Positions 1-64,000 of a DNA stretch of 64,000 nt are shown piece by piece. This DNA is from an uncultured Cyclobacteriaceae bacterium (GTDB taxonomy: Bacteria > Bacteroidota > Bacteroidia > Cytophagales > Cyclobacteriaceae): assembly GCA_905479015.1 (NCBI GenBank), contig CAJQKV010000012.1:62001-126000 (forward strand), given 5' to 3'. Each line of letters begins with the position of its first letter. Positions within the stretch are counted from its first letter, which is position 1. The translations under genes were made by a program, and so were the position numbers. The notes under the pieces are model-generated. The model was given only the letters and a program-made list of their open reading frames with translations, made no database searches and was not told the origin of the DNA.

Positions 1-541
1 AGGCATCAATATCTAGTCCTGAATCTGTTTCATCAAGGATGGCTAGTTTGGGTTCTAGCATAGCCATTTGAAAAATTTCATTTCTTTTTTTCTCGCCTCC
101 AGAAAAACCTTCATTCAATGATCGACTGAGTAGTGCTTGATCGATTTCAACAAGTTTCATTTTAGCCTTCATCAGTTTCAGAAAAGCAACCGCATCTAGA
201 ATTTTTTCACCTCGATGTTGACGAATTTGATTCATCGCAGTTTTTAAGAAGTTTGTAGTACTGACGCCCGGGATTTCAACGGGATATTGAAAGGCTAAAA
301 AGATACCCTCCCTTGCCCGTTCTTCAGCTTCTAAATCAAGGAGGTTTTTGTTTTCAAAAACAATACTGCCCTCCGTGATTTCATAACCATCTCTCCCCGC
401 TAATACGGAGGCCAAGGTGCTTTTCCCAGACCCATTAGGACCCATTATTGCATGTACTTCCCCGGCTTCGACTTCTAAGTTAATGCCTTTGAGGATCTCT
501 TTACCCTCGATATTTGCATGGAGATTTTTTATGGATATCAT
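1..541 (-). CDS. sufC: SufC, Fe-S cluster assembly ATPase (partial, C-terminus outside window)
   Basis: This is the ABC-type ATPase of the SUF iron-sulfur assembly complex, which works in the cytoplasm with SufB and SufD. About 180 N-terminal codons are visible. Translated from the ATG at 541, it shows Walker A GPNGSGKST at residues 34-42, the SufC form of the ABC signature (FSGGEKKRNEI) near residue 145, and Walker B followed by LDETDSGLDID near the window edge. Full-length SufC is about 250 residues, so roughly 70 are cut off. It lies 31 bp downstream of sufB in the same direction, as in a sufBCDS-type operon. Identification is secure from the motifs. Confidence 0.96.
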   Translation of the reverse strand, partial: MISIKNLHANIEGKEILKGINLEVEAGEVHAIMGPNGSGKSTLASVLAGRDGYEITEGSIVFENKNLLDLEAEERAREGIFLAFQYPVEIPGVSTTNFLKTAMNQIRQHRGEKILDAVAFLKLMKAKMKLVEIDQALLSRSLNEGFSGGEKKRNEIFQMAMLEPKLAILDETDSGLDIDA

Positions 542-572
542 TTGATTTGTTCTACTGACTTGCTATTTATTT

Positions 573-2018
573 TTATCCTACACTCCCCTCAAGGGTAAGT
601 GCCAATAATTTCTGTGCTTCCACAGCAAATTCCATGGGTAGGTTATTCATTACTTCCTTGGCAAATCCGTTCACGATTAAGGCAACAGAGCTTTCTTCGT
701 CAAGTCCTCTTTGCTTACAGTAAAAGATTTGATCTTCACCAATTTTAGAGGTAGTAGCCTCATGTTCAATTTGAGAACTACTATTTTCAACATCAATGTA
801 AGGAAAGGTATGCGCACCACATTGATTTCCCATTAGTAATGAATCGCACTGAGAAAAATTTCTTGAATGGGTCGCTCTTTTTGAAATATTTACGTGACCT
901 CTGTAAGAGTTTTGAGACTTTCCTGCCGAAATCCCTTTGGATACGATTCTTGATTTGGTATGCTTTCCCAAATGAATCATTTTAGTTCCCGTATCGGCTT
1001 GCTGATAATTGTTGGTCACCGCAACGGAATAAAATTCTCCTACGGAATAATCACCCTTCAAGATACAAGAGGGGTATTTCCATGTGACAGCAGAGCCTGT
1101 TTCAACTTGAGTCCAAGAAATTTTGGCATGATCTCCAGCACAAATTCCTCTTTTGGTGACAAAATTGTAAATACCACCTACACCTTCTTTATTTCCTGGA
1201 TACCAGTTTTGAACAGTAGAATATTTTACCTCAGCATTCTTTGCTGCATAAATTTCTACTACGGCCGCATGCAGTTGGTTTTCATCTCGCATCGGCGCGG
1301 TACATCCCTCGAGGTAGCTCACATAGCTATCGTCCTCAGCAACAATCAGCGTTCTTTCAAATTGCCCTGTATTGGCCGCATTGATTCTAAAATACGTAGA
1401 AAGCTCCATGGGGCATCTAACGCCTTTGGGGATGTAACAAAAAGAGCCATCCGAAAACACAGCAGAGTTGAGCGCCGCGTAATAATTATCGGCCGCAGGG
1501 ACTACTGAACCTAAATATTTTTTAATGAGTTCCGGATGTTCAAGTACGGCTTCACTGAATGAGCAAAAAATAATCCCTAATTCCGAGAGTGTTTCTTTGA
1601 ACGTGGTAGCTACAGACACCGAATCAATTACAGCGTCCACTGCGATTCCTGATAAACGTTTTTGTTCGTTCAATGATATACCTAGTCGCTCAAATGTTTT
1701 GATCATTTCAGGATCAAGTTCATCCAAACTTTTTATTTTACCGCCTTTTTTTGGGGCTGAATAATATTTTAAAGCTTGGTAATCTATTTTAGGATAATGA
1801 ACATTGGACCATTTAGGCTCTTCCAACTGGGACCAATGCCGAAAGGACTTGAGTCTCCAGTTAAGCAGCCATTCGGGCTCATTTTTTTTGTGTGATATAA
1901 ATTTTACAATATCCTCATTGAGGCCCATCGGAGCTTCATCTGCTTCAAAATCAACAGACCAACCATGCTCATATTCTTTGGAGGTAAATTCTTCTAAAAT
2001 CTGATCATCTGTACTCAT
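573..2018 (-). CDS. sufB: SufB, Fe-S cluster scaffold subunit
   Basis: This 481-residue protein is the scaffold subunit of the SufBCD complex, on which nascent Fe-S clusters are built under aerobic or iron-poor conditions. Its length matches the family (about 470-490). The long beta-helical core is clear, with family stretches such as [20 protein letters not shown] near the C-terminus, and SVFSDGSF-type and [15 protein letters not shown] segments in the middle. It is the first gene of the visible suf unit, with sufC 31 bp downstream. A TAnnTTTG box sits about 25 bp upstream of the ATG. A 182-aa open frame on the opposite strand is a shadow of this gene. Confidence 0.97.
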
Positions 2019-2042
2019 CTATCCTTCTTCTCATTTAGGTTG

Positions 2043-2050
2043 CAAATTTA
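2043..2050 (-). promoter_or_regulatory. Putative Bacteroidota -7 box of sufB
   Basis: On the minus strand the sequence reads TAAATTTG, an exact match to the Bacteroidota -7 consensus TAnnTTTG. It would place transcription start about 18 nt before the sufB ATG. No TTG -33 element is visible at 17-23 bp spacing. Such boxes also arise by chance in AT-rich DNA, so the position is the main support. Confidence 0.45.
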
Positions 2051-2200
2051 ATCACTTATTCATACACATTCTAAATAAGGAGAAAAAAATATCATTTATT
2101 AACTATAATTATGATATGTCTCAGAATAAGCTCATTACTTTCCGTTTGTCCTAAAAACTAAAATCGATGGCATATCTTTTTTAGGGAGTATGATTTATCC

Positions 2201-2665
2201 TCAAGAAAAAGACAAATGCCTGTTCAGGCTTTCCTCCAAACTTATAAATGTTTCCGTACGTTCGATTCCTTCAACTTTTTGAATCTTATCATGTAAGACA
2301 TCTTTAAGGTGCCGGGTGTCCTTGCAATGTATTTTTATGAAAATATTGTAGTTACCTGTTGTATAGTGAACTTTCACGATCTCTGGAATTTCTTTTAAGT
2401 TATTCACTACGGAATCGTAAAGAGAACTTTTAAGTAGATAAATGCCCATAAAGCAGGTTACATCAAATCCCAATTTTGAGTAATCCATTTTAAGTGTTGT
2501 GCCAGTCACAATCCCCATCTCCTCTAGTTTTTTCATTCTAACGTGTACAGTACCCCCTGACACAAAGACTCTTTTTGCTACTTCTGTGTAGGGTATTTTG
2601 GCATCTTCCATCAAAATATTAAGTATTTTGAGATCTACGTTATCAATTTCGTAATTTTTACTCAT
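2201..2665 (-). CDS. Lrp/AsnC family transcriptional regulator
   Basis: This 154-residue protein is a typical Lrp/AsnC regulator. The N-terminal winged HTH (residues about 5-60) contains the family pattern DNVDLKILNILMEDAKIPYT and a VHVRMKKLEEMGIV recognition region. The C-terminal RAM ligand-binding domain (about 70-150) has the VKVHYTTGNYNIFIKI strand pattern. Members bind DNA as oligomers and sense amino acids or related metabolites. The ligand cannot be told from sequence. It stands alone between sufB (181 bp away) and the tRNA-like RNA, and shares the minus strand with sufB. No partner gene points to a specific target pathway. Confidence 0.93.
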   Translation of the reverse strand: MSKNYEIDNVDLKILNILMEDAKIPYTEVAKRVFVSGGTVHVRMKKLEEMGIVTGTTLKMDYSKLGFDVTCFMGIYLLKSSLYDSVVNNLKEIPEIVKVHYTTGNYNIFIKIHCKDTRHLKDVLHDKIQKVEGIERTETFISLEESLNRHLSFS

Positions 2666-2774
2666 CTTAAAGTTGTTTTTTGTTAATTATGTAAAATTAT
2701 GACTATATATCTGACTTGTCTATAAATATTATCCAAATTTATTAAATTATTTTTAATATAACGCAAATAATACT

Positions 2775-2782
2775 TAATTTTG
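2775..2782 (+). promoter_or_regulatory. Putative -7 box of the tRNA-like RNA
   Basis: TAATTTTG matches TAnnTTTG exactly and lies 41 bp upstream of the first acceptor base of the tRNA-like RNA. That would give a short 5' leader to be removed by RNase P. No TTG -33 element is found at normal spacing; the nearest is about 56 bp upstream. The assignment therefore rests on the box and its position. Confidence 0.4.
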
Positions 2783-2823
2783 AATTGCATTTCTTTATTG
2801 ATCAAGGTCAAAAAGAAATTTAT

Positions 2824-2945
2824 TGTAGGATGATGAAACTGGCAGACATGCCCTCCTATCTCGGGGGTGAAGGTTCGGGATAAAGCACATATGGAGCTCG
2901 TATGTGTCTAACCACTTCGTGGAGGTTCGATTCCTTCTCCTACAG
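2824..2945 (+). tRNA. Class II tRNA-like RNA, Leu-type D arm, AUC anticodon position, oversized variable arm
   Basis: The sequence folds as a full cloverleaf. The acceptor is 2824-2830 with 2938-2944 (7 bp, U1-A72). U8 is at 2831. The D stem is 2833-2835/2847-2849, with A14, GG (2841-2842) and A21 in the loop. The anticodon stem is 2851-2855/2863-2867 around loop CTATCTC. The T stem is 2921-2925/2933-2937 with loop TTCGATT. The discriminator is G2945 and no CCA is encoded, as for tRNA-Asp in this window. The D-arm region resembles bacterial tRNA-Leu. Oddities: positions 34-36 are AUC, position 37 is U, and the variable region (2868-2920) is about 53 nt. That region can fold as GAAGGTT (2869-2875) with 2910-2918, plus CACATA/TATGTG (2886-2891/2901-2906). 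It could be a non-decoding tRNA relative, a rare serine- or leucine-type isoacceptor, or a decayed gene. The folding is seen; the function is unknown. Confidence 0.75.
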
Positions 2946-2974
2946 CAATTTATTAAGTTAATGTTGTTTATTTG

Positions 2975-3010
2975 AAAGTCGTTTGTAGGGGTGCAAGCGG
3001 CTTTTTTTTT
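2975..3010 (+). terminator. Intrinsic terminator of the tRNA-like RNA
   Basis: There is a 13-bp hairpin, 2975-2987 paired with 2992-3004 (some G-U pairs), with a GGGG loop. A run of T follows directly, to 3010. It lies 30 nt after the tRNA-like RNA on the same strand. The minus-strand reading lacks a good U tract, so it is best read as the end of the plus-strand transcript. Confidence 0.85.
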
Positions 3011-3047
3011 GCTTTTTCTTAAATCAGGAATTAATATATTTAAAGAA

Positions 3048-3695
3048 TTAAAAAAGGAAATAAAGGCTTCCAAAAAAGAGCAATTGAATGATTAAAATAT
3101 GTAGGGAAATTTTAAAATGTCCCTTGAATTGGACAAGTTCCAACAGGCTTTGAATCAGTATTGAATAAATAAGCCATCCAATATAATTGCTGAGCGGTGC
3201 GACCATCGTATCAAAAGACCAATAGTCAAGTTGTGGTGCGAGGGATTCTATTAGAATATCAAGACTAACCATGAGTACCGAAGAAACTAATATTTTCATG
3301 ACAGGAACTTTAAAAAATCTTTGAATAATCCCGCGTGATGCTAAAGATAAAATGACCCAATTAATCCCCATTATTATGGGAACATCATCTAGCTTCATCC
3401 CCAAATTAGCACCATAACTATAATCCCCAAATAAAAAACCAAACTTAACACCTAACCATTCGGCCATAAATCCAATAAAAAAAACGGCCGGTATGGGCCA
3501 AGATATTTTGATGCTTTTTTTGGGTAGACCATCCCATAGAACCAAAAATATTAAGAAAAGTATGGCCCATGTTTTACTAAGGAACCATTGAATATATCCT
3601 AAATATATACCCATGAGAGCTGAGAAATGAATAATGTAAAGGACACATATAAAAAGGGTACTCCTTGAAGGCATACGTTTTTGGATCAGGTTCAT
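3048..3695 (-). CDS. CruF/DUF422-like carotenoid biosynthesis membrane protein
   Basis: This 215-residue integral membrane protein belongs to the CruF/DUF422 carotenoid family, whose characterised members hydrate or hydroxylate acyclic ends of carotenoids (1',2'-hydratase type). About six to seven hydrophobic helices are visible. The family segment FGDYSYGANLGMKLDDVPI followed by a GINW motif lies near residues 90-113. It overlaps the stop of crtD by 4 bp (ATGA type), so the two are translationally coupled and probably act on the same pigment. The exact reaction in this organism cannot be read from sequence. It is shorter than many CruF proteins but appears complete. Confidence 0.82.
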   Translation of the reverse strand: MNLIQKRMPSRSTLFICVLYIIHFSALMGIYLGYIQWFLSKTWAILFLIFLVLWDGLPKKSIKISWPIPAVFFIGFMAEWLGVKFGFLFGDYSYGANLGMKLDDVPIIMGINWVILSLASRGIIQRFFKVPVMKILVSSVLMVSLDILIESLAPQLDYWSFDTMVAPLSNYIGWLIYSILIQSLLELVQFKGHFKISLHILIIQLLFFGSLYFLF

Positions 3696-5164
3696 TTGAG
3701 GCTAGTAATCTGTTCACCTACAATTTTAGCAGATAATAAGGACAAAGGAATACCTCCCCCGGGATGTACAGATCCCCCGCAGAAATACAAATTTTTTAAT
3801 TGCTTTGAGAAATTGGGATGTCGTAAAAAGGCAGCAAATTTATTATTACTTGAAGCACCATAAAGGGCACCTTGATGTGAACTTGTTTTTGATTCTATTT
3901 TGATGGGATCTAGAATTTCTTCGGCTTCAATATAATCTTCAATATGTACGTTGAGTGTTCGATTTATTTTCTTAATAATATTTTGGCGGGCTTCCTTTTT
4001 TATTTGCTCCCAGTCTTGGTTGAAATTGCCTGGGCAATTAATCATTACAAACCAGTTCTCACAGCCTTCGGGCGCATCTTTTTTTTCTTCCTTACTTGAG
4101 ATGTTGATGTAAATGGTAGGATCATCAATGAGGGTTTTCCTTTCAAAAATATGCTTGAATTCTTCTTCATAGGATTCGCTGAACAAAATATTATGAAGAT
4201 CGAGGGGTTCAAAGGTCTTTTTGATGCCCCAATAAAATATTAAGGCTGAGCTTGAGCGCTCTTGAGCAAGGGTCTTTTTGGGTTTGATAACATCTTTAAG
4301 TAGCCGTTGATAGGTGGCGTAAATATCCATGTTGCACACAATCAAATCACCTTCATGTTTCTGTGACCCTGCCACAACACCCGTGATTTTGCTTCCGTCA
4401 TGAAGAATTTCTGTTACCGCATTGGATAACTGAAATTCGGCTCCTTTCGATTGGCACAAACGATAGAGGCTTTGACTGATCTCATGCATACCTCCCTTAG
4501 GAAAATAGGTACCTAAGCCCATTTCTAAATGGGGAATCATGGACATAATGCCAGGGGTTTTATAAGGTGAAGAGCCATTGTAAGTCGCAAATCGATTAAA
4601 AAACTGGATCAGTTTCTTATTTTTTAATGTTCGTTGGTTAAGTTGATTAAGAGACTCAAATAAATTTAGGTGAACACTATTAAATAAAGCCTTGATCGTA
4701 GTAAAGGAAAAATAAGTAGCCCAACGATGCAGTGATTTTTCAAGAAATATGGGTGCCGTAAGGTCATATTTGAGTTTAGACTTTTTCAAATATTCTGTAA
4801 TAATCATAGGATCAACCTTAAAAACCTGACTGACTTCATTGACAAACAATGATGGATCCGATTTTGCGGAAAAGGTGGTACCATCTTCCCAAAAATAATT
4901 ACAGAGGACCTTCTTTCTAGTATAATTAAAATGGTCTTGGGGGTTTTCTCCAAACAATTCAAATAATTCATTGACGTATTGCGGCATGGTAAATAGCGAA
5001 GGCCCCATGTCCCATCGATAACCTTTGTTGTGAAAACTAGTGATTTTGCCACCCACATAGTCATTGGTTTCAAAAGCTTTCACCCGATAACCTTTTTGTA
5101 ACAGTCTTAAAATTGATGCAAGACCTGCGATACCCGTTCCTATGACGATGGCTGTTTTTCTCAT
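3692..5164 (-). CDS. crtD: CrtD-like hydroxycarotenoid 3,4-desaturase (CrtI superfamily)
   Basis: This 490-residue FAD-dependent amine-oxidase-fold desaturase belongs to the CrtI/CrtD superfamily. The N-terminal dinucleotide motif is VIGTGIAGLASILRL (residues 7-21), followed by an acidic residue and GGK at the end of the first Rossmann unit. The segment RWDMGPSLFTMPQ is more typical of Bacteroidota CrtD than of phytoene desaturase CrtI. The C-terminal FAD signature FCGGSVHPGGGIPLSLLSAK is present. It likely introduces the 3,4 double bond into a 1-hydroxylated carotenoid. The overlapping cruF-like gene fits a monocyclic xanthophyll pathway. CrtI (phytoene desaturase) is the alternative. Confidence 0.85.
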   Translation of the reverse strand: MRKTAIVIGTGIAGLASILRLLQKGYRVKAFETNDYVGGKITSFHNKGYRWDMGPSLFTMPQYVNELFELFGENPQDHFNYTRKKVLCNYFWEDGTTFSAKSDPSLFVNEVSQVFKVDPMIITEYLKKSKLKYDLTAPIFLEKSLHRWATYFSFTTIKALFNSVHLNLFESLNQLNQRTLKNKKLIQFFNRFATYNGSSPYKTPGIMSMIPHLEMGLGTYFPKGGMHEISQSLYRLCQSKGAEFQLSNAVTEILHDGSKITGVVAGSQKHEGDLIVCNMDIYATYQRLLKDVIKPKKTLAQERSSSALIFYWGIKKTFEPLDLHNILFSESYEEEFKHIFERKTLIDDPTIYINISSKEEKKDAPEGCENWFVMINCPGNFNQDWEQIKKEARQNIIKKINRTLNVHIEDYIEAEEILDPIKIESKTSSHQGALYGASSNNKFAAFLRHPNFSKQLKNLYFCGGSVHPGGGIPLSLLSAKIVGEQITSLK

Positions 5165-5213
5165 GAATGCGCGTTTATAATTGCAAATTAAGTGAATAGG
5201 AGATTTTGAATTT

Positions 5214-5221
5214 TAATTTTG
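5214..5221 (+). promoter_or_regulatory. Putative -7 box before the small unknown gene
   Basis: TAATTTTG matches TAnnTTTG and ends 11 bp before the ATG at 5233, so the transcript would have only a few leader bases. There is no TTG at normal -33 spacing. The evidence is weak and positional. Confidence 0.3.
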
Positions 5222-5232
5222 GCGTATTATTA

Positions 5233-5649
5233 ATGAAAATATTTCCTTTGAAGCCTGAGGAGCGACAAATAAATGTTTTTATAAAATCACTGGTTTTTAC
5301 TAATATTTTTACTATTATTGCTAATAATAATAGTAAAAAAATAAGATCAATGGAAGTAGATGATGTAGGGACGTCTTTAATAATGAACGATCATTATGAT
5401 CTCAAAATAGAATCTAAGAGGTTAATTTCAGGTAATTTTCAAGTGAAGTTTTTTGCACGTCTAAAACAAAACAAACCTTTTTATGGCTACGTTTTGGTAG
5501 ATGCGGCCTGTACCTTGAAAGAAGTTGTTTTGAGAATAAGAAATAAATTATCCCTTATTCAAGGTCAAAAGGATTTTAGACAGACGCATCTTTATTCCAT
5601 AGGTAAATCTTCAGATTTAGATTTAAATTTCATCATATTTGATCAGTAA
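5233..5649 (+). CDS. Hypothetical protein, 138 aa
   Basis: I do not recognise this protein. From the ATG at 5233 it is 138 residues, soluble, with no signal peptide or membrane segment. Its second half (LKIESKRLISGNFQVKFFAR and onward) looks like alternating strands. A TTG at 5206 in the same frame would add nine residues, but the TAATTTTG box overlaps that stretch, so I prefer the ATG. It lies 32 bp before the XRE-S24 regulator on the same strand and may be co-transcribed with it. Codon use resembles the neighbours. Function is unknown. Confidence 0.6.
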   Translation: MKIFPLKPEERQINVFIKSLVFTNIFTIIANNNSKKIRSMEVDDVGTSLIMNDHYDLKIESKRLISGNFQVKFFARLKQNKPFYGYVLVDAACTLKEVVLRIRNKLSLIQGQKDFRQTHLYSIGKSSDLDLNFIIFDQ

Positions 5650-5681
5650 CATTTTTAAGCATACACTTAGACCCATATGAC

Positions 5682-6467
5682 ATGTCCATAGCCGAAAATC
5701 TAAAATTTTTAAGAAAAAAAGCGGGGTACACCCAAGAGCAGTTTGCGCAGGAATTAGGGATCAAGCGTTCTTTAGTGGGGGCTTATGAAGAAGGTAGGGC
5801 AGAGCCTCGATTGCAAAATTTGTCTAAAATATCCAAAGTATTGAACGTGACTGTGGATGGCCTTATTGTCGGAGATCAAACAACCTTAAAGTCAATTAAA
5901 TTTCAAAAGGAAAAAATTAAGATTTTATCCATTACGATGGATAAGCAAGAGAATGAAAATATTGAATTAATTCACCAGAAAGCTTCAGCAGGCTACTTGA
6001 ATGGGTTTTCAGATCCCGAATTCATCTCAGAATTGCCCAAATTCCAATTGCCTATGTTGGCAAAAAATGCGACTTATAGGGCCTTTGAAATTGTGGGTGA
6101 TTCAATGCTTCCCTTAACCCCAGGCAGTATTGTTGTCGGGAAGTATATTGATTCTGTTACTGACATTAAAAATGGAAAAACCTATGTGCTCATTACCCTG
6201 AATGAGGGCATTGTATATAAACGAATATTTAATTATTTGAATGATCGAGGTAAATTATACTTGGTCTCTGATAATCAGGCTTATTCTGCCTATGAAATTG
6301 CCCCTGAAGATGTAGAAGAGATTTGGGAAGCGAGGGCTTTCATTAGCATAGATTTTCCAGATCCCGATGCTTCCAAAGAAATTTCGATCGATAAGTTGAC
6401 AGACATTGTTTTAGATATTCAAAAAAATGTGATAGGATTGAAAGGTGAGCTGAAAGGGAAGATCTAA
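5682..6467 (+). CDS. XRE-family regulator with S24 (LexA/CI-type) peptidase domain
   Basis: This 261-residue protein has an N-terminal XRE helix-turn-helix (residues 5-62; IKRSLVGAYEEGRAEPRLQNLSK region). After a linker comes an S24 peptidase-like domain (about 100-225). The presumed catalytic dyad is Ser141 in GDSMLP and Lys180 in VYKRIF. An Ala-Gly pair in the KASAGYLNG stretch before the domain is a possible self-cleavage site, as in CI and LexA repressors. Proteins of this layout are common chromosomal regulators in Bacteroidota. No phage genes are nearby, so this is probably a stress-responsive regulator and not a prophage repressor. Its targets are unknown. Confidence 0.88.
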   Translation: MSIAENLKFLRKKAGYTQEQFAQELGIKRSLVGAYEEGRAEPRLQNLSKISKVLNVTVDGLIVGDQTTLKSIKFQKEKIKILSITMDKQENENIELIHQKASAGYLNGFSDPEFISELPKFQLPMLAKNATYRAFEIVGDSMLPLTPGSIVVGKYIDSVTDIKNGKTYVLITLNEGIVYKRIFNYLNDRGKLYLVSDNQAYSAYEIAPEDVEEIWEARAFISIDFPDPDASKEISIDKLTDIVLDIQKNVIGLKGELKGKI

Positions 6468-6882
6468 GTCTTTCGAAGATTACTTTTCAGAATTAAGTCT
6501 TTTCACCTTTTTATCTCGTTTGGTGCTCCACTATGCCTTACTAAAATTCATTTGATTAAGAATTGAGAGGGAATGTTTCCATTTTTACTTCCAAGCAAAA
6601 CGTATTCGCTCAAATCAGTTACCCATAGGGAGGCAATTAATTCCTGTAATTCTCAGCGTTTGGGTGAAGTATTATTTGAAGGTTTCTAGAAAGTTACGTG
6701 CCGTTTTTAACTTGAATAAGGTCAAATCACTTAAAAAACAAAACAATGCGCTTATGAGTGAAGAATAATTAATGCCGAAAAAAAATTATTTAAAATTTAA
6801 ATCATTGCATATTTGCCAAAATATTACTGGCGTTTGAAGCAGGGTTAATTCAAAAGAAAAAGCATCAATTTAAAAAAAATTC
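6468..6882. other. Intergenic region of 415 bp before thrS
   Basis: This AT-rich stretch contains no convincing open frame, tRNA or terminator. A near-match to the -7 consensus (CATATTTG) lies about 70 bp before thrS and could belong to its promoter. I see no T-box-like structure. The length suggests room for upstream regulation of the translation operon, but nothing specific is visible. Confidence 0.4.
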
Positions 6883-8820
6883 ATGAGTACACAACCTATC
6901 ATAATTACATTACCGGATGGAAGCGAGAAAGAATATCCTGGTCCAGTTACGCCCATGGATGTTGCTCTTGAGATCAGTGAAGGTTTGGCTCGTAATGTTT
7001 TAGCGGCCAAAGTGAATGGCACCACTGTGGACGCTTCGACGTTAATCAATAGCGATGCGTCTCTTGAATTATTGACTTGGAAGGACCTTGATGGAAAAGC
7101 GACGATGTGGCATTCTTCCGCTCATTTGATGGCCGAGGCTTTGGAATCCTTGTACCCAGGAGTGAAATTAGGTATCGGACCTGCCATCGACAGTGGCTTT
7201 TATTATGATGTTGATTTCGGTGAAATGGTTTTTGATGGGGAGCAATTATTTCTTATTGAAGAAAAAATGTTGGAATTGGCCCGTCAGAAAAATGAATTTT
7301 TAAGAAAATCAATTTCAAAACAGGATGCGGTTGACTATTTTGAAGCAAAAGGCGATGAGTACAAACTTGAACTGATTGAAAATTTAAAAGATGGTGAGAT
7401 TACTTTTTACACCCAAGGTGATTTTACGGATTTATGTAAGGGCCCTCACATTCCTAATACAGGTTTTATTAAGGCGGTTAAAATTTTAAATATTGCGGGG
7501 GCGTATTGGCGCGGAGATGAAAAAAGGAAACAACTTACCAGACTCTATGGTATCTCATTTCCCAAGCAAAAAGAACTCAAGGAATATTTAGCCCTTTTAG
7601 AAGAAGCGAAAAAAAGAGACCATAGGAAAATTGGGCAAGAGTTAGGTTTTTTTACGTTCTCCCAAAAAGTAGGCAAGGGACTTCCGCTTTGGTTACCCAA
7701 GGGTGCCGTCTTGCGTGAAAGGTTAGAGAGTTTTCTCAAAAAGGCGCAGGCGAAAGCTGGATACGATCCGGTGATCACTCCTCACATCGGTACGAAAGAG
7801 CTCTACATCACATCAGGTCATTATGAAAAGTATGGTAAGGACTCTTTTCAACCCATTCTTACGCCTTCTGAGGATGAAGAGTTTTTGTTGAAGCCTATGA
7901 ATTGTCCTCACCACTGCGAGATTTACAAGTCTCAGCCGAGGTCATACAAAGAGCTTCCTGTACGTTATGCTGAGTTTGGAACCGTGTATCGGTATGAGCA
8001 AAGTGGTGAGCTCCATGGTCTGACTAGGGTTCGAGGCTTTACACAGGATGATGCTCATATTTTTTGTAGACCAGATCAAGTAAAAGAAGAGTTTTCAAAG
8101 GTCATCGATTTAACCTTGTACGTCTTGAAGGCCTTGGGTTTTCCTGAATTTACTGCGCAAGTATCTTTAAGGGACCTATCAACTCCAGAGAAATACATCG
8201 GGACAGATGAGAATTGGAATATTGCCGAAACGGCGATACAGGATGTAGCCAAAGAAAAAGGACTTGATACCGTGATAGAAACCGGAGAAGCTGCGTTTTA
8301 TGGTCCAAAATTAGATTTTATGGTTAAAGATGCCATTGGTAGAAAGTGGCAATTAGGAACCATACAAGTTGATTATACGTTGCCAGAGCGCTTTGAATTG
8401 GAATATGTTGGTGCGGATAACCAGAAGCATCGTCCTGTAATGATTCATAGAGCCCCCTTCGGTTCACTCGAAAGATTTATTGCCATTCTCATTGAAAATA
8501 CAGCGGGAAATTTGCCCCTTTGGTTAGCGCCTGAGCAGTTCGCTATGCTACCTATTTCTGAAAAGTATCATGATTATGCGGAAAAAGTATTTCTACAGTT
8601 GCAAGAACACGATCTAAAAGGCTTTACAGATCGACGAGACGAAAAGATAGGAAAAAAAATCAGGGATGCTGAGGTGAAGAAAATACCTTTCATGCTCATT
8701 GTGGGAGACAAGGAGTCCGCAGAAAATACCCTGTCAGTGAGAGCTCATGGAGCAGGAGATTTAGGATCTTTTAGTGTAAATGAGTTTTTAGAGATGTTTA
8801 AAAAGAAGATAGAAATCTAA
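6883..8820 (+). CDS. thrS: Threonyl-tRNA synthetase
   Basis: This 645-residue class II synthetase charges tRNA-Thr. It has the standard layout. The TGS domain is at residues 1-65. The editing domain contains [11 protein letters not shown] and the [13 protein letters not shown] zinc-type motif. The catalytic core contains [11 protein letters not shown] with the zinc-binding Cys, and motif 2, [14 protein letters not shown]. The anticodon-binding domain fills the last 110 residues. It heads the thrS-infC-rpmI-rplT arrangement found in many bacteria. Editing and zinc residues look intact, and length is normal for the family. Confidence 0.98.
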
Positions 8821-8991
8821 AGACTATTTAAAATCTTGAGAGTTACTGCAAACCTTTAGTTTTTATTCCTCCTTCAAAAGCCATTTTTTGATAAATTTTC
8901 TGCTTTTTTGAGTAGAAGTTTTTTAATACATATTTAATTTGATGATATTTGCGATTCATTTTTTAGATGTTCAACCAGTAAAAACAAAGCA

Positions 8992-9540
8992 ATTAGTAGA
9001 CAAATAACAAAAAGACCTTATAGAGGTCGTGCTGAAGAACCTTACAAGGTCAACGATAAAATATCAGCATCAATGGTGAGAGTAGTAGGAGAAAATGTCA
9101 AAGTAGATGTTTACCCGTTAAATGTTGCTCTAAATTTAGCCAAGGAGCAAAGTTTAGATTTAGTTGAAATATCACCTAAAGCGGACCCTCCTGTTTGTAA
9201 AATAACTGATTATTCTAAGTTTAAGTACGAGCAAAAAAAGAAGCAAAAAGAAATCAAATCTAAGGCCCAGAAAACGGTGATTAAGGAAATTAGATTTGGA
9301 CCTAACACGGACGATCATGATTTTGGTTTTAAGCTAAATCATGCTAAAAAGTTTTTACATGAGGGGTCAAAGGTTAAAGCCTATGTTCACTTTGTGGGAA
9401 GGTCAATTGTTTTTAAAGAGCGGGGTGAAATACTCTTATTGAAATTCGCCCAATCTCTTGAAGAATCAGCAAAAGTTGAACAATTCCCTAAGTTAGAGGG
9501 AAAAAGAATGTTTTTAATGTTATCACCTAAGCAGAAGTAA
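8992..9540 (+). CDS. infC: Translation initiation factor IF-3 with a non-AUG start
   Basis: IF-3 binds the 30S subunit, prevents premature 50S joining and monitors the start codon. The first ATG in frame (9073) would leave out part of the N-terminal domain. The reading frame continues upstream with conserved IF-3 sequence ([17 protein letters not shown]) and contains no ATG. The likely start is ATT at 8992 (182 aa), with ATA at 9004 as the alternative. A rare initiation codon is the known basis of IF-3 autoregulation in E. coli, where it is AUU. Core motifs include [17 protein letters not shown] and the [14 protein letters not shown] linker region. It lies between thrS and rpmI. Confidence 0.93.
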
Positions 9541-9551
9541 ACGATTAAATA

Positions 9552-9746
9552 ATGCCTAAAGTAAAAACAAATTCAAGTGCAAAAAAGAGATTTAAACTGA
9601 CCGGTTCAGGAAAAATCAAACGTAAGCACGCTTTTAAGAGTCATATTTTGACTAAAAAAGAAACCAAGCAAAAACGCAATCTTACACAAGCAGGTTTGGT
9701 TCATAAAGCAGATGAAAACAACGTAAAATTAATGTTGCATATCTGA
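9552..9746 (+). CDS. rpmI: 50S ribosomal protein L35
   Basis: This small basic protein of 64 residues is a component of the large ribosomal subunit. The N-terminus [20 protein letters not shown] is the standard L35 pattern, followed by a lysine-rich body ([13 protein letters not shown]). It starts 11 bp after infC and is followed by rplT, the canonical gene order. Length is normal for the family (about 64-66). Confidence 0.98.
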
Positions 9747-9820
9747 TAGGTTCAAATGTATAACCCAATGATTGGTTTTAAGTGTACGTTACCACCAATT
9801 GTTAAAAATAAATAGATAAA

Positions 9821-10165
9821 ATGAGATCAGTTAATCATGTAGCCTCAAAGGCAAGAAGAACAAAAATGATGAAGTATGCCAAAGGTTATTTTGGCAGAAG
9901 GAAAAATGTCTGGACGGTAGCAAAGAACGCCATTGAAAGAGGATGGCAATATGCTTATCGAGATAGAAAAGTTAAAAAGAGAGAGTTTAGAGCCTTGTGG
10001 ATACAGCGTATCAATGCAGGTGCAAGACAATATGACTTGAGTTATTCTAAATTTATGGGATTACTTAAGAAGAAGAGTATCGAAATCAATAGAAAGGTAC
10101 TTGCTGATTTGGCCATGAACAATGAAGAAGCTTTCAAGGCGATCGTCGAAACAGCCAAAAAATAA
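9821..10165 (+). CDS. rplT: 50S ribosomal protein L20
   Basis: This 114-residue L20 binds 23S rRNA early in large-subunit assembly, and in some bacteria represses its own operon. The family pattern [31 protein letters not shown] appears here with typical conservation (RAxRRKxxKxAKGyxGrr), with [23 protein letters not shown] in the middle. The 74-bp gap from rpmI contains a small imperfect hairpin (AACC...GGTT) that might take part in L20 feedback, but I cannot show this. A terminator follows 20 bp after the stop. Confidence 0.98.
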
Positions 10166-10184
10166 TTCTGAAAGAAAAGTATAG

Positions 10185-10217
10185 AAAAGCCATTCAATTA
10201 ATTTAAATGGCTTTTTT
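10185..10217 (+). terminator. Intrinsic terminator after rplT
   Basis: A 10-bp stem pairs AAAAGCCATT (10185-10194) with AATGGCTTTT (10206-10215). The loop is 11 nt and T residues continue after the stem. It ends the thrS-infC-rpmI-rplT transcript. Confidence 0.8.
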
Positions 10218-10258
10218 TATGGACTACGATTTGTAATTATAGGTTGATGACACCGTTG

Positions 10259-10978
10259 TTATTGAACATCTTTTATTTTTTTTATATTTAATAGGGATAA
10301 AGTTTTCTCTTGATAGGAACGACCTATAGGGATAAGATGAGGCCCAATCTCCATTTCATTTGAGGTGACCGTTTTAATATGACCTATAGCTATGGTATAG
10401 CTCTTGTGTATTCTCATAAATCTATCTCGGGGTAAATGGTTGGTAAAATTTCCAATATTTGCATGGACAACATATTCTTCATACAAAGTCCTTATTAAAA
10501 TATAATCCTTTAATCCCTCTATAAACAATATATCACTATAGTTGATTCGCTTAAGCTTTTTGTTTGTCTTTACAAATAGGTGATCTTCCTGAGATGCCTC
10601 GGCTGTTAAGGTCGATTTCAATGGCTGAGTAGAATAAATTTTAGCAACTGATTTCATGAACCTTGCGGCGTCAAGAGGGAGTGTCAAGAAGTCTATGATG
10701 TTGCGATATGCATAGCATTTCGCCGCTAATTCTGGTGTCTTTGAAATCATAATAACTCCGATTTCTGAATGCCAGCAATTGACTAAGTCAAATACGTCAA
10801 TCTCATCAAAATCATCAAATAGAAAAATGAAATCAATGGAATAGTTTTGGATGCTATTTTGTAAATTTTTTAATGAATCTGTGTTTTCTATAATATCTAA
10901 ATCTGAATATTGATCGATCAAATGGATGAGGTAGGTCCTTTTTATTTCATCATTTCCAATTATTATGCCATTTATCAT
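10259..10978 (-). CDS. LytTR-family response regulator with a degenerate receiver
   Basis: The N-terminal half is a CheY-like receiver and the C-terminal half (about residues 135-235) a LytTR DNA-binding domain (YSDILFIEGLKDYILIRT; RFMRIHKSYTIAIGHIKTV). I start it at the Met beginning MINGIIIGNDEIKR, the usual family start; an in-frame Met at 11014 would add 12 residues. The receiver acidic pocket is N-D rather than D-D. At the expected phospho-Asp site the sequence reads DFIFLFDDFDE, with Phe in place of the Asp and acidic residues displaced. It may act without phosphorylation. No histidine kinase is adjacent. Confidence 0.86.
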   Translation of the reverse strand: MINGIIIGNDEIKRTYLIHLIDQYSDLDIIENTDSLKNLQNSIQNYSIDFIFLFDDFDEIDVFDLVNCWHSEIGVIMISKTPELAAKCYAYRNIIDFLTLPLDAARFMKSVAKIYSTQPLKSTLTAEASQEDHLFVKTNKKLKRINYSDILFIEGLKDYILIRTLYEEYVVHANIGNFTNHLPRDRFMRIHKSYTIAIGHIKTVTSNEMEIGPHLIPIGRSYQEKTLSLLNIKKIKDVQ

Positions 10979-11160
10979 ATACAAATCGTTAAAATAAATT
11001 GTTAAACTAAACATTTGCAGTTGGTAATATAAATATTGTTGTTGGTATAATTTATTTAATTAAGTTTTTATTTTTTGACTTATTTTTAATAAGATTTTAT
11101 AACTATGCGAACCATGAAATATTCGTTAACAAAATCTATCATGCTCAAATAAGAAAATAA

Positions 11161-12117
11161 ATGTTGAATAAATATGTGATAGGTATTGATGTGGGAGGAA
11201 CCCATACTCGGATTGGTCAAATAAGTGCATCGGGAGAAGTCCTAAAAAATCAGATGTTGAAAACCGCTGACTATGGGAATGCTACTACTTTTCTTGAACA
11301 TTTGATAGGCGTGATCAAAACTATTATCAGCGATGATACGGAAGGATTTTTGGGGATAGGAATGGGAGCACCAAGTGTCAACGAGCAAAACCAAACCATA
11401 ACCTATGCTGCCAATCTTAACTGGGACGGTTCTTTAGATATCATCCAAATACTGAGTCAGGCATTTTCGGTTCCGGTCAAGCTAACCAATGACGCCAATC
11501 TCTTAGTTCTTGCCCATCAGCATTTTGATGATGCTTTGTTGTCAGATTTTTTTGTGGTAACCCTGGGCACGGGTGTCGGAGCAGGCATCTGTTGTAATGG
11601 GAGTTTGTTGAAGGGCAAGGAAGGTTTTGCTGGAGAATTAGGGCATGTAATAGTAAAGGATTCTGGAAGATCTTGTCCTTGTGGTAGAAAGGGATGTCTT
11701 GAGACTTATGTCTCTGCAACGGGCATGATTCGGACAGTGACCTCATTAATAGCTGAATTTAATAGTTACAAAGGTTCATTATTAGATTTACCCATGTCAC
11801 ATTTAAATGCTAAAATGATTACTGAATTGGCATTGTCTGGGGACGAAATTGCCAAAAGAGCCTTGATCTTAACGGGTGAAATCCTTGGTAAGGCATTGGC
11901 CAATATGGTGGCTTTATTCAATCCTCAGCATATTTATTTGGCGGGAGGGGTTACGCATGCAGATCAGCTGCTATTGGCACCCACACGTCAATCCTTCTAT
12001 CATCATCTATTGAATGTTTATCCCGATCAGATAACGATTGAAAAATCGAAATTTGATGATCATGAGGGGGCTATTTTAGGCGCCTCTGTGTTGATATGGC
12101 AATTAAATGAAGCCTAA
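11161..12117 (+). CDS. ROK-family sugar kinase (glucokinase-type)
   Basis: This 318-residue ROK kinase phosphorylates a hexose at O6 with ATP. The N-terminal phosphate loop is IGIDVGGTHTRIGQI. The catalytic region contains LTNDANLLVLAH with the general-base Asp, and the ROK zinc motif reads GELGHVIV then CPCGRKGCLE. It lies 36 bp before the NagB/PIG-L gene in the same direction. Its substrate could therefore be glucose, N-acetylglucosamine or another amino sugar; sequence alone does not decide. Length is normal. Confidence 0.9.
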   Translation: MLNKYVIGIDVGGTHTRIGQISASGEVLKNQMLKTADYGNATTFLEHLIGVIKTIISDDTEGFLGIGMGAPSVNEQNQTITYAANLNWDGSLDIIQILSQAFSVPVKLTNDANLLVLAHQHFDDALLSDFFVVTLGTGVGAGICCNGSLLKGKEGFAGELGHVIVKDSGRSCPCGRKGCLETYVSATGMIRTVTSLIAEFNSYKGSLLDLPMSHLNAKMITELALSGDEIAKRALILTGEILGKALANMVALFNPQHIYLAGGVTHADQLLLAPTRQSFYHHLLNVYPDQITIEKSKFDDHEGAILGASVLIWQLNEA

Positions 12118-12153
12118 ATTAAAAAAAAATGGATTCACCTTTATCTGAAAAAA

Positions 12154-14091
12154 ATGAATAACAAGGTTTTAACCAAAGAAAAATGGGAGGCTTCACCTTT
12201 CACCAAAAAAGAGAAAATTCATACACAGCTGTATGAAACTTCATTTTCCGCCTCTACAGCCATAGCGGTTGAAATAGCTGATATGATAAGAGAAAAGCAA
12301 TCTCTGGATGAGTTTTGTGTATTGGGATTGGCGACAGGGTCTTCTCCTAAAAGTGTTTACAAAGAGTTAGTTAGGCTGCATAAAGAAGAAGGTTTGAGTT
12401 TTGAAAATGTGATTACTTTTAATTTGGATGAATATTATCCTATGGATCCCAATGCTTTGCAGAGCTATGTGAAGTTCATGCATGAACAGCTTTTTGATCA
12501 TATTGATATAAAACCTGAAAATATTCACATACCGGAGGGTACACTGAGCAAAACATCAGTCGGTGATTTTTGCTTCAGTTATGAGGAGGAAATAGATAAG
12601 TATGGTGGTTTGGATATTCAAATTTTGGGTATTGGACGGACGGGTCATATCGGGTTTAACGAACCAGGATCTTCATCTCAATCGATGACGCGATTGGTAA
12701 ACTTAGATTCGATTACTCGAATGGATGCGGCCAGTGATTTTTTTGGTGAAGAAAATGTACCCATTAAAGCTATAACCATGGGCGTAGGGACTATTATGAA
12801 AGCCCGGCGTATCATCATTATGGCTTGGGGCGAGACCAAGGCTGGCATTGTAGCTCAAGCGATTGAAAACTCACCATCAGACAACGTTCCCGCAAGCTAT
12901 TTACAATTTCACCCCAATACATCCTTTATTTTAGATGCAGCAGCAGGATCTGAATTATCGCGAAGAAAAATCCCATGGACTCTGGGTGTTATAGATTGGA
13001 ACCCTGAATTAACGAAACGAGCGGTGATCTGGTTGTGTGAAAAGTTAACAAAGCCTATTTTGAAATTGACCGCTCGAGATTACAGTGATCATGGGATGGG
13101 TGATTTGATTATAGAAAACGATACGGCATATAATATTAACATTAAGATATTTAATAAGCTCCAGCATACGATAACGGGTTGGCCCGGGGGTAAACCAGAC
13201 GTGGATGACACTTACAGACCTGAAAGAGCGCTTCCTGCCAAAAAGAAGATCATTATTTTCAGTCCACATCCCGATGATGATGTCATTTCTATGGGAGGAA
13301 CATTTTTACGCTTGGTTGATCAAGGACATGAGGTTCATGTCGCCTATCAAACCTCTGGAAATATTGCCGTCTTTGATGAAGAAGTTGTTCGGTTTGCAGA
13401 TTTTTATGTAGATCTAAAGAACAATTATGAGGATCAACCGGCAAAGACTAACTCCTTGTATAAAAAAGTTCTTCAAGCCATAAGTAATAAAAAGTCTGGA
13501 GAAATTGATACTGATATTGTACAAAATATTAAATCATTGATTCGTAGGGGAGAAGCGAAAGCCGCTTGTAGATACGTGGGCATTCCAGATGAGCATGTCC
13601 ATTTCCTTGACATGCCCTTTTATGAAACTGGGGCCATAGAAAAAAACCCAATTGGTGATGTGGATATTGAGATCATAACGGAGTTGATCACAGCCATTAA
13701 ACCAGATCAAATATATGCTGCGGGAGATCTTTCAGATCCTCATGGAACTCACCGAGTTTGCTTAGATGCTATTTTTAAGTCCATAGAATCGCTTAAGAAA
13801 TCATCTTTTATGAGTAATTGTTGGTTATGGTTGTATAGAGGAGCGTGGCAAGAATGGTCGGTGGAAGAAATAGAAATGGCCGTTCCTTTAAGTCCGAGTG
13901 AGGTGCTCAGAAAAAAGAAAGCCATTTTCAAGCATCAATCACAAAAAGATACGGCTGTTTTTCCAGGAAGTGACGAAAGAGAATTTTGGCAGCGTGCAGC
14001 TGATCGAAATCAAGAAACAGCCAATAGATATCATCAATTGGGCTTAGCAGAATATGAAGCGATAGAGGCCTTTAAAAGGTATTATTTTTGA
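12154..14091 (+). CDS. nagB: Glucosamine-6-phosphate deaminase fused to a PIG-L/LmbE deacetylase domain
   Basis: This 645-residue two-domain protein has an N-terminal NagB domain (residues about 25-290) that converts glucosamine-6-phosphate to fructose-6-phosphate and ammonia. Its motifs FNLDEYYPMD and GIGRTGHIGFNEPGS carry the catalytic Asp/His/Glu residues. The C-terminal domain (about 365-600) is a PIG-L/LmbE zinc-dependent deacetylase with FSPHPDDDVISMGG and a later DPHGTH motif. Together they could deacetylate and then deaminate N-acetylglucosamine derivatives. This fusion is known in Bacteroidota. It follows the ROK kinase, consistent with an amino-sugar unit. Confidence 0.93.
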   Translation: MNNKVLTKEKWEASPFTKKEKIHTQLYETSFSASTAIAVEIADMIREKQSLDEFCVLGLATGSSPKSVYKELVRLHKEEGLSFENVITFNLDEYYPMDPNALQSYVKFMHEQLFDHIDIKPENIHIPEGTLSKTSVGDFCFSYEEEIDKYGGLDIQILGIGRTGHIGFNEPGSSSQSMTRLVNLDSITRMDAASDFFGEENVPIKAITMGVGTIMKARRIIIMAWGETKAGIVAQAIENSPSDNVPASYLQFHPNTSFILDAAAGSELSRRKIPWTLGVIDWNPELTKRAVIWLCEKLTKPILKLTARDYSDHGMGDLIIENDTAYNINIKIFNKLQHTITGWPGGKPDVDDTYRPERALPAKKKIIIFSPHPDDDVISMGGTFLRLVDQGHEVHVAYQTSGNIAVFDEEVVRFADFYVDLKNNYEDQPAKTNSLYKKVLQAISNKKSGEIDTDIVQNIKSLIRRGEAKAACRYVGIPDEHVHFLDMPFYETGAIEKNPIGDVDIEIITELITAIKPDQIYAAGDLSDPHGTHRVCLDAIFKSIESLKKSSFMSNCWLWLYRGAWQEWSVEEIEMAVPLSPSEVLRKKKAIFKHQSQKDTAVFPGSDEREFWQRAADRNQETANRYHQLGLAEYEAIEAFKRYYF

Positions 14092-14195
14092 TAGAATTCA
14101 TTTTGGTGTACTGCATTTAAATAGTTCTCTTGTACGTGGCTATCTGAAGGTTTCTCTTACAGAAGACCTATAGTTAAAAGCGGAGATCGGTTTTT

Positions 14196-15647
14196 TTAAT
14201 GTTTCCCAGCATAATCTAATGCTGGTGCGCGATCACCAATCATGGGCTCATATTTAAATTGATTACCTCGCCTTTTATATAATTCCAATTTAGCTTTTTC
14301 AATGATCGCTGGATTTTCGAAGAGGTCTATAGCCGTCATGGCCATAGTTTTGGATGCTACCGTCATTCCTTTGATACCCATAGAAGTTCCGCCTGCCGCT
14401 ACGGCTTGCCAGCTATGTCCGGGTGTGCCGGGGGGCCAAGTCGCTGCAGACATACTTACGAGCGGGACAATCCAGCTTACATCACCCGCATCGGTAGAAT
14501 AATTTCCGGCAATTTCTGAAATGGAAAAGGGCGCTACTGAAGCAGCCATTTCCGGAGAGAGGCCCTCAGAATTGAAGGTATTCATTAGTGTTTCAGCAAA
14601 AAGATGCTCTTCTTCCGTATAGTCCACGCCGCCCACCATCTCCAGATTAGCATGGACGACTTCTGATAATATTTTATTAGGCAGAATATTGAAGGAGCCT
14701 CCAGTCATTTCATAACTCATAGAAGTGCCTGTACCCATTGCAGCACCCTCAGCTGCCTTTAAAGATCTATCTAAAAGGTCTTTTACCACACGCATGTCAG
14801 GATGTCTAAAGAAATAATAGACTTCAGCATGGGCAGGTACAACATTAGGAGCTTCTCCGCCCTTTGTAATGACATAATGTATTCGACTAGCTGAGGGTAT
14901 GTGTTCACGCATCATATTCATCATATAATTCATGACTTCTACTCCATCTAAAGCGCTTCTTCCTCGCTCTGGTGCTCCTGCAGCATGTGTCGATATGCCT
15001 TTAAATCGATACTTAACAGAGGCAATGGCGAGGTTGGATGCCACTCGAACAGAGTTTTGATTTCCGGCATGCCAATACATCGACATATCTACATCATCAA
15101 ATAAACCTTCACGGGCCATGTAAACTTTGCCAGATCCACCTTCTTCAGCAGGGGTGCCATGTATGCGAAGTGTACCCTTTATTTTGTTATTTTGCATCCA
15201 ATTTTTTACTTCTACGGCTGCAGAAACAATACCTGTACCGAACAGATGATGACCACAAGCATGCCCTGATAAATGGCCATCTGCTCTTTCTTTTCTAAAA
15301 GGAACGGCTTCTTGAGATACTCCAGGAAGCGCGTCAAATTCAGCCAACATACTGATGACCGGTTTTCCTGAACCATAGGAAGCCACAAACCCTGTAGGTA
15401 GCCCTGCTACACCCACCTCGAGGGTGAAACCTTCATTTTTAAGTATATCTTGGAGGAGTTGAGAGCTTTTATATTCTTGATAACCAATCTCAGCATAATT
15501 CCATATGGTTAACGCGGTCTTTTGATAAAAAGCTTCTTTTTGATCTAAGGCGAGGATGATCGCTTTTTTATCTTTGCTGATTTTTTGAGCCAAAATAGGT
15601 GATAAAATCAATAAAAAACAAAGGAAATGTATGAAGTGCTTTTTCAT
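14196..15647 (-). CDS. Secreted M20-family amidohydrolase (AbgB-like)
   Basis: This 483-residue protein starts with a signal peptide (hydrophobic FIHFLCFLLILSPILA, cleavage after QKI or near it). The M20 zinc-peptidase fold follows, with metal-ligand segments LAEFDALPG, GHACGHHLFGTG and HGTPAEEGGSGKVYM, and a later GDVSWIVP segment. The closest named relatives are aminobenzoyl-glutamate hydrolase subunit B and related amidohydrolases. The substrate is likely an N-acyl amino acid or peptide in the periplasm, but the exact compound is unknown. It stands alone, convergent with the NagB fusion gene, with no cognate partner nearby. Confidence 0.88.
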   Translation of the reverse strand: MKKHFIHFLCFLLILSPILAQKISKDKKAIILALDQKEAFYQKTALTIWNYAEIGYQEYKSSQLLQDILKNEGFTLEVGVAGLPTGFVASYGSGKPVISMLAEFDALPGVSQEAVPFRKERADGHLSGHACGHHLFGTGIVSAAVEVKNWMQNNKIKGTLRIHGTPAEEGGSGKVYMAREGLFDDVDMSMYWHAGNQNSVRVASNLAIASVKYRFKGISTHAAGAPERGRSALDGVEVMNYMMNMMREHIPSASRIHYVITKGGEAPNVVPAHAEVYYFFRHPDMRVVKDLLDRSLKAAEGAAMGTGTSMSYEMTGGSFNILPNKILSEVVHANLEMVGGVDYTEEEHLFAETLMNTFNSEGLSPEMAASVAPFSISEIAGNYSTDAGDVSWIVPLVSMSAATWPPGTPGHSWQAVAAGGTSMGIKGMTVASKTMAMTAIDLFENPAIIEKAKLELYKRRGNQFKYEPMIGDRAPALDYAGKH

Positions 15648-15880
15648 AGTAAAATAATTTTAACTTTTAAAAGGATGAATCATGGGTGACTAATCTAGAG
15701 ATAATCATTTTATTTCAAGCCAATAATTATATGAATGGATACCGGTATAAAGTTATTTATTTTCTAAATCATATCTAATCCTTTGATGGTTGTAAGTTTT
15801 AACATAAAATAAGCATAATTGAAAAGGATACCGATAATGTTAGTATTTTACGATTAATTGACAGATTTTTTCTAATTTAA

Positions 15881-15920
15881 CTCATTAAAACTGCTTTTCT
15901 CTCCTCAAAACTGCTTTTAT
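15881..15920 (+). repeat. 20-bp tandem repeat ending in the start codon of the M6 protease gene
   Basis: Two adjacent 20-bp units (15881-15900 and 15901-15920) agree at 17 of 20 positions and share AAAACTGCTTTT. The second unit runs into the ATG at 15919. It could be a local duplication affecting the leader or a regulator site. Confidence 0.6.
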
Positions 15921-18900
15921 GAAAACCTTCCTCACAACTTTCGCGCTACTTTTTTTTGTATTTATGTCTGAAACTAAGGCACAAATTTCTGTTTCAGATT
16001 GTCCCGCTTCACCCTATGCGATTGAGATCACCCAACCTGACGGTACTAAAATTAGTATTATAGGTAAGGGCAGTATGAAGAACTCTTGGACCGAAACTTT
16101 GGATGGGTACAGTATAGTAAAAAATATAGATGGGGTTTATGAATACGCACAAAAAAATAACGGACAATTAGTTTCCTCTGGATTCTTAGTTGTAGAGAAT
16201 GGTCAAAATCTAGATAAGCAAAACTTTCTTGATAAGCAGGATAAGCACCTCAGATCAACCATTACTGCCAAAGAGTTATCAAATGCACGTATCATGGATA
16301 CATCTGCAGATAACGATCCAGAAATTGATTTGGCCTTTCCAACGCAAGGGACTCATAAAGTATTGGTTTTATTGATTGATTATCCCGACCTAGAAGCGAC
16401 ACATACCGTTGTAGAATTCGAAAACTTCATGAATCAAGAAAATTACGATGGCACGGGCAGTTTTAGAGATTACTATCTAAAAGCATCAAGCAATAAGCTC
16501 GATGTAAATGCAGATGTGGTGGGATGGTACAGAGCGGACAGTGCTTATGAATATTATGGCAAAAAAAACGGTTACGAGAGGGCGCGAGCTTTAGCTCGTG
16601 AGGCCGTCGACGCAGCAGAGGTTGCCGGTATTGATTTTTCTATCTATGACAATGATAAGGACGGCAACATCGATGGGATCATTTTGGTTCATGCAGGGCA
16701 AGGTGCTGAAGAGGGGAGCCTAGAAGATTATATTTGGAGTCACCGATCTTCATTAGGTAGTGATTATTACAGGACTTATGATGGGATCATCATTAATGAT
16801 TATATGGTAAATCCAGAAAGGCGTATCGGGTCTAATAGTGGCGCAGGAGGGATGGTTGGAATAGGTGTTTTCTGTCATGAATTTGGTCATGGTTTAGGTT
16901 TGCCAGATTTGTATGATATCGATTACAGTTCGGCAGGTGTAGGCAGTTGGGGATTGATGGCTGGTGCAAGCTGGTTGGGTGATGAAAAAGTTCCTGGATT
17001 TATGTCTGCTTGGAGTCGAGTTACTTTGGGGTGGGTCACACCAGAAAAGATATCAAGCGGTTCCTATGCTTTGGCAGCATCAACAACGAGTACGGTTGTT
17101 TATAAAGTCAATACGGCAGTTCCTGGAGAATATTTTTTACTCGAAAATAGGCAGCAAAGTGGTCAAGATGCTTTTATAAAGGGTAGTGGCTTAGCCATTT
17201 GGCATATTGATGATAACCAGAGAGTAAGTGACAATTCCGATAATGCTGATGAAAGTCATAGATTAGTAGATTTGGAACAAGCTGATGGGTTGGGTCATTT
17301 GTATACCGAAGATGGCGCTTCTGATGATGGAGATCTTTTTCCAGGAAGCGCCGAAAATACCTCATTCACAGATATTACCTTGCCTAATTCGAAAACTTAT
17401 GATTCATCCGCATCAGGCATTGAAATTACTGAAATTACAGAAGTAAGCGGTATGGTTAATTTTACTGTGAGTGGTGGAGACGAGAGTTATGACCCTGTCA
17501 ATGTGATTTTCTCACTTGATCTTACCAATTATCCGAGCGCACAAACGCCACCTTATATCTATGGTGAATGGGACAGTTATTGCAAGAACTGCAATCTTAT
17601 GACAGATGCCGATGAAGATGGTATTTGGACTGATACCATTAGTCTGGGAAGGGGTGATTATAAATTTATTTTTTTGACAGGGGTAGCTTTTGTTTCTGGT
17701 ACGGATTATGAAGGTTTTGATGATGTATCGACTCCCTGTAATGTTTTGGCCGAAGCGGGTACAGTTTTTACGACCAATCATTATTTCAGAAGCCTACAGG
17801 TGACGGGTCAAACAGAAAGTCAGATGTATGGGGAAGGTACGGTAATGTGGAATGATTGCCCCCCATTGAGTATGACTATTACTGCTGCAAACAGTACAGG
17901 TGCCGTAGCTGATGGTTCGGTATCAAATGATGCATCCTTAGCACTAATTTTTACCAGTAGTCAAGGGACTACAGATTTTACTGCTGAGGATATTGCTGTG
18001 ACTGGAGGCACGATTAGCAGCCTTGGATCCACAAGTACTTCGGTCTATACGGCTACTTTTACTCCGTCAGCAGATGGGGTTACCACCATTGATGTAGCAG
18101 CAGGTACTTTTACAAATGCTACAGGAGATAGTAATTTAGCAGCTTCCCAGTTTAACTGGACCTATGATGGAATCCGACCCACTTTGGAAATCACGGCAGC
18201 TAATAGTGTGGCTGCGGTTGAAAACGGTGCGGCATCTAATGACACTACCCTTACTTTAACCTTTGCGAGCAGTGAAGGAACTGTGGACTTCACAGCCGAT
18301 GATGTCACCGTGACTGGAGGAACTATGAGTAGTTTTGCTAGAAGCAGTGGTACGGTTTACACAGCTATATTTTCTCCATCAGTTGAAGGGTTGATTACCA
18401 TAGATGTATTAGCAGGTGCTTTCACCGATACTGTAGGTAATAGCAATACGGCATCACCCCAGTTTAATTGGACTTATGATGGGACTTTGCCTACTATGGA
18501 AATTACTGCTGCGAATACTGAGGGTGTCGTTGCTGAAGGTACGACTTCTGATGATGCTACCTTAACCTTAACCTTTACGAGTAGTGAGGGAACTGTGGAC
18601 TTCACAGCCGATGATATCACCATGACGGGTGGCACAATTAGTAGCTTTTCCGCTACCAACTCTTTGGTATATACTGCTGTTTTAACTCCTTCTGCAAATG
18701 GAGCTGTCACTATTGATGTGTTGGCAAATGCTTTTACGGATGCTGCAGGTAATAATAATACAGTGGCAGTACAGTTTAATTGGACCTATGCGGAAGAAGA
18801 GACACTAAATATGGATATATTGGAGCAATCCATACCTTTTACTTTTTATCCAAATCCGGTTAAAGGTACCTTGTATATAAAAAGTTCTAATACTAAGGAA

Positions 18901-19059
18901 ATTGATCTATTCGAGATGTTCAATTTATCTGGGAAGAAGGTTCTAGATTTTCGTAGTGATATTCAACAAGTAGATTTGACTGGATTATCAGAAGGAATTT
19001 ATTTAATAAGATCAAAAAATAATTTAATGAGTTCTCAAAGACTAATCATTTCAAAATAG
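15919..19059 (+). CDS. Secreted M6-family metalloprotease with Ig-like repeats and T9SS sorting domain
   Basis: This 1046-residue protein begins with a signal peptide (TFLTTFALLFFVFMSETKA). The M6 (immune-inhibitor A-like) catalytic domain covers about 140-400, with the zinc motif HEFGH at residues 320-324 followed by GLPDLYD. Around 535-650 lies a strand-rich domain resembling starch-binding E-set domains. Three Ig-like repeats of about 104 residues start near 652, 757 and 860, each beginning ITAANS or a variant. The C-terminal 75 residues (FYPNPV...LSEGIYLIR) are a type A sorting domain of the type IX secretion system. It is probably secreted to the surface or medium as a protease. Confidence 0.92.
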   Translation: MKTFLTTFALLFFVFMSETKAQISVSDCPASPYAIEITQPDGTKISIIGKGSMKNSWTETLDGYSIVKNIDGVYEYAQKNNGQLVSSGFLVVENGQNLDKQNFLDKQDKHLRSTITAKELSNARIMDTSADNDPEIDLAFPTQGTHKVLVLLIDYPDLEATHTVVEFENFMNQENYDGTGSFRDYYLKASSNKLDVNADVVGWYRADSAYEYYGKKNGYERARALAREAVDAAEVAGIDFSIYDNDKDGNIDGIILVHAGQGAEEGSLEDYIWSHRSSLGSDYYRTYDGIIINDYMVNPERRIGSNSGAGGMVGIGVFCHEFGHGLGLPDLYDIDYSSAGVGSWGLMAGASWLGDEKVPGFMSAWSRVTLGWVTPEKISSGSYALAASTTSTVVYKVNTAVPGEYFLLENRQQSGQDAFIKGSGLAIWHIDDNQRVSDNSDNADESHRLVDLEQADGLGHLYTEDGASDDGDLFPGSAENTSFTDITLPNSKTYDSSASGIEITEITEVSGMVNFTVSGGDESYDPVNVIFSLDLTNYPSAQTPPYIYGEWDSYCKNCNLMTDADEDGIWTDTISLGRGDYKFIFLTGVAFVSGTDYEGFDDVSTPCNVLAEAGTVFTTNHYFRSLQVTGQTESQMYGEGTVMWNDCPPLSMTITAANSTGAVADGSVSNDASLALIFTSSQGTTDFTAEDIAVTGGTISSLGSTSTSVYTATFTPSADGVTTIDVAAGTFTNATGDSNLAASQFNWTYDGIRPTLEITAANSVAAVENGAASNDTTLTLTFASSEGTVDFTADDVTVTGGTMSSFARSSGTVYTAIFSPSVEGLITIDVLAGAFTDTVGNSNTASPQFNWTYDGTLPTMEITAANTEGVVAEGTTSDDATLTLTFTSSEGTVDFTADDITMTGGTISSFSATNSLVYTAVLTPSANGAVTIDVLANAFTDAAGNNNTVAVQFNWTYAEEETLNMDILEQSIPFTFYPNPVKGTLYIKSSNTKEIDLFEMFNLSGKKVLDFRSDIQQVDLTGLSEGIYLIRSKNNLMSSQRLIISK

Positions 19060-19964
19060 GTGAATTGATAGGAGTGATTTATTTTGATCATATTTTTTCA
19101 TTTTCAGTATTGCTATGTGAGATTTAGAAAGGGATCTTACGGGATATAGAATTTAATATTAGTGGATAAAAACGGATTGATTTCGTCCAAACTTATCATT
19201 GAATATTCATCACTGCCCAATAATAGCTTAGAACAAGTGATGAGCATTCCAGTAATACATTATATCAAAGTATGGGTTGTCAGTTGGATTCCTGAAACGG
19301 CTAATAAGCATAATCTTGGTATACGGTTTGATAGGAAAAATATAATCAGAACAAATTACTTTTAACGTATTTAGGAACCTCTATTCCCAGTAACAGCTAA
19401 ATTAAACACAAAAAGGTCAGTTCGCTTTCATTAGTATAGACTTGTTAACCTGTGTACGAAAACACAGAGCTTTTACCCTAGGATTTATTATGAATCAGGA
19501 TCTTTTTTTTTATAGCAAAATATTGAAAAAAGAATTCCCTCTCTTCGAGATAAGATGCTTTTACGCTAAATAAAAAAAATAATTTTTTGCTTTTTTTATA
19601 CCCTCATCTTGTTGAACAAAGGTTATATGACATCACTTTCTTCCAAAAATGAGGAACTATTAAGAGGGTTCACGTAAAATAGCAATTCATTTTTATTGAT
19701 CTTAGAGCCCTGTCTGAAATTCAACCAAAAACACCCTGACTTAATGGTATAAGTGAGGGCGTTTACTGTTAAAGATAAATTGGTGGAGTCATTCTCCAAA
19801 TATAAATTATAATATATTGAATTTTTTTTAATTTTATGTAACAATTGTTACATAAAATTAAAATTAATGAAAAAAATATTAAGTAATTAGGTTAATGTAA
19901 TAAAATGGTTGTGTCACCTTTTTTTAATTTTTTTTAAGTTAACTTATTACTAAAATTTATCGTT
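19060..19964. other. Large intergenic region of 905 bp
   Basis: I find no convincing gene here. Two short open frames (19162-19365 plus, 19623-19844 minus) show no family pattern or clear start context, and the second begins inside a palindrome. The last 150 bp are very AT-rich with several T runs. The notable item is the perfect 38-bp palindrome at 19826-19863, about 100 bp before the sortilin-like gene. The region may be a decayed gene remnant plus a regulatory segment. Confidence 0.5.
19826..19863. repeat. Perfect 38-bp palindrome
   Basis: Two 19-bp arms are perfect reverse complements, meeting at CAA/TTG with no spacer; the core reads TGTAACAATTGTTACA. It lies 101 bp upstream of the ATG at 19965. 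It could be an operator for a dimeric regulator or a cruciform. Its low GC argues against a strong terminator. Confidence 0.75.
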
Positions 19965-22900
19965 ATGCAATTATTAAGGTCTTTTATTTATTTGGTTCTA
20001 CTGATATTAGCTCATTTTTTTAATCAGTTTAGTGCCATGGCTCAAAGGGTTAATCAACCCGTCGACCCCTCATTTTATGAAGGCTATAAATGGCGAAATC
20101 TCGGTCCAAATAGAGGAGGAAGATCTCTCAGTTCAATCGGGAGCCCGGGTCGGGTCAATGAATATTATTTTGGAGCGACAGGTGGGGGACTATGGAAAAC
20201 GATCGATGGAGGTAATGATTGGTTTCCTGTTACCGATGGTCAGATCAAGTCATCAAGTATTGGGGCAGTTGCTGTGGCGGAAACCAACCCTGACATTGTT
20301 TATATTGGAGGTGGTGAAACGCAGCTAAGGGGAAGTATTACACAAGGAGAGGGTGTTTATAAGTCCATCGATGGGGGCAAAAATTGGAGAGACCTTGGAC
20401 TTAAAGAAACACAGGCCATATCGAGAATTAGGGTGCACCCTACCAATCCGGATATCGTTTATGTAGCGGCCTTAGGTCACCCCTATGGGGAGAATGAGCA
20501 AAGAGGTGTTTTTCGGTCAGTTGACGGTGGGAATCATTGGCAAAAAGTACTTTATGTAAGTGATCGCGCAGGTGCAGCAGACCTGATTATTGATCGTACT
20601 AATCCTAAAATACTTTATGCTTCAACTTGGCAGGTATACCGCAAAGCATGGAAAATGTGGGGAGGAGGCCCGGACAGTAAACTTTTTAAATCACTTGATG
20701 GTGGAGATACTTGGATAGAACTTACCAAAAATCCAGGCATGCCTGAAGGTCCGATAGGTAAAATCGGGGTGACCGTTTCTCCAGCTGATCCCAATCGTAT
20801 ATGGGCGGTTGTCGAAGCAAACGAAGGGGGTATTTTCAGATCTGATGATGGAGGATGGACCTGGCTACGCGTAAATAGTGAGAGAAAATTAAGACAAAGG
20901 GCTTTTTATTATTCAAGAATTTATGCCGATCCATTAGATCGAGAGACTGTGTATGGTCTCAATGTCCAATTTTGGAAATCAACAGATGGAGGTGTCACCT
21001 TTGACGAGGAAATCAAAGTACCCCATGGTGATAATCATGATCTATGGATCGACCCCAATAATCCGTTGCGCATGATCAGCTCAAATGACGGTGGAGGAAC
21101 GGTCTCATTAAATGGAGGAAAGTCATGGACGGAAGAAGATTATCCTACCACTCAATTTTACCACGTAATGACGACCAGTGATGTACCTTATCATGTTGCT
21201 GGAGCACAGCAAGATAATAGTACGCTAGCCATGCCATCTGATGGATGGAGCCATAGGCAAGCAAGAGGACCCAATCATGGCTGGTACTATCCTGTCGGTG
21301 GGGGTGAAAGTGGATGGATTACACAAAGTCCAACAAATCCAGATGTTTTTTATGCGGGTAGTCAAGGGGCATTATTAACTAGATATAACAGAAAAACAGG
21401 TCAAAACAGGGACATACAGGTTTATCCACGTTTTTTTTCTGGAGAGCCTTCGAGTGCCTTACCTGAACGTTGGCAATGGACCTTTCCTATTATGTTTTCC
21501 CCATTGGATGATCAGATCATGTATACCTGCTCTCAGCATGTTTGGAAAACAACCAATGACGGGCAAACATGGGAGAAAATTAGTCCAGATTTGACCTATG
21601 CGGATCCAGCAACTTTGGGAGTTACTGGAGGTGTCATCACCAAAGACATGAATGGTCCTGAAATATATGCGACGGTATTTGCCCTAGCACCCTCTAATCA
21701 TGACGTCAATACTATCTGGGCAGGTTCTGACGACGGAAAAGTCCATATCACAAGGAATGGAGGTAAGAAATGGGTGGATATTACTCCTAAAGAATTACCG
21801 AAATTTTCTAGAGTAAGTATCATTGAGGAGAGTAAGTTTAAACCAGGGACTTTATATCTGGCTGCCAATCGTTATCAGACCGACGACCGCGAACCCTATG
21901 TTTTTAAAACCAATGACTTTGGTAAGACGTGGACAAAAATAACGATAGGCATCGAACCTGGCCATTTTGCTAGAGCGATTAGAGAAGACTTGGTCAAAGC
22001 GGGATTACTGTATTTGGCGACGGAACATGGGGTCTATGTATCTTTTAATGATGGGGCAATGTGGCAGTCTTTACAACTCAATCTTCCCGATACACCCATT
22101 AGAGATTTGGTGTTAAGGGATAATGATGTGGTTTTGGGATCACATGGAAGAGGTTTTTGGATTTTGGACGACATCATTCCTTTTCGAAGTGCGGCAGCCG
22201 TGAATCCAGCGGATGAGGTTCTTTTGTACCCACCTAGTGATCCTATTAGAGGCATTTATCCAGCCAAAATTCAATATTATTTGAAAGAACAAGTAGATTC
22301 GGTTCATATAGATCTTTTGGATCCGAATGGGATGCTGATTCATTCCTTTTCGGGATATACCCCTGAGTATGTTCCAGATCCAAATATTTCAAGATGGATG
22401 CGAGGAGGGAGTACTGTGCCAACAACTGCAAAAGGATTGAATACGTTTACTTGGGATTTGCGTTATCCCGGGGCTATCTCTTTTGATGGGATGATTATTT
22501 GGAGTGCTCGACCTCAAAGAGGTCCCTTGGCGCCCTTAGGAAATTATCAGGTAAAAATTCGGGTTGGGGCAGTACAAAAAACAGAAACTTTTGAAATTAA
22601 AATAGATCCTAATTTAGAAGAAATTACGCCTTCCGACCTCCAACTTCAATTTGATTTAGCCATTCAAATTAGAAACCAAACAAGTTCTGCAAATGAGGCG
22701 GTTATTCAAATCAGATCCCTTCGTAATCAATTGGAGGCTTTGATGAAGCATCAGGAGCTGAGTGCATTAAATACCTCAGTCCAAGAGATCATTGAAAAAA
22801 CACGAGGGATTGAAGAGACCTTGTATCAGGTAAAAAATCAGAGTAATCAAGATCCCCTGAACTTCCCCATTAAATTGAATAACCGATTGGCTTCCTTGAG

Positions 22901-23087
22901 AAGAAGTGTGGAAAATGGGCAGGCAAGACCCACGGATGCGGCTTATGTGGTATTTGATGAACTGAAGGGAGCATTGACTCAATTACTGACTCAATTAGAT
23001 ACCCTCTTATCAGAAGATTTGAATCGTTTGAATGATGCCTTTATGGCTCAAGGATTCAAGGCCATTGAAATTAAAAAAGTACCTTGA
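19965..23087 (+). CDS. Secreted sortilin/VPS10-like beta-propeller protein (glycosyl-hydrolase-type BNR repeats)
   Basis: This 1040-residue protein starts with a signal sequence (FIYLVLLILAHFFNQFSAMA). Residues 50-760 contain many Asp-box/BNR repeats (SxDGGxTW: TIDGGNDWF, SIDGGKNWR, SLDGGDTWI, STDGGVTF, TNDGQTWE). These form one or two beta-propellers of the sortilin/VPS10 type, often labelled glycosyl hydrolase or sialidase-like in Bacteroidota. The last 270 residues are an extra domain with coiled-coil tendency (EAVIQIRSLRNQLEAL). No sialidase catalytic set (RIP/Arg triad) is apparent to me, so enzymatic activity is unproven. It is convergent with eboF, 22 bp apart. Confidence 0.85.
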   Translation: MQLLRSFIYLVLLILAHFFNQFSAMAQRVNQPVDPSFYEGYKWRNLGPNRGGRSLSSIGSPGRVNEYYFGATGGGLWKTIDGGNDWFPVTDGQIKSSSIGAVAVAETNPDIVYIGGGETQLRGSITQGEGVYKSIDGGKNWRDLGLKETQAISRIRVHPTNPDIVYVAALGHPYGENEQRGVFRSVDGGNHWQKVLYVSDRAGAADLIIDRTNPKILYASTWQVYRKAWKMWGGGPDSKLFKSLDGGDTWIELTKNPGMPEGPIGKIGVTVSPADPNRIWAVVEANEGGIFRSDDGGWTWLRVNSERKLRQRAFYYSRIYADPLDRETVYGLNVQFWKSTDGGVTFDEEIKVPHGDNHDLWIDPNNPLRMISSNDGGGTVSLNGGKSWTEEDYPTTQFYHVMTTSDVPYHVAGAQQDNSTLAMPSDGWSHRQARGPNHGWYYPVGGGESGWITQSPTNPDVFYAGSQGALLTRYNRKTGQNRDIQVYPRFFSGEPSSALPERWQWTFPIMFSPLDDQIMYTCSQHVWKTTNDGQTWEKISPDLTYADPATLGVTGGVITKDMNGPEIYATVFALAPSNHDVNTIWAGSDDGKVHITRNGGKKWVDITPKELPKFSRVSIIEESKFKPGTLYLAANRYQTDDREPYVFKTNDFGKTWTKITIGIEPGHFARAIREDLVKAGLLYLATEHGVYVSFNDGAMWQSLQLNLPDTPIRDLVLRDNDVVLGSHGRGFWILDDIIPFRSAAAVNPADEVLLYPPSDPIRGIYPAKIQYYLKEQVDSVHIDLLDPNGMLIHSFSGYTPEYVPDPNISRWMRGGSTVPTTAKGLNTFTWDLRYPGAISFDGMIIWSARPQRGPLAPLGNYQVKIRVGAVQKTETFEIKIDPNLEEITPSDLQLQFDLAIQIRNQTSSANEAVIQIRSLRNQLEALMKHQELSALNTSVQEIIEKTRGIEETLYQVKNQSNQDPLNFPIKLNNRLASLRRSVENGQARPTDAAYVVFDELKGALTQLLTQLDTLLSEDLNRLNDAFMAQGFKAIEIKKVP

Positions 23088-23109
23088 AAGTGAGTTTTTA
23101 AAAAATATT

Positions 23110-24483
23110 TCAGCTAAATATCTGACTTAAAATGACGTCATGAATGGCGGTAGGACTTAAGTTGCTTTCTATGCCTTTATGACCAATGTATACGGCTTTA
23201 TCTGCATCTTTTAATTGAATACGCCCGTGGGATCCTTTAACTAGGCTCGCATCTAAAGGAATGAAATCCATCAGCGTTCTGAATCCTAATTTTTTTCCAA
23301 GAAGCTTTAAGAGGATTCTAGGCATGATCAACTTTTTTTTTGGATCAAAAAACATTTCTACGGGATCATATCCAGGTTTGTTATGAATGGCCACAGTCCG
23401 AGCAAAATCAGGAGCTTTCTTGTCGTCCTCCCAATAATAATAGGTAAACCAACATTTTTCTTTTGCCACGATGACCAGATCACCACTGCGATCATGGTTG
23501 ATGTGATATGCTGGTTGCTGGTCAGCATTTAATACGAGTTCAATATCAGGATGGGCTCTTAAATTATTTTCAATTTCCTTTGTTTTACTTTTATCATTTA
23601 TATAGACATGGGCGACTTGATGATCAGCCATAGCAAAAGCCTTTGATGCACCCGCATCTAGTATCTCAAGTCCATTTTCCTTTCGAACTTCTATGAGGTC
23701 CATTGACCTGAGTAAGCGATTGATATGTATGGGATGATGTACATCTGTAATGCCGTATTCTGAAAGTATATTTACGTGTACCCCTTTGTTTTCAAGAGCT
23801 GTAATAAGCTTTGCACAGACCCTATCGATTTCGGCCAAATCTTGGTCAACATACTTGGGGTCATGTCCGAATTTTTGGAGGACATAATCAAGATGGGGTA
23901 GATAGATAAGTATTAAATCAGGATTGTGCCATTCATGAACTTTTAAAGAGGCTTTAGCGATCCATTCGCTGGACTTTATGGTGGTTTTTGGACCCCAAAA
24001 ATCAAAAAGGGGAAAAGTCCCCAGCTCTTGTTGCAGTTTCTGACGTAAATTGGGTGGAAAGGAATAACAATCGGGTACCTTCAATCCATCGGCACGGTAT
24101 TGGGGTCTGGGGGTCACAGAATAGTCAACCTTTGAGTACATATTGTACCACCAAAACATATTGGCACAGGTAAAGTTTGGATCCCTTGCTTTGGCATTTT
24201 CCCAAATACTTGGGGATTGAACCAGTTTATTGGATTGCGCCCAGAGTTTGATTTCTTGCTGCTCTTTAAAAAACCATCCATTAGCGACGATGCCATGTTC
24301 ACTGGGCCATTTCCCCGTGAGGTAGGTAGTCTGAGCTGAACAGGTCACTGCGGGTAGTACGGGATCAATATAAGAAAGGTTTTTACCTTCCACCCATTGC
24401 TTTAAAAAGGGAGTTTTAGATCCAATGATTCTTTTAGAGAGGCCAACTACATTGATGATGGCCGTTTTATTCAACTTCGGCAT
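23110..24483 (-). CDS. eboF: EboF-like alkaline phosphatase superfamily (nucleotide pyrophosphatase/phosphodiesterase)
   Basis: This 457-residue protein has the alkaline-phosphatase/NPP fold. The nucleophile region is PAVTCSAQTTYLTGKWPSEHGIVANGW, with the candidate catalytic Thr or Ser after PAV. Downstream metal-ligand segments include LPHLDYVLQKFG, SEYGI and ADHQ. It is the last gene of a six-gene set matching eboABCDEF, and its start overlaps the eboE stop by 17 bp. In that cluster EboF is described as a nucleotide pyrophosphatase or phosphodiesterase-type enzyme. The substrate is not known. No signal peptide is visible, so it is likely cytoplasmic. Confidence 0.88.
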   Translation of the reverse strand: MPKLNKTAIINVVGLSKRIIGSKTPFLKQWVEGKNLSYIDPVLPAVTCSAQTTYLTGKWPSEHGIVANGWFFKEQQEIKLWAQSNKLVQSPSIWENAKARDPNFTCANMFWWYNMYSKVDYSVTPRPQYRADGLKVPDCYSFPPNLRQKLQQELGTFPLFDFWGPKTTIKSSEWIAKASLKVHEWHNPDLILIYLPHLDYVLQKFGHDPKYVDQDLAEIDRVCAKLITALENKGVHVNILSEYGITDVHHPIHINRLLRSMDLIEVRKENGLEILDAGASKAFAMADHQVAHVYINDKSKTKEIENNLRAHPDIELVLNADQQPAYHINHDRSGDLVIVAKEKCWFTYYYWEDDKKAPDFARTVAIHNKPGYDPVEMFFDPKKKLIMPRILLKLLGKKLGFRTLMDFIPLDASLVKGSHGRIQLKDADKAVYIGHKGIESNLSPTAIHDVILSQIFS

Positions 24484-25696
24484 GTTTATTTAAGGTTTTT
24501 TTTACCCAGTTTAACTCTCGAATAATACTATTGACCCTATCTGTTTGCATATTTTTGGGTAATACATCCCAGGTATAGGTTTCTACCTCTAGATGCTGAG
24601 TGAAAGGGTCCTTCAACCAAAGGCGTAAGGTTTCAATGATGTCTTCTTGTGTGGAATAAAGTTTACCGTAGGTTTCTGTAAATACAGGGACATGGAAGTG
24701 TGTTCTTATTTCATCATAGGCATACTCATCAAGGGAAGATAGGGCGGAACCTAAATCTGTGTATCGCATCAATTTTCCATCGCTTCGTTTAACTACCGCT
24801 TGATGTAAATAGGTAGGCTCGTCAAAAGGCAATAACTCTATGGGTACCCAACTTGGGTCGGATTGATTACGAATATTCCCTGAACCCAGCGCCGCACTAA
24901 TTTGTATTCTTCCAATATTAATATCTGCATTTTTGATCCGTGACAAAGCTTCTACAGGCTTTTCAAAGCCTACGGCAAAATGGCAAACATCGTAGCACAT
25001 TTGAAAATGCGTTCTAATGATCTGATCCGCTTCTTTTTCAGTAACCCCTAGGCGATTGCTAATTTCTGGAAGGGCTTTGACCAATAAATAGTCATTGAAA
25101 AAAGAAACAAATTCTTTACTGGTTTCTATTACACCATCCGGCTCGGGCTCTAGGTCTAGATGTAAGTTTTTACCGGTTGCATCTTTTAATTTTTTTAAAT
25201 AACAGATTAGTTCTGTGAACTGTTCACAAGCTGCGGATTTCACACGATTGAGCTCTTTTTCTGTTCGATGCCAGTGCCTATATGAAATAGGAGACGTCGA
25301 TACGCCACCATCCATTCCTTCTGGCAATAATTTAGATAAGATCAGAAAAAGTCTTTGCGTATATGCCAACCGATCAGAAGTACTCCAATCTGGCTGATGG
25401 ACTGCATCTTTTACTTTTTGATGGTGAAAACCACCATATGGAAAACCATTGATGGTAAAAACATACATGTTTTCTTCCCTTAACCATGCCTGGAAAGCAT
25501 TTAATTGGGTTTCCTTAATCAATTCTAAGGCGGCCAAATGGGATAACCGAAGTCCGATGCCAAAGGGGGATTCCGTTAAGCCCTTGCGTACTTGGGTCGT
25601 ATAAGTTTTGAGATTGTGAAAGGTTTCATCCCAAGATTCACCAGGATGAATGTTGCTGCAGTAGGTTAAATGTGCCTGATGATGCTCAATTTTCAT
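24467..25696 (-). CDS. eboE: EboE-like TIM-barrel metabolite protein
   Basis: This 409-residue soluble protein is of the EboE type, a sugar-isomerase-like TIM barrel. The N-terminus (HHQAHLTYCSNIHPGESWDETF) is the family hallmark, and LHLDLEPEPDGVIETSKEF and MCYDVCHFAVGFE later resemble xylose-isomerase-like metal-binding strands. It overlaps eboD by 11 bp and eboF by 17 bp, showing tight translational coupling. Genes of this kind are annotated as metabolite traffic protein EboE in ebo clusters. The actual reaction is unknown. No membrane segments are visible. Confidence 0.9.
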   Translation of the reverse strand: MKIEHHQAHLTYCSNIHPGESWDETFHNLKTYTTQVRKGLTESPFGIGLRLSHLAALELIKETQLNAFQAWLREENMYVFTINGFPYGGFHHQKVKDAVHQPDWSTSDRLAYTQRLFLILSKLLPEGMDGGVSTSPISYRHWHRTEKELNRVKSAACEQFTELICYLKKLKDATGKNLHLDLEPEPDGVIETSKEFVSFFNDYLLVKALPEISNRLGVTEKEADQIIRTHFQMCYDVCHFAVGFEKPVEALSRIKNADINIGRIQISAALGSGNIRNQSDPSWVPIELLPFDEPTYLHQAVVKRSDGKLMRYTDLGSALSSLDEYAYDEIRTHFHVPVFTETYGKLYSTQEDIIETLRLWLKDPFTQHLEVETYTWDVLPKNMQTDRVNSIIRELNWVKKTLNKHAEVE

Positions 25697-26906
25697 GTAG
25701 ACTATATTTTTGATCTAATAATAAAACGGCGCTGTTGAGTCCATTCACATCCATTTCGTGAACATCAAATTTAGTGCCAATTTCATTAATTAATGTGATG
25801 GTCAACCTGCCGCCAAGATGGGCTCTAAACTCTTCTAAACCCTCGAGTATCTCAGGATTAATTTGCTTTTTTTCTGGATTGAGCAGCAGCGGATGAAATA
25901 GCTTGAAGCCAAGTGTAGTGAGTACTTGATAGACGCGTTCAAAAATTTCCTGGTCACAAATGTTCATAGCAACGGCATAGGCCAAATCCAATGCGATGCC
26001 AATAGCGACTGCCTCGCCATGTTTTACTTCGAATTCAGTCAATTGCTCTAACTTATGGGCGGCCCAATGTCCAAAATCGAGGGGTCTTGAGGAACCCATT
26101 TCAAAGGGATCTCCCTGCAATGAAATATGATCTACATGCAATGCAGCGCAGTCAAAAATCAATTTTTCCATCGTTTCGTTATCTCGACGACTGAGGGCCA
26201 AAGCATGATCTTCCAACCAATAAAAAAAAGTGGCGTCTTTAATGAGTGCAACTTTGACCGCTTCTGACATACCCGACCGCCAATCCCGGTCATCAAGAGT
26301 ACCTAAAAAATTAAAATCATTGATCACGGCAATAGGAGGAGAGAAGGTTCCTAAAAAGTTTTTCTTTCCAAAATAGTTGATGCCATTTTTAACGCCTACC
26401 CCAGAATCATTTTGGGAAAGAACGGTCGTAGGCATTCGAATATGTCTGATGCCTCGATGGCCTATAGCTGCTGCGAATCCAACCATATCTAAAATAGCAC
26501 CTCCTCCCATGGCAATCAAATAGGCATGGCGGTCAATATTTTTTTCATGAATGTAGTTGAGCACTTCATCTAGGGTCTCCAGTGAGTTCTTTGCCGGCTC
26601 TCCACCTGTGATTACCAGAGGTTGAGCGACTAACTGTAAAGAGGGAAAAGCATGGATATAGCTTTCTATGGCTTGAGGCAAATTAGGCCAATGGTCTAGA
26701 AGTCCTTGATCGATCACAAAACCTAGTTTGATTTTTCCGCCAATAGCCGATGGTTGAAACAGATCAAATAGGAGGGTATTGGAGAGATGAAAGACTTCTC
26801 TTGTAAACAAAATATTATATCGGTAATTAATAGAAAAATCTTGTTCAATAATGGTCTTATTCTTTTGTAATTCAAGGTTTTCCTTAGAGATTTTATTCAC
26901 TTGCAT
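25686..26906 (-). CDS. eboD: EboD-like 3-dehydroquinate synthase family sugar phosphate cyclase
   Basis: This 406-residue protein belongs to the 3-dehydroquinate synthase/sugar phosphate cyclase superfamily. The NAD-binding and metal region is clear: LIAMGGGAILDMVGFAAAIGHRG, then MPTTVLSQNDSGVGVKNGIN, then SGMSEAVKVALIKD, with HGEAVAIG as the later His ligand segment. True AroB is usually elsewhere in the genome. In the ebo context it is EboD, proposed to make a cyclitol-type precursor. Its substrate could be a heptulose phosphate, but this is inference. The 154-bp gap before it is the largest gap inside the cluster. Confidence 0.9.
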   Translation of the reverse strand: MQVNKISKENLELQKNKTIIEQDFSINYRYNILFTREVFHLSNTLLFDLFQPSAIGGKIKLGFVIDQGLLDHWPNLPQAIESYIHAFPSLQLVAQPLVITGGEPAKNSLETLDEVLNYIHEKNIDRHAYLIAMGGGAILDMVGFAAAIGHRGIRHIRMPTTVLSQNDSGVGVKNGINYFGKKNFLGTFSPPIAVINDFNFLGTLDDRDWRSGMSEAVKVALIKDATFFYWLEDHALALSRRDNETMEKLIFDCAALHVDHISLQGDPFEMGSSRPLDFGHWAAHKLEQLTEFEVKHGEAVAIGIALDLAYAVAMNICDQEIFERVYQVLTTLGFKLFHPLLLNPEKKQINPEILEGLEEFRAHLGGRLTITLINEIGTKFDVHEMDVNGLNSAVLLLDQKYSLHEN

Positions 26907-27060
26907 AATTCATCTTTGAAAAAAAGGGACAACTCAAAGCTCTTCTTTATTAAGATTAATATTTTTTAAAGTCTGTAATTGTCCCTCTTTCAAAGGTAGA
27001 TCAAAATCATTCTTTAGACAATATCAAGACAAAAGGAAGGCCGAAAAACCTGCGAACGGC

Positions 27061-27948
27061 TCAAGTGACAGAAAATCTTTTGGCCAAGCCTAGGGAGATA
27101 GGTAATAAGAGTAATGTACCTAAGCCCAGACCCCAATGCCCAAAGCCGGCAACATAAGAAGCATTGAGTGGGATAAGAGAAAGAACACCCATTTTAACGG
27201 CTACTTTTATAAATTTAGGATTGTTTTTAACGATCGCTTTGAGTTTGGCTTTTCCATTCATTCCTATCCATAAAACGATGAAAGGACCAGACATCCAAAT
27301 ATCCATCCAACCGAGTATCCCAATACCTACCAGCAGGCCCGTAACCGCCACATCCAAAGCCAAAGCCATGACCAAGGCTGACGTATTGTTTCCCAAGACT
27401 TCGCCCTTGCTCATCAGGGTAATGGCAGCTATGAAAATAACAGGAATCAAGCAAATCCATATCAAATGCGGGTGGGTGCTGATCGATAAAATACTCATAC
27501 CGAGCATCAAATTTAACCCACGACAAATGCCCATATTGAGGGGGCCAATGACTAAGAAATCTTTTGTGTACCGGTCATAAAGAAGGGCTGAGAGAGCGAT
27601 AAAAATGGCAATGAAACCGCTTTCAACATGACTTAAGAAGCTGAGTAATATCCCAGTAAGTAATAAGGTAATGCCAAAAAACCGAGCATTTTTCAGGGAA
27701 ACTTGACCCCTAGGAAGCGGTCTTTCTGGTCTTTCAGTTCGATCAATATCTAGATCAAAAATATCATTGAAGACAATACCTCCAGCGTAAAGGCATGAGG
27801 TAGAAAGTAGAAGGAAAATAAGGTTCAAAAGAGAGGGGGTATTCAGCTCAAAAAAATACCCAGCAATGGCTGCTCCTGCCAAAATATCTGACATAGCAGT
27901 AACAATGTTTGCAGGCCTTATGAGCATCAAATAGGGGTGTAAGTTCAT
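27061..27948 (-). CDS. eboC: EboC-like UbiA-family prenyltransferase
   Basis: This 295-residue integral membrane protein with about eight to nine helices is of the UbiA prenyltransferase superfamily. The first Asp-rich motif is NDIFDLDIDRTERPERPLPRG (NDxxDxxxD), and the second region is YDRYTKDFLVIGPLNMGICRGLNL. It would attach an isoprenoid chain to a polar or cyclitol acceptor at the inner membrane. It is eboC in the cluster, 7 bp downstream of eboB. The combination with the EboD cyclase suggests a prenylated cyclitol, but the product has not been established. Confidence 0.92.
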   Translation of the reverse strand: MNLHPYLMLIRPANIVTAMSDILAGAAIAGYFFELNTPSLLNLIFLLLSTSCLYAGGIVFNDIFDLDIDRTERPERPLPRGQVSLKNARFFGITLLLTGILLSFLSHVESGFIAIFIALSALLYDRYTKDFLVIGPLNMGICRGLNLMLGMSILSISTHPHLIWICLIPVIFIAAITLMSKGEVLGNNTSALVMALALDVAVTGLLVGIGILGWMDIWMSGPFIVLWIGMNGKAKLKAIVKNNPKFIKVAVKMGVLSLIPLNASYVAGFGHWGLGLGTLLLLPISLGLAKRFSVT

Positions 27949-27955
27949 TTAGAGC

Positions 27956-28861
27956 CTAGTTTTCTATAATATTGGAGTCATCTGATTTTTTGGGAGGCTG
28001 GCCCCTCAAAACACTATTACCCCCATATAAGATTGATTGATCGAAATGCACGCCGTCAGACCAATCGCTTTCTTTCATATTTCCGCTTTGAGCATAAGCT
28101 TCAAGGGCATTTTGATAGCAGACGGCCTGAACAATTTCACTTGTAATACCCTTGTCTAACATGAGCTGAGCTGTTTTGGGAACAGACAAAGGATCACTGA
28201 CACCCCAATCAGCAGAGCTGTCTATAAATATTTTATTGGAGCCATATTTTTCGACGACGGCTACCATCCGTTCACTGCCCATTTTGGTATTGGGATAAAT
28301 GGTAAAAGCAGTCCAATAACCTCTTTCAAGCACTGATTCAACGGTTTCTTCATTATTATGATCGATGATTACGGTCGAAGGATCAATGCCATGCTCTTCC
28401 AATACATCCATACTTCTCAGGGTACCTCTTTTCTTATCTCTGTGAGGGGTGTGCACCAGTATGGGTAGTTCCAGTTCTTTTGCCAATTCAATTTGAACTC
28501 TAAAATATTTATCTTCAGCGGCCGTTTGATCATCATATCCAATCTCACCAATGGCAACGACATTGTCCTTAAGCGCGAAGAGTGGTAATAATTCCATGAC
28601 CTCTTCAGCCAAACTTTCATTATTGGCCTCCTTGGAGTTCAACCCAATAGTACAGTAATGTTTGATGCCAAATTGAGAAGCTCTGAAGGCTTCCCAACCG
28701 ACAATACTACTGAAGTAATCCTTAAAAGAGCCCACTTCAGTGCGAGGTTGACCTAACCAGAAGGCGGGTTCAATGATGGCCACTATACCTGCTTTTGACA
28801 TGGCTTCATAGTCATTGGTCGTACGAGAAGTCATGTGAATGTGGGGATCAATAAATTTCAT
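27956..28861 (-). CDS. eboB: EboB-like TatD-family metal hydrolase
   Basis: This 301-residue TIM-barrel metallohydrolase is of TatD type. The N-terminal HxH metal motif is DPHIHMTSRT, with LPILVHTPHR and IDHNNEETV later and the final Asp in FIDSSADWGVSDP. It follows eboA by 12 bp and precedes eboC by 7 bp. In ebo clusters this gene is EboB, a TatD-like hydrolase whose substrate is unknown. Residues for metal binding look intact, so it is likely active. Length is slightly above TatD DNases (about 260). Confidence 0.88.
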   Translation of the reverse strand: MKFIDPHIHMTSRTTNDYEAMSKAGIVAIIEPAFWLGQPRTEVGSFKDYFSSIVGWEAFRASQFGIKHYCTIGLNSKEANNESLAEEVMELLPLFALKDNVVAIGEIGYDDQTAAEDKYFRVQIELAKELELPILVHTPHRDKKRGTLRSMDVLEEHGIDPSTVIIDHNNEETVESVLERGYWTAFTIYPNTKMGSERMVAVVEKYGSNKIFIDSSADWGVSDPLSVPKTAQLMLDKGITSEIVQAVCYQNALEAYAQSGNMKESDWSDGVHFDQSILYGGNSVLRGQPPKKSDDSNIIEN

Positions 28862-28873
28862 ATCTCTTTATTA

Positions 28874-29743
28874 TTAAGCTTTTGATGCATTTTGTAAGGC
28901 TTGATTGTTATGCCAGAAATCGGATCCGATTTGATCCCAACTGATAGGTTCTATTTGTGTTGACTGCGAATTCAGCCATTGTTGGGCGGCATCTAAGTTA
29001 CTTTCTTGAATTAACTTGAGCATGGCCTTTTGATCTTGGGCGTTACCTTCAGCCATTTTTTTAATCATTTCCACAAATAGTTTCTCAGTTATGTAACCCG
29101 ATATCATGCGCCATAATTCTGGTGTTACCCGTCGTGATGCGGCCCAGCGTTCTCGGGCATAATCAAATAGTATATGAGCCAGCTTTTCATTTTTCCTTTG
29201 ATCTATATCTTTAATTTGGTAAATGGGGCGCTCCATAAAAACGGCTTTAAGGATCATTTGGTTCCATTCATCTTGACTGAAATAACTGGCAGGATAAGGA
29301 TTTTTAAGTGTAATGGCATCGAAAACATCTACTATATTGGTTCTAATTCCATTTACAACGATGGGAGCAAAATGACTAGCATTTTCTAAGTAAGGGATGG
29401 ATTTAAAAATGCTGATTTGCTCTCTGGTGTCTGCCACGGAGATCAGCTTAGTCAGGCTCTCTACGCTTAAAAGAGGATAATACATCAAAAGTGAGAAACG
29501 GCAGAGCTGATCTAATGTCCAATTTTCGATGTTAAATTCAGGATATTTTAACTGAATGATTTGAAGTTGTGATAGGCTTAGCTGAAGATGACCTCGAGGA
29601 ATTTTTTTATTTATCAGGGCAAATGAAATAAAAAAGTCTTGGTCAGTCTTGATTGAATGAAGTTTCTGATCCAACCAGCTTTTGGTTTTTTCGTCTTTGA
29701 GTTCATTTAAACAATATTCCTTTATCAATTCAGAGAGACGCAC
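28874..29743 (-). CDS. eboA: EboA-domain protein
   Basis: This 289-residue protein matches the EboA type: helical, no signal peptide, no catalytic motif recognised. It is rich in Leu and polar residues (LSQLQIIQLKYPEFNIENWTLDQLCRFSLLMYYPLL) and probably an all-helical scaffold. The ORF starts at a GTG (29741-29743); a stop codon lies seven codons upstream and no ATG lies between, so GTG is the likely start. It leads the eboABCDEF set. EboA has no known biochemical role. The identification rests on gene order and overall pattern. Confidence 0.85.
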   Translation of the reverse strand: MRLSELIKEYCLNELKDEKTKSWLDQKLHSIKTDQDFFISFALINKKIPRGHLQLSLSQLQIIQLKYPEFNIENWTLDQLCRFSLLMYYPLLSVESLTKLISVADTREQISIFKSIPYLENASHFAPIVVNGIRTNIVDVFDAITLKNPYPASYFSQDEWNQMILKAVFMERPIYQIKDIDQRKNEKLAHILFDYARERWAASRRVTPELWRMISGYITEKLFVEMIKKMAEGNAQDQKAMLKLIQESNLDAAQQWLNSQSTQIEPISWDQIGSDFWHNNQALQNASKA

Positions 29744-29911
29744 AGATTCATTTTTAAAAGGCTAGAGGATTAAGTCATGATGACTCAAACTAAAAACATA
29801 AAATTAATACAATTGCACTGGTTATATGAAGTTGAAATAAGATTTTCAGTACTCAGACCTAAATATATTTATGATGAGGAGTACCCCGCTTTTCAGAGGT
29901 TCTAACTTTCA

Positions 29912-30529
29912 TCAGTTGACCCATGGAACTCCTAGTTCAATGAGTTCCTGTTTGGATAATTGAATACTATTCACTTCCATTGAAATGCGAGTTAAGGGTT
30001 GGTCCAGCGTATCCGTTGGCATTTCAGCGATACGGTCCAGGACGTCAAAACCTTTAAAGAGTTGCCCAAAAATCATATAGTTGTCATCGAGGCGAGGGAT
30101 GCCATTTCGATCATGAACGATGTATAACTGACAACCGGCAGATAGTTTTGATGGATTATTATCTCTTCCTGCACCTACGGCTCCATAAATATGGCGAATG
30201 TTGGGTTGAAATTCGGGAGCTATTAAATAGGGTGAAGCTTTAAATCCATCGGGCGTATCTGGACAGCCACCTTGGATAACAAAGTTTTTTATTACTCGAT
30301 TAAAGGTAAGGGTATCCCAATATTGTTTTTTGGCAAGCGAGAGAAAACTTTTTTTATGCTTGGGGGTTTCTTCATAAAGCCAAAATAACATCTCACCATA
30401 AGGTGTTTTGATTTGACCTATGTCATAATATTTTGAAGAGTACGGAACACAACTGGCAAAGAGTCCCATGACCAATAAAAGAAAACCAGCTTTACGTAAG
30501 TTAGAAATTCTAGTGGGTACAGGTGTCAT
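29912..30529 (-). CDS. Lipoprotein cyclophilin-type peptidyl-prolyl isomerase
   Basis: This cyclophilin catalyses cis-trans isomerisation of Xaa-Pro bonds, probably in the periplasm or at the outer membrane. From the Met at 30529 (MTPVPTRISNLRKAG) the protein is 205 residues. The signal ends in a lipobox, LFASC, and the cyclophilin domain follows, with FNRVIKNFVIQGGCPDTPDGF, GAVGAGRDNNPS and SAGCQLYIVHD. An open frame continues 36 codons upstream, but that would remove the signal from the N-terminus and overlap the previous gene. It lies 4 bp after the TIM-barrel isomerase gene and is on the strand of the ebo cluster. Confidence 0.9.
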   Translation of the reverse strand: MTPVPTRISNLRKAGFLLLVMGLFASCVPYSSKYYDIGQIKTPYGEMLFWLYEETPKHKKSFLSLAKKQYWDTLTFNRVIKNFVIQGGCPDTPDGFKASPYLIAPEFQPNIRHIYGAVGAGRDNNPSKLSAGCQLYIVHDRNGIPRLDDNYMIFGQLFKGFDVLDRIAEMPTDTLDQPLTRISMEVNSIQLSKQELIELGVPWVN

Positions 30530-30533
30530 ACCC

Positions 30534-31403
30534 TTAAATATCACAAATTTCAATACCTTTTTTAAGGGAGGCCAAGGCATCCTGTTGTTTGGGTATAAAT
30601 TCTTGTGCCACATGACCAGTAAATCCAGTATCCGCAATGGCCTTCATAATGGCCGGATAATACAGCTCTTGGGTTTCATCTATTTCGTTTCTTCCGGGTA
30701 CGCCTGCGGTATGATAATGACTGATGTAGTCCTTGCGTTTTTGGATGGTAGCGATGACGTCGCCTTCCATAATCTGCATGTGATAAATATCGTACAAGAG
30801 TTTGAAGTTGGGGCTGCCTAATTTATCAGCCAAAGCGACCCCCCATTCGGTATGGTCACAGAGGTAATCTTGGTGATCTACCTTTGAATTGAGCAATTCC
30901 ATAGTTAAAACAATATTATTTTTTTCTGCTAATTTCACGACTGGATCCAGTCCTTTTGCACAGATCTCCAAACCGGCTGCATCCGAAAGACCATTGCGAT
31001 TACCTGAAAAGCAAATGATATTTTTTAAACCTGCATCAGCCGCTTTTGGAAAGGATGCTTTATACTCTTTTAAAAGGTTTTTATGATTTTGAGGATCACT
31101 GAACCCATTGATAATACCCATTTGACTGCCATAAGCCATGGCACATGTCAGGTCATATTTTTGTGCCGTAGCCCACTGCTCAGCGGTCAGTAAATCAATT
31201 GAACTGATACCAATGTTTTTGGCAAATTCACAAAGTTCTTCTAATTCAAATTGATTAAAGCACCACTCACATACCGAGTGATTGATTCTTTGAGAAAGGG
31301 GTTCGATTTCGTTACTGCCCGAAGAAACAGTAGGTAAACCCATGAAACCTAATGTAGCCAAACCTGATAAGTTTTTAAGTGCTCGTTTTCTTGTAATTTT
31401 CAT
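30534..31403 (-). CDS. Exported TIM-barrel sugar isomerase/hydroxypyruvate isomerase-like protein
   Basis: This 289-residue protein is a xylose-isomerase-like TIM barrel, often labelled hydroxypyruvate isomerase. The N-terminus ITRKRALKNLSGLATLGFMG resembles a Tat-like signal with an imperfect twin-arginine (RKR). The barrel includes CEWCFNQFELEELCEFAKN, LTMELLNSKVDHQ with the metal Glu, and LLYDIYHMQIMEGD. It is probably periplasmic and acts on a sugar acid or aldose. It forms a unit with the cyclophilin gene 4 bp downstream and lies upstream of ebo. Any link to the ebo product is speculation. Confidence 0.85.
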   Translation of the reverse strand: MKITRKRALKNLSGLATLGFMGLPTVSSGSNEIEPLSQRINHSVCEWCFNQFELEELCEFAKNIGISSIDLLTAEQWATAQKYDLTCAMAYGSQMGIINGFSDPQNHKNLLKEYKASFPKAADAGLKNIICFSGNRNGLSDAAGLEICAKGLDPVVKLAEKNNIVLTMELLNSKVDHQDYLCDHTEWGVALADKLGSPNFKLLYDIYHMQIMEGDVIATIQKRKDYISHYHTAGVPGRNEIDETQELYYPAIMKAIADTGFTGHVAQEFIPKQQDALASLKKGIEICDI

Positions 31404-31520
31404 TGCAGTTGTTTTTTAGAGAGAATGGATGAAGACAATAAACCCTCCCAATCTTTAAATTAAACAAAAAACAAGAAGGAATGCGGTTATATTTTAAAAA
31501 TTTACATAGCATTGCCGCTT

Positions 31521-32336
31521 ATGATGAAAAGTATGATTACCCTACTTTCCTTTATCTTCCCTGATTTTTTTGTAAAAAAAGCGTATCAGCAATTGACCCA
31601 TCCCAAATTTTATCCTTATCGAGCACATGAGAAAGATATTTTAGAGGCTGCTCTCGTTACTGATTATACCTTTAAAAAGGGCAATATAAAAATGTATAAA
31701 TGGTCTGGGGGACCAAAAAAAATTCTTGTAATCCATGGCTGGGAGGGACGAGTCACTCATTTCTCCATGTTGATTCAACATTTAATAAAAGCGGGTTATA
31801 CCGTTTATGGTTTTGACGCACCAAGTCATGGATTAAGCGATAAAGTAGAAACAAGTCTATTTGATTTCATCGACTTAGTAGGTGAAATGATTGCGCGTGT
31901 TCAGCCAGCCATTGCGATAAGCCATTCATTTGGTGCGGTAGCCACTACGTATTCATTAGCTCAGAATAGTCATTTGCAACTTGATAAATATGTGCTGATT
32001 ACCTGCCCCGACAAGTTTCTTGAGCGAATCGAAGCCGTGGCCCATGATTTTGGCTTATCTAAAGGGATTGTTGATAAACTGATTATTAAAATTGAGCAAG
32101 ATTATAATTTAGATGTTGGGAGATTAAATGTCAGTGAGTTTGTCAAGGAGGTAAAAGTAAGAAAAGCTTATATTCTGCATGACCAAGATGACCGACAACT
32201 CCCTTTGAGTCAGGCCATGCATGTCCATGAAAACTGGTCAAATTCAGCGCTTGAAATAGTACGAGGGACCGGGCATTTTAAGATATTACAGGATGAAGGA
32301 GTGATTGCAAAAATCCTTAATTTTTCAGCAAGCTAA
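31521..32336 (+). CDS. Alpha/beta hydrolase
   Basis: This alpha/beta-hydrolase is about 271 residues from ATG 31521 (a TTG at 31512 extends the frame but is less likely). It shows ILVIHGWEGRVTHFSMLIQHL with the oxyanion His-Gly, the nucleophile elbow AISHSFGAVAT with Ser in SHSFG, a late acid segment (LHDQDDRQLP) and GTGHFKIL with the catalytic His. Substrate unknown; the SHSFG elbow fits a carboxylesterase or lipase-like role. No signal peptide is clear, though the N-terminus is hydrophobic. It is divergent from the exported isomerase and convergent with the VanZ gene. Confidence 0.85.
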   Translation: MMKSMITLLSFIFPDFFVKKAYQQLTHPKFYPYRAHEKDILEAALVTDYTFKKGNIKMYKWSGGPKKILVIHGWEGRVTHFSMLIQHLIKAGYTVYGFDAPSHGLSDKVETSLFDFIDLVGEMIARVQPAIAISHSFGAVATTYSLAQNSHLQLDKYVLITCPDKFLERIEAVAHDFGLSKGIVDKLIIKIEQDYNLDVGRLNVSEFVKEVKVRKAYILHDQDDRQLPLSQAMHVHENWSNSALEIVRGTGHFKILQDEGVIAKILNFSAS

Positions 32337-32366
32337 AGTGAATGCCGATAAAAACTTCATGCCTCC

Positions 32367-32756
32367 TCACGATACCCTAGTTCTATTTTTAATGAATCGC
32401 CTACTGAGCCTTCCTATCGCAAATCCCGAAAAAATTCCAAGCGTATTGGCAAGGAAGTCGAACCATTCTCCAGATCGATTGACATAGGGTTGAATCAGTT
32501 CAATGGAGCCACTGAGCAAAATCATAAAAAGCAAATACAAGCGGGTGTATTTGGGGTGCGCATAAGCAAGGGGGAGTGCTAAGGATAGATAGGCAATAAA
32601 ATGGTAAAGTTTATCGGCTCCTTCACCCATCTTGGGTAGCTGAGGCAAGGGATACAAGCTTAAAAACAATATTATTAATAGTAAGGGGATCGTCATGTGC
32701 CTCCAGAAGCGTAGGATCATTTGATCAATGGAGGTGAGTAGGTTTGATTTAGTCAT
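32367..32756 (-). CDS. VanZ-family membrane protein
   Basis: This 129-residue protein has about four transmembrane helices of the VanZ-like type (PF04892). It has DKLYHFIAYLSLALPLAYAH in the first half and the charged loop GSIELIQPYVNRSGEWFDFLANTLGIFSG near the end. The conserved His and Glu/Asn positions of the family are present. In this phylum the family is a common single-copy membrane protein of unknown function. It stands alone, convergent with the alpha/beta hydrolase and upstream of tRNA-Asp on the same strand. The name VanZ does not imply glycopeptide resistance. Confidence 0.85.
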   Translation of the reverse strand: MTKSNLLTSIDQMILRFWRHMTIPLLLIILFLSLYPLPQLPKMGEGADKLYHFIAYLSLALPLAYAHPKYTRLYLLFMILLSGSIELIQPYVNRSGEWFDFLANTLGIFSGFAIGRLSRRFIKNRTRVS

Positions 32757-32997
32757 TAAATAAGGCTGATCTCGTCCATAATTTCTGATAAATGCATTTC
32801 ACATGCAAATAAAGGTTATTCGAGATGTAAATTTATTAACCTGTCAAATTAATTCAATTCTAACAACTAATAGGTTGTCTATTCAATCATAAAGAAAGAG
32901 AAGCACCTCAATGTAGCGGTAAAATGTCTCATTTCAGTTTATGAAAAGCCTGTTTGGTCCAAATCACAATAGATGAGATAATATCGATTTAAACTAT

Positions 32998-33030
32998 AAA
33001 AAAAGTCCTCAACTATGTTGAAGACTTTTT
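32998..33030 (-). terminator. Intrinsic terminator after tRNA-Asp
   Basis: On the minus strand, AAAAAGTC and TCAAC pair with GTTGA and GACTTTTT with one G-U pair, around the loop ATA. A T run follows, about 10 nt after the tRNA 3' end. It reads better on the minus strand, where the C-A mismatch becomes G-U. Confidence 0.75.
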
Positions 33031-33039
33031 AAATCAATG

Positions 33040-33113
33040 CGGTCTGGACCGGGCTCGAACCGGCGACCTCCTGCGTGACAGGCAGGCATTCTAACCAACT
33101 GAACTACCAAACC
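33040..33113 (-). tRNA. tRNA-Asp (anticodon GUC)
   Basis: On the minus strand a normal cloverleaf is seen, with acceptor GGTTTGG/CCAGACC, anticodon loop CTGTCAC giving GUC, and T loop TTCGAGC. The discriminator is G73, as expected for tRNA-Asp. No CCA is encoded. It has a promoter just upstream and a terminator just downstream, so it is a monocistronic tRNA. Confidence 0.97.
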
Positions 33114-33123
33114 ATTTGAGTTG

Positions 33124-33154
33124 CAAACTTATACTCTTATCACATCTTTTACAA
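33124..33154 (-). promoter_or_regulatory. tRNA-Asp promoter
   Basis: On the minus strand a TTG (-33, 33152-33154) and TAAGTTTG (-7, 33124-33131) are separated by 20 bp, a good match to the Bacteroidota consensus. Predicted transcription starts within a few bases of the mature tRNA 5' end. Confidence 0.75.
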
Positions 33155-33254
33155 TAAGCAAAGCCATATTATTTTGAAATTTTGCGATCTTTGTATCGAA
33201 GTGATAAAATCCCATAGTTTAAACTAAATTTAAGGCTTAAAATAATATAATTAT

Positions 33255-34199
33255 ATGTTGCTTGACTTTGAAAAACCCATTTCAGAATTAGAATCGAAAC
33301 TCAATGACATGAAACAACTTGCTGTTGAAAGTGATGTCGATGTTTCTCTAGCGATTAAGAAACTTGAGGAAAATATTATTTCGTTGAAGAATGATACTTT
33401 TAAAAATTTGACCAGATGGCAGCGAATACAACTTTCAAGACATCCGGATAGACCCTACACACTGGATTATATTTATGAAATCACTTCTGAGTTCATTGAG
33501 TTGCATGGTGATCGTAATGTGGGAGATGATCGGGCGGTTGTGGGGGGCTTTGCGGAGATTGACGGTGAAACCATCATGATCATTGGCCAGCAAAAAGGCA
33601 GAAATACCAAGCAGCGACAAGAAAGAAACTTTGGGATGGCAAACCCTGAGGGGTATAGAAAGGCCCTTCGCCTTATGAAGCTGGCTGAAAAGTTCAACAA
33701 ACCGATTGTTACGCTGATCGATACACCGGGAGCCTTTCCGGGTATAGAAGCTGAAGAAAGAGGTCAGGGTGAAGCCATAGCTAAAAACTTGAAAGAAATG
33801 TTTACCCTCAAAGTCCCTGTAATTTGTGTAGTTATTGGAGAGGGGGCATCTGGGGGTGCCTTGGGGATTGCTATTGGAGACAAAGTACTCATGATGGAAA
33901 ATGCTTGGTATTCTGTAATTTCTCCCGAAAACTGTTCAACTATATTGTGGAGAAGTTGGGATTATAAGGAACAAGCGGCAGATGTATTGAAACCTACGGC
34001 AAAAGACATGTTAAAACTTAAGCTCATCGACGGAATCATAAAAGAGCCATTAGGGGGTGCGCATACCAACCTGCAGGAGAGTGCTGTTTTCTTGAAGAAA
34101 GCTCTAATGAGTAACCTTGAAACATTAAAAAAGAAATCTTCGGAAGAGCGTATTGCCGACAGAATGGATAAGTTTGGATCCATGGGCGTTTATAGCTAA
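33255..34199 (+). CDS. accA: Acetyl-CoA carboxylase carboxyltransferase subunit alpha
   Basis: This 314-residue AccA forms the carboxyltransferase with AccD and makes malonyl-CoA for fatty-acid synthesis. The N-terminal helical region is followed by the crotonase-like core, with [60 protein letters not shown] and [17 protein letters not shown]. Length matches bacterial AccA (about 315-320). It has its own upstream region beside tRNA-Asp and is followed 11 bp later by a patatin-like gene. Clustering with lipid genes is consistent with membrane lipid synthesis. Confidence 0.98.
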
Positions 34200-34210
34200 T
34201 GCCTTGAACA

Positions 34211-35011
34211 ATGGTCAGATCTCGTGAAGGAAACAGCATCGGTCTGGCCCTGTCTGGAGGAGGGTGTCGCAGTGTTGCTCATTTAGGTATGATGCAAGCG
34301 CTTATTGAACAAGGGTTTTCTTTCAGTCGGATTGCTGGAAGCAGTGCGGGCGCAATCATCGGTGCGTTGTATTGTCAAGGTATCATGCCCAAAGAAATTT
34401 TGAAAATTCTCAATAACCTCAATTACTTTAGCTTTTTTAGACCAGCTTTGAATTGGCAGGCCCTTTTAAACTTAGAGAAAGTCATTGACTTTCTAAGTAT
34501 TCATCTCCCCATAGATGATTTTTCATCTCTTCATACCCCATTGGTGGTAGTTGCTACTGATTTGAAGAAAGGGAAAATTAAATATTTTAAAAAAGGGAAA
34601 TTATGGAGAACCTTGATAGCATCTTGTAGTATTCCTGTAGTTTTTAGTCCTGTAAAAATTAAGGGTACTGCTTATGTTGATGGAGGTTTATTAAATAACT
34701 TACCGATTGAGCCTTTGAAAAAAAAATGCAATTATGTGATCGGTCTGCATTGCAATCCCATAGGCATAATACGGACCAGAGTAAATTGGAAAAAGCAACT
34801 CGAGCGTTCTTGGCTCTTGGCCATTTCTTCTAGAGATCGACTTAAAATAAAAAAAATAGATTTATTTTGGGAGCCTCCTGAATTATCCAGCTATCATGTT
34901 TTTAATTTTAAGAGGCTAGATACAATATTTGAGATAGGGTATGATTATGCCTTACAGCAGTTGAGGAAGGGGAAATCTGAATTTTTAATAAATAGTTATG
35001 TTCGAAATTAA
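34211..35011 (+). CDS. Patatin-like phospholipase
   Basis: This 266-residue patatin-family lipid acyl hydrolase has the oxyanion motif GGGCRS (residues 16-21), the GSSAG nucleophile elbow with Ser, and a DGG dyad motif (YVDGGLLNNLP). It probably hydrolyses acyl esters of phospholipids or other membrane lipids in the cytoplasm; no signal peptide is visible. Its end overlaps the following acyltransferase gene by 14 bp, and accA lies 11 bp upstream, so it belongs to a lipid-related transcription unit. Catalytic residues look intact. Substrate is unknown. Confidence 0.9.
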   Translation: MVRSREGNSIGLALSGGGCRSVAHLGMMQALIEQGFSFSRIAGSSAGAIIGALYCQGIMPKEILKILNNLNYFSFFRPALNWQALLNLEKVIDFLSIHLPIDDFSSLHTPLVVVATDLKKGKIKYFKKGKLWRTLIASCSIPVVFSPVKIKGTAYVDGGLLNNLPIEPLKKKCNYVIGLHCNPIGIIRTRVNWKKQLERSWLLAISSRDRLKIKKIDLFWEPPELSSYHVFNFKRLDTIFEIGYDYALQQLRKGKSEFLINSYVRN

Positions 35012-35552
35012 ACGGAATTTTTTTAAATTTTGCTTTTGGATTTTGGGATGGAAAGTAGTGGGAAATCCTCCTAAGATCAAAAAGTATATGATTACTGTGG
35101 CTCCTCATACGAGTGGATGGGATTTTTTAGTGGGTATTGCTGCAAAAAATATTGTCAGATTAGAAGGTCAGTTTTTGGGGAAAAAATCTCTATTTGACCT
35201 TCCCGTTGTTGGACAAGTAATGCGTTACTGTGGGGGGCACCCCGTAAATCGTACCACCAAGTCAAATGTTGTGGATAATGTCGCTGAACTGTTTCAAAAA
35301 AATGAAGAATTTGTGATGGTCATTGCTCCGGAAGGAACCAGAACTTATCAAAAAGAGTGGAAGACAGGATTCTATTTTATTGCGTTGAAAGCAAAGGTAC
35401 CCATTGTCATGGCCGGTTTTGATTTTAAACGAAAACTCGTTGAGCTCAAAGAGCCATTCATGCCCACTGGGGATGTGGTAAAAGACATCGAAATGATGAA
35501 GGGATACTATAAAACAATAACTGGGAAGTATCCAGAATTGGGGGTTCATTGA
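34998..35552 (+). CDS. PlsC-like 1-acylglycerol-3-phosphate acyltransferase
   Basis: This 184-residue PlsC-type acyltransferase has the catalytic HxxxxD motif (HTSGWD), then motif PEGTR in IAPEGTRTYQKEWKTGFY. A short N-terminal hydrophobic stretch may anchor it to the inner membrane. It transfers an acyl group to a lysophospholipid or related acceptor. The small size is typical of the short PlsC-like clade of Bacteroidota and not of the main PlsC, so its role may be lipid remodelling. It overlaps the patatin gene by 14 bp, suggesting deacylation and reacylation are coupled. Confidence 0.88.
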   Translation: MFEIKRNFFKFCFWILGWKVVGNPPKIKKYMITVAPHTSGWDFLVGIAAKNIVRLEGQFLGKKSLFDLPVVGQVMRYCGGHPVNRTTKSNVVDNVAELFQKNEEFVMVIAPEGTRTYQKEWKTGFYFIALKAKVPIVMAGFDFKRKLVELKEPFMPTGDVVKDIEMMKGYYKTITGKYPELGVH

Positions 35553-35590
35553 TCATGAACTACCCCTTTAATACTTTTATAATAAATTAA

Positions 35591-36388
35591 CTACTCCTTC
35601 TTAGCCGCCGCCTTCTTAGTAGTGGCTCGCTTCGTTCTTCTTTTGGGCACTACTTCAGGCTCAATGACTTCGATTACATCTGCTAAGATTCTACCGCAAT
35701 GCTCGCAAATAATGATTTTTTTCTTTTCTCTAACTTCAGCTTGCTTTTGAGCAGGGACGATGTTAAAACATCCTCCGCAAGCATCTCGATTCACCGGTAC
35801 TACAGCGAGTCCATTTCGCATATTTTTTCTGGTACGCTCATAAGATACGAGTAGCCGTGCATCAGCTTTTTTCGCCAAAGATTCCCTTGACTTCAGATAT
35901 TTTTTTTCATCCTCTTCTGATTCAGCAGTAATGGTTGAAAGTTCTTTTTTCTTGGCGACAAGATCCTTTTCTCTTTCTTCTAGACGATGCTTGGTTTCTT
36001 CTATCTCTGTGTTCTTCAGTTCAATTTTACCATACGCCTCTTTGATCTTCTTTTCAAGAATTTGGATTTCAAGATGCTGTAATTCCATTTCTTTAGTAAT
36101 GGCATCATATTCTCGATTGTTTCGAACATTCATCTGCTGTTCTTCATATTTTTTTATGAATCTCTCAGCATCTTTGATGGCCGTTTTGTTGTTTTCAATC
36201 AGGCTTTCGACATCATTCAAGTCTTGATTTTGTTTTTCAACTCTTGTTTGATAACCTGTTATCTCATCTTCAAGATCCATTACTTCTTCAGGAAGTGCAC
36301 CTCTGATCTTGATTAATTCATCTAGATCGATGTCAATTTTTTGTAATTTAGATAATGCCTCTAATTTTTTTGCTACCGAATGTTCCAT
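35591..36388 (-). CDS. C4-type zinc ribbon coiled-coil protein (DUF164/CdsZ-like)
   Basis: This 265-residue protein is mostly a long coiled coil (residues about 20-180, heptad-rich with many Glu/Lys), followed by a zinc ribbon with CGGC and CEHCG cysteine pairs (about 200-240) and a lysine-rich tail ending ATTKKAAAKKE. The family (DUF164) is widespread, and Bacteroidota copies usually sit next to a Nif3-like gene, as here with 6 bp between them. The biochemical role is not established; some relatives bind nucleic acids or chaperone-like partners. Both cysteine pairs are intact. Confidence 0.88.
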   Translation of the reverse strand: MEHSVAKKLEALSKLQKIDIDLDELIKIRGALPEEVMDLEDEITGYQTRVEKQNQDLNDVESLIENNKTAIKDAERFIKKYEEQQMNVRNNREYDAITKEMELQHLEIQILEKKIKEAYGKIELKNTEIEETKHRLEEREKDLVAKKKELSTITAESEEDEKKYLKSRESLAKKADARLLVSYERTRKNMRNGLAVVPVNRDACGGCFNIVPAQKQAEVREKKKIIICEHCGRILADVIEVIEPEVVPKRRTKRATTKKAAAKKE

Positions 36389-36394
36389 GCAGAA

Positions 36395-37489
36395 TTAAAA
36401 ATAATTTATTGGATTTGTATTTACCTCAGATAAACGAACTGCAATATTAGTGAATTTTTCATTTAAAAAATCACATAACAATTGCTTTGTGAATACTTCG
36501 CTTTCATAATGTCCAATATCGGCAATGGTTATCCGACCATCGGCTTCAAAAAAGTCATGATATTTAAAGTCGGCGCTGATGAAAATATCGGCCCCCAATG
36601 CACAAGCATCATTAAGCAAAAAGCCCCCTGAGCCACCACAAACAGCAATTTTTTCCACAGTTTTTCCTATTAAGGGTGTATGTCGAATATGTTTTAGGTC
36701 CATTGAGGACTTGAGATGATCAAGAAAATCTATGATCGGCATAGGATTTAATAATTGACCTATTAAACCAGCCCCTAAATTTTCTTGGTTATTTTCTAAT
36801 GAAGTTAAATAGTAGGCAACTTCCTCATAAGGATGTGCGGACCTGAGCGCAGATAAGACGATATCTTTTTTATGACGGGGTAAAATCATTTCAATTCTAC
36901 TTTCTTTTACAGATTCAAGTTTATCTAAGCTACCCAAGGTAGGGTTTGCACCTGCTGCAGGCTTAAAAACACCTTCTCCTGTGACATTAAAACTGCATTC
37001 TTTATAATTGCCGATATGACCCGCTCCCGCTTGATGTAGTGCACTGAGTATCTTGGATTTGTGTTCAATGGGGACAAAGGTTACCAGCTTGTATAGCGTG
37101 CGCACCATGGGACGAAGAACTTGTCTGTGTGTTAATTTAAGTCTTTGGGCAATCATGCCATTAACTCCATGCATGACATTATCTAAATTTGTATGGATGG
37201 CATATATAGCCAAATCATTTTTTATGGCTTTAATCAAACACCTATTTACCCAATGATTTCCAGACAGTTTTTTAACGCCCTTAAATACGATGGGATGGTG
37301 AGAGATGATCATATTGCATTGGTTCTCTAATGCTTCCTCTATGACTGATTCGGTGAGGTCGAGAGAGATCAGACAGCCCTTAATGGGCATTTCTTCATCA
37401 CCAACGATGAGACCCGAGTTGTCATAAGATTCTTGAAAAGGCAGTGGAGCCCATTCTTGTAAGCTTTTCGTAATATCTTTGACCCTCAT
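36395..37489 (-). CDS. Nif3-like dinuclear metal-centre protein
   Basis: This protein, about 364 residues from the ATG at 37489, is of the Nif3/YqfO family, which forms hexamers with a two-metal centre. Metal-binding segments include MIISHHPIVFKGVKK and AIYAIHTNLDNVMHGVN near the N-terminus, and DIGHYESE near the C-terminus. The middle (residues about 110-250) is a YqfO insert domain. The ORF can be extended to 37516, but the ATG I chose begins MRVKDITKSLQEW, the standard start. Function is unclear; a GTP cyclohydrolase-related role has been proposed for relatives. It pairs with the zinc-ribbon gene and is divergent from lpxK. Confidence 0.92.
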   Translation of the reverse strand: MRVKDITKSLQEWAPLPFQESYDNSGLIVGDEEMPIKGCLISLDLTESVIEEALENQCNMIISHHPIVFKGVKKLSGNHWVNRCLIKAIKNDLAIYAIHTNLDNVMHGVNGMIAQRLKLTHRQVLRPMVRTLYKLVTFVPIEHKSKILSALHQAGAGHIGNYKECSFNVTGEGVFKPAAGANPTLGSLDKLESVKESRIEMILPRHKKDIVLSALRSAHPYEEVAYYLTSLENNQENLGAGLIGQLLNPMPIIDFLDHLKSSMDLKHIRHTPLIGKTVEKIAVCGGSGGFLLNDACALGADIFISADFKYHDFFEADGRITIADIGHYESEVFTKQLLCDFLNEKFTNIAVRLSEVNTNPINYF

Positions 37490-37501
37490 TTGATATGTTT
37501 T

Positions 37502-38533
37502 ATGGCTTGGTGGCAACTTATTTTATTTCCTTTTGCGTTAATATACGATCTTATTACAAGATTTCGCAATCATTTATATAACATTAAACAGAGAACTTCA
37601 ATAAAATTTGAAGCAAATGTCATTGGTGTTGGAAATCTTGAGGTGGGAGGAACGGGTAAGTCGCCCATGATCGATTTTTTGATTCAACATTTTTTGAGTG
37701 AAAACAGGGAAATTGCTACATTGAGTAGGGGTTATGGGAGAAAAACGCATGGGTTTAGATTGGGTAGTTCTTCAGATACGGCCGCAACCTTGGGTGATGA
37801 GCCGATGATCTATCAGAAAAAATATGGGGATCAAATTTCAGTAGCTGTAGCCGAAGCTCGAGCCATTGGCATCCCTTATCTTTTGGCACATAATGACACC
37901 ATTGATGTGATTTTACTTGATGATGCGTATCAGCACCGAACTGTTGAGCCCAGCCTATCAATATTGCTTTCGACATGTAAACGTCCTTTTTTTGACGATT
38001 TTTTGTTACCAACTGGTCGGTTGAGGGAAGCACGTCGAGGGGCACGTCGAGCGGATATCATCTGCTTCACCAAAGCTCCTCTTGATATGAGTGACCATGA
38101 ACAGCAGCAGATGATCGCAAAGACACGAGCGTATAATCCCGACGCACCTATTTTTTTTACCCACATAGCGTATGCACCTCTCATTTCATTTGGAACAGCA
38201 AAGGCCAAACAAAAAGTGATCGGGATTGGAGGAATTGCGGATAATCAGGTATTTGAATCCTACTTAAAATCAAATTTTGAGGTAGTTGAGTTTTATGAAT
38301 TTGCAGACCATCATGATTATAAGACTGATGAGATCAATAAAATTGTCGAGGTTATGGCGCATCATGAGGCCATGCTCGTGACCACTGAAAAAGATTTCAT
38401 CAAACTGGGTGATTTTAAAAATCTAATAGCTAAAAGTTGTTTTTATTTGCCCATTGAAATTAAATTTATCAAAGGTCAGTCGACCTTTTTCAAATTAGTC
38501 GACGATACTATGAAAAAATATCCAAAGTATTGA
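37502..38533 (+). CDS. lpxK: Tetraacyldisaccharide 4'-kinase
   Basis: LpxK phosphorylates the 4' position of the lipid A disaccharide precursor at the inner membrane. The N-terminus (ATG 37502, MAWWQLILFPFALIYD) has the expected single membrane helix. It is followed by the Walker A-like IGVGNLEVGGTGKSPM and the Walker B-like VILLDDAYQHRTV, then ADHHDYKTDE and TTEKDFIKL, which match LpxK. Length is about 343, normal. It runs into the porin gene with a TGATG overlap. It confirms an LPS-bearing Gram-negative envelope. Confidence 0.95.
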   Translation: MAWWQLILFPFALIYDLITRFRNHLYNIKQRTSIKFEANVIGVGNLEVGGTGKSPMIDFLIQHFLSENREIATLSRGYGRKTHGFRLGSSSDTAATLGDEPMIYQKKYGDQISVAVAEARAIGIPYLLAHNDTIDVILLDDAYQHRTVEPSLSILLSTCKRPFFDDFLLPTGRLREARRGARRADIICFTKAPLDMSDHEQQQMIAKTRAYNPDAPIFFTHIAYAPLISFGTAKAKQKVIGIGGIADNQVFESYLKSNFEVVEFYEFADHHDYKTDEINKIVEVMAHHEAMLVTTEKDFIKLGDFKNLIAKSCFYLPIEIKFIKGQSTFFKLVDDTMKKYPKY

Positions 38534-40425
38534 TGTTGAGAATTGTATTTTTAAGGTCAATTTTAATGGTTGCCCTCCTCATAGGGTTACCTTCCTCTAG
38601 TTTTTCACAAATCTTAGATGATTCTACTGTTTTGGTTTATGGCCCCTCAACTTTGAACATAATTCTGGAGGAAAACTTGAAATCCAATGACAAGAGATTG
38701 GTTTTTATTGATACCCTTATCGGAAATTTAGACCGATTTACCGCTTATGGGAGGTCAGATTATAAACTGCAAAATTTGGGAAATATAGGTACGGCGTTAT
38801 TTCCTGTATTTTATGACTTGCCCAATGCCATTGGTGCCCATGCTGGTTACCATGCTTTTGATCCTTTGACTACGCAGCCCGCAGCTATTCAATATTATGA
38901 TACCAAGTCACCTTTCATGAAATTAAATGTAGTATTTGGTGGAAAAAACAGGTCCTTGGCCAACTTTAGTTTTACACAAAACATTCAACCTGATTGGAAT
39001 TTTGGCTTTGAGTATTACCGAAGTACAGCTGATAAACAAATCGGAACCGAAACGATAAACGATAGAAATGTGATCAATACGGTTTTGAATGTACATTCTA
39101 GTTATAGGCATCCCAATAAGCCTTATCAAGTCTTATTTAATCTGATGTCCTTCAACAATGACGTGGATGAAACGGGAGGTTTGTACTTTGATGAGGTAGA
39201 TTCTTTGATAGATAAAGAAGATAAATTTCAGTATGAAAATAATTCTATTTTTCTAGAAAATGCCAAAGTGAAGGATTCAAGACTAACTTTTCATTTGTAC
39301 CAGCAATATGATTTATTTAAAAACTTCCAATTGTATCATCAATTTGATCAAGGGAAGCAAGTAAACTTATTCAGTGATTTTAATGAGAACAACGGAGGAG
39401 GAGGTGATTACAAGGATTATTATGATCAGTTTTTGATTGATCAGGACAGCACTTATCAGAAGTCCAGTTTTCGTACCCTCTCCAATGAGGTAGGTTTGAT
39501 TGGGAAACTGTCTTCTATTTTTTATCGTTTTTATATCAAAAACAGAGTGGTCAATCATGAAGCACTGTATTTTAATCCCATGTCTAGAAAAGTGGAAAAT
39601 TATCTAGGGGGTAGGGTTGATTTTAGATGGAAAGAGATTTTCGAAATACAAGGATCAGCAGAACTCATGCAAACGGGTGAATATAATTTTAAGGGTTCAT
39701 TGAAGAGTGAATTAATTAATTTAGAGTATAAAAGTATGCTTTATCAGCCCTCTTTATTAAAGCAACGCTTTTTTGGCAATCATTATGATTGGGATCATGA
39801 TTTCGACAATGTATTTTCCAATCAAATCAATGGATCCCTGTCTTTGAAATGGTGGCAATTTCAATTCATTCCTAAAATATCGTTAACCACCTATAGCAAC
39901 TATGTTTATTTTGGCCAAGATAAAATGCCAAATGTTGCCGCTGATGCCAATCTGATCAGTCAGCTGGGGGGTGAAATCAATCTTTTTCTTCCTACCAATA
40001 AAACCCTCGGTTATGGTTTTCGTTTTAAAAATGAGGTCATCTTTACCGAAGTTTCAGGTGGCCAAAGCGATGCCTTTAGAATACCTACCACTTTCCTGAA
40101 TATGAAAGCTTATTGGGAGGGAAGTTGGTTTAACCATACGATCCCCGTACAAATTGGTATTGATGTTCATCACAAATCAGCTTATTATGCCAATGCCTAT
40201 GATCCAGTAACCCAACAGTTTTATCTGCAAAATGATGAGAAAATATTTAAAGGATACAGTTATCCAGCCAACCTTTTTTGGAACATGCGGATTGAAAAAG
40301 TTTTTCTCTTTATTAAATCGACCCATGTGAGTCAGCCAAATGACGGTGGATATTTCGTTACGCCAAAATACCCTGGACAGCAGCGGGTACTGGATTTTGG
40401 TTTTAAATGGTTATTTTTTGATTGA
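38533..40425 (+). CDS. Putative outer-membrane porin
   Basis: This protein of about 630 residues starts with a signal peptide (LRSILMVALLIGLPSSSFSQ) followed by a beta-strand-rich body, with repeated aromatic and alternating residues (FQLYHQFDQGKQVNLF; FKWLFFD at the very end). The terminal Phe/Asp fits outer-membrane barrel insertion. It matches the putative porin family of Bacteroidota by length and pattern. No plug or TonB box is seen. It overlaps lpxK by one base and is followed by miaE 3 bp later, so the three form one transcription unit. The transported solute is unknown. Confidence 0.87.
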   Translation: MLRIVFLRSILMVALLIGLPSSSFSQILDDSTVLVYGPSTLNIILEENLKSNDKRLVFIDTLIGNLDRFTAYGRSDYKLQNLGNIGTALFPVFYDLPNAIGAHAGYHAFDPLTTQPAAIQYYDTKSPFMKLNVVFGGKNRSLANFSFTQNIQPDWNFGFEYYRSTADKQIGTETINDRNVINTVLNVHSSYRHPNKPYQVLFNLMSFNNDVDETGGLYFDEVDSLIDKEDKFQYENNSIFLENAKVKDSRLTFHLYQQYDLFKNFQLYHQFDQGKQVNLFSDFNENNGGGGDYKDYYDQFLIDQDSTYQKSSFRTLSNEVGLIGKLSSIFYRFYIKNRVVNHEALYFNPMSRKVENYLGGRVDFRWKEIFEIQGSAELMQTGEYNFKGSLKSELINLEYKSMLYQPSLLKQRFFGNHYDWDHDFDNVFSNQINGSLSLKWWQFQFIPKISLTTYSNYVYFGQDKMPNVAADANLISQLGGEINLFLPTNKTLGYGFRFKNEVIFTEVSGGQSDAFRIPTTFLNMKAYWEGSWFNHTIPVQIGIDVHHKSAYYANAYDPVTQQFYLQNDEKIFKGYSYPANLFWNMRIEKVFLFIKSTHVSQPNDGGYFVTPKYPGQQRVLDFGFKWLFFD

Positions 40426-40428
40426 TTG

Positions 40429-41022
40429 ATGGAAAAAACAACATTGCGCCTAGCGTTGCCTTCAGATCCGAGATGGGTAAACATAGCGGAAAAAAATATC
40501 GAGCATATTTTGGTCGATCATGCCTTTTGCGAACAAAAAGCGGCTTCCTCCTGTATTTCTTTGATTCTACAATATCCTGAAAAAACGGCTTTAGTAGATC
40601 GTTTAACCCCCGTAGTTGCTGAGGAATGGTCACATTTCGAGCGGGTCATCGCGCTTTTACGCAAACGGGGCTATGAGCTGGGATTTCCCAGAAAAGATTT
40701 TTACGTTTCGGAGTTGATGACCGTGCTCAAAAAAGGGGGAAGCAGAGACCAACAGTTGGTTGAAAAATTACTCATGAACGCATTGATTGAGGCACGAAGT
40801 GCCGAGCGCTTTAAGCTGTTATCTCAACACTTGACAGATCCAGAATTAACGAGCTTCTACCATGAATTGATGATCTCTGAGGCAGGACATTATAGAAATT
40901 TCATTGAATTGGCCAAAGTTTACTGGGACCCTGCCAAAGTTGAAATCAGATGGAAAGAGTTTTTATATGAAGAGGCACTGATTATGGAAAATTTAGAGAT
41001 TCGTTCGGATCGATTTCATTAA
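40429..41022 (+). CDS. miaE: tRNA-(ms2io6A)-hydroxylase
   Basis: MiaE is a non-haem diiron monooxygenase that hydroxylates 2-methylthio-N6-isopentenyladenosine at tRNA position 37. From ATG 40429 it is about 197 residues. The ferritin-like four-helix bundle supplies iron ligands in HAFCEQKAASS, VAEEWSHFERV (ExxH), IEARSAERF and SEAGHYRNF (ExxH). Length and spacing match the family. The ligand set is complete. Its gene is 3 bp after the porin gene. It acts in the cytoplasm on tRNAs with adenine at position 37. Confidence 0.95.
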   Translation: MEKTTLRLALPSDPRWVNIAEKNIEHILVDHAFCEQKAASSCISLILQYPEKTALVDRLTPVVAEEWSHFERVIALLRKRGYELGFPRKDFYVSELMTVLKKGGSRDQQLVEKLLMNALIEARSAERFKLLSQHLTDPELTSFYHELMISEAGHYRNFIELAKVYWDPAKVEIRWKEFLYEEALIMENLEIRSDRFH

Positions 41023-41082
41023 TGGGATAAAATAATAGGCAATAATTTTTGTTTTTTTTTAATGATAATATCCAAAAAAAAC

Positions 41083-42345
41083 TCAGGTTTTTTGTTTCTT
41101 TTTCTTGGCTGCTGGGAATAAAATATTGTTTAATATCAAGCGATAACCTGCCGAATTTGGATGCAGATTCAAATCCGTAGGCTCTTCGTTGACATAATGT
41201 TGATAATCTTCTGGATCGTGGCCTCCATAGAAGGTAAAAAACCCTTTTTCTATCACCCCATGAATGTAGCGCGCCTCATCCAATTGCTTGGTTTCACCCA
41301 AAACCAACACATCTCCTTTGATTAAATCTTTTTTGAATCCTGTAGTCTGCCCCATAAAACTGTGAATGATTTTTTCATGATTTTGAGTGAGCATGGTAGG
41401 TATTGGGTCCCATTTTGCTGAAAATTGAAACAAGGTGAAATAATCATTTTGCTCATTCAAGCCTCTACTTTGGGGTGAATTATCAATGTTTGAAAACTCA
41501 TATTCGTAAGGATTTCTCACCAATTGAAAATTTTCAAAAGCAAAAGTTCTTTCAAAATCTAATTTTGACTGGGCCGTAGGATCCATGGGATCACCATCGT
41601 ACATTTTTTCACAAATATCCAATCCTTCAGCGGCAAGGGCAATGTCATACGTATCCGTTGCTGAGCACATGGCAAATAAGAAGCCGCCGCTGGCCACATA
41701 AGACTTGATTCGTTTGGCGATGGCTAATTTCAACAATGAAACTTTTCCATAGCCATGTTTTTGAGCACTTGCTTCAAATTCATTTTGTTGTTGCTGATAC
41801 CAAGGCATGTGCTTATAGTTTTTATAAAACCTCCCATATTGACCTGTAAAATCTTCGTGATGCAGATGTAGCCAATCATATCTTATCAACTCATTGTACA
41901 TAATTTCGTCATCAAAAATGATTTCATAGGGAATTTCAGCATAGGATAAAACCAGCGTGACCGCATCATCCCAGGGTTGTTTGCTTTTGGGAGAATAGAC
42001 CGCAATTTTGGGATATTGTTCAAGCTTCATCACGTCCATATTCGAGGAGGGCGAAGCGATTTCTTCAAATAATTGATTTACTTGTGCATCCGAAATAACT
42101 TCAAAACTTACATTTCTTATCAGACATTCATTTTGTATGAGTGGGCTGTGAGGGACTAAAAAACTGCCTCCGCGATAGTTTAAGAGCCAATCAACGGGCA
42201 CTTCTTTGGTAAGGGCCCAATAAGTGATGCCATAAGCTTTGAGGTGGTCTGTTTGTGAGGCATCCATGGGCATTAAGAGATAAGCGCCTTTTACATTTAA
42301 GCTCAAGAAAACCCCTATCAAAAAGGGGAAAAATAGATTTTTCAT
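41083..42345 (-). CDS. GATase-like protein commonly named asparagine synthetase B (signal peptide, no AsnB domains)
   Basis: This 420-residue protein begins with a signal peptide (FFPFLIGVFLSLNVKGA) and is rich in His/Asp-containing loops. A late-middle segment, GGFLFAMCSATDTYDIALAAEG, resembles a class I glutamine amidotransferase elbow with Cys, and YDWLHLHHEDFTG lies before it. It has neither the N-terminal Cys nor the ATP-pyrophosphatase loop of true AsnB, so the usual database name is misleading. Homologous proteins are common in Bacteroidota. It is probably periplasmic. The substrate is unknown. It stands alone between miaE and the MacB-like gene. Confidence 0.8.
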   Translation of the reverse strand: MKNLFFPFLIGVFLSLNVKGAYLLMPMDASQTDHLKAYGITYWALTKEVPVDWLLNYRGGSFLVPHSPLIQNECLIRNVSFEVISDAQVNQLFEEIASPSSNMDVMKLEQYPKIAVYSPKSKQPWDDAVTLVLSYAEIPYEIIFDDEIMYNELIRYDWLHLHHEDFTGQYGRFYKNYKHMPWYQQQQNEFEASAQKHGYGKVSLLKLAIAKRIKSYVASGGFLFAMCSATDTYDIALAAEGLDICEKMYDGDPMDPTAQSKLDFERTFAFENFQLVRNPYEYEFSNIDNSPQSRGLNEQNDYFTLFQFSAKWDPIPTMLTQNHEKIIHSFMGQTTGFKKDLIKGDVLVLGETKQLDEARYIHGVIEKGFFTFYGGHDPEDYQHYVNEEPTDLNLHPNSAGYRLILNNILFPAAKKKKQKT

Positions 42346-42443
42346 AAGAGTTTTGTCAATATTCTAAACGCGAGTGTCCATATTACGTATACCAAAGAGT
42401 AGTGATCAAATTTAGCACATGATATCTGTTTGTTGTTAATATT

Positions 42444-43679
42444 ATGAATATTTTAGAAAATATAGGGGAGGGTCTTAACGCGATCAAAGCAAATAAATTA
42501 CGTACGATTTTAACGGCTTCTATTATCGCCATTGGTATTACTTCTTTGGTAGGTATTCTCACAGCGATTGATGCGATAAAAGGATCGGTGGAGGATAGCT
42601 TTTCTAATCTAGGCTCCAAAACTTATACGATCACTGATAAAAGATTAAGGGGTTCTACCGGAGGAAAAAAATCAAAAATATTTACTAAAATCAAATTTGA
42701 AGAGTTTCAAAAGTTTAAAAATAAGTTTGAAAAATCAGGAATAGTAAGCTTGAGTAGTGTGCTTTCAGGAAATGCCGAGGTCAAACGAGGTTCTAAGGTT
42801 TCCAATCCTAACGTAATGATTCGAGGAACGGATGAGTATTTTTTATCCATTGATGGATATGATCTCAGTGAGGGTAGAAACTTTTCCTCCAATGAAATAC
42901 AAAGTGGTGCTCTTGTGGCTATTATTACTAGTGAGATAAGAACGCTTTTATTCGATGATAATGAAAGTCCTATTGGTAAAAAGATCAATTTTTTTGGAGT
43001 CAGCTGTCGGGTGATTGGGACATTGAAATCTAAAGGATCGGCTTCAAGTAGAGGTAATTTCGATCGGCGCGTGATTGTTCCCTTGAATGCCGCTCGCGTC
43101 ATAGGCTCAGAGCGAAATTTACGTTTTTTAGCCACCGTAGCCATAGATGAGTTTTACGAAGCCGATGAATCGATAGGATTGGCTACAGGACTGATGCGTT
43201 CCATCCGAGGAGATCGACCTATTGATCAAAATTCATTTGAAATTAAAGCCAATCAATCTATTGCTGAAAGGTTAGATGAAATATCCGGATACTTAAAATT
43301 GGGAGGTTTTACCATAGGATTTATTACTTTATTGGGTGCCTCCATTGGATTGATGAATATTATGTTGGTTTCAGTGACTGAGCGAACGCGTGAAATTGGC
43401 CTGAGAAAGGCTCTGGGAGCTACACCAAATAAAATTAGACAGCAATTCTTGATTGAAGCCTTAGTGATTTGTCAAATGGGAGGCATTGGAGGGATTATCA
43501 TGGGCATAGGGATTGGTAATTTAATTGCTAAGCTTATTGGGTCCAATTCCTTCATTATTCCTTGGGTTTGGGTCCTCTTTGGTGTGGTTACCAGCATGAT
43601 TGTCGGGCTTATGTCGGGCTATATACCTGCCCACAAAGCCTCCAAACTTGATCCCATCGATTCCCTAAGGTTTGAATAG
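42444..43679 (+). CDS. MacB/FtsX-like ABC transporter permease
   Basis: This 411-residue permease has the MacB layout: an N-terminal helix (residues about 20-40) after MNILENIGEGLNAIKANKLRT, a large periplasmic MacB-type domain (about 45-270) and three C-terminal FtsX helices (about 285-400) with the conserved TERTREIGLRKALGATPNKIR segment. It should pair with an ATPase and a membrane-fusion protein, but neither is adjacent. These permeases move lipoproteins, peptides or antimicrobial substrates, or transmit force, without passage of solute through the membrane. The partners are probably encoded elsewhere. Confidence 0.92.
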   Translation: MNILENIGEGLNAIKANKLRTILTASIIAIGITSLVGILTAIDAIKGSVEDSFSNLGSKTYTITDKRLRGSTGGKKSKIFTKIKFEEFQKFKNKFEKSGIVSLSSVLSGNAEVKRGSKVSNPNVMIRGTDEYFLSIDGYDLSEGRNFSSNEIQSGALVAIITSEIRTLLFDDNESPIGKKINFFGVSCRVIGTLKSKGSASSRGNFDRRVIVPLNAARVIGSERNLRFLATVAIDEFYEADESIGLATGLMRSIRGDRPIDQNSFEIKANQSIAERLDEISGYLKLGGFTIGFITLLGASIGLMNIMLVSVTERTREIGLRKALGATPNKIRQQFLIEALVICQMGGIGGIIMGIGIGNLIAKLIGSNSFIIPWVWVLFGVVTSMIVGLMSGYIPAHKASKLDPIDSLRFE

Positions 43680-43730
43680 GGCGATGCTTCAACCATGCAA
43701 TGACTGGGTAGCCTGCTTTGAAGGGCTCTG

Positions 43731-44078
43731 TTAATTGATAATCATGATTTCTTTGGCGGCCCCAATTGCATTGAAACGAATACTTAATTCAATGGTATTT
43801 TCACAATTCAATTGATAAAAAAAGAATTTTCTATTTCTTTTATCTAAGCGCTGTTTCGTGGGACTGCCCAAAAGGGCAATGATTTCATTTTGATTGGATC
43901 CCAGTACGATATCTTTTTGATTGATCAAGAGGGGTGCGCCTTGCGCCGCGCGATAATTACGGCACTCAACGAGATCCTCATCCCACTGGTCTTGATCGAA
44001 GCCCGTTACCTTGGGAGCTGGATAACAAGAACATAAAACAATAATTAAACAAGTGAAATATTTGAATGTAGTGGACAT
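43731..44078 (-). CDS. Small lipoprotein with BamE/SmpA-like pattern
   Basis: This 115-residue protein has a signal ending in a lipobox (IIVLCSC), so it is a predicted lipoprotein. The mature part contains QKDIVLGSNQNEIIALLGSPTKQRLDKRNRKFFFYQL, which resembles the helix-helix-strand pattern of BamE/SmpA-fold proteins. I do not recognise a specific orthologue. It lies downstream of the S9 peptidase gene in the same direction (66 bp) and could share its transcript. It may help envelope assembly, but that is inference from the fold pattern. Confidence 0.7.
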   Translation of the reverse strand: MSTTFKYFTCLIIVLCSCYPAPKVTGFDQDQWDEDLVECRNYRAAQGAPLLINQKDIVLGSNQNEIIALLGSPTKQRLDKRNRKFFFYQLNCENTIELSIRFNAIGAAKEIMIIN

Positions 44079-44144
44079 ATTGACTATTTACTGGTTATCG
44101 GGTTATGAGGTATATCTGGATTGATCCTTGTATTTGGACAGACA

Positions 44145-46313
44145 TTATTCATTGATATCTTCCAAGGAAAGCAAAAAAGCATATTGCAAGGCCACGTTCT
44201 CATACCTGCGGTATCTTCCTGAGGCACCGCCATGCCCTGCGTCCATATTGGTTTGGAGTAACAATAAATTTTCGTCGGTTTTATAGGTACGAAGCTTGGC
44301 AACCCACTTGGCAGGTTCCCAATATTGTACCTGTGAGTCGAAATAACCCGTAGTTACCAGTAGGTTGGGATAAGCTTGTGCCCGCACTTGATCATAGGGC
44401 GAATAAGAATGCATATATTCATAAGATTCAAGATTTTTAGGATTGCCCCATTCATTGAACTCGGCAGTGGTAAGGGGAATCGACTCATCCATCATGGTCG
44501 AAATTACATCAACGAAGGGTACCGCGGCAATCACTCCATTAAATTGCTCGGGCGCCATATTGATAACGGCACCCATCAACAAGCCACCTGCACTTCCTCC
44601 TTGTGCATAGAGGTGTTCAGCTGAGGTATAACCCTCATTAGATAAATAAGAGGCACAATCAATGAAATCATGAAATGTGTTTTTCTTTTTGAACATCCTA
44701 CCTTCTTCATACCATTTTCGACCCATTTCCTGGCCACCCCTGACGTGGGCAATGGCATATATAAAACCTCTATCCAATAAACTGAGTCTTATAGAGTTAA
44801 ACCAAGGGTCGGTAGAATTCCCATAAGAGCCGTAGGCATAAAGGAGTAAAGGGTTTTGGTCACTTTTGACCAATCCTTTTTTATAAACCAGTGAAATAGG
44901 TATCTGAGTACCATCTCTTCCTTCTGCAAACAATCTTTCTGTCGTGTATTTGGAAGGCTCATGTCCCCCCATGACTTGGGTCTCCTTGAGAATTGTTTTG
45001 CTCCGCTCATTCATATCATACTCAAAAGTCGTATTGGGCGTGGTCAGCGAAGCATAAATGAATCTAAGTTTTGTCGTATTGAATTCAGTATTGGTGGTGG
45101 GGTAAACAACATAGGCGGGTTCATCAAAAGAAACCTCATGATGATTTCCTGTTTTTTGATGGATCACCTTGAGGGAAGTAAGTGCATTGGATCTTTGAGA
45201 AATCACCAAATGTTCACTAAATACTTGAATGGAACTTAACAAGGTATCTGGATTGTTTGGGATCAACGCAGACCAATTTTTAAGATCGGTAGCCTCTTGA
45301 GAAGTTTCCATCAACCTAAAATTCTGTGCTTCCCAATTGGTAAGGACGTAGAACTTGTCTTCAAAATGCTCAATCGAATATTCGTGTGGTCCATTTCTCG
45401 GAGTAAATTGACGGAAGGTACCCGTGGGTTCATGGGCGGAAAGGATGTGATAATCTTTGATCAGCGTACTTTGACAAGAGATCACAATATAATCATCTGA
45501 TTTTGATTTTTTAACACTGATATAAAAAGAAGGGTCCTGCTCATGATACATCATGACATCTTCTTTCTGATCTGTTTTCAACTGATGCCTCCAAATTTTC
45601 TCAGACAAGAGCGTAACATCATTTTTCGTTGTATAATAAAAGGTGAGATTGTCATTGGACCAAGCACCTCCAGGCTCTGTATTGGTTATTTCATCCTCCA
45701 ATAATATACCCGTCTCAAGATTTAAAAATTTATAGGTGTACACCCTTCGGCTGAGGGTATCAACAGCGTAGGCCAATATATTGTTGTCTTTACTAATGCG
45801 AAGCCCGCCAACCGCATAGTAGTTATATCCTTGGGCCAATTGATTGACATTTAGTATGATAGATTCTGCGGCATCTAGGCTGCCTTTCTTGCGACAATAA
45901 ATGGGATATTCTTGGGCTTCTTCAAAACGGGTATAATACCAAAAACCATTTTTGAGATAGGGTACAGAGGCATCATCTTTTTGAATTCTCCCAGTCATTT
46001 CTTCAAATAGCTTTTGTTGCAAGCTGTCTGTGGGTTTCATGATCTCGCTGGTATAGGTGTTTTCATCTTCAAGGTATTGAACGACCTTTTTTGTTTGGAT
46101 ATCAGGATCAGTAGCTATTTTTTGCTGGTCAGTGAGCCGCATCCAAAAATAAGGATCCACACGGGTGTTTCCATGTGCTTCTAACAAAGAATCTTTTCTT
46201 TCTGCAATAGGGGGAGCAATCTCTTGGGTCTGCATATCTGTTGTTGGATGGGTATCTTGGCAAGCCAATAAAAGGCTAAAGGCACAGAGGGATAATAATA
46301 TTGATCTTTTCAT
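44145..46313 (-). CDS. S9-family prolyl oligopeptidase (oligopeptidase B type), lipoprotein
   Basis: This 722-residue serine peptidase is of the prolyl oligopeptidase family, oligopeptidase B-like. The signal ends at LLLACQD, a lipobox, so it is probably anchored in the periplasm or outer membrane. The N-terminal half is a seven-bladed propeller (about 70-430) and the C-terminal half the alpha/beta hydrolase. It has GGSAGG with the nucleophile Ser, the charged segment AHVRGGQEMGRKWYEEG, and a catalytic His in AGHGGASGRY. Substrates are short peptides after basic residues in typical members. It follows the azurin gene at 25 bp. Confidence 0.95.
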   Translation of the reverse strand: MKRSILLSLCAFSLLLACQDTHPTTDMQTQEIAPPIAERKDSLLEAHGNTRVDPYFWMRLTDQQKIATDPDIQTKKVVQYLEDENTYTSEIMKPTDSLQQKLFEEMTGRIQKDDASVPYLKNGFWYYTRFEEAQEYPIYCRKKGSLDAAESIILNVNQLAQGYNYYAVGGLRISKDNNILAYAVDTLSRRVYTYKFLNLETGILLEDEITNTEPGGAWSNDNLTFYYTTKNDVTLLSEKIWRHQLKTDQKEDVMMYHEQDPSFYISVKKSKSDDYIVISCQSTLIKDYHILSAHEPTGTFRQFTPRNGPHEYSIEHFEDKFYVLTNWEAQNFRLMETSQEATDLKNWSALIPNNPDTLLSSIQVFSEHLVISQRSNALTSLKVIHQKTGNHHEVSFDEPAYVVYPTTNTEFNTTKLRFIYASLTTPNTTFEYDMNERSKTILKETQVMGGHEPSKYTTERLFAEGRDGTQIPISLVYKKGLVKSDQNPLLLYAYGSYGNSTDPWFNSIRLSLLDRGFIYAIAHVRGGQEMGRKWYEEGRMFKKKNTFHDFIDCASYLSNEGYTSAEHLYAQGGSAGGLLMGAVINMAPEQFNGVIAAVPFVDVISTMMDESIPLTTAEFNEWGNPKNLESYEYMHSYSPYDQVRAQAYPNLLVTTGYFDSQVQYWEPAKWVAKLRTYKTDENLLLLQTNMDAGHGGASGRYRRYENVALQYAFLLSLEDINE

Positions 46314-46338
46314 GACTTAAAGATAAGTAAAGAAAAGA

Positions 46339-46854
46339 TCAATAAATCATTTGAGGGAGCACTATGAAACTGCCATTCATCAGGCCATAATGACCTGGAA
46401 AAGAACAAATAAACTCATAGTAGCCTGGTGCGGGGGCATCAAATGTGATGGTAGTACTTTCGCCACCTCCGATTACCTTGGTAGCGGCAAGAACATTTTC
46501 TTTCATATCCTGGGGCACATAACCTTGTTCTTTGGCACTCATTGCCGCCATTCCAAAGGCAGCTTTGTCCGTACCCAAAGAAAGCAATATCCAATTATGA
46601 CCCATACTGAGGGCTGACATTTGTCCTGTATGGGTTAAGGTGAGTTCTACCGTTTGCCCAGCATTCACTTCGATTTTGTCAAGGTTATAACGCATCATGT
46701 CATCCCCTTCAATGCTGATTTTAACTATTTTTGGGATTTCGGTGCTTATAATCTCTTCAGTTGTTTTAGTGACTGAAGTTGCTTTTTTCTCATTGCCTCC
46801 GCTACATGACATCATAAATAAAGTAGATAGCCAAAGGATTTGAATTTTTTTCAT
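46339..46854 (-). CDS. Azurin-type cupredoxin lipoprotein
   Basis: This 171-residue azurin-like electron carrier has a lipobox (LFMMSCSG). The blue-copper ligands are visible: the His in SMGHNWIL, and the Cys, His and Met in FICSFPGHYGLMNG. The final FIVL strand completes the cupredoxin barrel. The N-terminal 30 residues after the signal are a Thr/Ser-rich linker (TSVTKTTEEIISTE). It probably shuttles electrons in the periplasm to terminal oxidases or nitrite/N2O reductases. It lies 25 bp upstream of the S9 peptidase gene on the same strand. Confidence 0.95.
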   Translation of the reverse strand: MKKIQILWLSTLFMMSCSGGNEKKATSVTKTTEEIISTEIPKIVKISIEGDDMMRYNLDKIEVNAGQTVELTLTHTGQMSALSMGHNWILLSLGTDKAAFGMAAMSAKEQGYVPQDMKENVLAATKVIGGGESTTITFDAPAPGYYEFICSFPGHYGLMNGSFIVLPQMIY

Positions 46855-46935
46855 TGATAATTATTTTGATTTGAATTTTTTAACCTGCCATCACAACGCA
46901 TAATTTCTACGCTTGGTTTCTTTTTTTTCCTTATT

Positions 46936-47832
46936 TTATTCAAATTGTTTACTGACCGTAAAATCTTTTGAATGGTGCTCGTATTTATAAAAGCCTTCAC
47001 CTGTCTTTTTACCTAAATGACCCGCGGCAACCATATTTACCAAAAGCGGGCATGGTCGATACTTATCATCACCAATTCCTTCCTGAAGTACTCTCATAAC
47101 AGAGAGACAGACATCAAGTCCAATAAAATCGGCAAGTTGTAAAGGCCCCATAGGATGTGCCATACCTAGTTTCATCACAGCGTCTATTTCGGAAACCCCG
47201 GCTACTCCTTCAAAAAGGGTAAATATGGCTTCATTGATCATGGGTAGCAGTATGCGATTGGCTGTAAATCCAGGATAGTCTTTGACTTCAACCGCTATTT
47301 TTTCTAGATCAGTGACCGTTTTTTTAATCGTCGAGACGGTCGCTTGCGAGGTCCCGTAGCCCTTGATGACTTCAACCAATTTCATGATGGGAACAGGATT
47401 CATAAAGTGCATCCCGATGACCTGGGCTGGCCTTTGGGTGACTGCCGCTATTTTAGTAATGGATATGGAGGAGGTGTTGGTAGCTAAAATGGCGTCTTTT
47501 GGCGCAGAATCATCTATCTCTTGAAAAATATTTTTTTTGACTTCATAATTTTCCGTAGCGGCTTCAATCACCAAATCGGCCAAGGCTACTCCATCCTTGA
47601 GGTTATTGAAAGGGGCTATTCTAGATAGGATTAAGGCCTTTTCTGAATCTTTAAGTTGGTCTTTAAGTATTTGCCGATCAATATTTTTTTCAACATTTTT
47701 AAGGCCATTTTTCAGACGCTTCTCATCAATATCAATAAGCGCTACGTTAAAGCCATATTGAGCAAAGATGTGTGCAATCCCATTACCCATGGTACCTGCG
47801 CCAATGATTGAAACTTGGTTTATGTTTTTCAT
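46936..47832 (-). CDS. 3-Hydroxybutyryl-CoA dehydrogenase
   Basis: This 298-residue enzyme catalyses NAD(P)-dependent oxidation or reduction of 3-hydroxyacyl-CoA. The Rossmann motif is IIGAGTMGNGIAHIFAQYGFNVALIDIDEKRL. The catalytic His region is IGMHFMNPVPIMKLVEVIKG, and the C-terminal helical domain carries GFTANRILLPMINEAI and HPMGPLQLADFIGLDVCL. Length is standard for FadB2/Hbd. It could serve fatty-acid oxidation or polyhydroxybutyrate/butyrate metabolism. It stands as a single gene on the minus strand. Confidence 0.95.
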   Translation of the reverse strand: MKNINQVSIIGAGTMGNGIAHIFAQYGFNVALIDIDEKRLKNGLKNVEKNIDRQILKDQLKDSEKALILSRIAPFNNLKDGVALADLVIEAATENYEVKKNIFQEIDDSAPKDAILATNTSSISITKIAAVTQRPAQVIGMHFMNPVPIMKLVEVIKGYGTSQATVSTIKKTVTDLEKIAVEVKDYPGFTANRILLPMINEAIFTLFEGVAGVSEIDAVMKLGMAHPMGPLQLADFIGLDVCLSVMRVLQEGIGDDKYRPCPLLVNMVAAGHLGKKTGEGFYKYEHHSKDFTVSKQFE

Positions 47833-47960
47833 GATGTTAAGCGTCTAATGGATAAATGAATCTTAAAGCTGACAAAGCTATAAAGAATACAAAAATTGAT
47901 GTTGATTAATGCCTTAAATTATTTGAATAATTTATATTGGGAAATCAAAGTTTGTCACAT

Positions 47961-47999
47961 AAAAAAAGGCACTAAACATCACGTTCAGTGCCTTTTTTT
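47961..47999 (-). terminator. Intrinsic terminator after fba
   Basis: There is a 13-bp stem (AAAAAAAGGCACT with AGTGCCTTTTTTT) around a 13-nt loop. The T run gives it a terminator form on both strands; it follows fba by about 50 bp and precedes hbd on the minus strand. Confidence 0.9.
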
Positions 48000-48049
48000 A
48001 TTGGGAGCTACAGAGCTCAGGGTAAACCTGAAACCTTAGCTCATCCTAT

Positions 48050-49114
48050 TTATACATTCTTTTTGATACAATTCAAATCTTCAAAGGCTTCGCTGAGCCT
48101 TTTCACAAATGTTTTTTCACCTTCTCTGAGCCATTTTCTGGGATCATAATATTTTTTATTAGGTTCATCGGCACTGATAGGATTTCCTATTTGACCTTGA
48201 AGGAATCCTTCAAATTCTTTATAGTAATTTTTTACACCTTCCCAATAGGCCCATTGCATATCGGTGTCAATGTTCATTTTGATGGCTCCGTAAGATATGG
48301 CCTCCCTTATCTCTTCGGTAGTGGATCCAGATCCGCCATGAAACACGAAGTTTACAGGATTGGCTCCAGTACCAAACTTTTCTTGAATGAATTCTTGAGA
48401 ATTTTTAAGAATGGTTGGGGTAAGCTTTACATTTCCGGGCTTGTAAACGCCATGAACGTTGCCAAAAGCAGCGGCAACTGTAAAGTGGTTACTGATGGCT
48501 TTTAACTTCTCATATGAGTAAGCTACCTCCTCTGGTTGAGTATAAAGTTTAGAGTTGTCAATATCGGTATTGTCTACTCCATCCTCTTCACCACCGGTTA
48601 CGCCCAATTCTATTTCTAAAGTCATGTCCATTTTAGACATTCGGGTAAAATATTTCGTGGAGATTTCCATATTCTCCTCGAGCGATTCTTCAGAAAGGTC
48701 TAACATGTGCGAACTGTATAGAGGGGCACCCGTTTTTTCAAAATGCAATTCACTGGCATCAAGTAATCCATCAATCCAAGGGAGTAATTTTTTAGCTGCA
48801 TGATCGGTATGCAGTACGACCGAAACCCCATATTTTTCAGCCATGTGGTGGACGTGGTGCGCACCTGCGATGGCACCTGCAATCGCTGAAGCTTCATCCT
48901 TATTGGATAACCCTTTTCCGGCATGAAACTGTGCGCCTCCATTTGAAAATTGAATCATTACTGGCGATTGGACTGCTTTGGCTGTTTCGAGTACCGCATT
49001 GATGGTATTAGAACCGGTCACATTGACGGCAGGTAAGGCAAATTTATTGTCGTTTGCGTGATTAAGAAGTTCGGTTACTTCGGTTCCAGTTAAAACACCA
49101 GGTCTGAATTGCAT
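48050..49114 (-). CDS. fbaA: Class II fructose-bisphosphate aldolase
   Basis: This 354-residue zinc aldolase of glycolysis and gluconeogenesis interconverts fructose-1,6-bisphosphate with dihydroxyacetone phosphate and glyceraldehyde-3-phosphate. It has the metal-ligand segment VVLHTDHAAKK, ELGVTGGEEDGVDNTD, NVHGVYKPGNVKL and VFHGGSGSTTEEI. These are typical of the E. coli-type FbaA group (about 355 aa). A TAnnTTTG box lies about 33 bp before the ATG and a strong terminator follows. It is monocistronic. Confidence 0.97.
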   Translation of the reverse strand: MQFRPGVLTGTEVTELLNHANDNKFALPAVNVTGSNTINAVLETAKAVQSPVMIQFSNGGAQFHAGKGLSNKDEASAIAGAIAGAHHVHHMAEKYGVSVVLHTDHAAKKLLPWIDGLLDASELHFEKTGAPLYSSHMLDLSEESLEENMEISTKYFTRMSKMDMTLEIELGVTGGEEDGVDNTDIDNSKLYTQPEEVAYSYEKLKAISNHFTVAAAFGNVHGVYKPGNVKLTPTILKNSQEFIQEKFGTGANPVNFVFHGGSGSTTEEIREAISYGAIKMNIDTDMQWAYWEGVKNYYKEFEGFLQGQIGNPISADEPNKKYYDPRKWLREGEKTFVKRLSEAFEDLNCIKKNV

Positions 49115-49147
49115 AGGCTTAAGGTTTTATTTATAATTAACAATCGG

Positions 49148-49155
49148 CAAATTTA
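49148..49155 (-). promoter_or_regulatory. Putative -7 box of fbaA
   Basis: On the minus strand TAAATTTG matches TAnnTTTG, 33 bp before the ATG. This would give a leader of about 27 nt. No TTG at normal -33 spacing is seen. Confidence 0.5.
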
Positions 49156-49400
49156 CCTGATAAATTCTAAAAATTTCATCGATTCTATTGAATTAAATAA
49201 TAGGGGGTTTTTATAAATAATTCTATATTTTGGGGAATATTAAAGCAGACATTTTGCTAAATTTTCAAAACTGAGGGTTTTCTTTCATTTAAAAGCAGTA
49301 CACAATGTTTATTGCGATCAAGGTTTGGATACATGTAATGCCTAAATCTTTAAAATTGAAAAAAAAATTAAAATGATAAACTAATTAATACCATTGCCAT

Positions 49401-50735
49401 ATGAAAAAACCAAAATTATCTACCGCGCAAATATGGAACATGAGCATGGGGTTTATGGGCATTCAATTTGGGTTTGCACTCCAAAATGCGAACGCAAGTA
49501 GGATTTTACAGAACTTTGGTGCTGACATTGAAAGTTTATCATGGTTTTGGCTCGCGGCTCCGATTACAGGTCTCATCGTACAGCCCATCATAGGTCATTA
49601 CAGTGATCAAACTTGGACGCGCTTTGGACGTCGAAAACCTTTCTTTTTGACAGGAGCATTGCTAGCTGCAATCGCCTTGTGCATCATGCCTAATGCGGGC
49701 GCCTTGGCCGTAGCCCTTCCACCGCTCATGATAGGTGCGGGTATGTTGATGATTATGGACGCTTCTTTTAATATTGCCATGGAACCTTTTCGGGCATTGG
49801 TAGGAGACATGCTTCCGGAAGAACAAAATACGACGGGTTTTTCTGTTCAAGCTACGTTGATAGGTATTGGTGCGGTGGTGGGCTCCTGGTTGCCTTACAT
49901 CTTGGTTAACTTTTTTGGCGTTTCACAATCGGCGTTGCCCGGTGAGGTGCCTGACAATGTTATTTATAGTTTTTATTTTGGAGCAGTGGTCTTGGTGGGT
50001 GCTATCCTGTGGACCGTTATCAAGACCAAAGAATACAGTCCCACTGAATTACAGTCTTTTAACTCTCAAGAAGTCGTAGAAACGCAAGAGGGTTTGATGA
50101 ACATCTTTACCAGTTTCAAACAAATGCCTGAAACTATGAAACAGCTCGGATGGGTCCAATTTTTTAGTTGGTTTGGCTTGTTTTGTATGTGGGTTTATTC
50201 AACACCCGCCATTGCTCAACATATCTATGGTACTGATATTGAGGATAGTAGTTCGTCTCTTTTCAATGAAGCAGGCAATTGGGTTGGGATAATTTTTGGG
50301 GTGTACAATGCGGTTTCTGCTGGTTTTGCATTGTTTCTGCCCATAATAGCCAAAAAGATTGGGAAAAAACAGGCACACAGTATGGCTTTGACGGCTGGTG
50401 GACTCGGATTATTATCGATCTATTTTGTCCAAGATCCGATCATGTTGATCCTCTCCATGTCTTTTGTCGGAATGGCCTGGGCGAGTATTTTATCTATGCC
50501 TTATGCTTTGTTGGCCGGAACGATACCCTTGACCAAAATGGGAATTTATATGGGGATATTTAATTTCTTCATTGTGGTCCCTCAAATAATCAGTGGGATC
50601 ATTGGAGGACCTATTGTAAAAAACCTATTTGCTTCACAGGCCATATTTGCCTTGATGATGGGGGGGATCTCACTGCTTATAGCTGCCGTTTTTGCAATGT
50701 TCGTGGTAGAAAAAAGGAATACTGAAGTTACATGA
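49401..50735 (+). CDS. MFS sugar transporter (SLC45-like)
   Basis: This 444-residue 12-helix major-facilitator transporter is of the glycoside-pentoside-hexuronide/SLC45-like type. It begins with MSMGFMGIQFGFALQNANASRILQNFGAD, has the loop motif SDQTWTRFGRRKPFFLTGA between helices 2 and 3, and a central loop between helices 6 and 7 (TKEYSPTELQSFNSQEVVETQEG). Such proteins move disaccharides or hexoses with protons. The sugar is not identifiable here. It is divergent from fbaA and has no adjacent glycosidase. The two genes may share a regulatory region. Confidence 0.9.
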   Translation: MKKPKLSTAQIWNMSMGFMGIQFGFALQNANASRILQNFGADIESLSWFWLAAPITGLIVQPIIGHYSDQTWTRFGRRKPFFLTGALLAAIALCIMPNAGALAVALPPLMIGAGMLMIMDASFNIAMEPFRALVGDMLPEEQNTTGFSVQATLIGIGAVVGSWLPYILVNFFGVSQSALPGEVPDNVIYSFYFGAVVLVGAILWTVIKTKEYSPTELQSFNSQEVVETQEGLMNIFTSFKQMPETMKQLGWVQFFSWFGLFCMWVYSTPAIAQHIYGTDIEDSSSSLFNEAGNWVGIIFGVYNAVSAGFALFLPIIAKKIGKKQAHSMALTAGGLGLLSIYFVQDPIMLILSMSFVGMAWASILSMPYALLAGTIPLTKMGIYMGIFNFFIVVPQIISGIIGGPIVKNLFASQAIFALMMGGISLLIAAVFAMFVVEKRNTEVT

Positions 50736-50755
50736 TGCTATAAATCCTAGTTTCT

Positions 50756-51193
50756 CTAAACCCTATACTCATCCGATTTCCAATTTTTGATCTCTTTTTT
50801 TATTTCTTTTTGGGTAAGATTTTTATCTAGCGTTTGCTCGATCAGATGTAAAAACTCGTCATCTGGGGCAAAGCGAAGAGCCACAATTTGAGAAATTTTG
50901 AGATTGGGTGGTAATAGCTTACCCGTAAGCACATAATGTCTTAGGTTTTCCTCAGCTCTAATGGCCCGGTCCTGGGCTTTCAAAGGAAATATTCTGAGAT
51001 ACCACATGATCACAGTTAACAAAAGAGAGATCAGTATGAAGAGCGAAGCTGGATAAGTGGCATTAGCATCTCCTTGAAGTAAATAGCTTACACCTCCACC
51101 GGCCAGTCCCAATATTCCTATAGAGAGGAGGCCATGAAATCCTTTGAGGAAAATGGTATGATTTTTGAAATTTTGCGTCTGTTTCATCTTCAT
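50756..51193 (-). CDS. DUF6526-like small membrane protein
   Basis: This 145-residue protein has two hydrophobic helices (residues about 18-35 and 45-65) and a charged C-terminal half (LKAQDRAIRAEENLRHYVLTG; LPPNLKISQIVALRFAPDDEFLHL). The pattern, including a start rich in QTQNFKNHTIFLKG, resembles the DUF6526 family of Bacteroidota. I am only moderately sure of this family. Function unknown. It follows the SDR-family gene on the same strand after 51 bp, so they may be co-transcribed. Confidence 0.7.
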   Translation of the reverse strand: MKMKQTQNFKNHTIFLKGFHGLLSIGILGLAGGGVSYLLQGDANATYPASLFILISLLLTVIMWYLRIFPLKAQDRAIRAEENLRHYVLTGKLLPPNLKISQIVALRFAPDDEFLHLIEQTLDKNLTQKEIKKEIKNWKSDEYRV

Positions 51194-51244
51194 TTATTAA
51201 TTTCATATTGCGATAGGCCGTAAGATATCACAAAGAAGATTAAC

Positions 51245-52621
51245 TTATTTATCAGTATGAAGTTGAAATGAAGAGAGGTATTTTTCAAATTGTTTCATTA
51301 CATACAAATGGGCTTTGGCCTGAGTATATTTATAGATGATCCAAGGTAATCGAGGAACAAATTCATGAATGGCTGTAATGATGTATTCACCCTCTAAAAT
51401 AGATCTAAACTCTAACCAGCCGGTATTGCTTCTTTTGGATAACAAACCACCGGTGATATAAAAAAGCTGCCGATTTTTATCGCTTCTGTTTTCGATAAAC
51501 TCCAATTGTAATAACGGGATGCCTAAAAGAGTAAATTTTAATATTTTTTCATCTTCTTTGGAATCAATAATTTTTCCAAACATATCACTCAACCAAACAG
51601 GATATTGTTTGGCCGCCCAAAGCGAGGTTTTTCTGCCTGGATTGGCAATCCTTTGAACACTTCTTACCGTATTTTTATCTTTCACAGGGGCAATGCCCTG
51701 AGGTATTATTGGGATAATCACTGATTTATCAAGCGCTCTTTTGATGGTTTCAGTTAGGGTAAACTTTGGAAAAATGGATAGAAAACCTTGATCTTTCAAC
51801 GTCATGTCATGTCTCAGACTTTCTATCAATGGAGACACAAAATTAGAGCTAGATCCACTGAACAAGCCTACCCATAATTTCGACATGCCCAATGAAAAAA
51901 AAGGTACGGAAAAGATCCATCTTTTTTTATTCATTTCTTTAGCTGTTAATTTTAACAGATCCATGTACTGAACGATTTGGGCACCTCCTATTTCGAGTGG
52001 ATGGCCATATAAACTTGAATTACCAAGCGTATGATTAATGCAGGCTAGGGCTACCCTTAGGTCTATGGGTTGGTTGTTGGACTTTGTCCAGCTTGGACAA
52101 GCCATGACAGGTAAATTTTTTACTAATTTTTTAACAATATTGAATGACGATCCTCCGGGTCCAATGATGATGCCGGCACGAATGGGAGTAATTGGGGTTT
52201 TCCGAGACCCTAGGACGCGTTCTACTTCATATCTCGATTGTAAATGCTTTGAAATATTTAAATTGTCTTTTGGCAGGATACCGCCTACATATACAATATG
52301 AGAAAGCGAACAGGCTTCAGCCGCTCTAGAGAAATTATCAGCTAGCAACAGATCGGTATCTTCAAAATTACTCTGATTTAACCGCGTAGAAGGCTGCATG
52401 GAATGGACAAGATAAAGTGCATAATCTACATCTTTAAGGGCTTCGATACTACTGGATATTGAAAATAAATCTACCGTTCTCCATTCGATATCCGAATTTG
52501 AAGGAGCTATTTTTTTTCGTGAAAGGGCAATAATATGATAGTCATCTTTGTAGGTTTCAATGAACCACCTACCAATAAATCCCGAGGCACCTGCAATGGC
52601 TAATTTCTTTTTTTGTTTCAA
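51245..52621 (-). CDS. SDR-family oxidoreductase with C-terminal DUF2867-type domain
   Basis: This 458-residue protein starts with a Rossmann domain of the extended/atypical SDR type (IAGASGFIGRWFIETY, then RTVDLF and YALYLVHSMQPS, THIVYVGG-like segments). After about residue 300 there is a DUF2867-type domain with WLEFRSILEGEYIITAIHEFVPRLPW near the end. Relatives are annotated as NAD(P)H-binding or epimerase-like proteins. No catalytic YxxxK is obvious to me, so the activity is unknown. It may be membrane-associated through hydrophobic stretches in the last third. Confidence 0.82.
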   Translation of the reverse strand: MKQKKKLAIAGASGFIGRWFIETYKDDYHIIALSRKKIAPSNSDIEWRTVDLFSISSSIEALKDVDYALYLVHSMQPSTRLNQSNFEDTDLLLADNFSRAAEACSLSHIVYVGGILPKDNLNISKHLQSRYEVERVLGSRKTPITPIRAGIIIGPGGSSFNIVKKLVKNLPVMACPSWTKSNNQPIDLRVALACINHTLGNSSLYGHPLEIGGAQIVQYMDLLKLTAKEMNKKRWIFSVPFFSLGMSKLWVGLFSGSSSNFVSPLIESLRHDMTLKDQGFLSIFPKFTLTETIKRALDKSVIIPIIPQGIAPVKDKNTVRSVQRIANPGRKTSLWAAKQYPVWLSDMFGKIIDSKEDEKILKFTLLGIPLLQLEFIENRSDKNRQLFYITGGLLSKRSNTGWLEFRSILEGEYIITAIHEFVPRLPWIIYKYTQAKAHLYVMKQFEKYLSSFQLHTDK

Positions 52622-53009
52622 GTTTTGGATCTCATCTAATTAAAATTATAATATTTAAACGAAGTTATTTTCTAAACATTATTTTTATCAAATTAGTTGT
52701 GATTTTCATTATAAAACGGAATTATTACTTAGTCAATCCAAAGTTAATTAATGAAATTTCTAATCAGCTAGGGGATCACAACCTATTTTTCAAATAGCAA
52801 AAAAAATCTTCGGTGTCTCATCCTTATTGATTTTTAATAAAAGATTAAAAGCAAAAACTTTTTAATTATTTTGGTTTTATAGCTTAACTCTAACTCCGGT
52901 ATTTTGACACATTCCAATTAAAGTAAAATAAGGATCATATTATTTTATATTGAACTTGTTTTATTAAATTTGTTTAATAACTATTTTTTTAGATAAAATC
53001 GGATAATTT
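52622..53009. other. Intergenic region of 388 bp before the DUF4280 gene
   Basis: This strongly AT-rich stretch lies between two divergent genes. No open frame of note is seen. The -7-like box TAAATTTG (52965-52972) near the plus-strand gene is the only element I can name. No palindrome above chance was seen. Confidence 0.4.
52965..52972 (+). promoter_or_regulatory. Putative -7 box of the DUF4280 gene
   Basis: TAAATTTG matches the TAnnTTTG consensus. Transcription would start about 30 nt before the ATG at 53010. No TTG at 17-23 bp spacing; the nearest lies 12 bp upstream. Confidence 0.4.
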
Positions 53010-53399
53010 ATGCCCAAATGTGTTGCTTTCGGCGCCAAGTTAAAATGCTCCTTCGGAAACAAGCCGGTTGACATGATGGTGCTACCTTTAAATAGTACTA
53101 TAACAGCAATGTTTAAACCTATTGCGAATAAGATGGATTTTATTCCGGCGTTAAATGTTCCTTCATTTGGATTGTGCTTGTCTCCTGCAAATCCTTTGAA
53201 TTGGAAAATGGCAGGCCCAGTTCCTGTATTTGTCCCTTCTACATGTATCCCTCTTCCCGTTTCACCTTGGAGTCCTGTAGCCGAAAAAACTAAAATAGGG
53301 GGACAGCCTGCTATGCTGGAAACGAGTAAAACAACTTGTGCTTTTGCGGGATCTATTAAAGTAGATGATCCGGGTCAAACGACCGTTGAAGCTAATTGA
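53010..53399 (+). CDS. PAAR-like DUF4280 protein (orphan)
   Basis: This 129-residue protein is of the DUF4280 family, PAAR-like proteins thought to cap needle or spike structures of contractile or type VI-like systems. The family pattern is clear: CVAFGAKLKCSFGNKPVDMMVLP at the start, PSFGLCLSPANP in the middle, TCIPLPVSPWSPVAEKTKIGGQPAMLETSKTTCAF at the end, with paired Cys residues. It stands alone; no tssB/C, hcp, vgrG or effector gene is seen within the window. It may arm a contractile apparatus encoded elsewhere, or be a relic. No signal peptide. Confidence 0.88.
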   Translation: MPKCVAFGAKLKCSFGNKPVDMMVLPLNSTITAMFKPIANKMDFIPALNVPSFGLCLSPANPLNWKMAGPVPVFVPSTCIPLPVSPWSPVAEKTKIGGQPAMLETSKTTCAFAGSIKVDDPGQTTVEAN

Positions 53400-53593
53400 A
53401 CCTTTGATATTCATTCTAAGCTTAGAAATAAACGAGGCATAACATGGAAAAGGAAGTCTTAATCAAATATTCTTAAGGGCTTTCAATGTGTTTTCTAACC
53501 AAGTTGAATAGTTTATCAGATTCAACATGAGATAAATGTATCAAATAAAAAATAAAAAGTGGAACGCTTAGAAAAAGATATTAATCCATATTA

Positions 53594-55645
53594 ATGATTA
53601 GAAATTTCCTTTCATTACTGTTATTATTGGTTATTTCCCTAGAAATTTCAGCACAGTGGCATCCTGATCAAATTGAGATCATTCGAGATCAGTGGGGGGT
53701 ACCACACATTTATGCACCTACCGACGCACAGGTATCCTATGGATTGGCCTGGGCACATGCCGAAGATGATTTTGGAACTATCCAAACCACTTTATTGGCA
53801 GCCAAAAGTATGTTGGGCTTACATTTGGGGAAGGACGGTGCCATTGCCGATTATGTGGTGGGCTTGCTTCGAACCAAAGAAATAGTCGCGGAACATCTGG
53901 ATGAAGTTTCTCCAGATTTTCTAAATATTGTTAAGGGCTATCTGGCGGGCCTCAATGCTTATGCTCAACATCATCCTCAAGAAGTTTTTGTTAAAAAATC
54001 TTTTCCCATCACAGTTCAAGATGTGTTTCAAGCGTATGTCCTTCAGTTGGCAGTTATGGATGGTGCAGATGGGGTCATTGGGGGATTGATTAAGGGCAAC
54101 ATTGACCATGGGGCGCTGATTGGTATTGGTTCTAATGCTTTTGCATTCAATCGAAAGAAAACAGGAAGTGACCATGTCATGTTGGCGGTCAATGCTCACC
54201 AGCCTTTAGAAGGTCCGGCCGCATGGTATGAAGCCCACTTGGTGAGCGAGGAAGGCTGGAATGCAATGGGAGGTCTCTTTCCTGGGGGGCCGGTCATATT
54301 TCATGGAACCAATGAATATTTAGGTTGGGCACATACGGTAAACCACCCCGATAAAATTGACATATTCGAGTTGGAAATGGATCCTCAAAATGAACGTAGA
54401 TATCGGATGGATTCAACTTGGCATACCTTAGAAAAGCGGAAGATAGCGCTTCGAATCAGCATTTTTATGGGTTTAAAAATTAGGGTAAAGAAAGTAGCTT
54501 ATTATTCAAAATATGGTCCAGTCATCAAAAATGATAAGGGTTATTTTGCCTTTAAAATGTCAGTTTTTGATGAAATAAGAGCCATAGAGCAGTGGTACAA
54601 TATGAATAAAGCACAAAATTTAAATGAATTTAAACAAGCTTTAGAAATGGTAGCTATTCCAAGTTTCAACATCATGTATGCGGATAGATACGACAATATC
54701 TTTTATGTAAGTAATGGCAAGATTCCTTTTCGGGATTCGAAATTTGATTGGAAAAAGACCTTGCCTGGAAACACGTTTAGAACCCTCACCAATGACTATC
54801 ATAAATTTGAAGACTTGCCTCAGTTGACCAATCCCTCATCGGGTTATTTGTTCAATACCAATAATTCGGCCTACAGTGCCAGTGCTGCACAGGACAATTT
54901 GAGTTTTGATGATTTTGATTCCACCATGGGCTATCAATTGCATGAGAACAATAGAAGTATTCGCTTTATGCAACTCATGGAGGAATATGTTACCATTACA
55001 TGGGAAAATTTTTTATCCATTAAATATGATGCGACACTGCCTGATTCCCTCTATTATAATATCAATGTAAATCCAGTATTCCGTATGGACCCATTACTGG
55101 CTGGAAAGGCTGCTCCAACTGTTCGTATCTTACAAAAATGGAATCGCAGTGGTGAATTAAATGAAATAGGAGCGGCGCATTTCAATGAATTTTATTTTCA
55201 TCTCATAGGCAAGAAAAAGTGGATTGATGTGGATGAGGTGAAAGCGGTGCAAATGATAGAATCGCTGCATTATGCTCATGAAAAATTACTGAATAATTTT
55301 GGAAAAATTGAGGTCACCTTAGGGGAGTATCAGTTTTTAGTTCGAGGAGATAAGACATTACCTATACGAGGATTAGGAGATGTCTTGGCAGCTATGTACA
55401 GCAGACCTTATAAGGAAGGGAAAGTAAAAGGAGTGGCGGGAGATTCCTATATTATGTTGGTGCGTTATCCGAGTAAAGGACTTCCCATTATTGAAACGGT
55501 CAACAGCTATGGCGCCTCAAACCGGCCCGAAAGTCCCCATTATGCGGATCAAATGAATATGTTTGTGAATCAAGAGCGAAAGCGGATGACCCTAGACATT
55601 GATTTAGTTCGCAATCAGGCGGAACGAATTTATCATCCTAAATGA
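53594..55645 (+). CDS. Secreted penicillin-acylase family N-terminal-nucleophile hydrolase
   Basis: This 683-residue protein has a signal peptide (FLSLLLLLVISLEISAQ) and the penicillin-acylase fold. The alpha-chain region (about 30-165) contains DQWGVPHIYAPTDAQVSYGLAWAHAEDDF. The N-terminal nucleophile Ser180 follows in GIGSNAFAF, with the later LGWAHTVNHPDKIDIF segment typical of the beta chain. Autocatalytic cleavage before Ser180 is expected. Members hydrolyse amide bonds of beta-lactams, acyl-homoserine lactones or other N-acyl compounds. Which one applies here is unknown. No neighbours hint at a substrate. Confidence 0.92.
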   Translation: MIRNFLSLLLLLVISLEISAQWHPDQIEIIRDQWGVPHIYAPTDAQVSYGLAWAHAEDDFGTIQTTLLAAKSMLGLHLGKDGAIADYVVGLLRTKEIVAEHLDEVSPDFLNIVKGYLAGLNAYAQHHPQEVFVKKSFPITVQDVFQAYVLQLAVMDGADGVIGGLIKGNIDHGALIGIGSNAFAFNRKKTGSDHVMLAVNAHQPLEGPAAWYEAHLVSEEGWNAMGGLFPGGPVIFHGTNEYLGWAHTVNHPDKIDIFELEMDPQNERRYRMDSTWHTLEKRKIALRISIFMGLKIRVKKVAYYSKYGPVIKNDKGYFAFKMSVFDEIRAIEQWYNMNKAQNLNEFKQALEMVAIPSFNIMYADRYDNIFYVSNGKIPFRDSKFDWKKTLPGNTFRTLTNDYHKFEDLPQLTNPSSGYLFNTNNSAYSASAAQDNLSFDDFDSTMGYQLHENNRSIRFMQLMEEYVTITWENFLSIKYDATLPDSLYYNINVNPVFRMDPLLAGKAAPTVRILQKWNRSGELNEIGAAHFNEFYFHLIGKKKWIDVDEVKAVQMIESLHYAHEKLLNNFGKIEVTLGEYQFLVRGDKTLPIRGLGDVLAAMYSRPYKEGKVKGVAGDSYIMLVRYPSKGLPIIETVNSYGASNRPESPHYADQMNMFVNQERKRMTLDIDLVRNQAERIYHPK

Positions 55646-55830
55646 GTTTTTTTTTAATATCTCTATAATAATATGCGGATACGCATTAATTTCGTTTGGT
55701 TGTAAGACTTTAGTAGGGTCTTAGATCTTCCTTGATTTAATTGTAATTTTTCAATCACTTTTTTTCATTAATCACTAGGCCAAAGTGTTTTAAGCAAGTG
55801 ATTTTGGGCTTATCTTAATTTACAATACTT

Positions 55831-58800
55831 ATGCGTACTTTTTTAAATAGACTAAAGATTTGTTTTTTGTTTTTTTTACTTGCCTGCCAGACAGATCAAA
55901 TTGATCAGGTGAACGAGCCTTTATTAGTTGTTCGGGAGGCGCCTACAAGTAGTTTTTCAAAAGCAAAGGAGGTCACTGAAACCACGCCCATTCAATTGGC
56001 AGAAGGCTTACGCATAAACCTTTGGGCTACGGATTCTTTGGCACCTGATCCCATCGCCATGTCCATAGATGATTTGGGTAATGTATTTCTGACAAGAACC
56101 AATCGACAGAAAAACTCGGAATTTGACATCAGGGGACATGAAGATTGGATGACCAGGTCGATTGCCTTAAAATCGGTTGAGGAACGTCGGAATTTATTAA
56201 AAGACATATTTGCCACTGAAAAAAGTGAGGAAAACAGTTGGTTAAAGGATCTCAATTCAGATGGGGTTCATGATTGGAGAGATTTAGCAGTAGAACGAGA
56301 CGAAGTTTGGAAATTGCAGGATCTTGATGGGGATGGTATGGCCGAGGTATCGACCCGTGTATTGAATGATTTCCATAATGAAATCACTGATGTGGCAGGT
56401 GCTTTGTTGGTTCGAGACCAAGACATGTTTGTGGGTATTGGTCCAGACATGTGGCGATTGAAAGACAAAGACCAGGACGGTTATTATGAATCGAAAGAAT
56501 CCATCAATACAGGTTTTGCGGTTCACATTGGCTTCAGTGGGCATGGGATGTCGGGTGCCATAGAAGGACCCGATGGGAAAATTTATTGGGGGATAGGTGA
56601 TATTGGAGCCAATCTTACAGATAAAGAAGGAAAAAATCATTTCTATCCCAATCAAGGTGTTTTGGTAAGATCCAATCCGGACGGATCAGACTTTGAAGTG
56701 TTTGCTGCTGGGTTGCGAAATACCCATGAATTTGCCTTTGATGAATATGGAAATATCATTGGTCAAGACAATGATGGCGATCATGAAGGTGAAAGTGAAA
56801 GGCTGGTTCATATCGTAGAAGGTTCAGACACCGGTTGGAGGTCTAACTGGCAATACGGCAAGTATACAGATCCCAAAAACAACGGTTATAATGTATGGAT
56901 GGATGAGGTTATGTTCAAACCTCGATGGGAGGGCCAGGCCGCCTATATGCTTCCCCCAATAATGAATTATCACAATGGCCCAACGGGGTTTACCTACAAT
57001 CCAGGCACTGGTTTAGGTAAAAAATGGAAAAATCATTTTTTTGTGAGTGAATTTGTTGGCAATCCCTCTAAGTCTCATATTTGGGGATTTACCTTGAAGC
57101 ACAAAGGATTTTCATTTGAGTTGGAAAAAGAGACCGATGTGATCAGTGGATTGCTCCCAACAGGTATTCGGTTTGGTCCTGATGGGGCCTTGTATTTTGC
57201 GGATTGGATCAATGGCTGGGGAACCAAAAATTACGGCCGTGTGTGGCGATTGGATGTGACAGAAGACGAAAATGATCTTCAAGCTGAGCGTCTTGAGACC
57301 GAATCACTGATGGAAATGGATTATCAAAAGGCCGATGCCTCCAAGCTCTTTGAATTATTGAATTATGCGGATATGCGGATTCGTCAAAAAGCACAATTTG
57401 CATTGGTTGATAAAGGGGATTCTGAAAATTTAGCAAAAGCCATTGCTCAGCAAGAGCATCAATTGATGCGGATTCATGGTATTTGGGGTATGGGTCAATT
57501 GATGGCTCAGGGCAGTGACCTCGGTCCAGTATTGATGAGATATTTATCCGATGAGGATGCTGAAATCATGGCACAGACGGCTAAGGTATTGGGAGATGTC
57601 AAATACGCTGCTGCCGGACCTCAATTCATCGCTTTATTGGGAAATGCACATCCTCGTGTTCAGTTTTATGCCGCCCAAGCTTTAGGCAGAATAAAAGACC
57701 AAGCGGCCGTGAGTGATTTGCTTCAAATGCTCGTTGAAAATAAAGATCAGGACGTATATTTAAGACATGCGGCTGTATTGGCATTGAGCCGAATAGGTGC
57801 AGAGCAACCTATTCTTGATCTAGTGGACAGTCCAAATAAATCTTTGAGATTGGCAGCAGTATTGGTCATGCGAAGATGGTCGCATCCAGATTTAAAATAT
57901 TTCTTAACAGATGAGGATGAATACATCGTACTGGAAGCTGCCAGGGCCATCAATGACGATTGGTCGGTGGAAGAAGCATTACCTGATTTGGCTTCATTAC
58001 TTAAAAATACTCAATTACAATCCGAAGCATTGGGAAGAAGGGTGATCAATGCTGCTTCAAGACTGGGAAGTCCAGAAACGCTGGCATGGCTGGTTCAATT
58101 TGCTCAAAGCGATGAAATTCCTTTGGTGCTGAAAGTGGAGGCGATTAATGCCTTGAGCCATTGGGCTGAGCCTTCTTTATTGGATCGGGTCGATGGACGC
58201 TTCAGAGGCCCTCAAAAGAGAGATGGAGAATTGCTAAAGCGTCATTTGAAGTCAATGATAGCACGCTTAGATATCGAAAATGAGATGCAGGTGAAGGTAG
58301 CTTTGGTAGGTATGTTTGCTCAAGTTGGTGAGCGGGCGGCATCACAGAAAATCGTTGAGTTATTAGAAAACAATGAGGGTGCACAGGTCCGCGCGACGGC
58401 CCTATTGGCCCTTGGTCAATTAGATTATGAGCATCTTGATCAAATGGTGATGCTAGGAATGAGGGATAAATCATCTGTAGTGCGTTCGGAGGCCATTGGA
58501 CTTTTGACTGAAGTGCCCCTCGCCAAGGAGAGATTTGATGATACCATGAGAGCCGTTCTCGGCGAGGGTTCCGTTTTAGAAAAGCAAAAATTATTTAAGG
58601 TATTAGGTCAGCTGGATACGCTACTTACGCAAGGGCTGATCGAGAAATTAATAGTAAGGATGGGTAATAATAATTTAGATCCCAACCTTCACCTTGACTT
58701 GAGTGAAGCCATTGCACGAACGCATTCTGAATATCTAAGTATTCAATTGGCCGCTTTAGTAACGGATAAGTCTTCGGATTTTGATGAGGTCATGTATGGA

Positions 58801-59220
58801 GGGAGCATAGAAAACGGGCGAAATTATTTTTATGAGGGCAGTGCTGGGCAATGTGTGAGATGTCATGGTGTGGAAAAAGGTTCTGTGGGTGTAGGACCTA
58901 ATTTACGTGAAATTGGAGGTCTATTGACGCGTAAACAATTGCTAGAAGCGTTGGTTGAGCCAAGTAAGCGACTGGCCCCAGGTTATGGCGTTGTAACTCT
59001 TACCCTAAAAGGGGGTCAAGTGGTGGCTGGTATTTTAATGGGAGAAAATGATGAAGAGCTCATCTTAAAAACAACGGAAGCCGAACCTATGGATATTCCT
59101 TTGGAAAGAATCCAAACGCGTACTAATGCGCCTTCAAGTATGCCTCCGATGGGACAGATTCTGACTAAAAGAGAGCTTCGGGATGTTATTGCATTTTTGG
59201 CGAGCTTACAAGGGGACTAA
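55831..59220 (+). CDS. PVC-type haem-binding HEAT-repeat lipoprotein (sugar-dehydrogenase-like propeller, cytochrome c tail)
   Basis: This 1129-residue lipoprotein (lipobox FFLLACQ) has a sugar/sorbosone dehydrogenase-like beta-propeller (residues about 55-490), about ten HEAT-type repeats (about 510-930) and a c-type cytochrome domain with CVRCH at 1008-1012, with a possible axial Met in MPPMGQI near 1110. The family is named PVC-type haem-binding CxxCH proteins. It is expected to oxidise a sugar or polyol in the periplasm and pass electrons to haem c. It precedes the Gfo/Idh gene by 342 bp. The substrate is not known. Confidence 0.92.
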   Translation: MRTFLNRLKICFLFFLLACQTDQIDQVNEPLLVVREAPTSSFSKAKEVTETTPIQLAEGLRINLWATDSLAPDPIAMSIDDLGNVFLTRTNRQKNSEFDIRGHEDWMTRSIALKSVEERRNLLKDIFATEKSEENSWLKDLNSDGVHDWRDLAVERDEVWKLQDLDGDGMAEVSTRVLNDFHNEITDVAGALLVRDQDMFVGIGPDMWRLKDKDQDGYYESKESINTGFAVHIGFSGHGMSGAIEGPDGKIYWGIGDIGANLTDKEGKNHFYPNQGVLVRSNPDGSDFEVFAAGLRNTHEFAFDEYGNIIGQDNDGDHEGESERLVHIVEGSDTGWRSNWQYGKYTDPKNNGYNVWMDEVMFKPRWEGQAAYMLPPIMNYHNGPTGFTYNPGTGLGKKWKNHFFVSEFVGNPSKSHIWGFTLKHKGFSFELEKETDVISGLLPTGIRFGPDGALYFADWINGWGTKNYGRVWRLDVTEDENDLQAERLETESLMEMDYQKADASKLFELLNYADMRIRQKAQFALVDKGDSENLAKAIAQQEHQLMRIHGIWGMGQLMAQGSDLGPVLMRYLSDEDAEIMAQTAKVLGDVKYAAAGPQFIALLGNAHPRVQFYAAQALGRIKDQAAVSDLLQMLVENKDQDVYLRHAAVLALSRIGAEQPILDLVDSPNKSLRLAAVLVMRRWSHPDLKYFLTDEDEYIVLEAARAINDDWSVEEALPDLASLLKNTQLQSEALGRRVINAASRLGSPETLAWLVQFAQSDEIPLVLKVEAINALSHWAEPSLLDRVDGRFRGPQKRDGELLKRHLKSMIARLDIENEMQVKVALVGMFAQVGERAASQKIVELLENNEGAQVRATALLALGQLDYEHLDQMVMLGMRDKSSVVRSEAIGLLTEVPLAKERFDDTMRAVLGEGSVLEKQKLFKVLGQLDTLLTQGLIEKLIVRMGNNNLDPNLHLDLSEAIARTHSEYLSIQLAALVTDKSSDFDEVMYGGSIENGRNYFYEGSAGQCVRCHGVEKGSVGVGPNLREIGGLLTRKQLLEALVEPSKRLAPGYGVVTLTLKGGQVVAGILMGENDEELILKTTEAEPMDIPLERIQTRTNAPSSMPPMGQILTKRELRDVIAFLASLQGD

Positions 59221-59562
59221 ATAAGAAGATTTGAGTAATTATTATCTATTAATTATCTAGGGAAATCTGCTTGTTTGGTTACCTTATTCATAACTCCGCA
59301 GATAACTATTTTGATTAAAATAGGCTACCATTCTAGAAATATTTTATAATTTAGTAATTGTACTTTCCAATATGACAAGGGGCTAGCATTCTTTTACGTC
59401 CGCTTATTCTGGATGGTTATGAGATATAACTTTTTATGAATTCAAATCATTTATTGGTTTCTTATCATACGTTTTTGAAGGATCTTATGACCTTCAAATT
59501 TTCCTATTAATTAGTTTTGCTAGAAGGTTATAATTAATTAATTTTAGTTACACTATTGAAGT
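59221..59562. other. Intergenic region of 342 bp
   Basis: The region has no open frame of note. A short imperfect palindrome (GAAGG...CCTTC at about 59477-59495) could be a weak hairpin, and a -7-like box (TAGTTTTG, 59512-59519) lies before the next gene. Nothing else stands out. Confidence 0.4.
59512..59519 (+). promoter_or_regulatory. Putative -7 box of the Gfo/Idh/MocA gene
   Basis: TAGTTTTG matches TAnnTTTG, 43 bp before the ATG at 59563. No properly spaced TTG -33 is seen. Confidence 0.35.
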
Positions 59563-60684
59563 ATGAGAAAGCATAGTAGGGTAGTCCTGGTTGGTCTTGG
59601 TTTTGGGGTAGAATTTATTCCCATATATCAGCAGCATCCAGCGGTCGATCTCCATGGTATCTGCCGTAGAGATAAGTCTGAACTCAAGGTTATTGGGGAT
59701 CATTTCAATATTAAAAACCGGTACGATGATTATCAAGAGGTTTTGAAGGACCCCTTGGTAGATTTTGTTCACATCAATTCACCCATTGGTGACCATGGCT
59801 GGATGTCTATTGAAGCATTGAAATCTGGCAAGCATGTTATTTGTACGGTTCCCATGGCCACTGTGATCTCTGAATGTGAAGAAATCGTCGCATTGGTTAA
59901 AGCCACAGGGCTCAAATACATGATGGCCGAAACAGTGGTCTATAGTAGGGAGTTTCTTTTCATCAAGGAAATGTACGAGTGTGGTGACCTTGGAGATATT
60001 CAGTTTATGAAGGCATCACATCTTCAAGATATGGAAGGTTGGCCGGATTATTGGAAAAAAATGATACCCATGCACTATGCTACCCATGTGGTTTCTCCAG
60101 TATTGGGTTTGGTGAATGGTTGTGCCGAGTACGTCTCATGCTTCGGTTCGGGTAGCGTGAATGAAGAAATCAGGCAGCTCTCTGGTAATCCTTTTGCGGT
60201 TGAATCTTGTCATATCAAAATCAAAGATATGGACCTTTCAGCTCAAGTATGGCGGTTTTTATATGATACGGCGCGACAGTATACAGAATCTTTTGATGTT
60301 TATGGTACAAAACAATCATTCGAATGGGGCTTAGTTGAGGGCGATGAACACGTTATTCATACGGCTAAAAAACCTGAAAATGAAATCCCCTCACGAATCA
60401 ATATTCCTGATTTCGCGCATTTATTACCCCCAGAAATCAGATCTTTTACTAAAACTATTCAAGATGACGAGCATCTTTCTTTTCTGCAAGGGGGAGGACA
60501 TGGCGGGTCACACCCCCACATGGTTCATGAGTTTGTCACGGCATTGGCAGAAGATCGTGAACCTTGGCCCAATGCCGTAAAAAGTGCCAATTGGACGTGT
60601 GTAGGGATATGCGCTCATGAATCTGCGATGAAAGGAGGCGAAAGAGTAAGACTTCCAGAATTCACCATCGAGCCTAAAGGTTGA
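59563..60684 (+). CDS. Gfo/Idh/MocA-family NAD(P)-dependent oxidoreductase
   Basis: This 373-residue oxidoreductase has an N-terminal Rossmann fold (VVLVGLGFGVEFIPIYQ), with the family segment INSPIGDHGWMSIEALKSGKHVICTVPMA near 60-110, where EKPxA-like residues normally sit (here CTVPMA, lacking the usual Lys). Then comes a GFO/IDH/MocA C-terminal domain. It would oxidise, epimerise or ketoreduce a sugar or inositol derivative. It lies between two haem/HEAT lipoprotein genes and 66 bp before the second, suggesting one pathway. No signal peptide, so it is cytoplasmic. Confidence 0.88.
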   Translation: MRKHSRVVLVGLGFGVEFIPIYQQHPAVDLHGICRRDKSELKVIGDHFNIKNRYDDYQEVLKDPLVDFVHINSPIGDHGWMSIEALKSGKHVICTVPMATVISECEEIVALVKATGLKYMMAETVVYSREFLFIKEMYECGDLGDIQFMKASHLQDMEGWPDYWKKMIPMHYATHVVSPVLGLVNGCAEYVSCFGSGSVNEEIRQLSGNPFAVESCHIKIKDMDLSAQVWRFLYDTARQYTESFDVYGTKQSFEWGLVEGDEHVIHTAKKPENEIPSRINIPDFAHLLPPEIRSFTKTIQDDEHLSFLQGGGHGGSHPHMVHEFVTALAEDREPWPNAVKSANWTCVGICAHESAMKGGERVRLPEFTIEPKG

Positions 60685-60750
60685 CCTCTCATAAGCCTTC
60701 TTTTGAGAAATAATGAGATTGGATGTTAACATTTGAATTAAATAATAAGT

Positions 60751-63700
60751 ATGATGAAAGCTTTGATAAATAATTATTTTTCGATTTTAGTGGTCATGGT
60801 TGTTCTTTTTTCTTGTCAAAACAACAAGGAATCAGTTTATGGGCCCGCAGGTGAAATCAATCTTCACATCATAGAAAATCAGGAATTAGGAACCATTGAA
60901 ATATACCGAAAAGGGGGCCAATCACCCATTTTAACCCAGCACGCGCGATCCAATCATCGACCTTACATCCACCCAATCATTGCGCCGGATGGCAAAGGAG
61001 TATTGACGGAATATAGCCCCTTGCACCATCAACATCAAACGGGATTATACTGGGGTTTCACCAGAGTCAACGGAGACAATTCACTGGTTCCAATGGACAG
61101 TCTTTCGACCTGGTTTTACCATCGGTCTTTCTTGCCGGCTAAGGAGGGTCAAGATAAGTTAGCTAGGTCTCCTGAGAAAATCAATTTAATCAAAAAGGGT
61201 GTCGGAAGGGATTATTTTCATAATGTAGGGGGGCAATATTGGCAATTGGATTCCGCCACCGTATTAAAAGCCAGTGGAGATCACATTTCTTGGCAAACGG
61301 TATACAACATGTTGGATGATCAGGGAAATAAACTCATGATTGAAACGCAAAGGTGGTCCATGCACATAGTTGATGGGCAATACATTATAGACCAGGAGTG
61401 GTTCGGTGATGCTGTTGAGGAAGTAGTCATCAATGAGTTTGGATACGGAGGGATGTTTTTACGTATGCCATGGCAGGAAGGGATGCCAGCCGAAGTAATC
61501 AATGCTTCTAGACAAAAAAATCAAGCCGCTGAAGGTCAGAAATCCATATGGTTGGATGTAGCCATGCAGGTAAAAGGTAGAGAGGATAAGGTACATGTGG
61601 CCATTTTGGATCATCCCAATAATGCAGGATCTCCGACCGCTTGGCGCGTGGATCAACAATTTGGCGTAGGTCCAAGTCGCGGGATCAATGGAGATTGGCA
61701 GATTGCCAAGGGTACGACGGAGCTCATTCAGCATCGGTTAGTCATCTCTACGGGCACGCTCAATGGTATTGAGCTTACAGAACATTGGGTACGATGGGGT
61801 GGAAATGCGTATCCTTATGCAACACAGCTATGGGATATGGCGCGAGAGGAAGCCTACAAAGAAAAGTTTTTAAATCCCAGTGAAGCGGTGGCTGCCATGA
61901 CGTTAAATGAAGATTTTAAGGTCAATGTATTTGCTTCCGAGCCCATGATTACCCAGCCCATGGCTTTTTGTTGGGATGATCGAGGTCGCATGTGGATTGC
62001 TGAAAATAGAGATTATGAAAGTAGGGGCCATGGCTTTTCGAATTCTGGAGATAGTAGAATATTAATTTTAGAAGACGTTGATAAAGATGGTGTTGTGGAT
62101 GATGTCAAAGTATTCCTAGAAGGCATAGCTTTTCCTTCGGCCATCGCAGTTGGCTTTGATGGATTGTTCCTGGGTGCTCCGCCCAATTTGTTATTTGTAC
62201 CAGATGCCGATGGTGATGATAAAGCAGACAAAGATGAAATAGAAATATTATTGACCGGTTGGGGTATCAGAGACCGTCATGAAACCATCAACAGCTTGCA
62301 TTGGGGTCCAGATGGATGGCTCTATGGATTAGAGGGCTTTGCCACCCCCTCCAAAATCAGAAAACCCAATAAAAACACCAAGCTATATGGCCATCAAGAA
62401 TCTTTTCCAGAAGGTTTATTGGAGGAAAAAGGGGTCGATGTGAATGGTGGCGTATGGAAATACCACCCGATCAAAAAGCGATTTGAAGTGGTTGCTCATG
62501 GGTTCAGTAACCCTTGGGGGATAGATCACGATGCTAAGGGCCAGCTTTTCATCAGTGCGTGTGTGATACCCCATTTGTTTCATGTGGTGCCTGGGGGTAT
62601 TTATCATCGACAAGGAGGACAACATTTCAATCCTTACGTATATGAAGATATTAAAACCATTGTTGATCATCGGCACAGAAGTGCCCATGGAGGTGCTCGA
62701 ATATATCAATCCGATGCTTTTCCTAGTGGGCACCAAGGCCAAATTTTCATGGCTAACATCCATGAGCATGCCATTCTCTCAGATGAGCTGAAAGCCGTGG
62801 GCTCCGGATTTACTGCTTCTCATAAGGAAGATTTTTTGTCTGCCAACAATGCTCAATGGATTGGGTTTAGCTTGGAAATTGGCCCTGAAGGAGGACTTTA
62901 TGCCCTCGATTGGCATGATGCAGATATTTGTGGACAGGAGGTCATGCATAAGGAGACCGGAAGGGTTTTTAGGATTACGCCCAAGCAGTCATTAGCCAAA
63001 GATTGGGAGGGGCGCTATGAGGATCTCCGAAAATTATCAGATTTCGAATTGGTCAATTTACAGCTCAGTGAAAGTGATTGGCATGCTCGGCGCGCCCGAG
63101 TAATTCTTCAAGGAAGGGCTGTTTATCAGTCTATTTCCCAAGAGGCTCAAGCCCGCTTGCAAGCTATATTTGTCAGCAAGGGCGACGCGAATCATCGGTT
63201 GAGAGCATTTTGGACCCAATCGATTGTGGGTGCGGCTACAGAATATAATCTAATGGCAGCCCTTGAGGATTCGGATGAATATGTAAGGGCGTGGGCCATT
63301 CAATTTCTATGTGAAGAACCGCCGAGTCCAGAAGTAGTCACGCGACTGGTCAAGATGACTAATGATCCATCAGCTGTGGTGCGGTTATATTTGGCTGCAG
63401 CCATGCAAAGAATTGAGCCCAGCCAAAGGTGGGAGCTGGCCGCAGGGCTGATAACGAATCAAAAAGATGAACAAGATCACAACATCCCCAAGATGATTTG
63501 GTTTGCCATAGAGCCCTTGATTGCAGCAAATCCCCAAAAAGCTCTTGATTTGGCTTCTGAAAGTAAAATTGGGCTCATTAGTAACCACATCGCAAGAAGA
63601 CTGGTAGATGCGGGATCGCTTGTAATACTTTTTGATGGTTTGAAAAAAACGGGTGTGGCAAGACGGTCATTATTGCAGGGGACGTATGATGGTTTGGAGG

Positions 63701-64000
63701 GACAAACCAATATGACAGTGCCCAATAATTGGGAAGCGCTGTATGCATCCCTTCAAAATGATTCTGAATTATCGGAAATTGCATTGAATATATCCCAAAA
63801 ATTTGGAGATCTGGAAGCCAATCAATTTTTTTTAAAGCAGTTGGATCGTGAGGATATTGACGAGGATCAAAGGATCACCGCGATCAAAAAATTAGCAGCA
63901 AATCAAGAACCTCAATTAGCTAAAAAAATCCCCCAATTATTAGAGATACCCGCCTTAAGAATCGCTGCGATTCAAGCGATTGCTAACTTTGAGGAAGCTT
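60751..64000 (+). CDS. DUF6807 (PmoA-like) plus PVC-type dehydrogenase/HEAT lipoprotein (partial, C-terminus outside window)
   Basis: The frame is open from ATG 60751 to the window end, at least 1083 residues. The signal ends in a lipobox (VVLFSCQ). The N-terminal domain (about 30-340) resembles DUF6807/PmoA proteins (PDGKGVLTEYSPLHHQHQ). From about 380 a sugar-dehydrogenase-like propeller follows (MAFCWDDRGRMWIAENRDYE; ILEDVDKDGVVDDVKVF). HEAT-type repeats begin near 750. A cytochrome c domain is expected beyond the window. It follows the Gfo/Idh gene by 66 bp and resembles the upstream 1129-residue protein in its second half, suggesting paralogy. Confidence 0.88.
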   Translation, partial: MMKALINNYFSILVVMVVLFSCQNNKESVYGPAGEINLHIIENQELGTIEIYRKGGQSPILTQHARSNHRPYIHPIIAPDGKGVLTEYSPLHHQHQTGLYWGFTRVNGDNSLVPMDSLSTWFYHRSFLPAKEGQDKLARSPEKINLIKKGVGRDYFHNVGGQYWQLDSATVLKASGDHISWQTVYNMLDDQGNKLMIETQRWSMHIVDGQYIIDQEWFGDAVEEVVINEFGYGGMFLRMPWQEGMPAEVINASRQKNQAAEGQKSIWLDVAMQVKGREDKVHVAILDHPNNAGSPTAWRVDQQFGVGPSRGINGDWQIAKGTTELIQHRLVISTGTLNGIELTEHWVRWGGNAYPYATQLWDMAREEAYKEKFLNPSEAVAAMTLNEDFKVNVFASEPMITQPMAFCWDDRGRMWIAENRDYESRGHGFSNSGDSRILILEDVDKDGVVDDVKVFLEGIAFPSAIAVGFDGLFLGAPPNLLFVPDADGDDKADKDEIEILLTGWGIRDRHETINSLHWGPDGWLYGLEGFATPSKIRKPNKNTKLYGHQESFPEGLLEEKGVDVNGGVWKYHPIKKRFEVVAHGFSNPWGIDHDAKGQLFISACVIPHLFHVVPGGIYHRQGGQHFNPYVYEDIKTIVDHRHRSAHGGARIYQSDAFPSGHQGQIFMANIHEHAILSDELKAVGSGFTASHKEDFLSANNAQWIGFSLEIGPEGGLYALDWHDADICGQEVMHKETGRVFRITPKQSLAKDWEGRYEDLRKLSDFELVNLQLSESDWHARRARVILQGRAVYQSISQEAQARLQAIFVSKGDANHRLRAFWTQSIVGAATEYNLMAALEDSDEYVRAWAIQFLCEEPPSPEVVTRLVKMTNDPSAVVRLYLAAAMQRIEPSQRWELAAGLITNQKDEQDHNIPKMIWFAIEPLIAANPQKALDLASESKIGLISNHIARRLVDAGSLVILFDGLKKTGVARRSLLQGTYDGLEGQTNMTVPNNWEALYASLQNDSELSEIALNISQKFGDLEANQFFLKQLDREDIDEDQRITAIKKLAANQEPQLAKKIPQLLEIPALRIAAIQAIANFEEA

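What the first reader, a model, noticed from the sequence alone, without database searches (positions are those of the whole stretch)
2824..2945. tRNA-like RNA with intact tRNA core but U37, AUC anticodon, G73 and an oversized variable arm
Seen: all canonical tertiary markers (U8, A14, a 15-48 pair of A-U type, GG at 18-19, A21, TTCGATT T loop, a 7-bp acceptor, a 5-bp anticodon stem and a 5-bp T stem). The D arm resembles tRNA-Leu. The anticodon loop CTATCTC gives AUC at 34-36 and a pyrimidine at 37, where elongator tRNAs nearly always have a purine. The variable region is about 53 nt, where class II tRNAs usually have about 10-20. It can form a 7-bp stem with a 2-nt bulge (2869-2875 with 2910-2918) and a 6-bp inner hairpin. 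LeuRS and SerRS do not need the anticodon, and G73 with a long variable arm suits SerRS, so it might be charged and used outside decoding (for example in tRNA-dependent peptide, lipid or cell-wall chemistry). That is inference. A decayed tRNA or a known but rare isoacceptor is the dull alternative.
Basis: partly seen in the sequence, partly recalled or inferred. Interest (0 to 1): 0.87.

Follow-up and report, generated by a model that had tools for sequence, protein, structure and literature searches.

The report
Non-decoding tRNA wired for asparagine synthesis
A conserved but uncatalogued tRNA-shaped RNA of Bacteroidota bacteria carries the marks to be loaded with aspartate and have it turned into asparagine, yet lacks the usual marks for reading codons, so it may be an RNA helper for making asparagine rather than protein.

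Summary
The RNA at 2824-2947 (+) is real and belongs to a large conserved family that ARAGORN and Rfam miss. A covariance model finds it in 69 of 395 genomes of the class (host included), often in tandem; pairs covary, the long variable arm included (17 of 30 pairs). In 77 model-found copies from 59 genomes U1-A72, G2-C71, G73 and C74 are invariant, U35 and C36 are 76 of 76, C38 75 of 77, G34 70 of 76. By published rules these are AspRS determinants plus the U1-A72 pair that lets GatCAB turn Asp-tRNA into Asn-tRNA; host tRNA-Asp has G1-C72. U33 is lost in 14 of 76 and residue 37 is a pyrimidine in 68 of 77, so decoding is unlikely. All 69 RNA+ genomes have gatB (227 of 326 others do); 30 of 46 tested have GlnRS and 68 of 69 AsnRS, so there GatCAB is not needed to charge tRNA-Gln or tRNA-Asn. 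An AsnC-like gene lies divergently upstream in 64 of 120 clusters. The host shows neither AsnA nor AsnB. Best reading: a tRNA-Leu-derived, non-decoding carrier for asparagine synthesis. Charging, amidation and release are inferred; the window copy has A34, a weak point.

The parts
2824..2947 (+). tRNA-like RNA gene, whole: U1 to C74 plus one base
   Evidence: sequence; family; covariation
2824..2830 (+). acceptor stem 5' strand, U1 G2 U3 A4 G5 G6 A7; pairs with 2938-2944. U1-A72 and G2-C71 invariant in 77 of 77 copies
2833..2849 (+). D arm, 3-bp stem 2833-2835/2847-2849, Leu-like loop with GG18-19
2851..2867 (+). anticodon arm; loop 2856-2862 CUAUCUC (A34 U35 C36 U37 C38); family norm G34 U35 C36 Y37 C38
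2869..2918 (+). enlarged variable arm: stem 2869-2872/2915-2918, stem 2876-2878/2912-2914, conserved internal loop 2879-2884/2908-2911, variable hairpin 2885-2907
2921..2937 (+). T arm, 5-bp stem and TTCGATT loop
2938..2946 (+). acceptor stem 3' strand, then G73 (2945) and encoded C74 (2946)
   Evidence: G73 and C74 in 77 of 77 copies; C74 in 30 of 30 host tRNAs examined
2775..2782 (+). TANNTTTG promoter-like element (-49)
   Evidence: motif starts at -60..-28 in 80 of 179 copies, 4.9 in shuffles; window chosen after looking; link of motif to Bacteroidota promoters recalled
2976..3010 (+). terminator-like hairpin with T run
   Evidence: sequence; such signals after 42 of 60 sampled copies, 2 of 60 shuffled
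2201..2665 (-). Lrp/AsnC-family regulator, nearest to AsnC, divergent from the RNA
   Evidence: divergent upstream neighbour in 64 of 120 clusters

Best explanation
It is a dedicated, non-decoding, tRNA-derived carrier RNA for asparagine synthesis. Proposed cycle: AspRS charges it with aspartate (U35, C36, C38, usually G34, G73, G2-C71). GatCAB, which rejects Asp-tRNA-Asp because of G1-C72, accepts it because of U1-A72 and amidates Asp-RNA to Asn-RNA. With U33 no longer required and a pyrimidine usual at 37, and with an oversized variable arm, the Asn-RNA stays off the ribosome, where a GUC anticodon would put Asn at Asp codons. Asn is then released and used by AsnRS. An AsnC-type regulator next door may control the gene in many lineages. 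Shown: the RNA family, its structure, the conserved identity residues, co-occurrence with gatB. Inferred: charging, amidation, exclusion from the ribosome, release of Asn (no releasing factor identified), regulation. My rough odds: AspRS substrate 0.8, GatCAB substrate 0.75, main purpose asparagine supply about 0.5.
For: AspRS set and U1-A72 in 77 model-found copies against the published rules. Host tRNA-Asp has loop CUGUCAC, G2-C71, U3-A70, G73 but G1-C72. gatB in 69 of 69 RNA+ and 227 of 326 RNA- genomes; predicted in the notebook before the test. In five families mixed for both traits every RNA+ genome has gatB. GlnRS in 30 of 46 RNA+ tested, host included; AsnRS in 68 of 69 RNA+. In 8 of 27 RNA+ genomes tRNA-Asn has G1-C72, four of these also with GlnRS, and the RNA keeps U1-A72 there. 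Host: no AsnA, no AsnB match. AsnC-like divergent neighbour in 64 of 120 clusters, and upstream in 14 of 20 model-found loci. Loss of U33 and purine 37 where 30 of 30 host tRNAs keep them.
Against: The window copy has A34, not G34, one of five strong AspRS determinants. True AsnB is in 0 of 69 RNA+ against 49 of 326 RNA- genomes, but within gatB+ genomes the contrast vanishes (0 of 69 against 7 of 227, p = 0.21). 75 of 77 RNA-/AsnB- genomes tested also lack AsnA, so lacking both is not special to RNA+. AsnA occurs in 4 of 69 RNA+. tRNA-Asn has U1-A72 in 19 of 27 RNA+ genomes, so GatCAB could serve it there with a non-discriminating AspRS. G442 is RNA- and gatB+. The AsnC model score is below its cut-off (172 against 227). 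No expression or charging data; release step unexplained.
Confidence: 0.5

Rival explanations
1. Sensor or regulator: the RNA is charged (and perhaps amidated) as above, but its charged state reports aspartate, asparagine or nitrogen status to a partner that reads the conserved variable-arm loop, rather than supplying asparagine in bulk.
For: Conserved internal loop RAYAAA/CUAA in the variable arm; AsnC-like divergent neighbour; same identity residues.
Against: No target or partner found; tandem copies fit a bulk role at least as well.
Confidence: 0.17
2. Amino-acid donor: Asn-RNA (or Asp-RNA) passes its amino acid to a lipid, peptide or cell-wall precursor, as some non-decoding tRNAs do.
For: Non-decoding, chargeable-looking RNA; precedent of non-translational pseudo-tRNAs (PMC3399842, passages).
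Against: No transferase gene recurs beside it among the neighbour clusters listed; transferase families were not searched in the genomes.
Confidence: 0.1
3. Decoy or scaffold: an uncharged RNA that binds AspRS or GatCAB (for example holding a transamidosome together or tuning AspRS).
For: The same residues would serve for binding; RNA+ genomes all have gatB.
Against: G73 and C74 are invariant (77 of 77), which suggests tRNA-like 3' maturation; a decoy need not keep it.
Confidence: 0.1
4. A genuine elongator tRNA (Asp or Asn) with odd features that still decodes.
For: U33 is kept in 62 of 76 copies and the GUC triplet in most; full tRNA core.
Against: Residue 37 is a pyrimidine in 68 of 77 and U33 is lost in 14 of 76; host has its own tRNA-Asp and tRNA-Asn; variable region about 50 nt.
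Confidence: 0.06
5. RNA with an unrelated role (for example antisense regulation by the anticodon loop), the Asp and GatCAB residues and the gatB link being coincidence or shared phylogeny.
For: The gatB association is not fully phylogeny-corrected.
Against: The residue pattern predicted the gatB result before it was tested.
Confidence: 0.07

Closest known systems
tRNA-dependent asparagine synthesis on tRNA-Asn by AspRS and GatCAB (Bdellovibrio, D. radiodurans, T. thermophilus; PMC4206432, passages)
   Same: Same two predicted enzymes and the U1-A72 pair; also in bacteria with AsnRS and GlnRS and without AsnA and AsnB.
   Different: There the carrier is the decoding tRNA-Asn and needs a non-discriminating AspRS; here it is a separate RNA with Asp identity residues and poor decoding features.
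bacterial tRNA-Asp
   Same: GUC, C38, G73, G2-C71.
   Different: U1-A72 instead of G1-C72, pyrimidine 37, long variable arm, Leu-like body.
tRNA-Leu (class II)
   Same: D arm and T arm; best host tRNAs against the model.
   Different: Anticodon arm, acceptor end, G73, much larger variable arm.
Pseudo-tRNA tRNA-Other of Bacillus cereus (PMC3399842, passages)
   Same: tRNA-like RNA with a role outside translation.
   Different: Found in B. cereus and some other Bacilli, poorly lysylated in vitro; no such identity pattern was compared here.
tRNA-Sec and allo-tRNAs (PMC7609411, passages)
   Same: Long variable arm.
   Different: Those have longer acceptor and anticodon stems; here acceptor and T stems are 7 and 5 bp and the anticodon stem 5 bp.

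Membership tests
Elongator tRNA | U33 and a purine at 37 | tested here: not met
   U33 62 of 76; purine 37 in 9 of 77; host tRNAs 30 of 30 for both
Elongator tRNA | Rfam tRNA model (RF00005) match at gathering score | tested here: not met
   searches list no tRNA match at the RNA
Elongator tRNA | use on the ribosome | not testable with these tools
   needs polysome or decoding data
AspRS substrate (tRNA-Asp identity) | G34 U35 C36 C38 G73 | tested here: met
   family: 70 of 76, 76 of 76, 76 of 76, 75 of 77, 77 of 77; the window copy fails at G34 (A34)
AspRS substrate (tRNA-Asp identity) | G2-C71 | tested here: met
   77 of 77
Bacterial tRNA-Asp | G1-C72 | tested here: not met
   U1-A72 in 77 of 77
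GatCAB substrate (tRNA-Asn type) | U1-A72 | tested here: met
   77 of 77; rule from PMC9976931 section 48
GatCAB substrate (tRNA-Asn type) | GatCAB in the genome | tested here: met
   gatB in 69 of 69 RNA+ genomes; gatA and gatC not searched
GatCAB substrate (tRNA-Asn type) | amidation of the Asp-charged RNA | not testable with these tools
   needs enzyme assay
tRNA-Asn | GUU anticodon | tested here: not met
   C36 in 76 of 76
SerRS or LeuRS substrate | charging without the anticodon | not testable with these tools
   conserved loop argues against it as the main role

The most novel reading that the evidence does not exclude
A dedicated non-coding RNA acts as a reusable coenzyme of primary metabolism: a tRNA-Leu descendant given AspRS and GatCAB signals, with decoding signals worn away, whose job is to make free asparagine in bacteria that have AsnRS but often neither AsnA nor AsnB.
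Probability: 0.42. Interest if true: 0.97.

Novelty: new variant of a known kind. Interest (0 to 1): 0.9.

Why it matters
If true, a tRNA has been converted into a metabolic carrier used off the ribosome. That would explain why many of these bacteria keep GatCAB although they have GlnRS and AsnRS, and how they could make asparagine without a synthetase. It makes RNA-dependent amino-acid synthesis testable apart from translation, and it adds a structured RNA family that ARAGORN and Rfam miss.

Tried and rejected
Rfam at gathering and relaxed thresholds, and ARAGORN: no match to the window RNA. Single-sequence folding: not significant. Phage and plasmid collections, sensitive blastn at E up to 0.01: no match. 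Loss of AsnB as independent support: set aside after conditioning on gatB. AsnC beside asnA in these bacteria: tblastn found none in seven asnA loci of about 4.5-6.5 kb (four of the seven genomes are RNA+). Searches for an earlier description in openly licensed papers: searches gave no paper; some searches gave listings in whose titles and abstract starts I saw no such RNA.

Papers: passages only of PMC7609411, PMC3399842, PMC4206432, PMC4482635 and PMC8007984; passages plus section 48 of PMC9976931; all others as search listings. Recalled without a call: the link of TANNTTTG to Bacteroidota promoters, the tRNA-Asn consensus behind the pattern, and that E. coli asnC and asnA are neighbours.

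Caveats on counts. One search set aside 10 of 48 candidates (8 of them not this RNA, 2 cut off); one search set aside 27 partial or out-of-register ones. Alignment A1 used 63 of the 82 copies of at most 136 nt. RNA+ means a match of at least 69 bits (E below 1e-14) under strict filters with 8 candidates scored per genome; 23 RNA- genomes re-scanned with laxer filters gave nothing above 55.9 bits. The 7 RNA- genomes in the GlnRS test were chosen knowing that they lack gatB. The RNA+ list, its overlap with gatB, and the seven AsnB+/gatB+ genomes were read off the listings by eye and typed into. The neighbour count uses clusters with at least 800 nt upstream from the blastn and pattern loci.

Full report
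What is there. At 2824-2947 (+) lies a 124-nt RNA gene with a complete tRNA core, a 5-bp anticodon stem with loop CUAUCUC, and a variable region of about 50 nt. ARAGORN reports only one other tRNA in the window, and Rfam has no tRNA match here. It looks like its own transcription unit: a TANNTTTG element starts 49 nt upstream, a motif found at -60..-28 in 80 of 179 distinct upstream regions against 4.9 on average (maximum 12) in shuffles, and a hairpin with a T run follows; terminator-like signals follow 42 of 60 sampled copies against 2 of 60 shuffled.

A conserved family. blastn finds it in 41 of 59 genomes, host included, often as tandem copies; one Flammeovirga locus has 4.8 units of 197 nt. 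A covariance model finds matches of at least 69 bits in 69 of 395 genomes of the class, host included; the next listed matches are 82-89 nt long and reach 60 bits. Four such hits in RNA- genomes are tRNA-Leu genes. Among host tRNAs the model ranks Leu first (49, 48, 46 bits), then Tyr (43) and Ser (36-30), and the stretch CGTGGAGGTTCGATTCCT is shared with host tRNA-Leu(GAG). I infer descent from a tRNA-Leu.

Structure. On 63 aligned copies 97.4% of cells pair (shuffles 89.0%), with two-sided changes in 17 of 30 pairs. On 77 model-found copies it is 96.1% (83.6%) and 22 of 30 pairs (this alignment is fitted to the model). The variable arm has a 4-bp stem, a 3-bp stem, a conserved internal loop RAYAAA/CUAA and a hairpin of variable size; model-found copies run from 78 to 197 nt.

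Identity residues. In the 77 model-found copies U1-A72, G2-C71, G73 and C74 are invariant, U35 and C36 are 76 of 76, C38 75 of 77, G34 70 of 76, while acceptor pairs 4-7 vary with compensation. A 2023 review (PMC9976931) states that Asp identity rests mainly on G73, G34, U35, C36 and C38, that G1-C72 and G2-C71 are strictly conserved in bacterial tRNA-Asp (passages), and that amidation of Asp-tRNA-Asn is conferred by U1-A72 and prevented in Asp-tRNA-Asp by G1-C72 and U20a (section read). Of 30 host tRNAs only tRNA-Asp combines GUC with C38, or G73 with G2-C71 and U3-A70, and it has G1-C72. So the RNA looks like an Asp-identity tRNA with the one pair changed that GatCAB needs.

Probably not for decoding. 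The 30 host tRNAs examined all have U33 and a purine at 37; in the RNA U33 is 62 of 76 and a purine at 37 only 9 of 77. An Asn-charged RNA with a GUC anticodon would be harmful on the ribosome, which would explain the loss. That is inference.

Genome context. From the residues I predicted that RNA-bearing genomes need GatCAB, then tested it. gatB is present in 69 of 69 RNA+ and 227 of 326 RNA- genomes (Fisher 3e-10, not corrected for phylogeny). In the five families that vary in both traits every RNA+ genome has gatB; the product of the within-family chances is 1.6e-6. In f60 the three RNA- genomes lack gatB and the eleven RNA+ have it. AsnRS is nearly universal (377 of 395; G160 is the one RNA+ genome without a match). 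GlnRS is present in 30 of 46 RNA+ genomes tested, the host included. In those genomes GatCAB is not needed to charge tRNA-Gln or tRNA-Asn. In 8 of 27 RNA+ genomes with a readable tRNA-Asn that tRNA has G1-C72, so by the rule it is no GatCAB substrate; four of these (G199, G258, G397, G416) also have GlnRS, and their RNA keeps U1-A72. Equal contig lengths suggest that G258 is Portibacter marinus and G035 Mariniradius saccharolyticus; Portibacter is Saprospirales and Mariniradius Cyclobacteriaceae. The host shows neither AsnA nor AsnB but has AsnRS.

Results against. True AsnB (NF006949, which separates it from eps-type paralogues) is in 0 of 69 RNA+ and 49 of 326 RNA- genomes, but AsnB tracks absence of gatB (7 of 296 gatB+ against 42 of 99 gatB-), and within gatB+ genomes the difference is not significant (0 of 69 against 7 of 227, p = 0.21). 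Of 77 RNA-, AsnB- genomes tested 75 also lack AsnA, so they must use tRNA-Asn, uptake or something else. AsnA occurs in 4 of 69 RNA+ genomes (G365, G048, G244, G397). G442 is RNA-, gatB+, without AsnA or AsnB. Of 27 RNA+ genomes 19 have U1-A72 in tRNA-Asn, so GatCAB might serve tRNA-Asn there. The window copy and its genus have A34. Members L176, L177, L178, L180, L189, L251 and L255 depart from G34-U35-C36-x-C38, L180 by loss of most of the loop.

Neighbour. In 64 of 120 clusters with at least 800 nt upstream an Lrp/AsnC-family gene lies divergently upstream, median 147 bp away. In 20 model-found loci from other families tblastn places such a gene upstream in 14. The window's protein is nearest to AsnC (172 bits, below that model's cut-off of 227; LrpA 85, Lrp 59). 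E. coli AsnC activates asnA, and asparagine abolishes this (PMC4482635, passages). Seven asnA loci in these bacteria show no such neighbour. sufB often follows the regulator, so plain synteny is possible.

Conclusion. The best-supported reading is a non-decoding carrier RNA for asparagine synthesis by AspRS and GatCAB. The family, its structure, its identity residues and its tie to gatB are shown; charging, amidation, release of Asn and regulation are inferred. Known tRNA-dependent asparagine synthesis uses the decoding tRNA-Asn (PMC4206432, passages); a dedicated carrier did not turn up in my searches, which cover only openly licensed papers.

Noticed in passing
L176 2037-2114 (-): A 78-nt family member in G048 with loop CUAUCUC but a short variable region; ARAGORN calls it tRNA-Asp(atc).
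   Followed up: partly
L180 2057-2204 (+): A family member (G176) in which most of the anticodon loop is deleted while the rest is kept.
   Followed up: no
L129 3687-4641: Flammeovirga pacifica has 4.8 near-identical tandem units of 197 nt carrying the RNA.
   Followed up: no
window 2879-2884 and 2908-2911; A1 columns 57-62 and 97-100: The internal loop RAYAAA/CUAA of the variable arm is nearly invariant while the hairpin beyond it varies freely; function unexplained.
   Followed up: no
variable-arm tips in many loci: Recurrent tip sequences such as GAGCUCGU and GGGUUGACCAC appear in different subgroups.
   Followed up: no
upstream of the RNA, positions -4 to -1: A at -4 (85%) and -2 (84%), and G almost absent at -3 to -1, in 192 upstream regions; possibly an RNase P leader signal.
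   Followed up: no
G442 (same order, f11): Lacks the RNA even with lax filters, keeps gatB, and has no AsnA or AsnB match.
   Followed up: partly
class-wide genomes: gatB and true AsnB are strongly anticorrelated across the class (7 of 296 against 42 of 99), suggesting that RNA-dependent asparagine synthesis is common there even without this RNA.
   Followed up: partly
upstream of 12 of 120 RNA clusters: An S4-domain protein resembling an RluD-type pseudouridine synthase (name from memory, not searched) lies upstream on the same strand.
   Followed up: no
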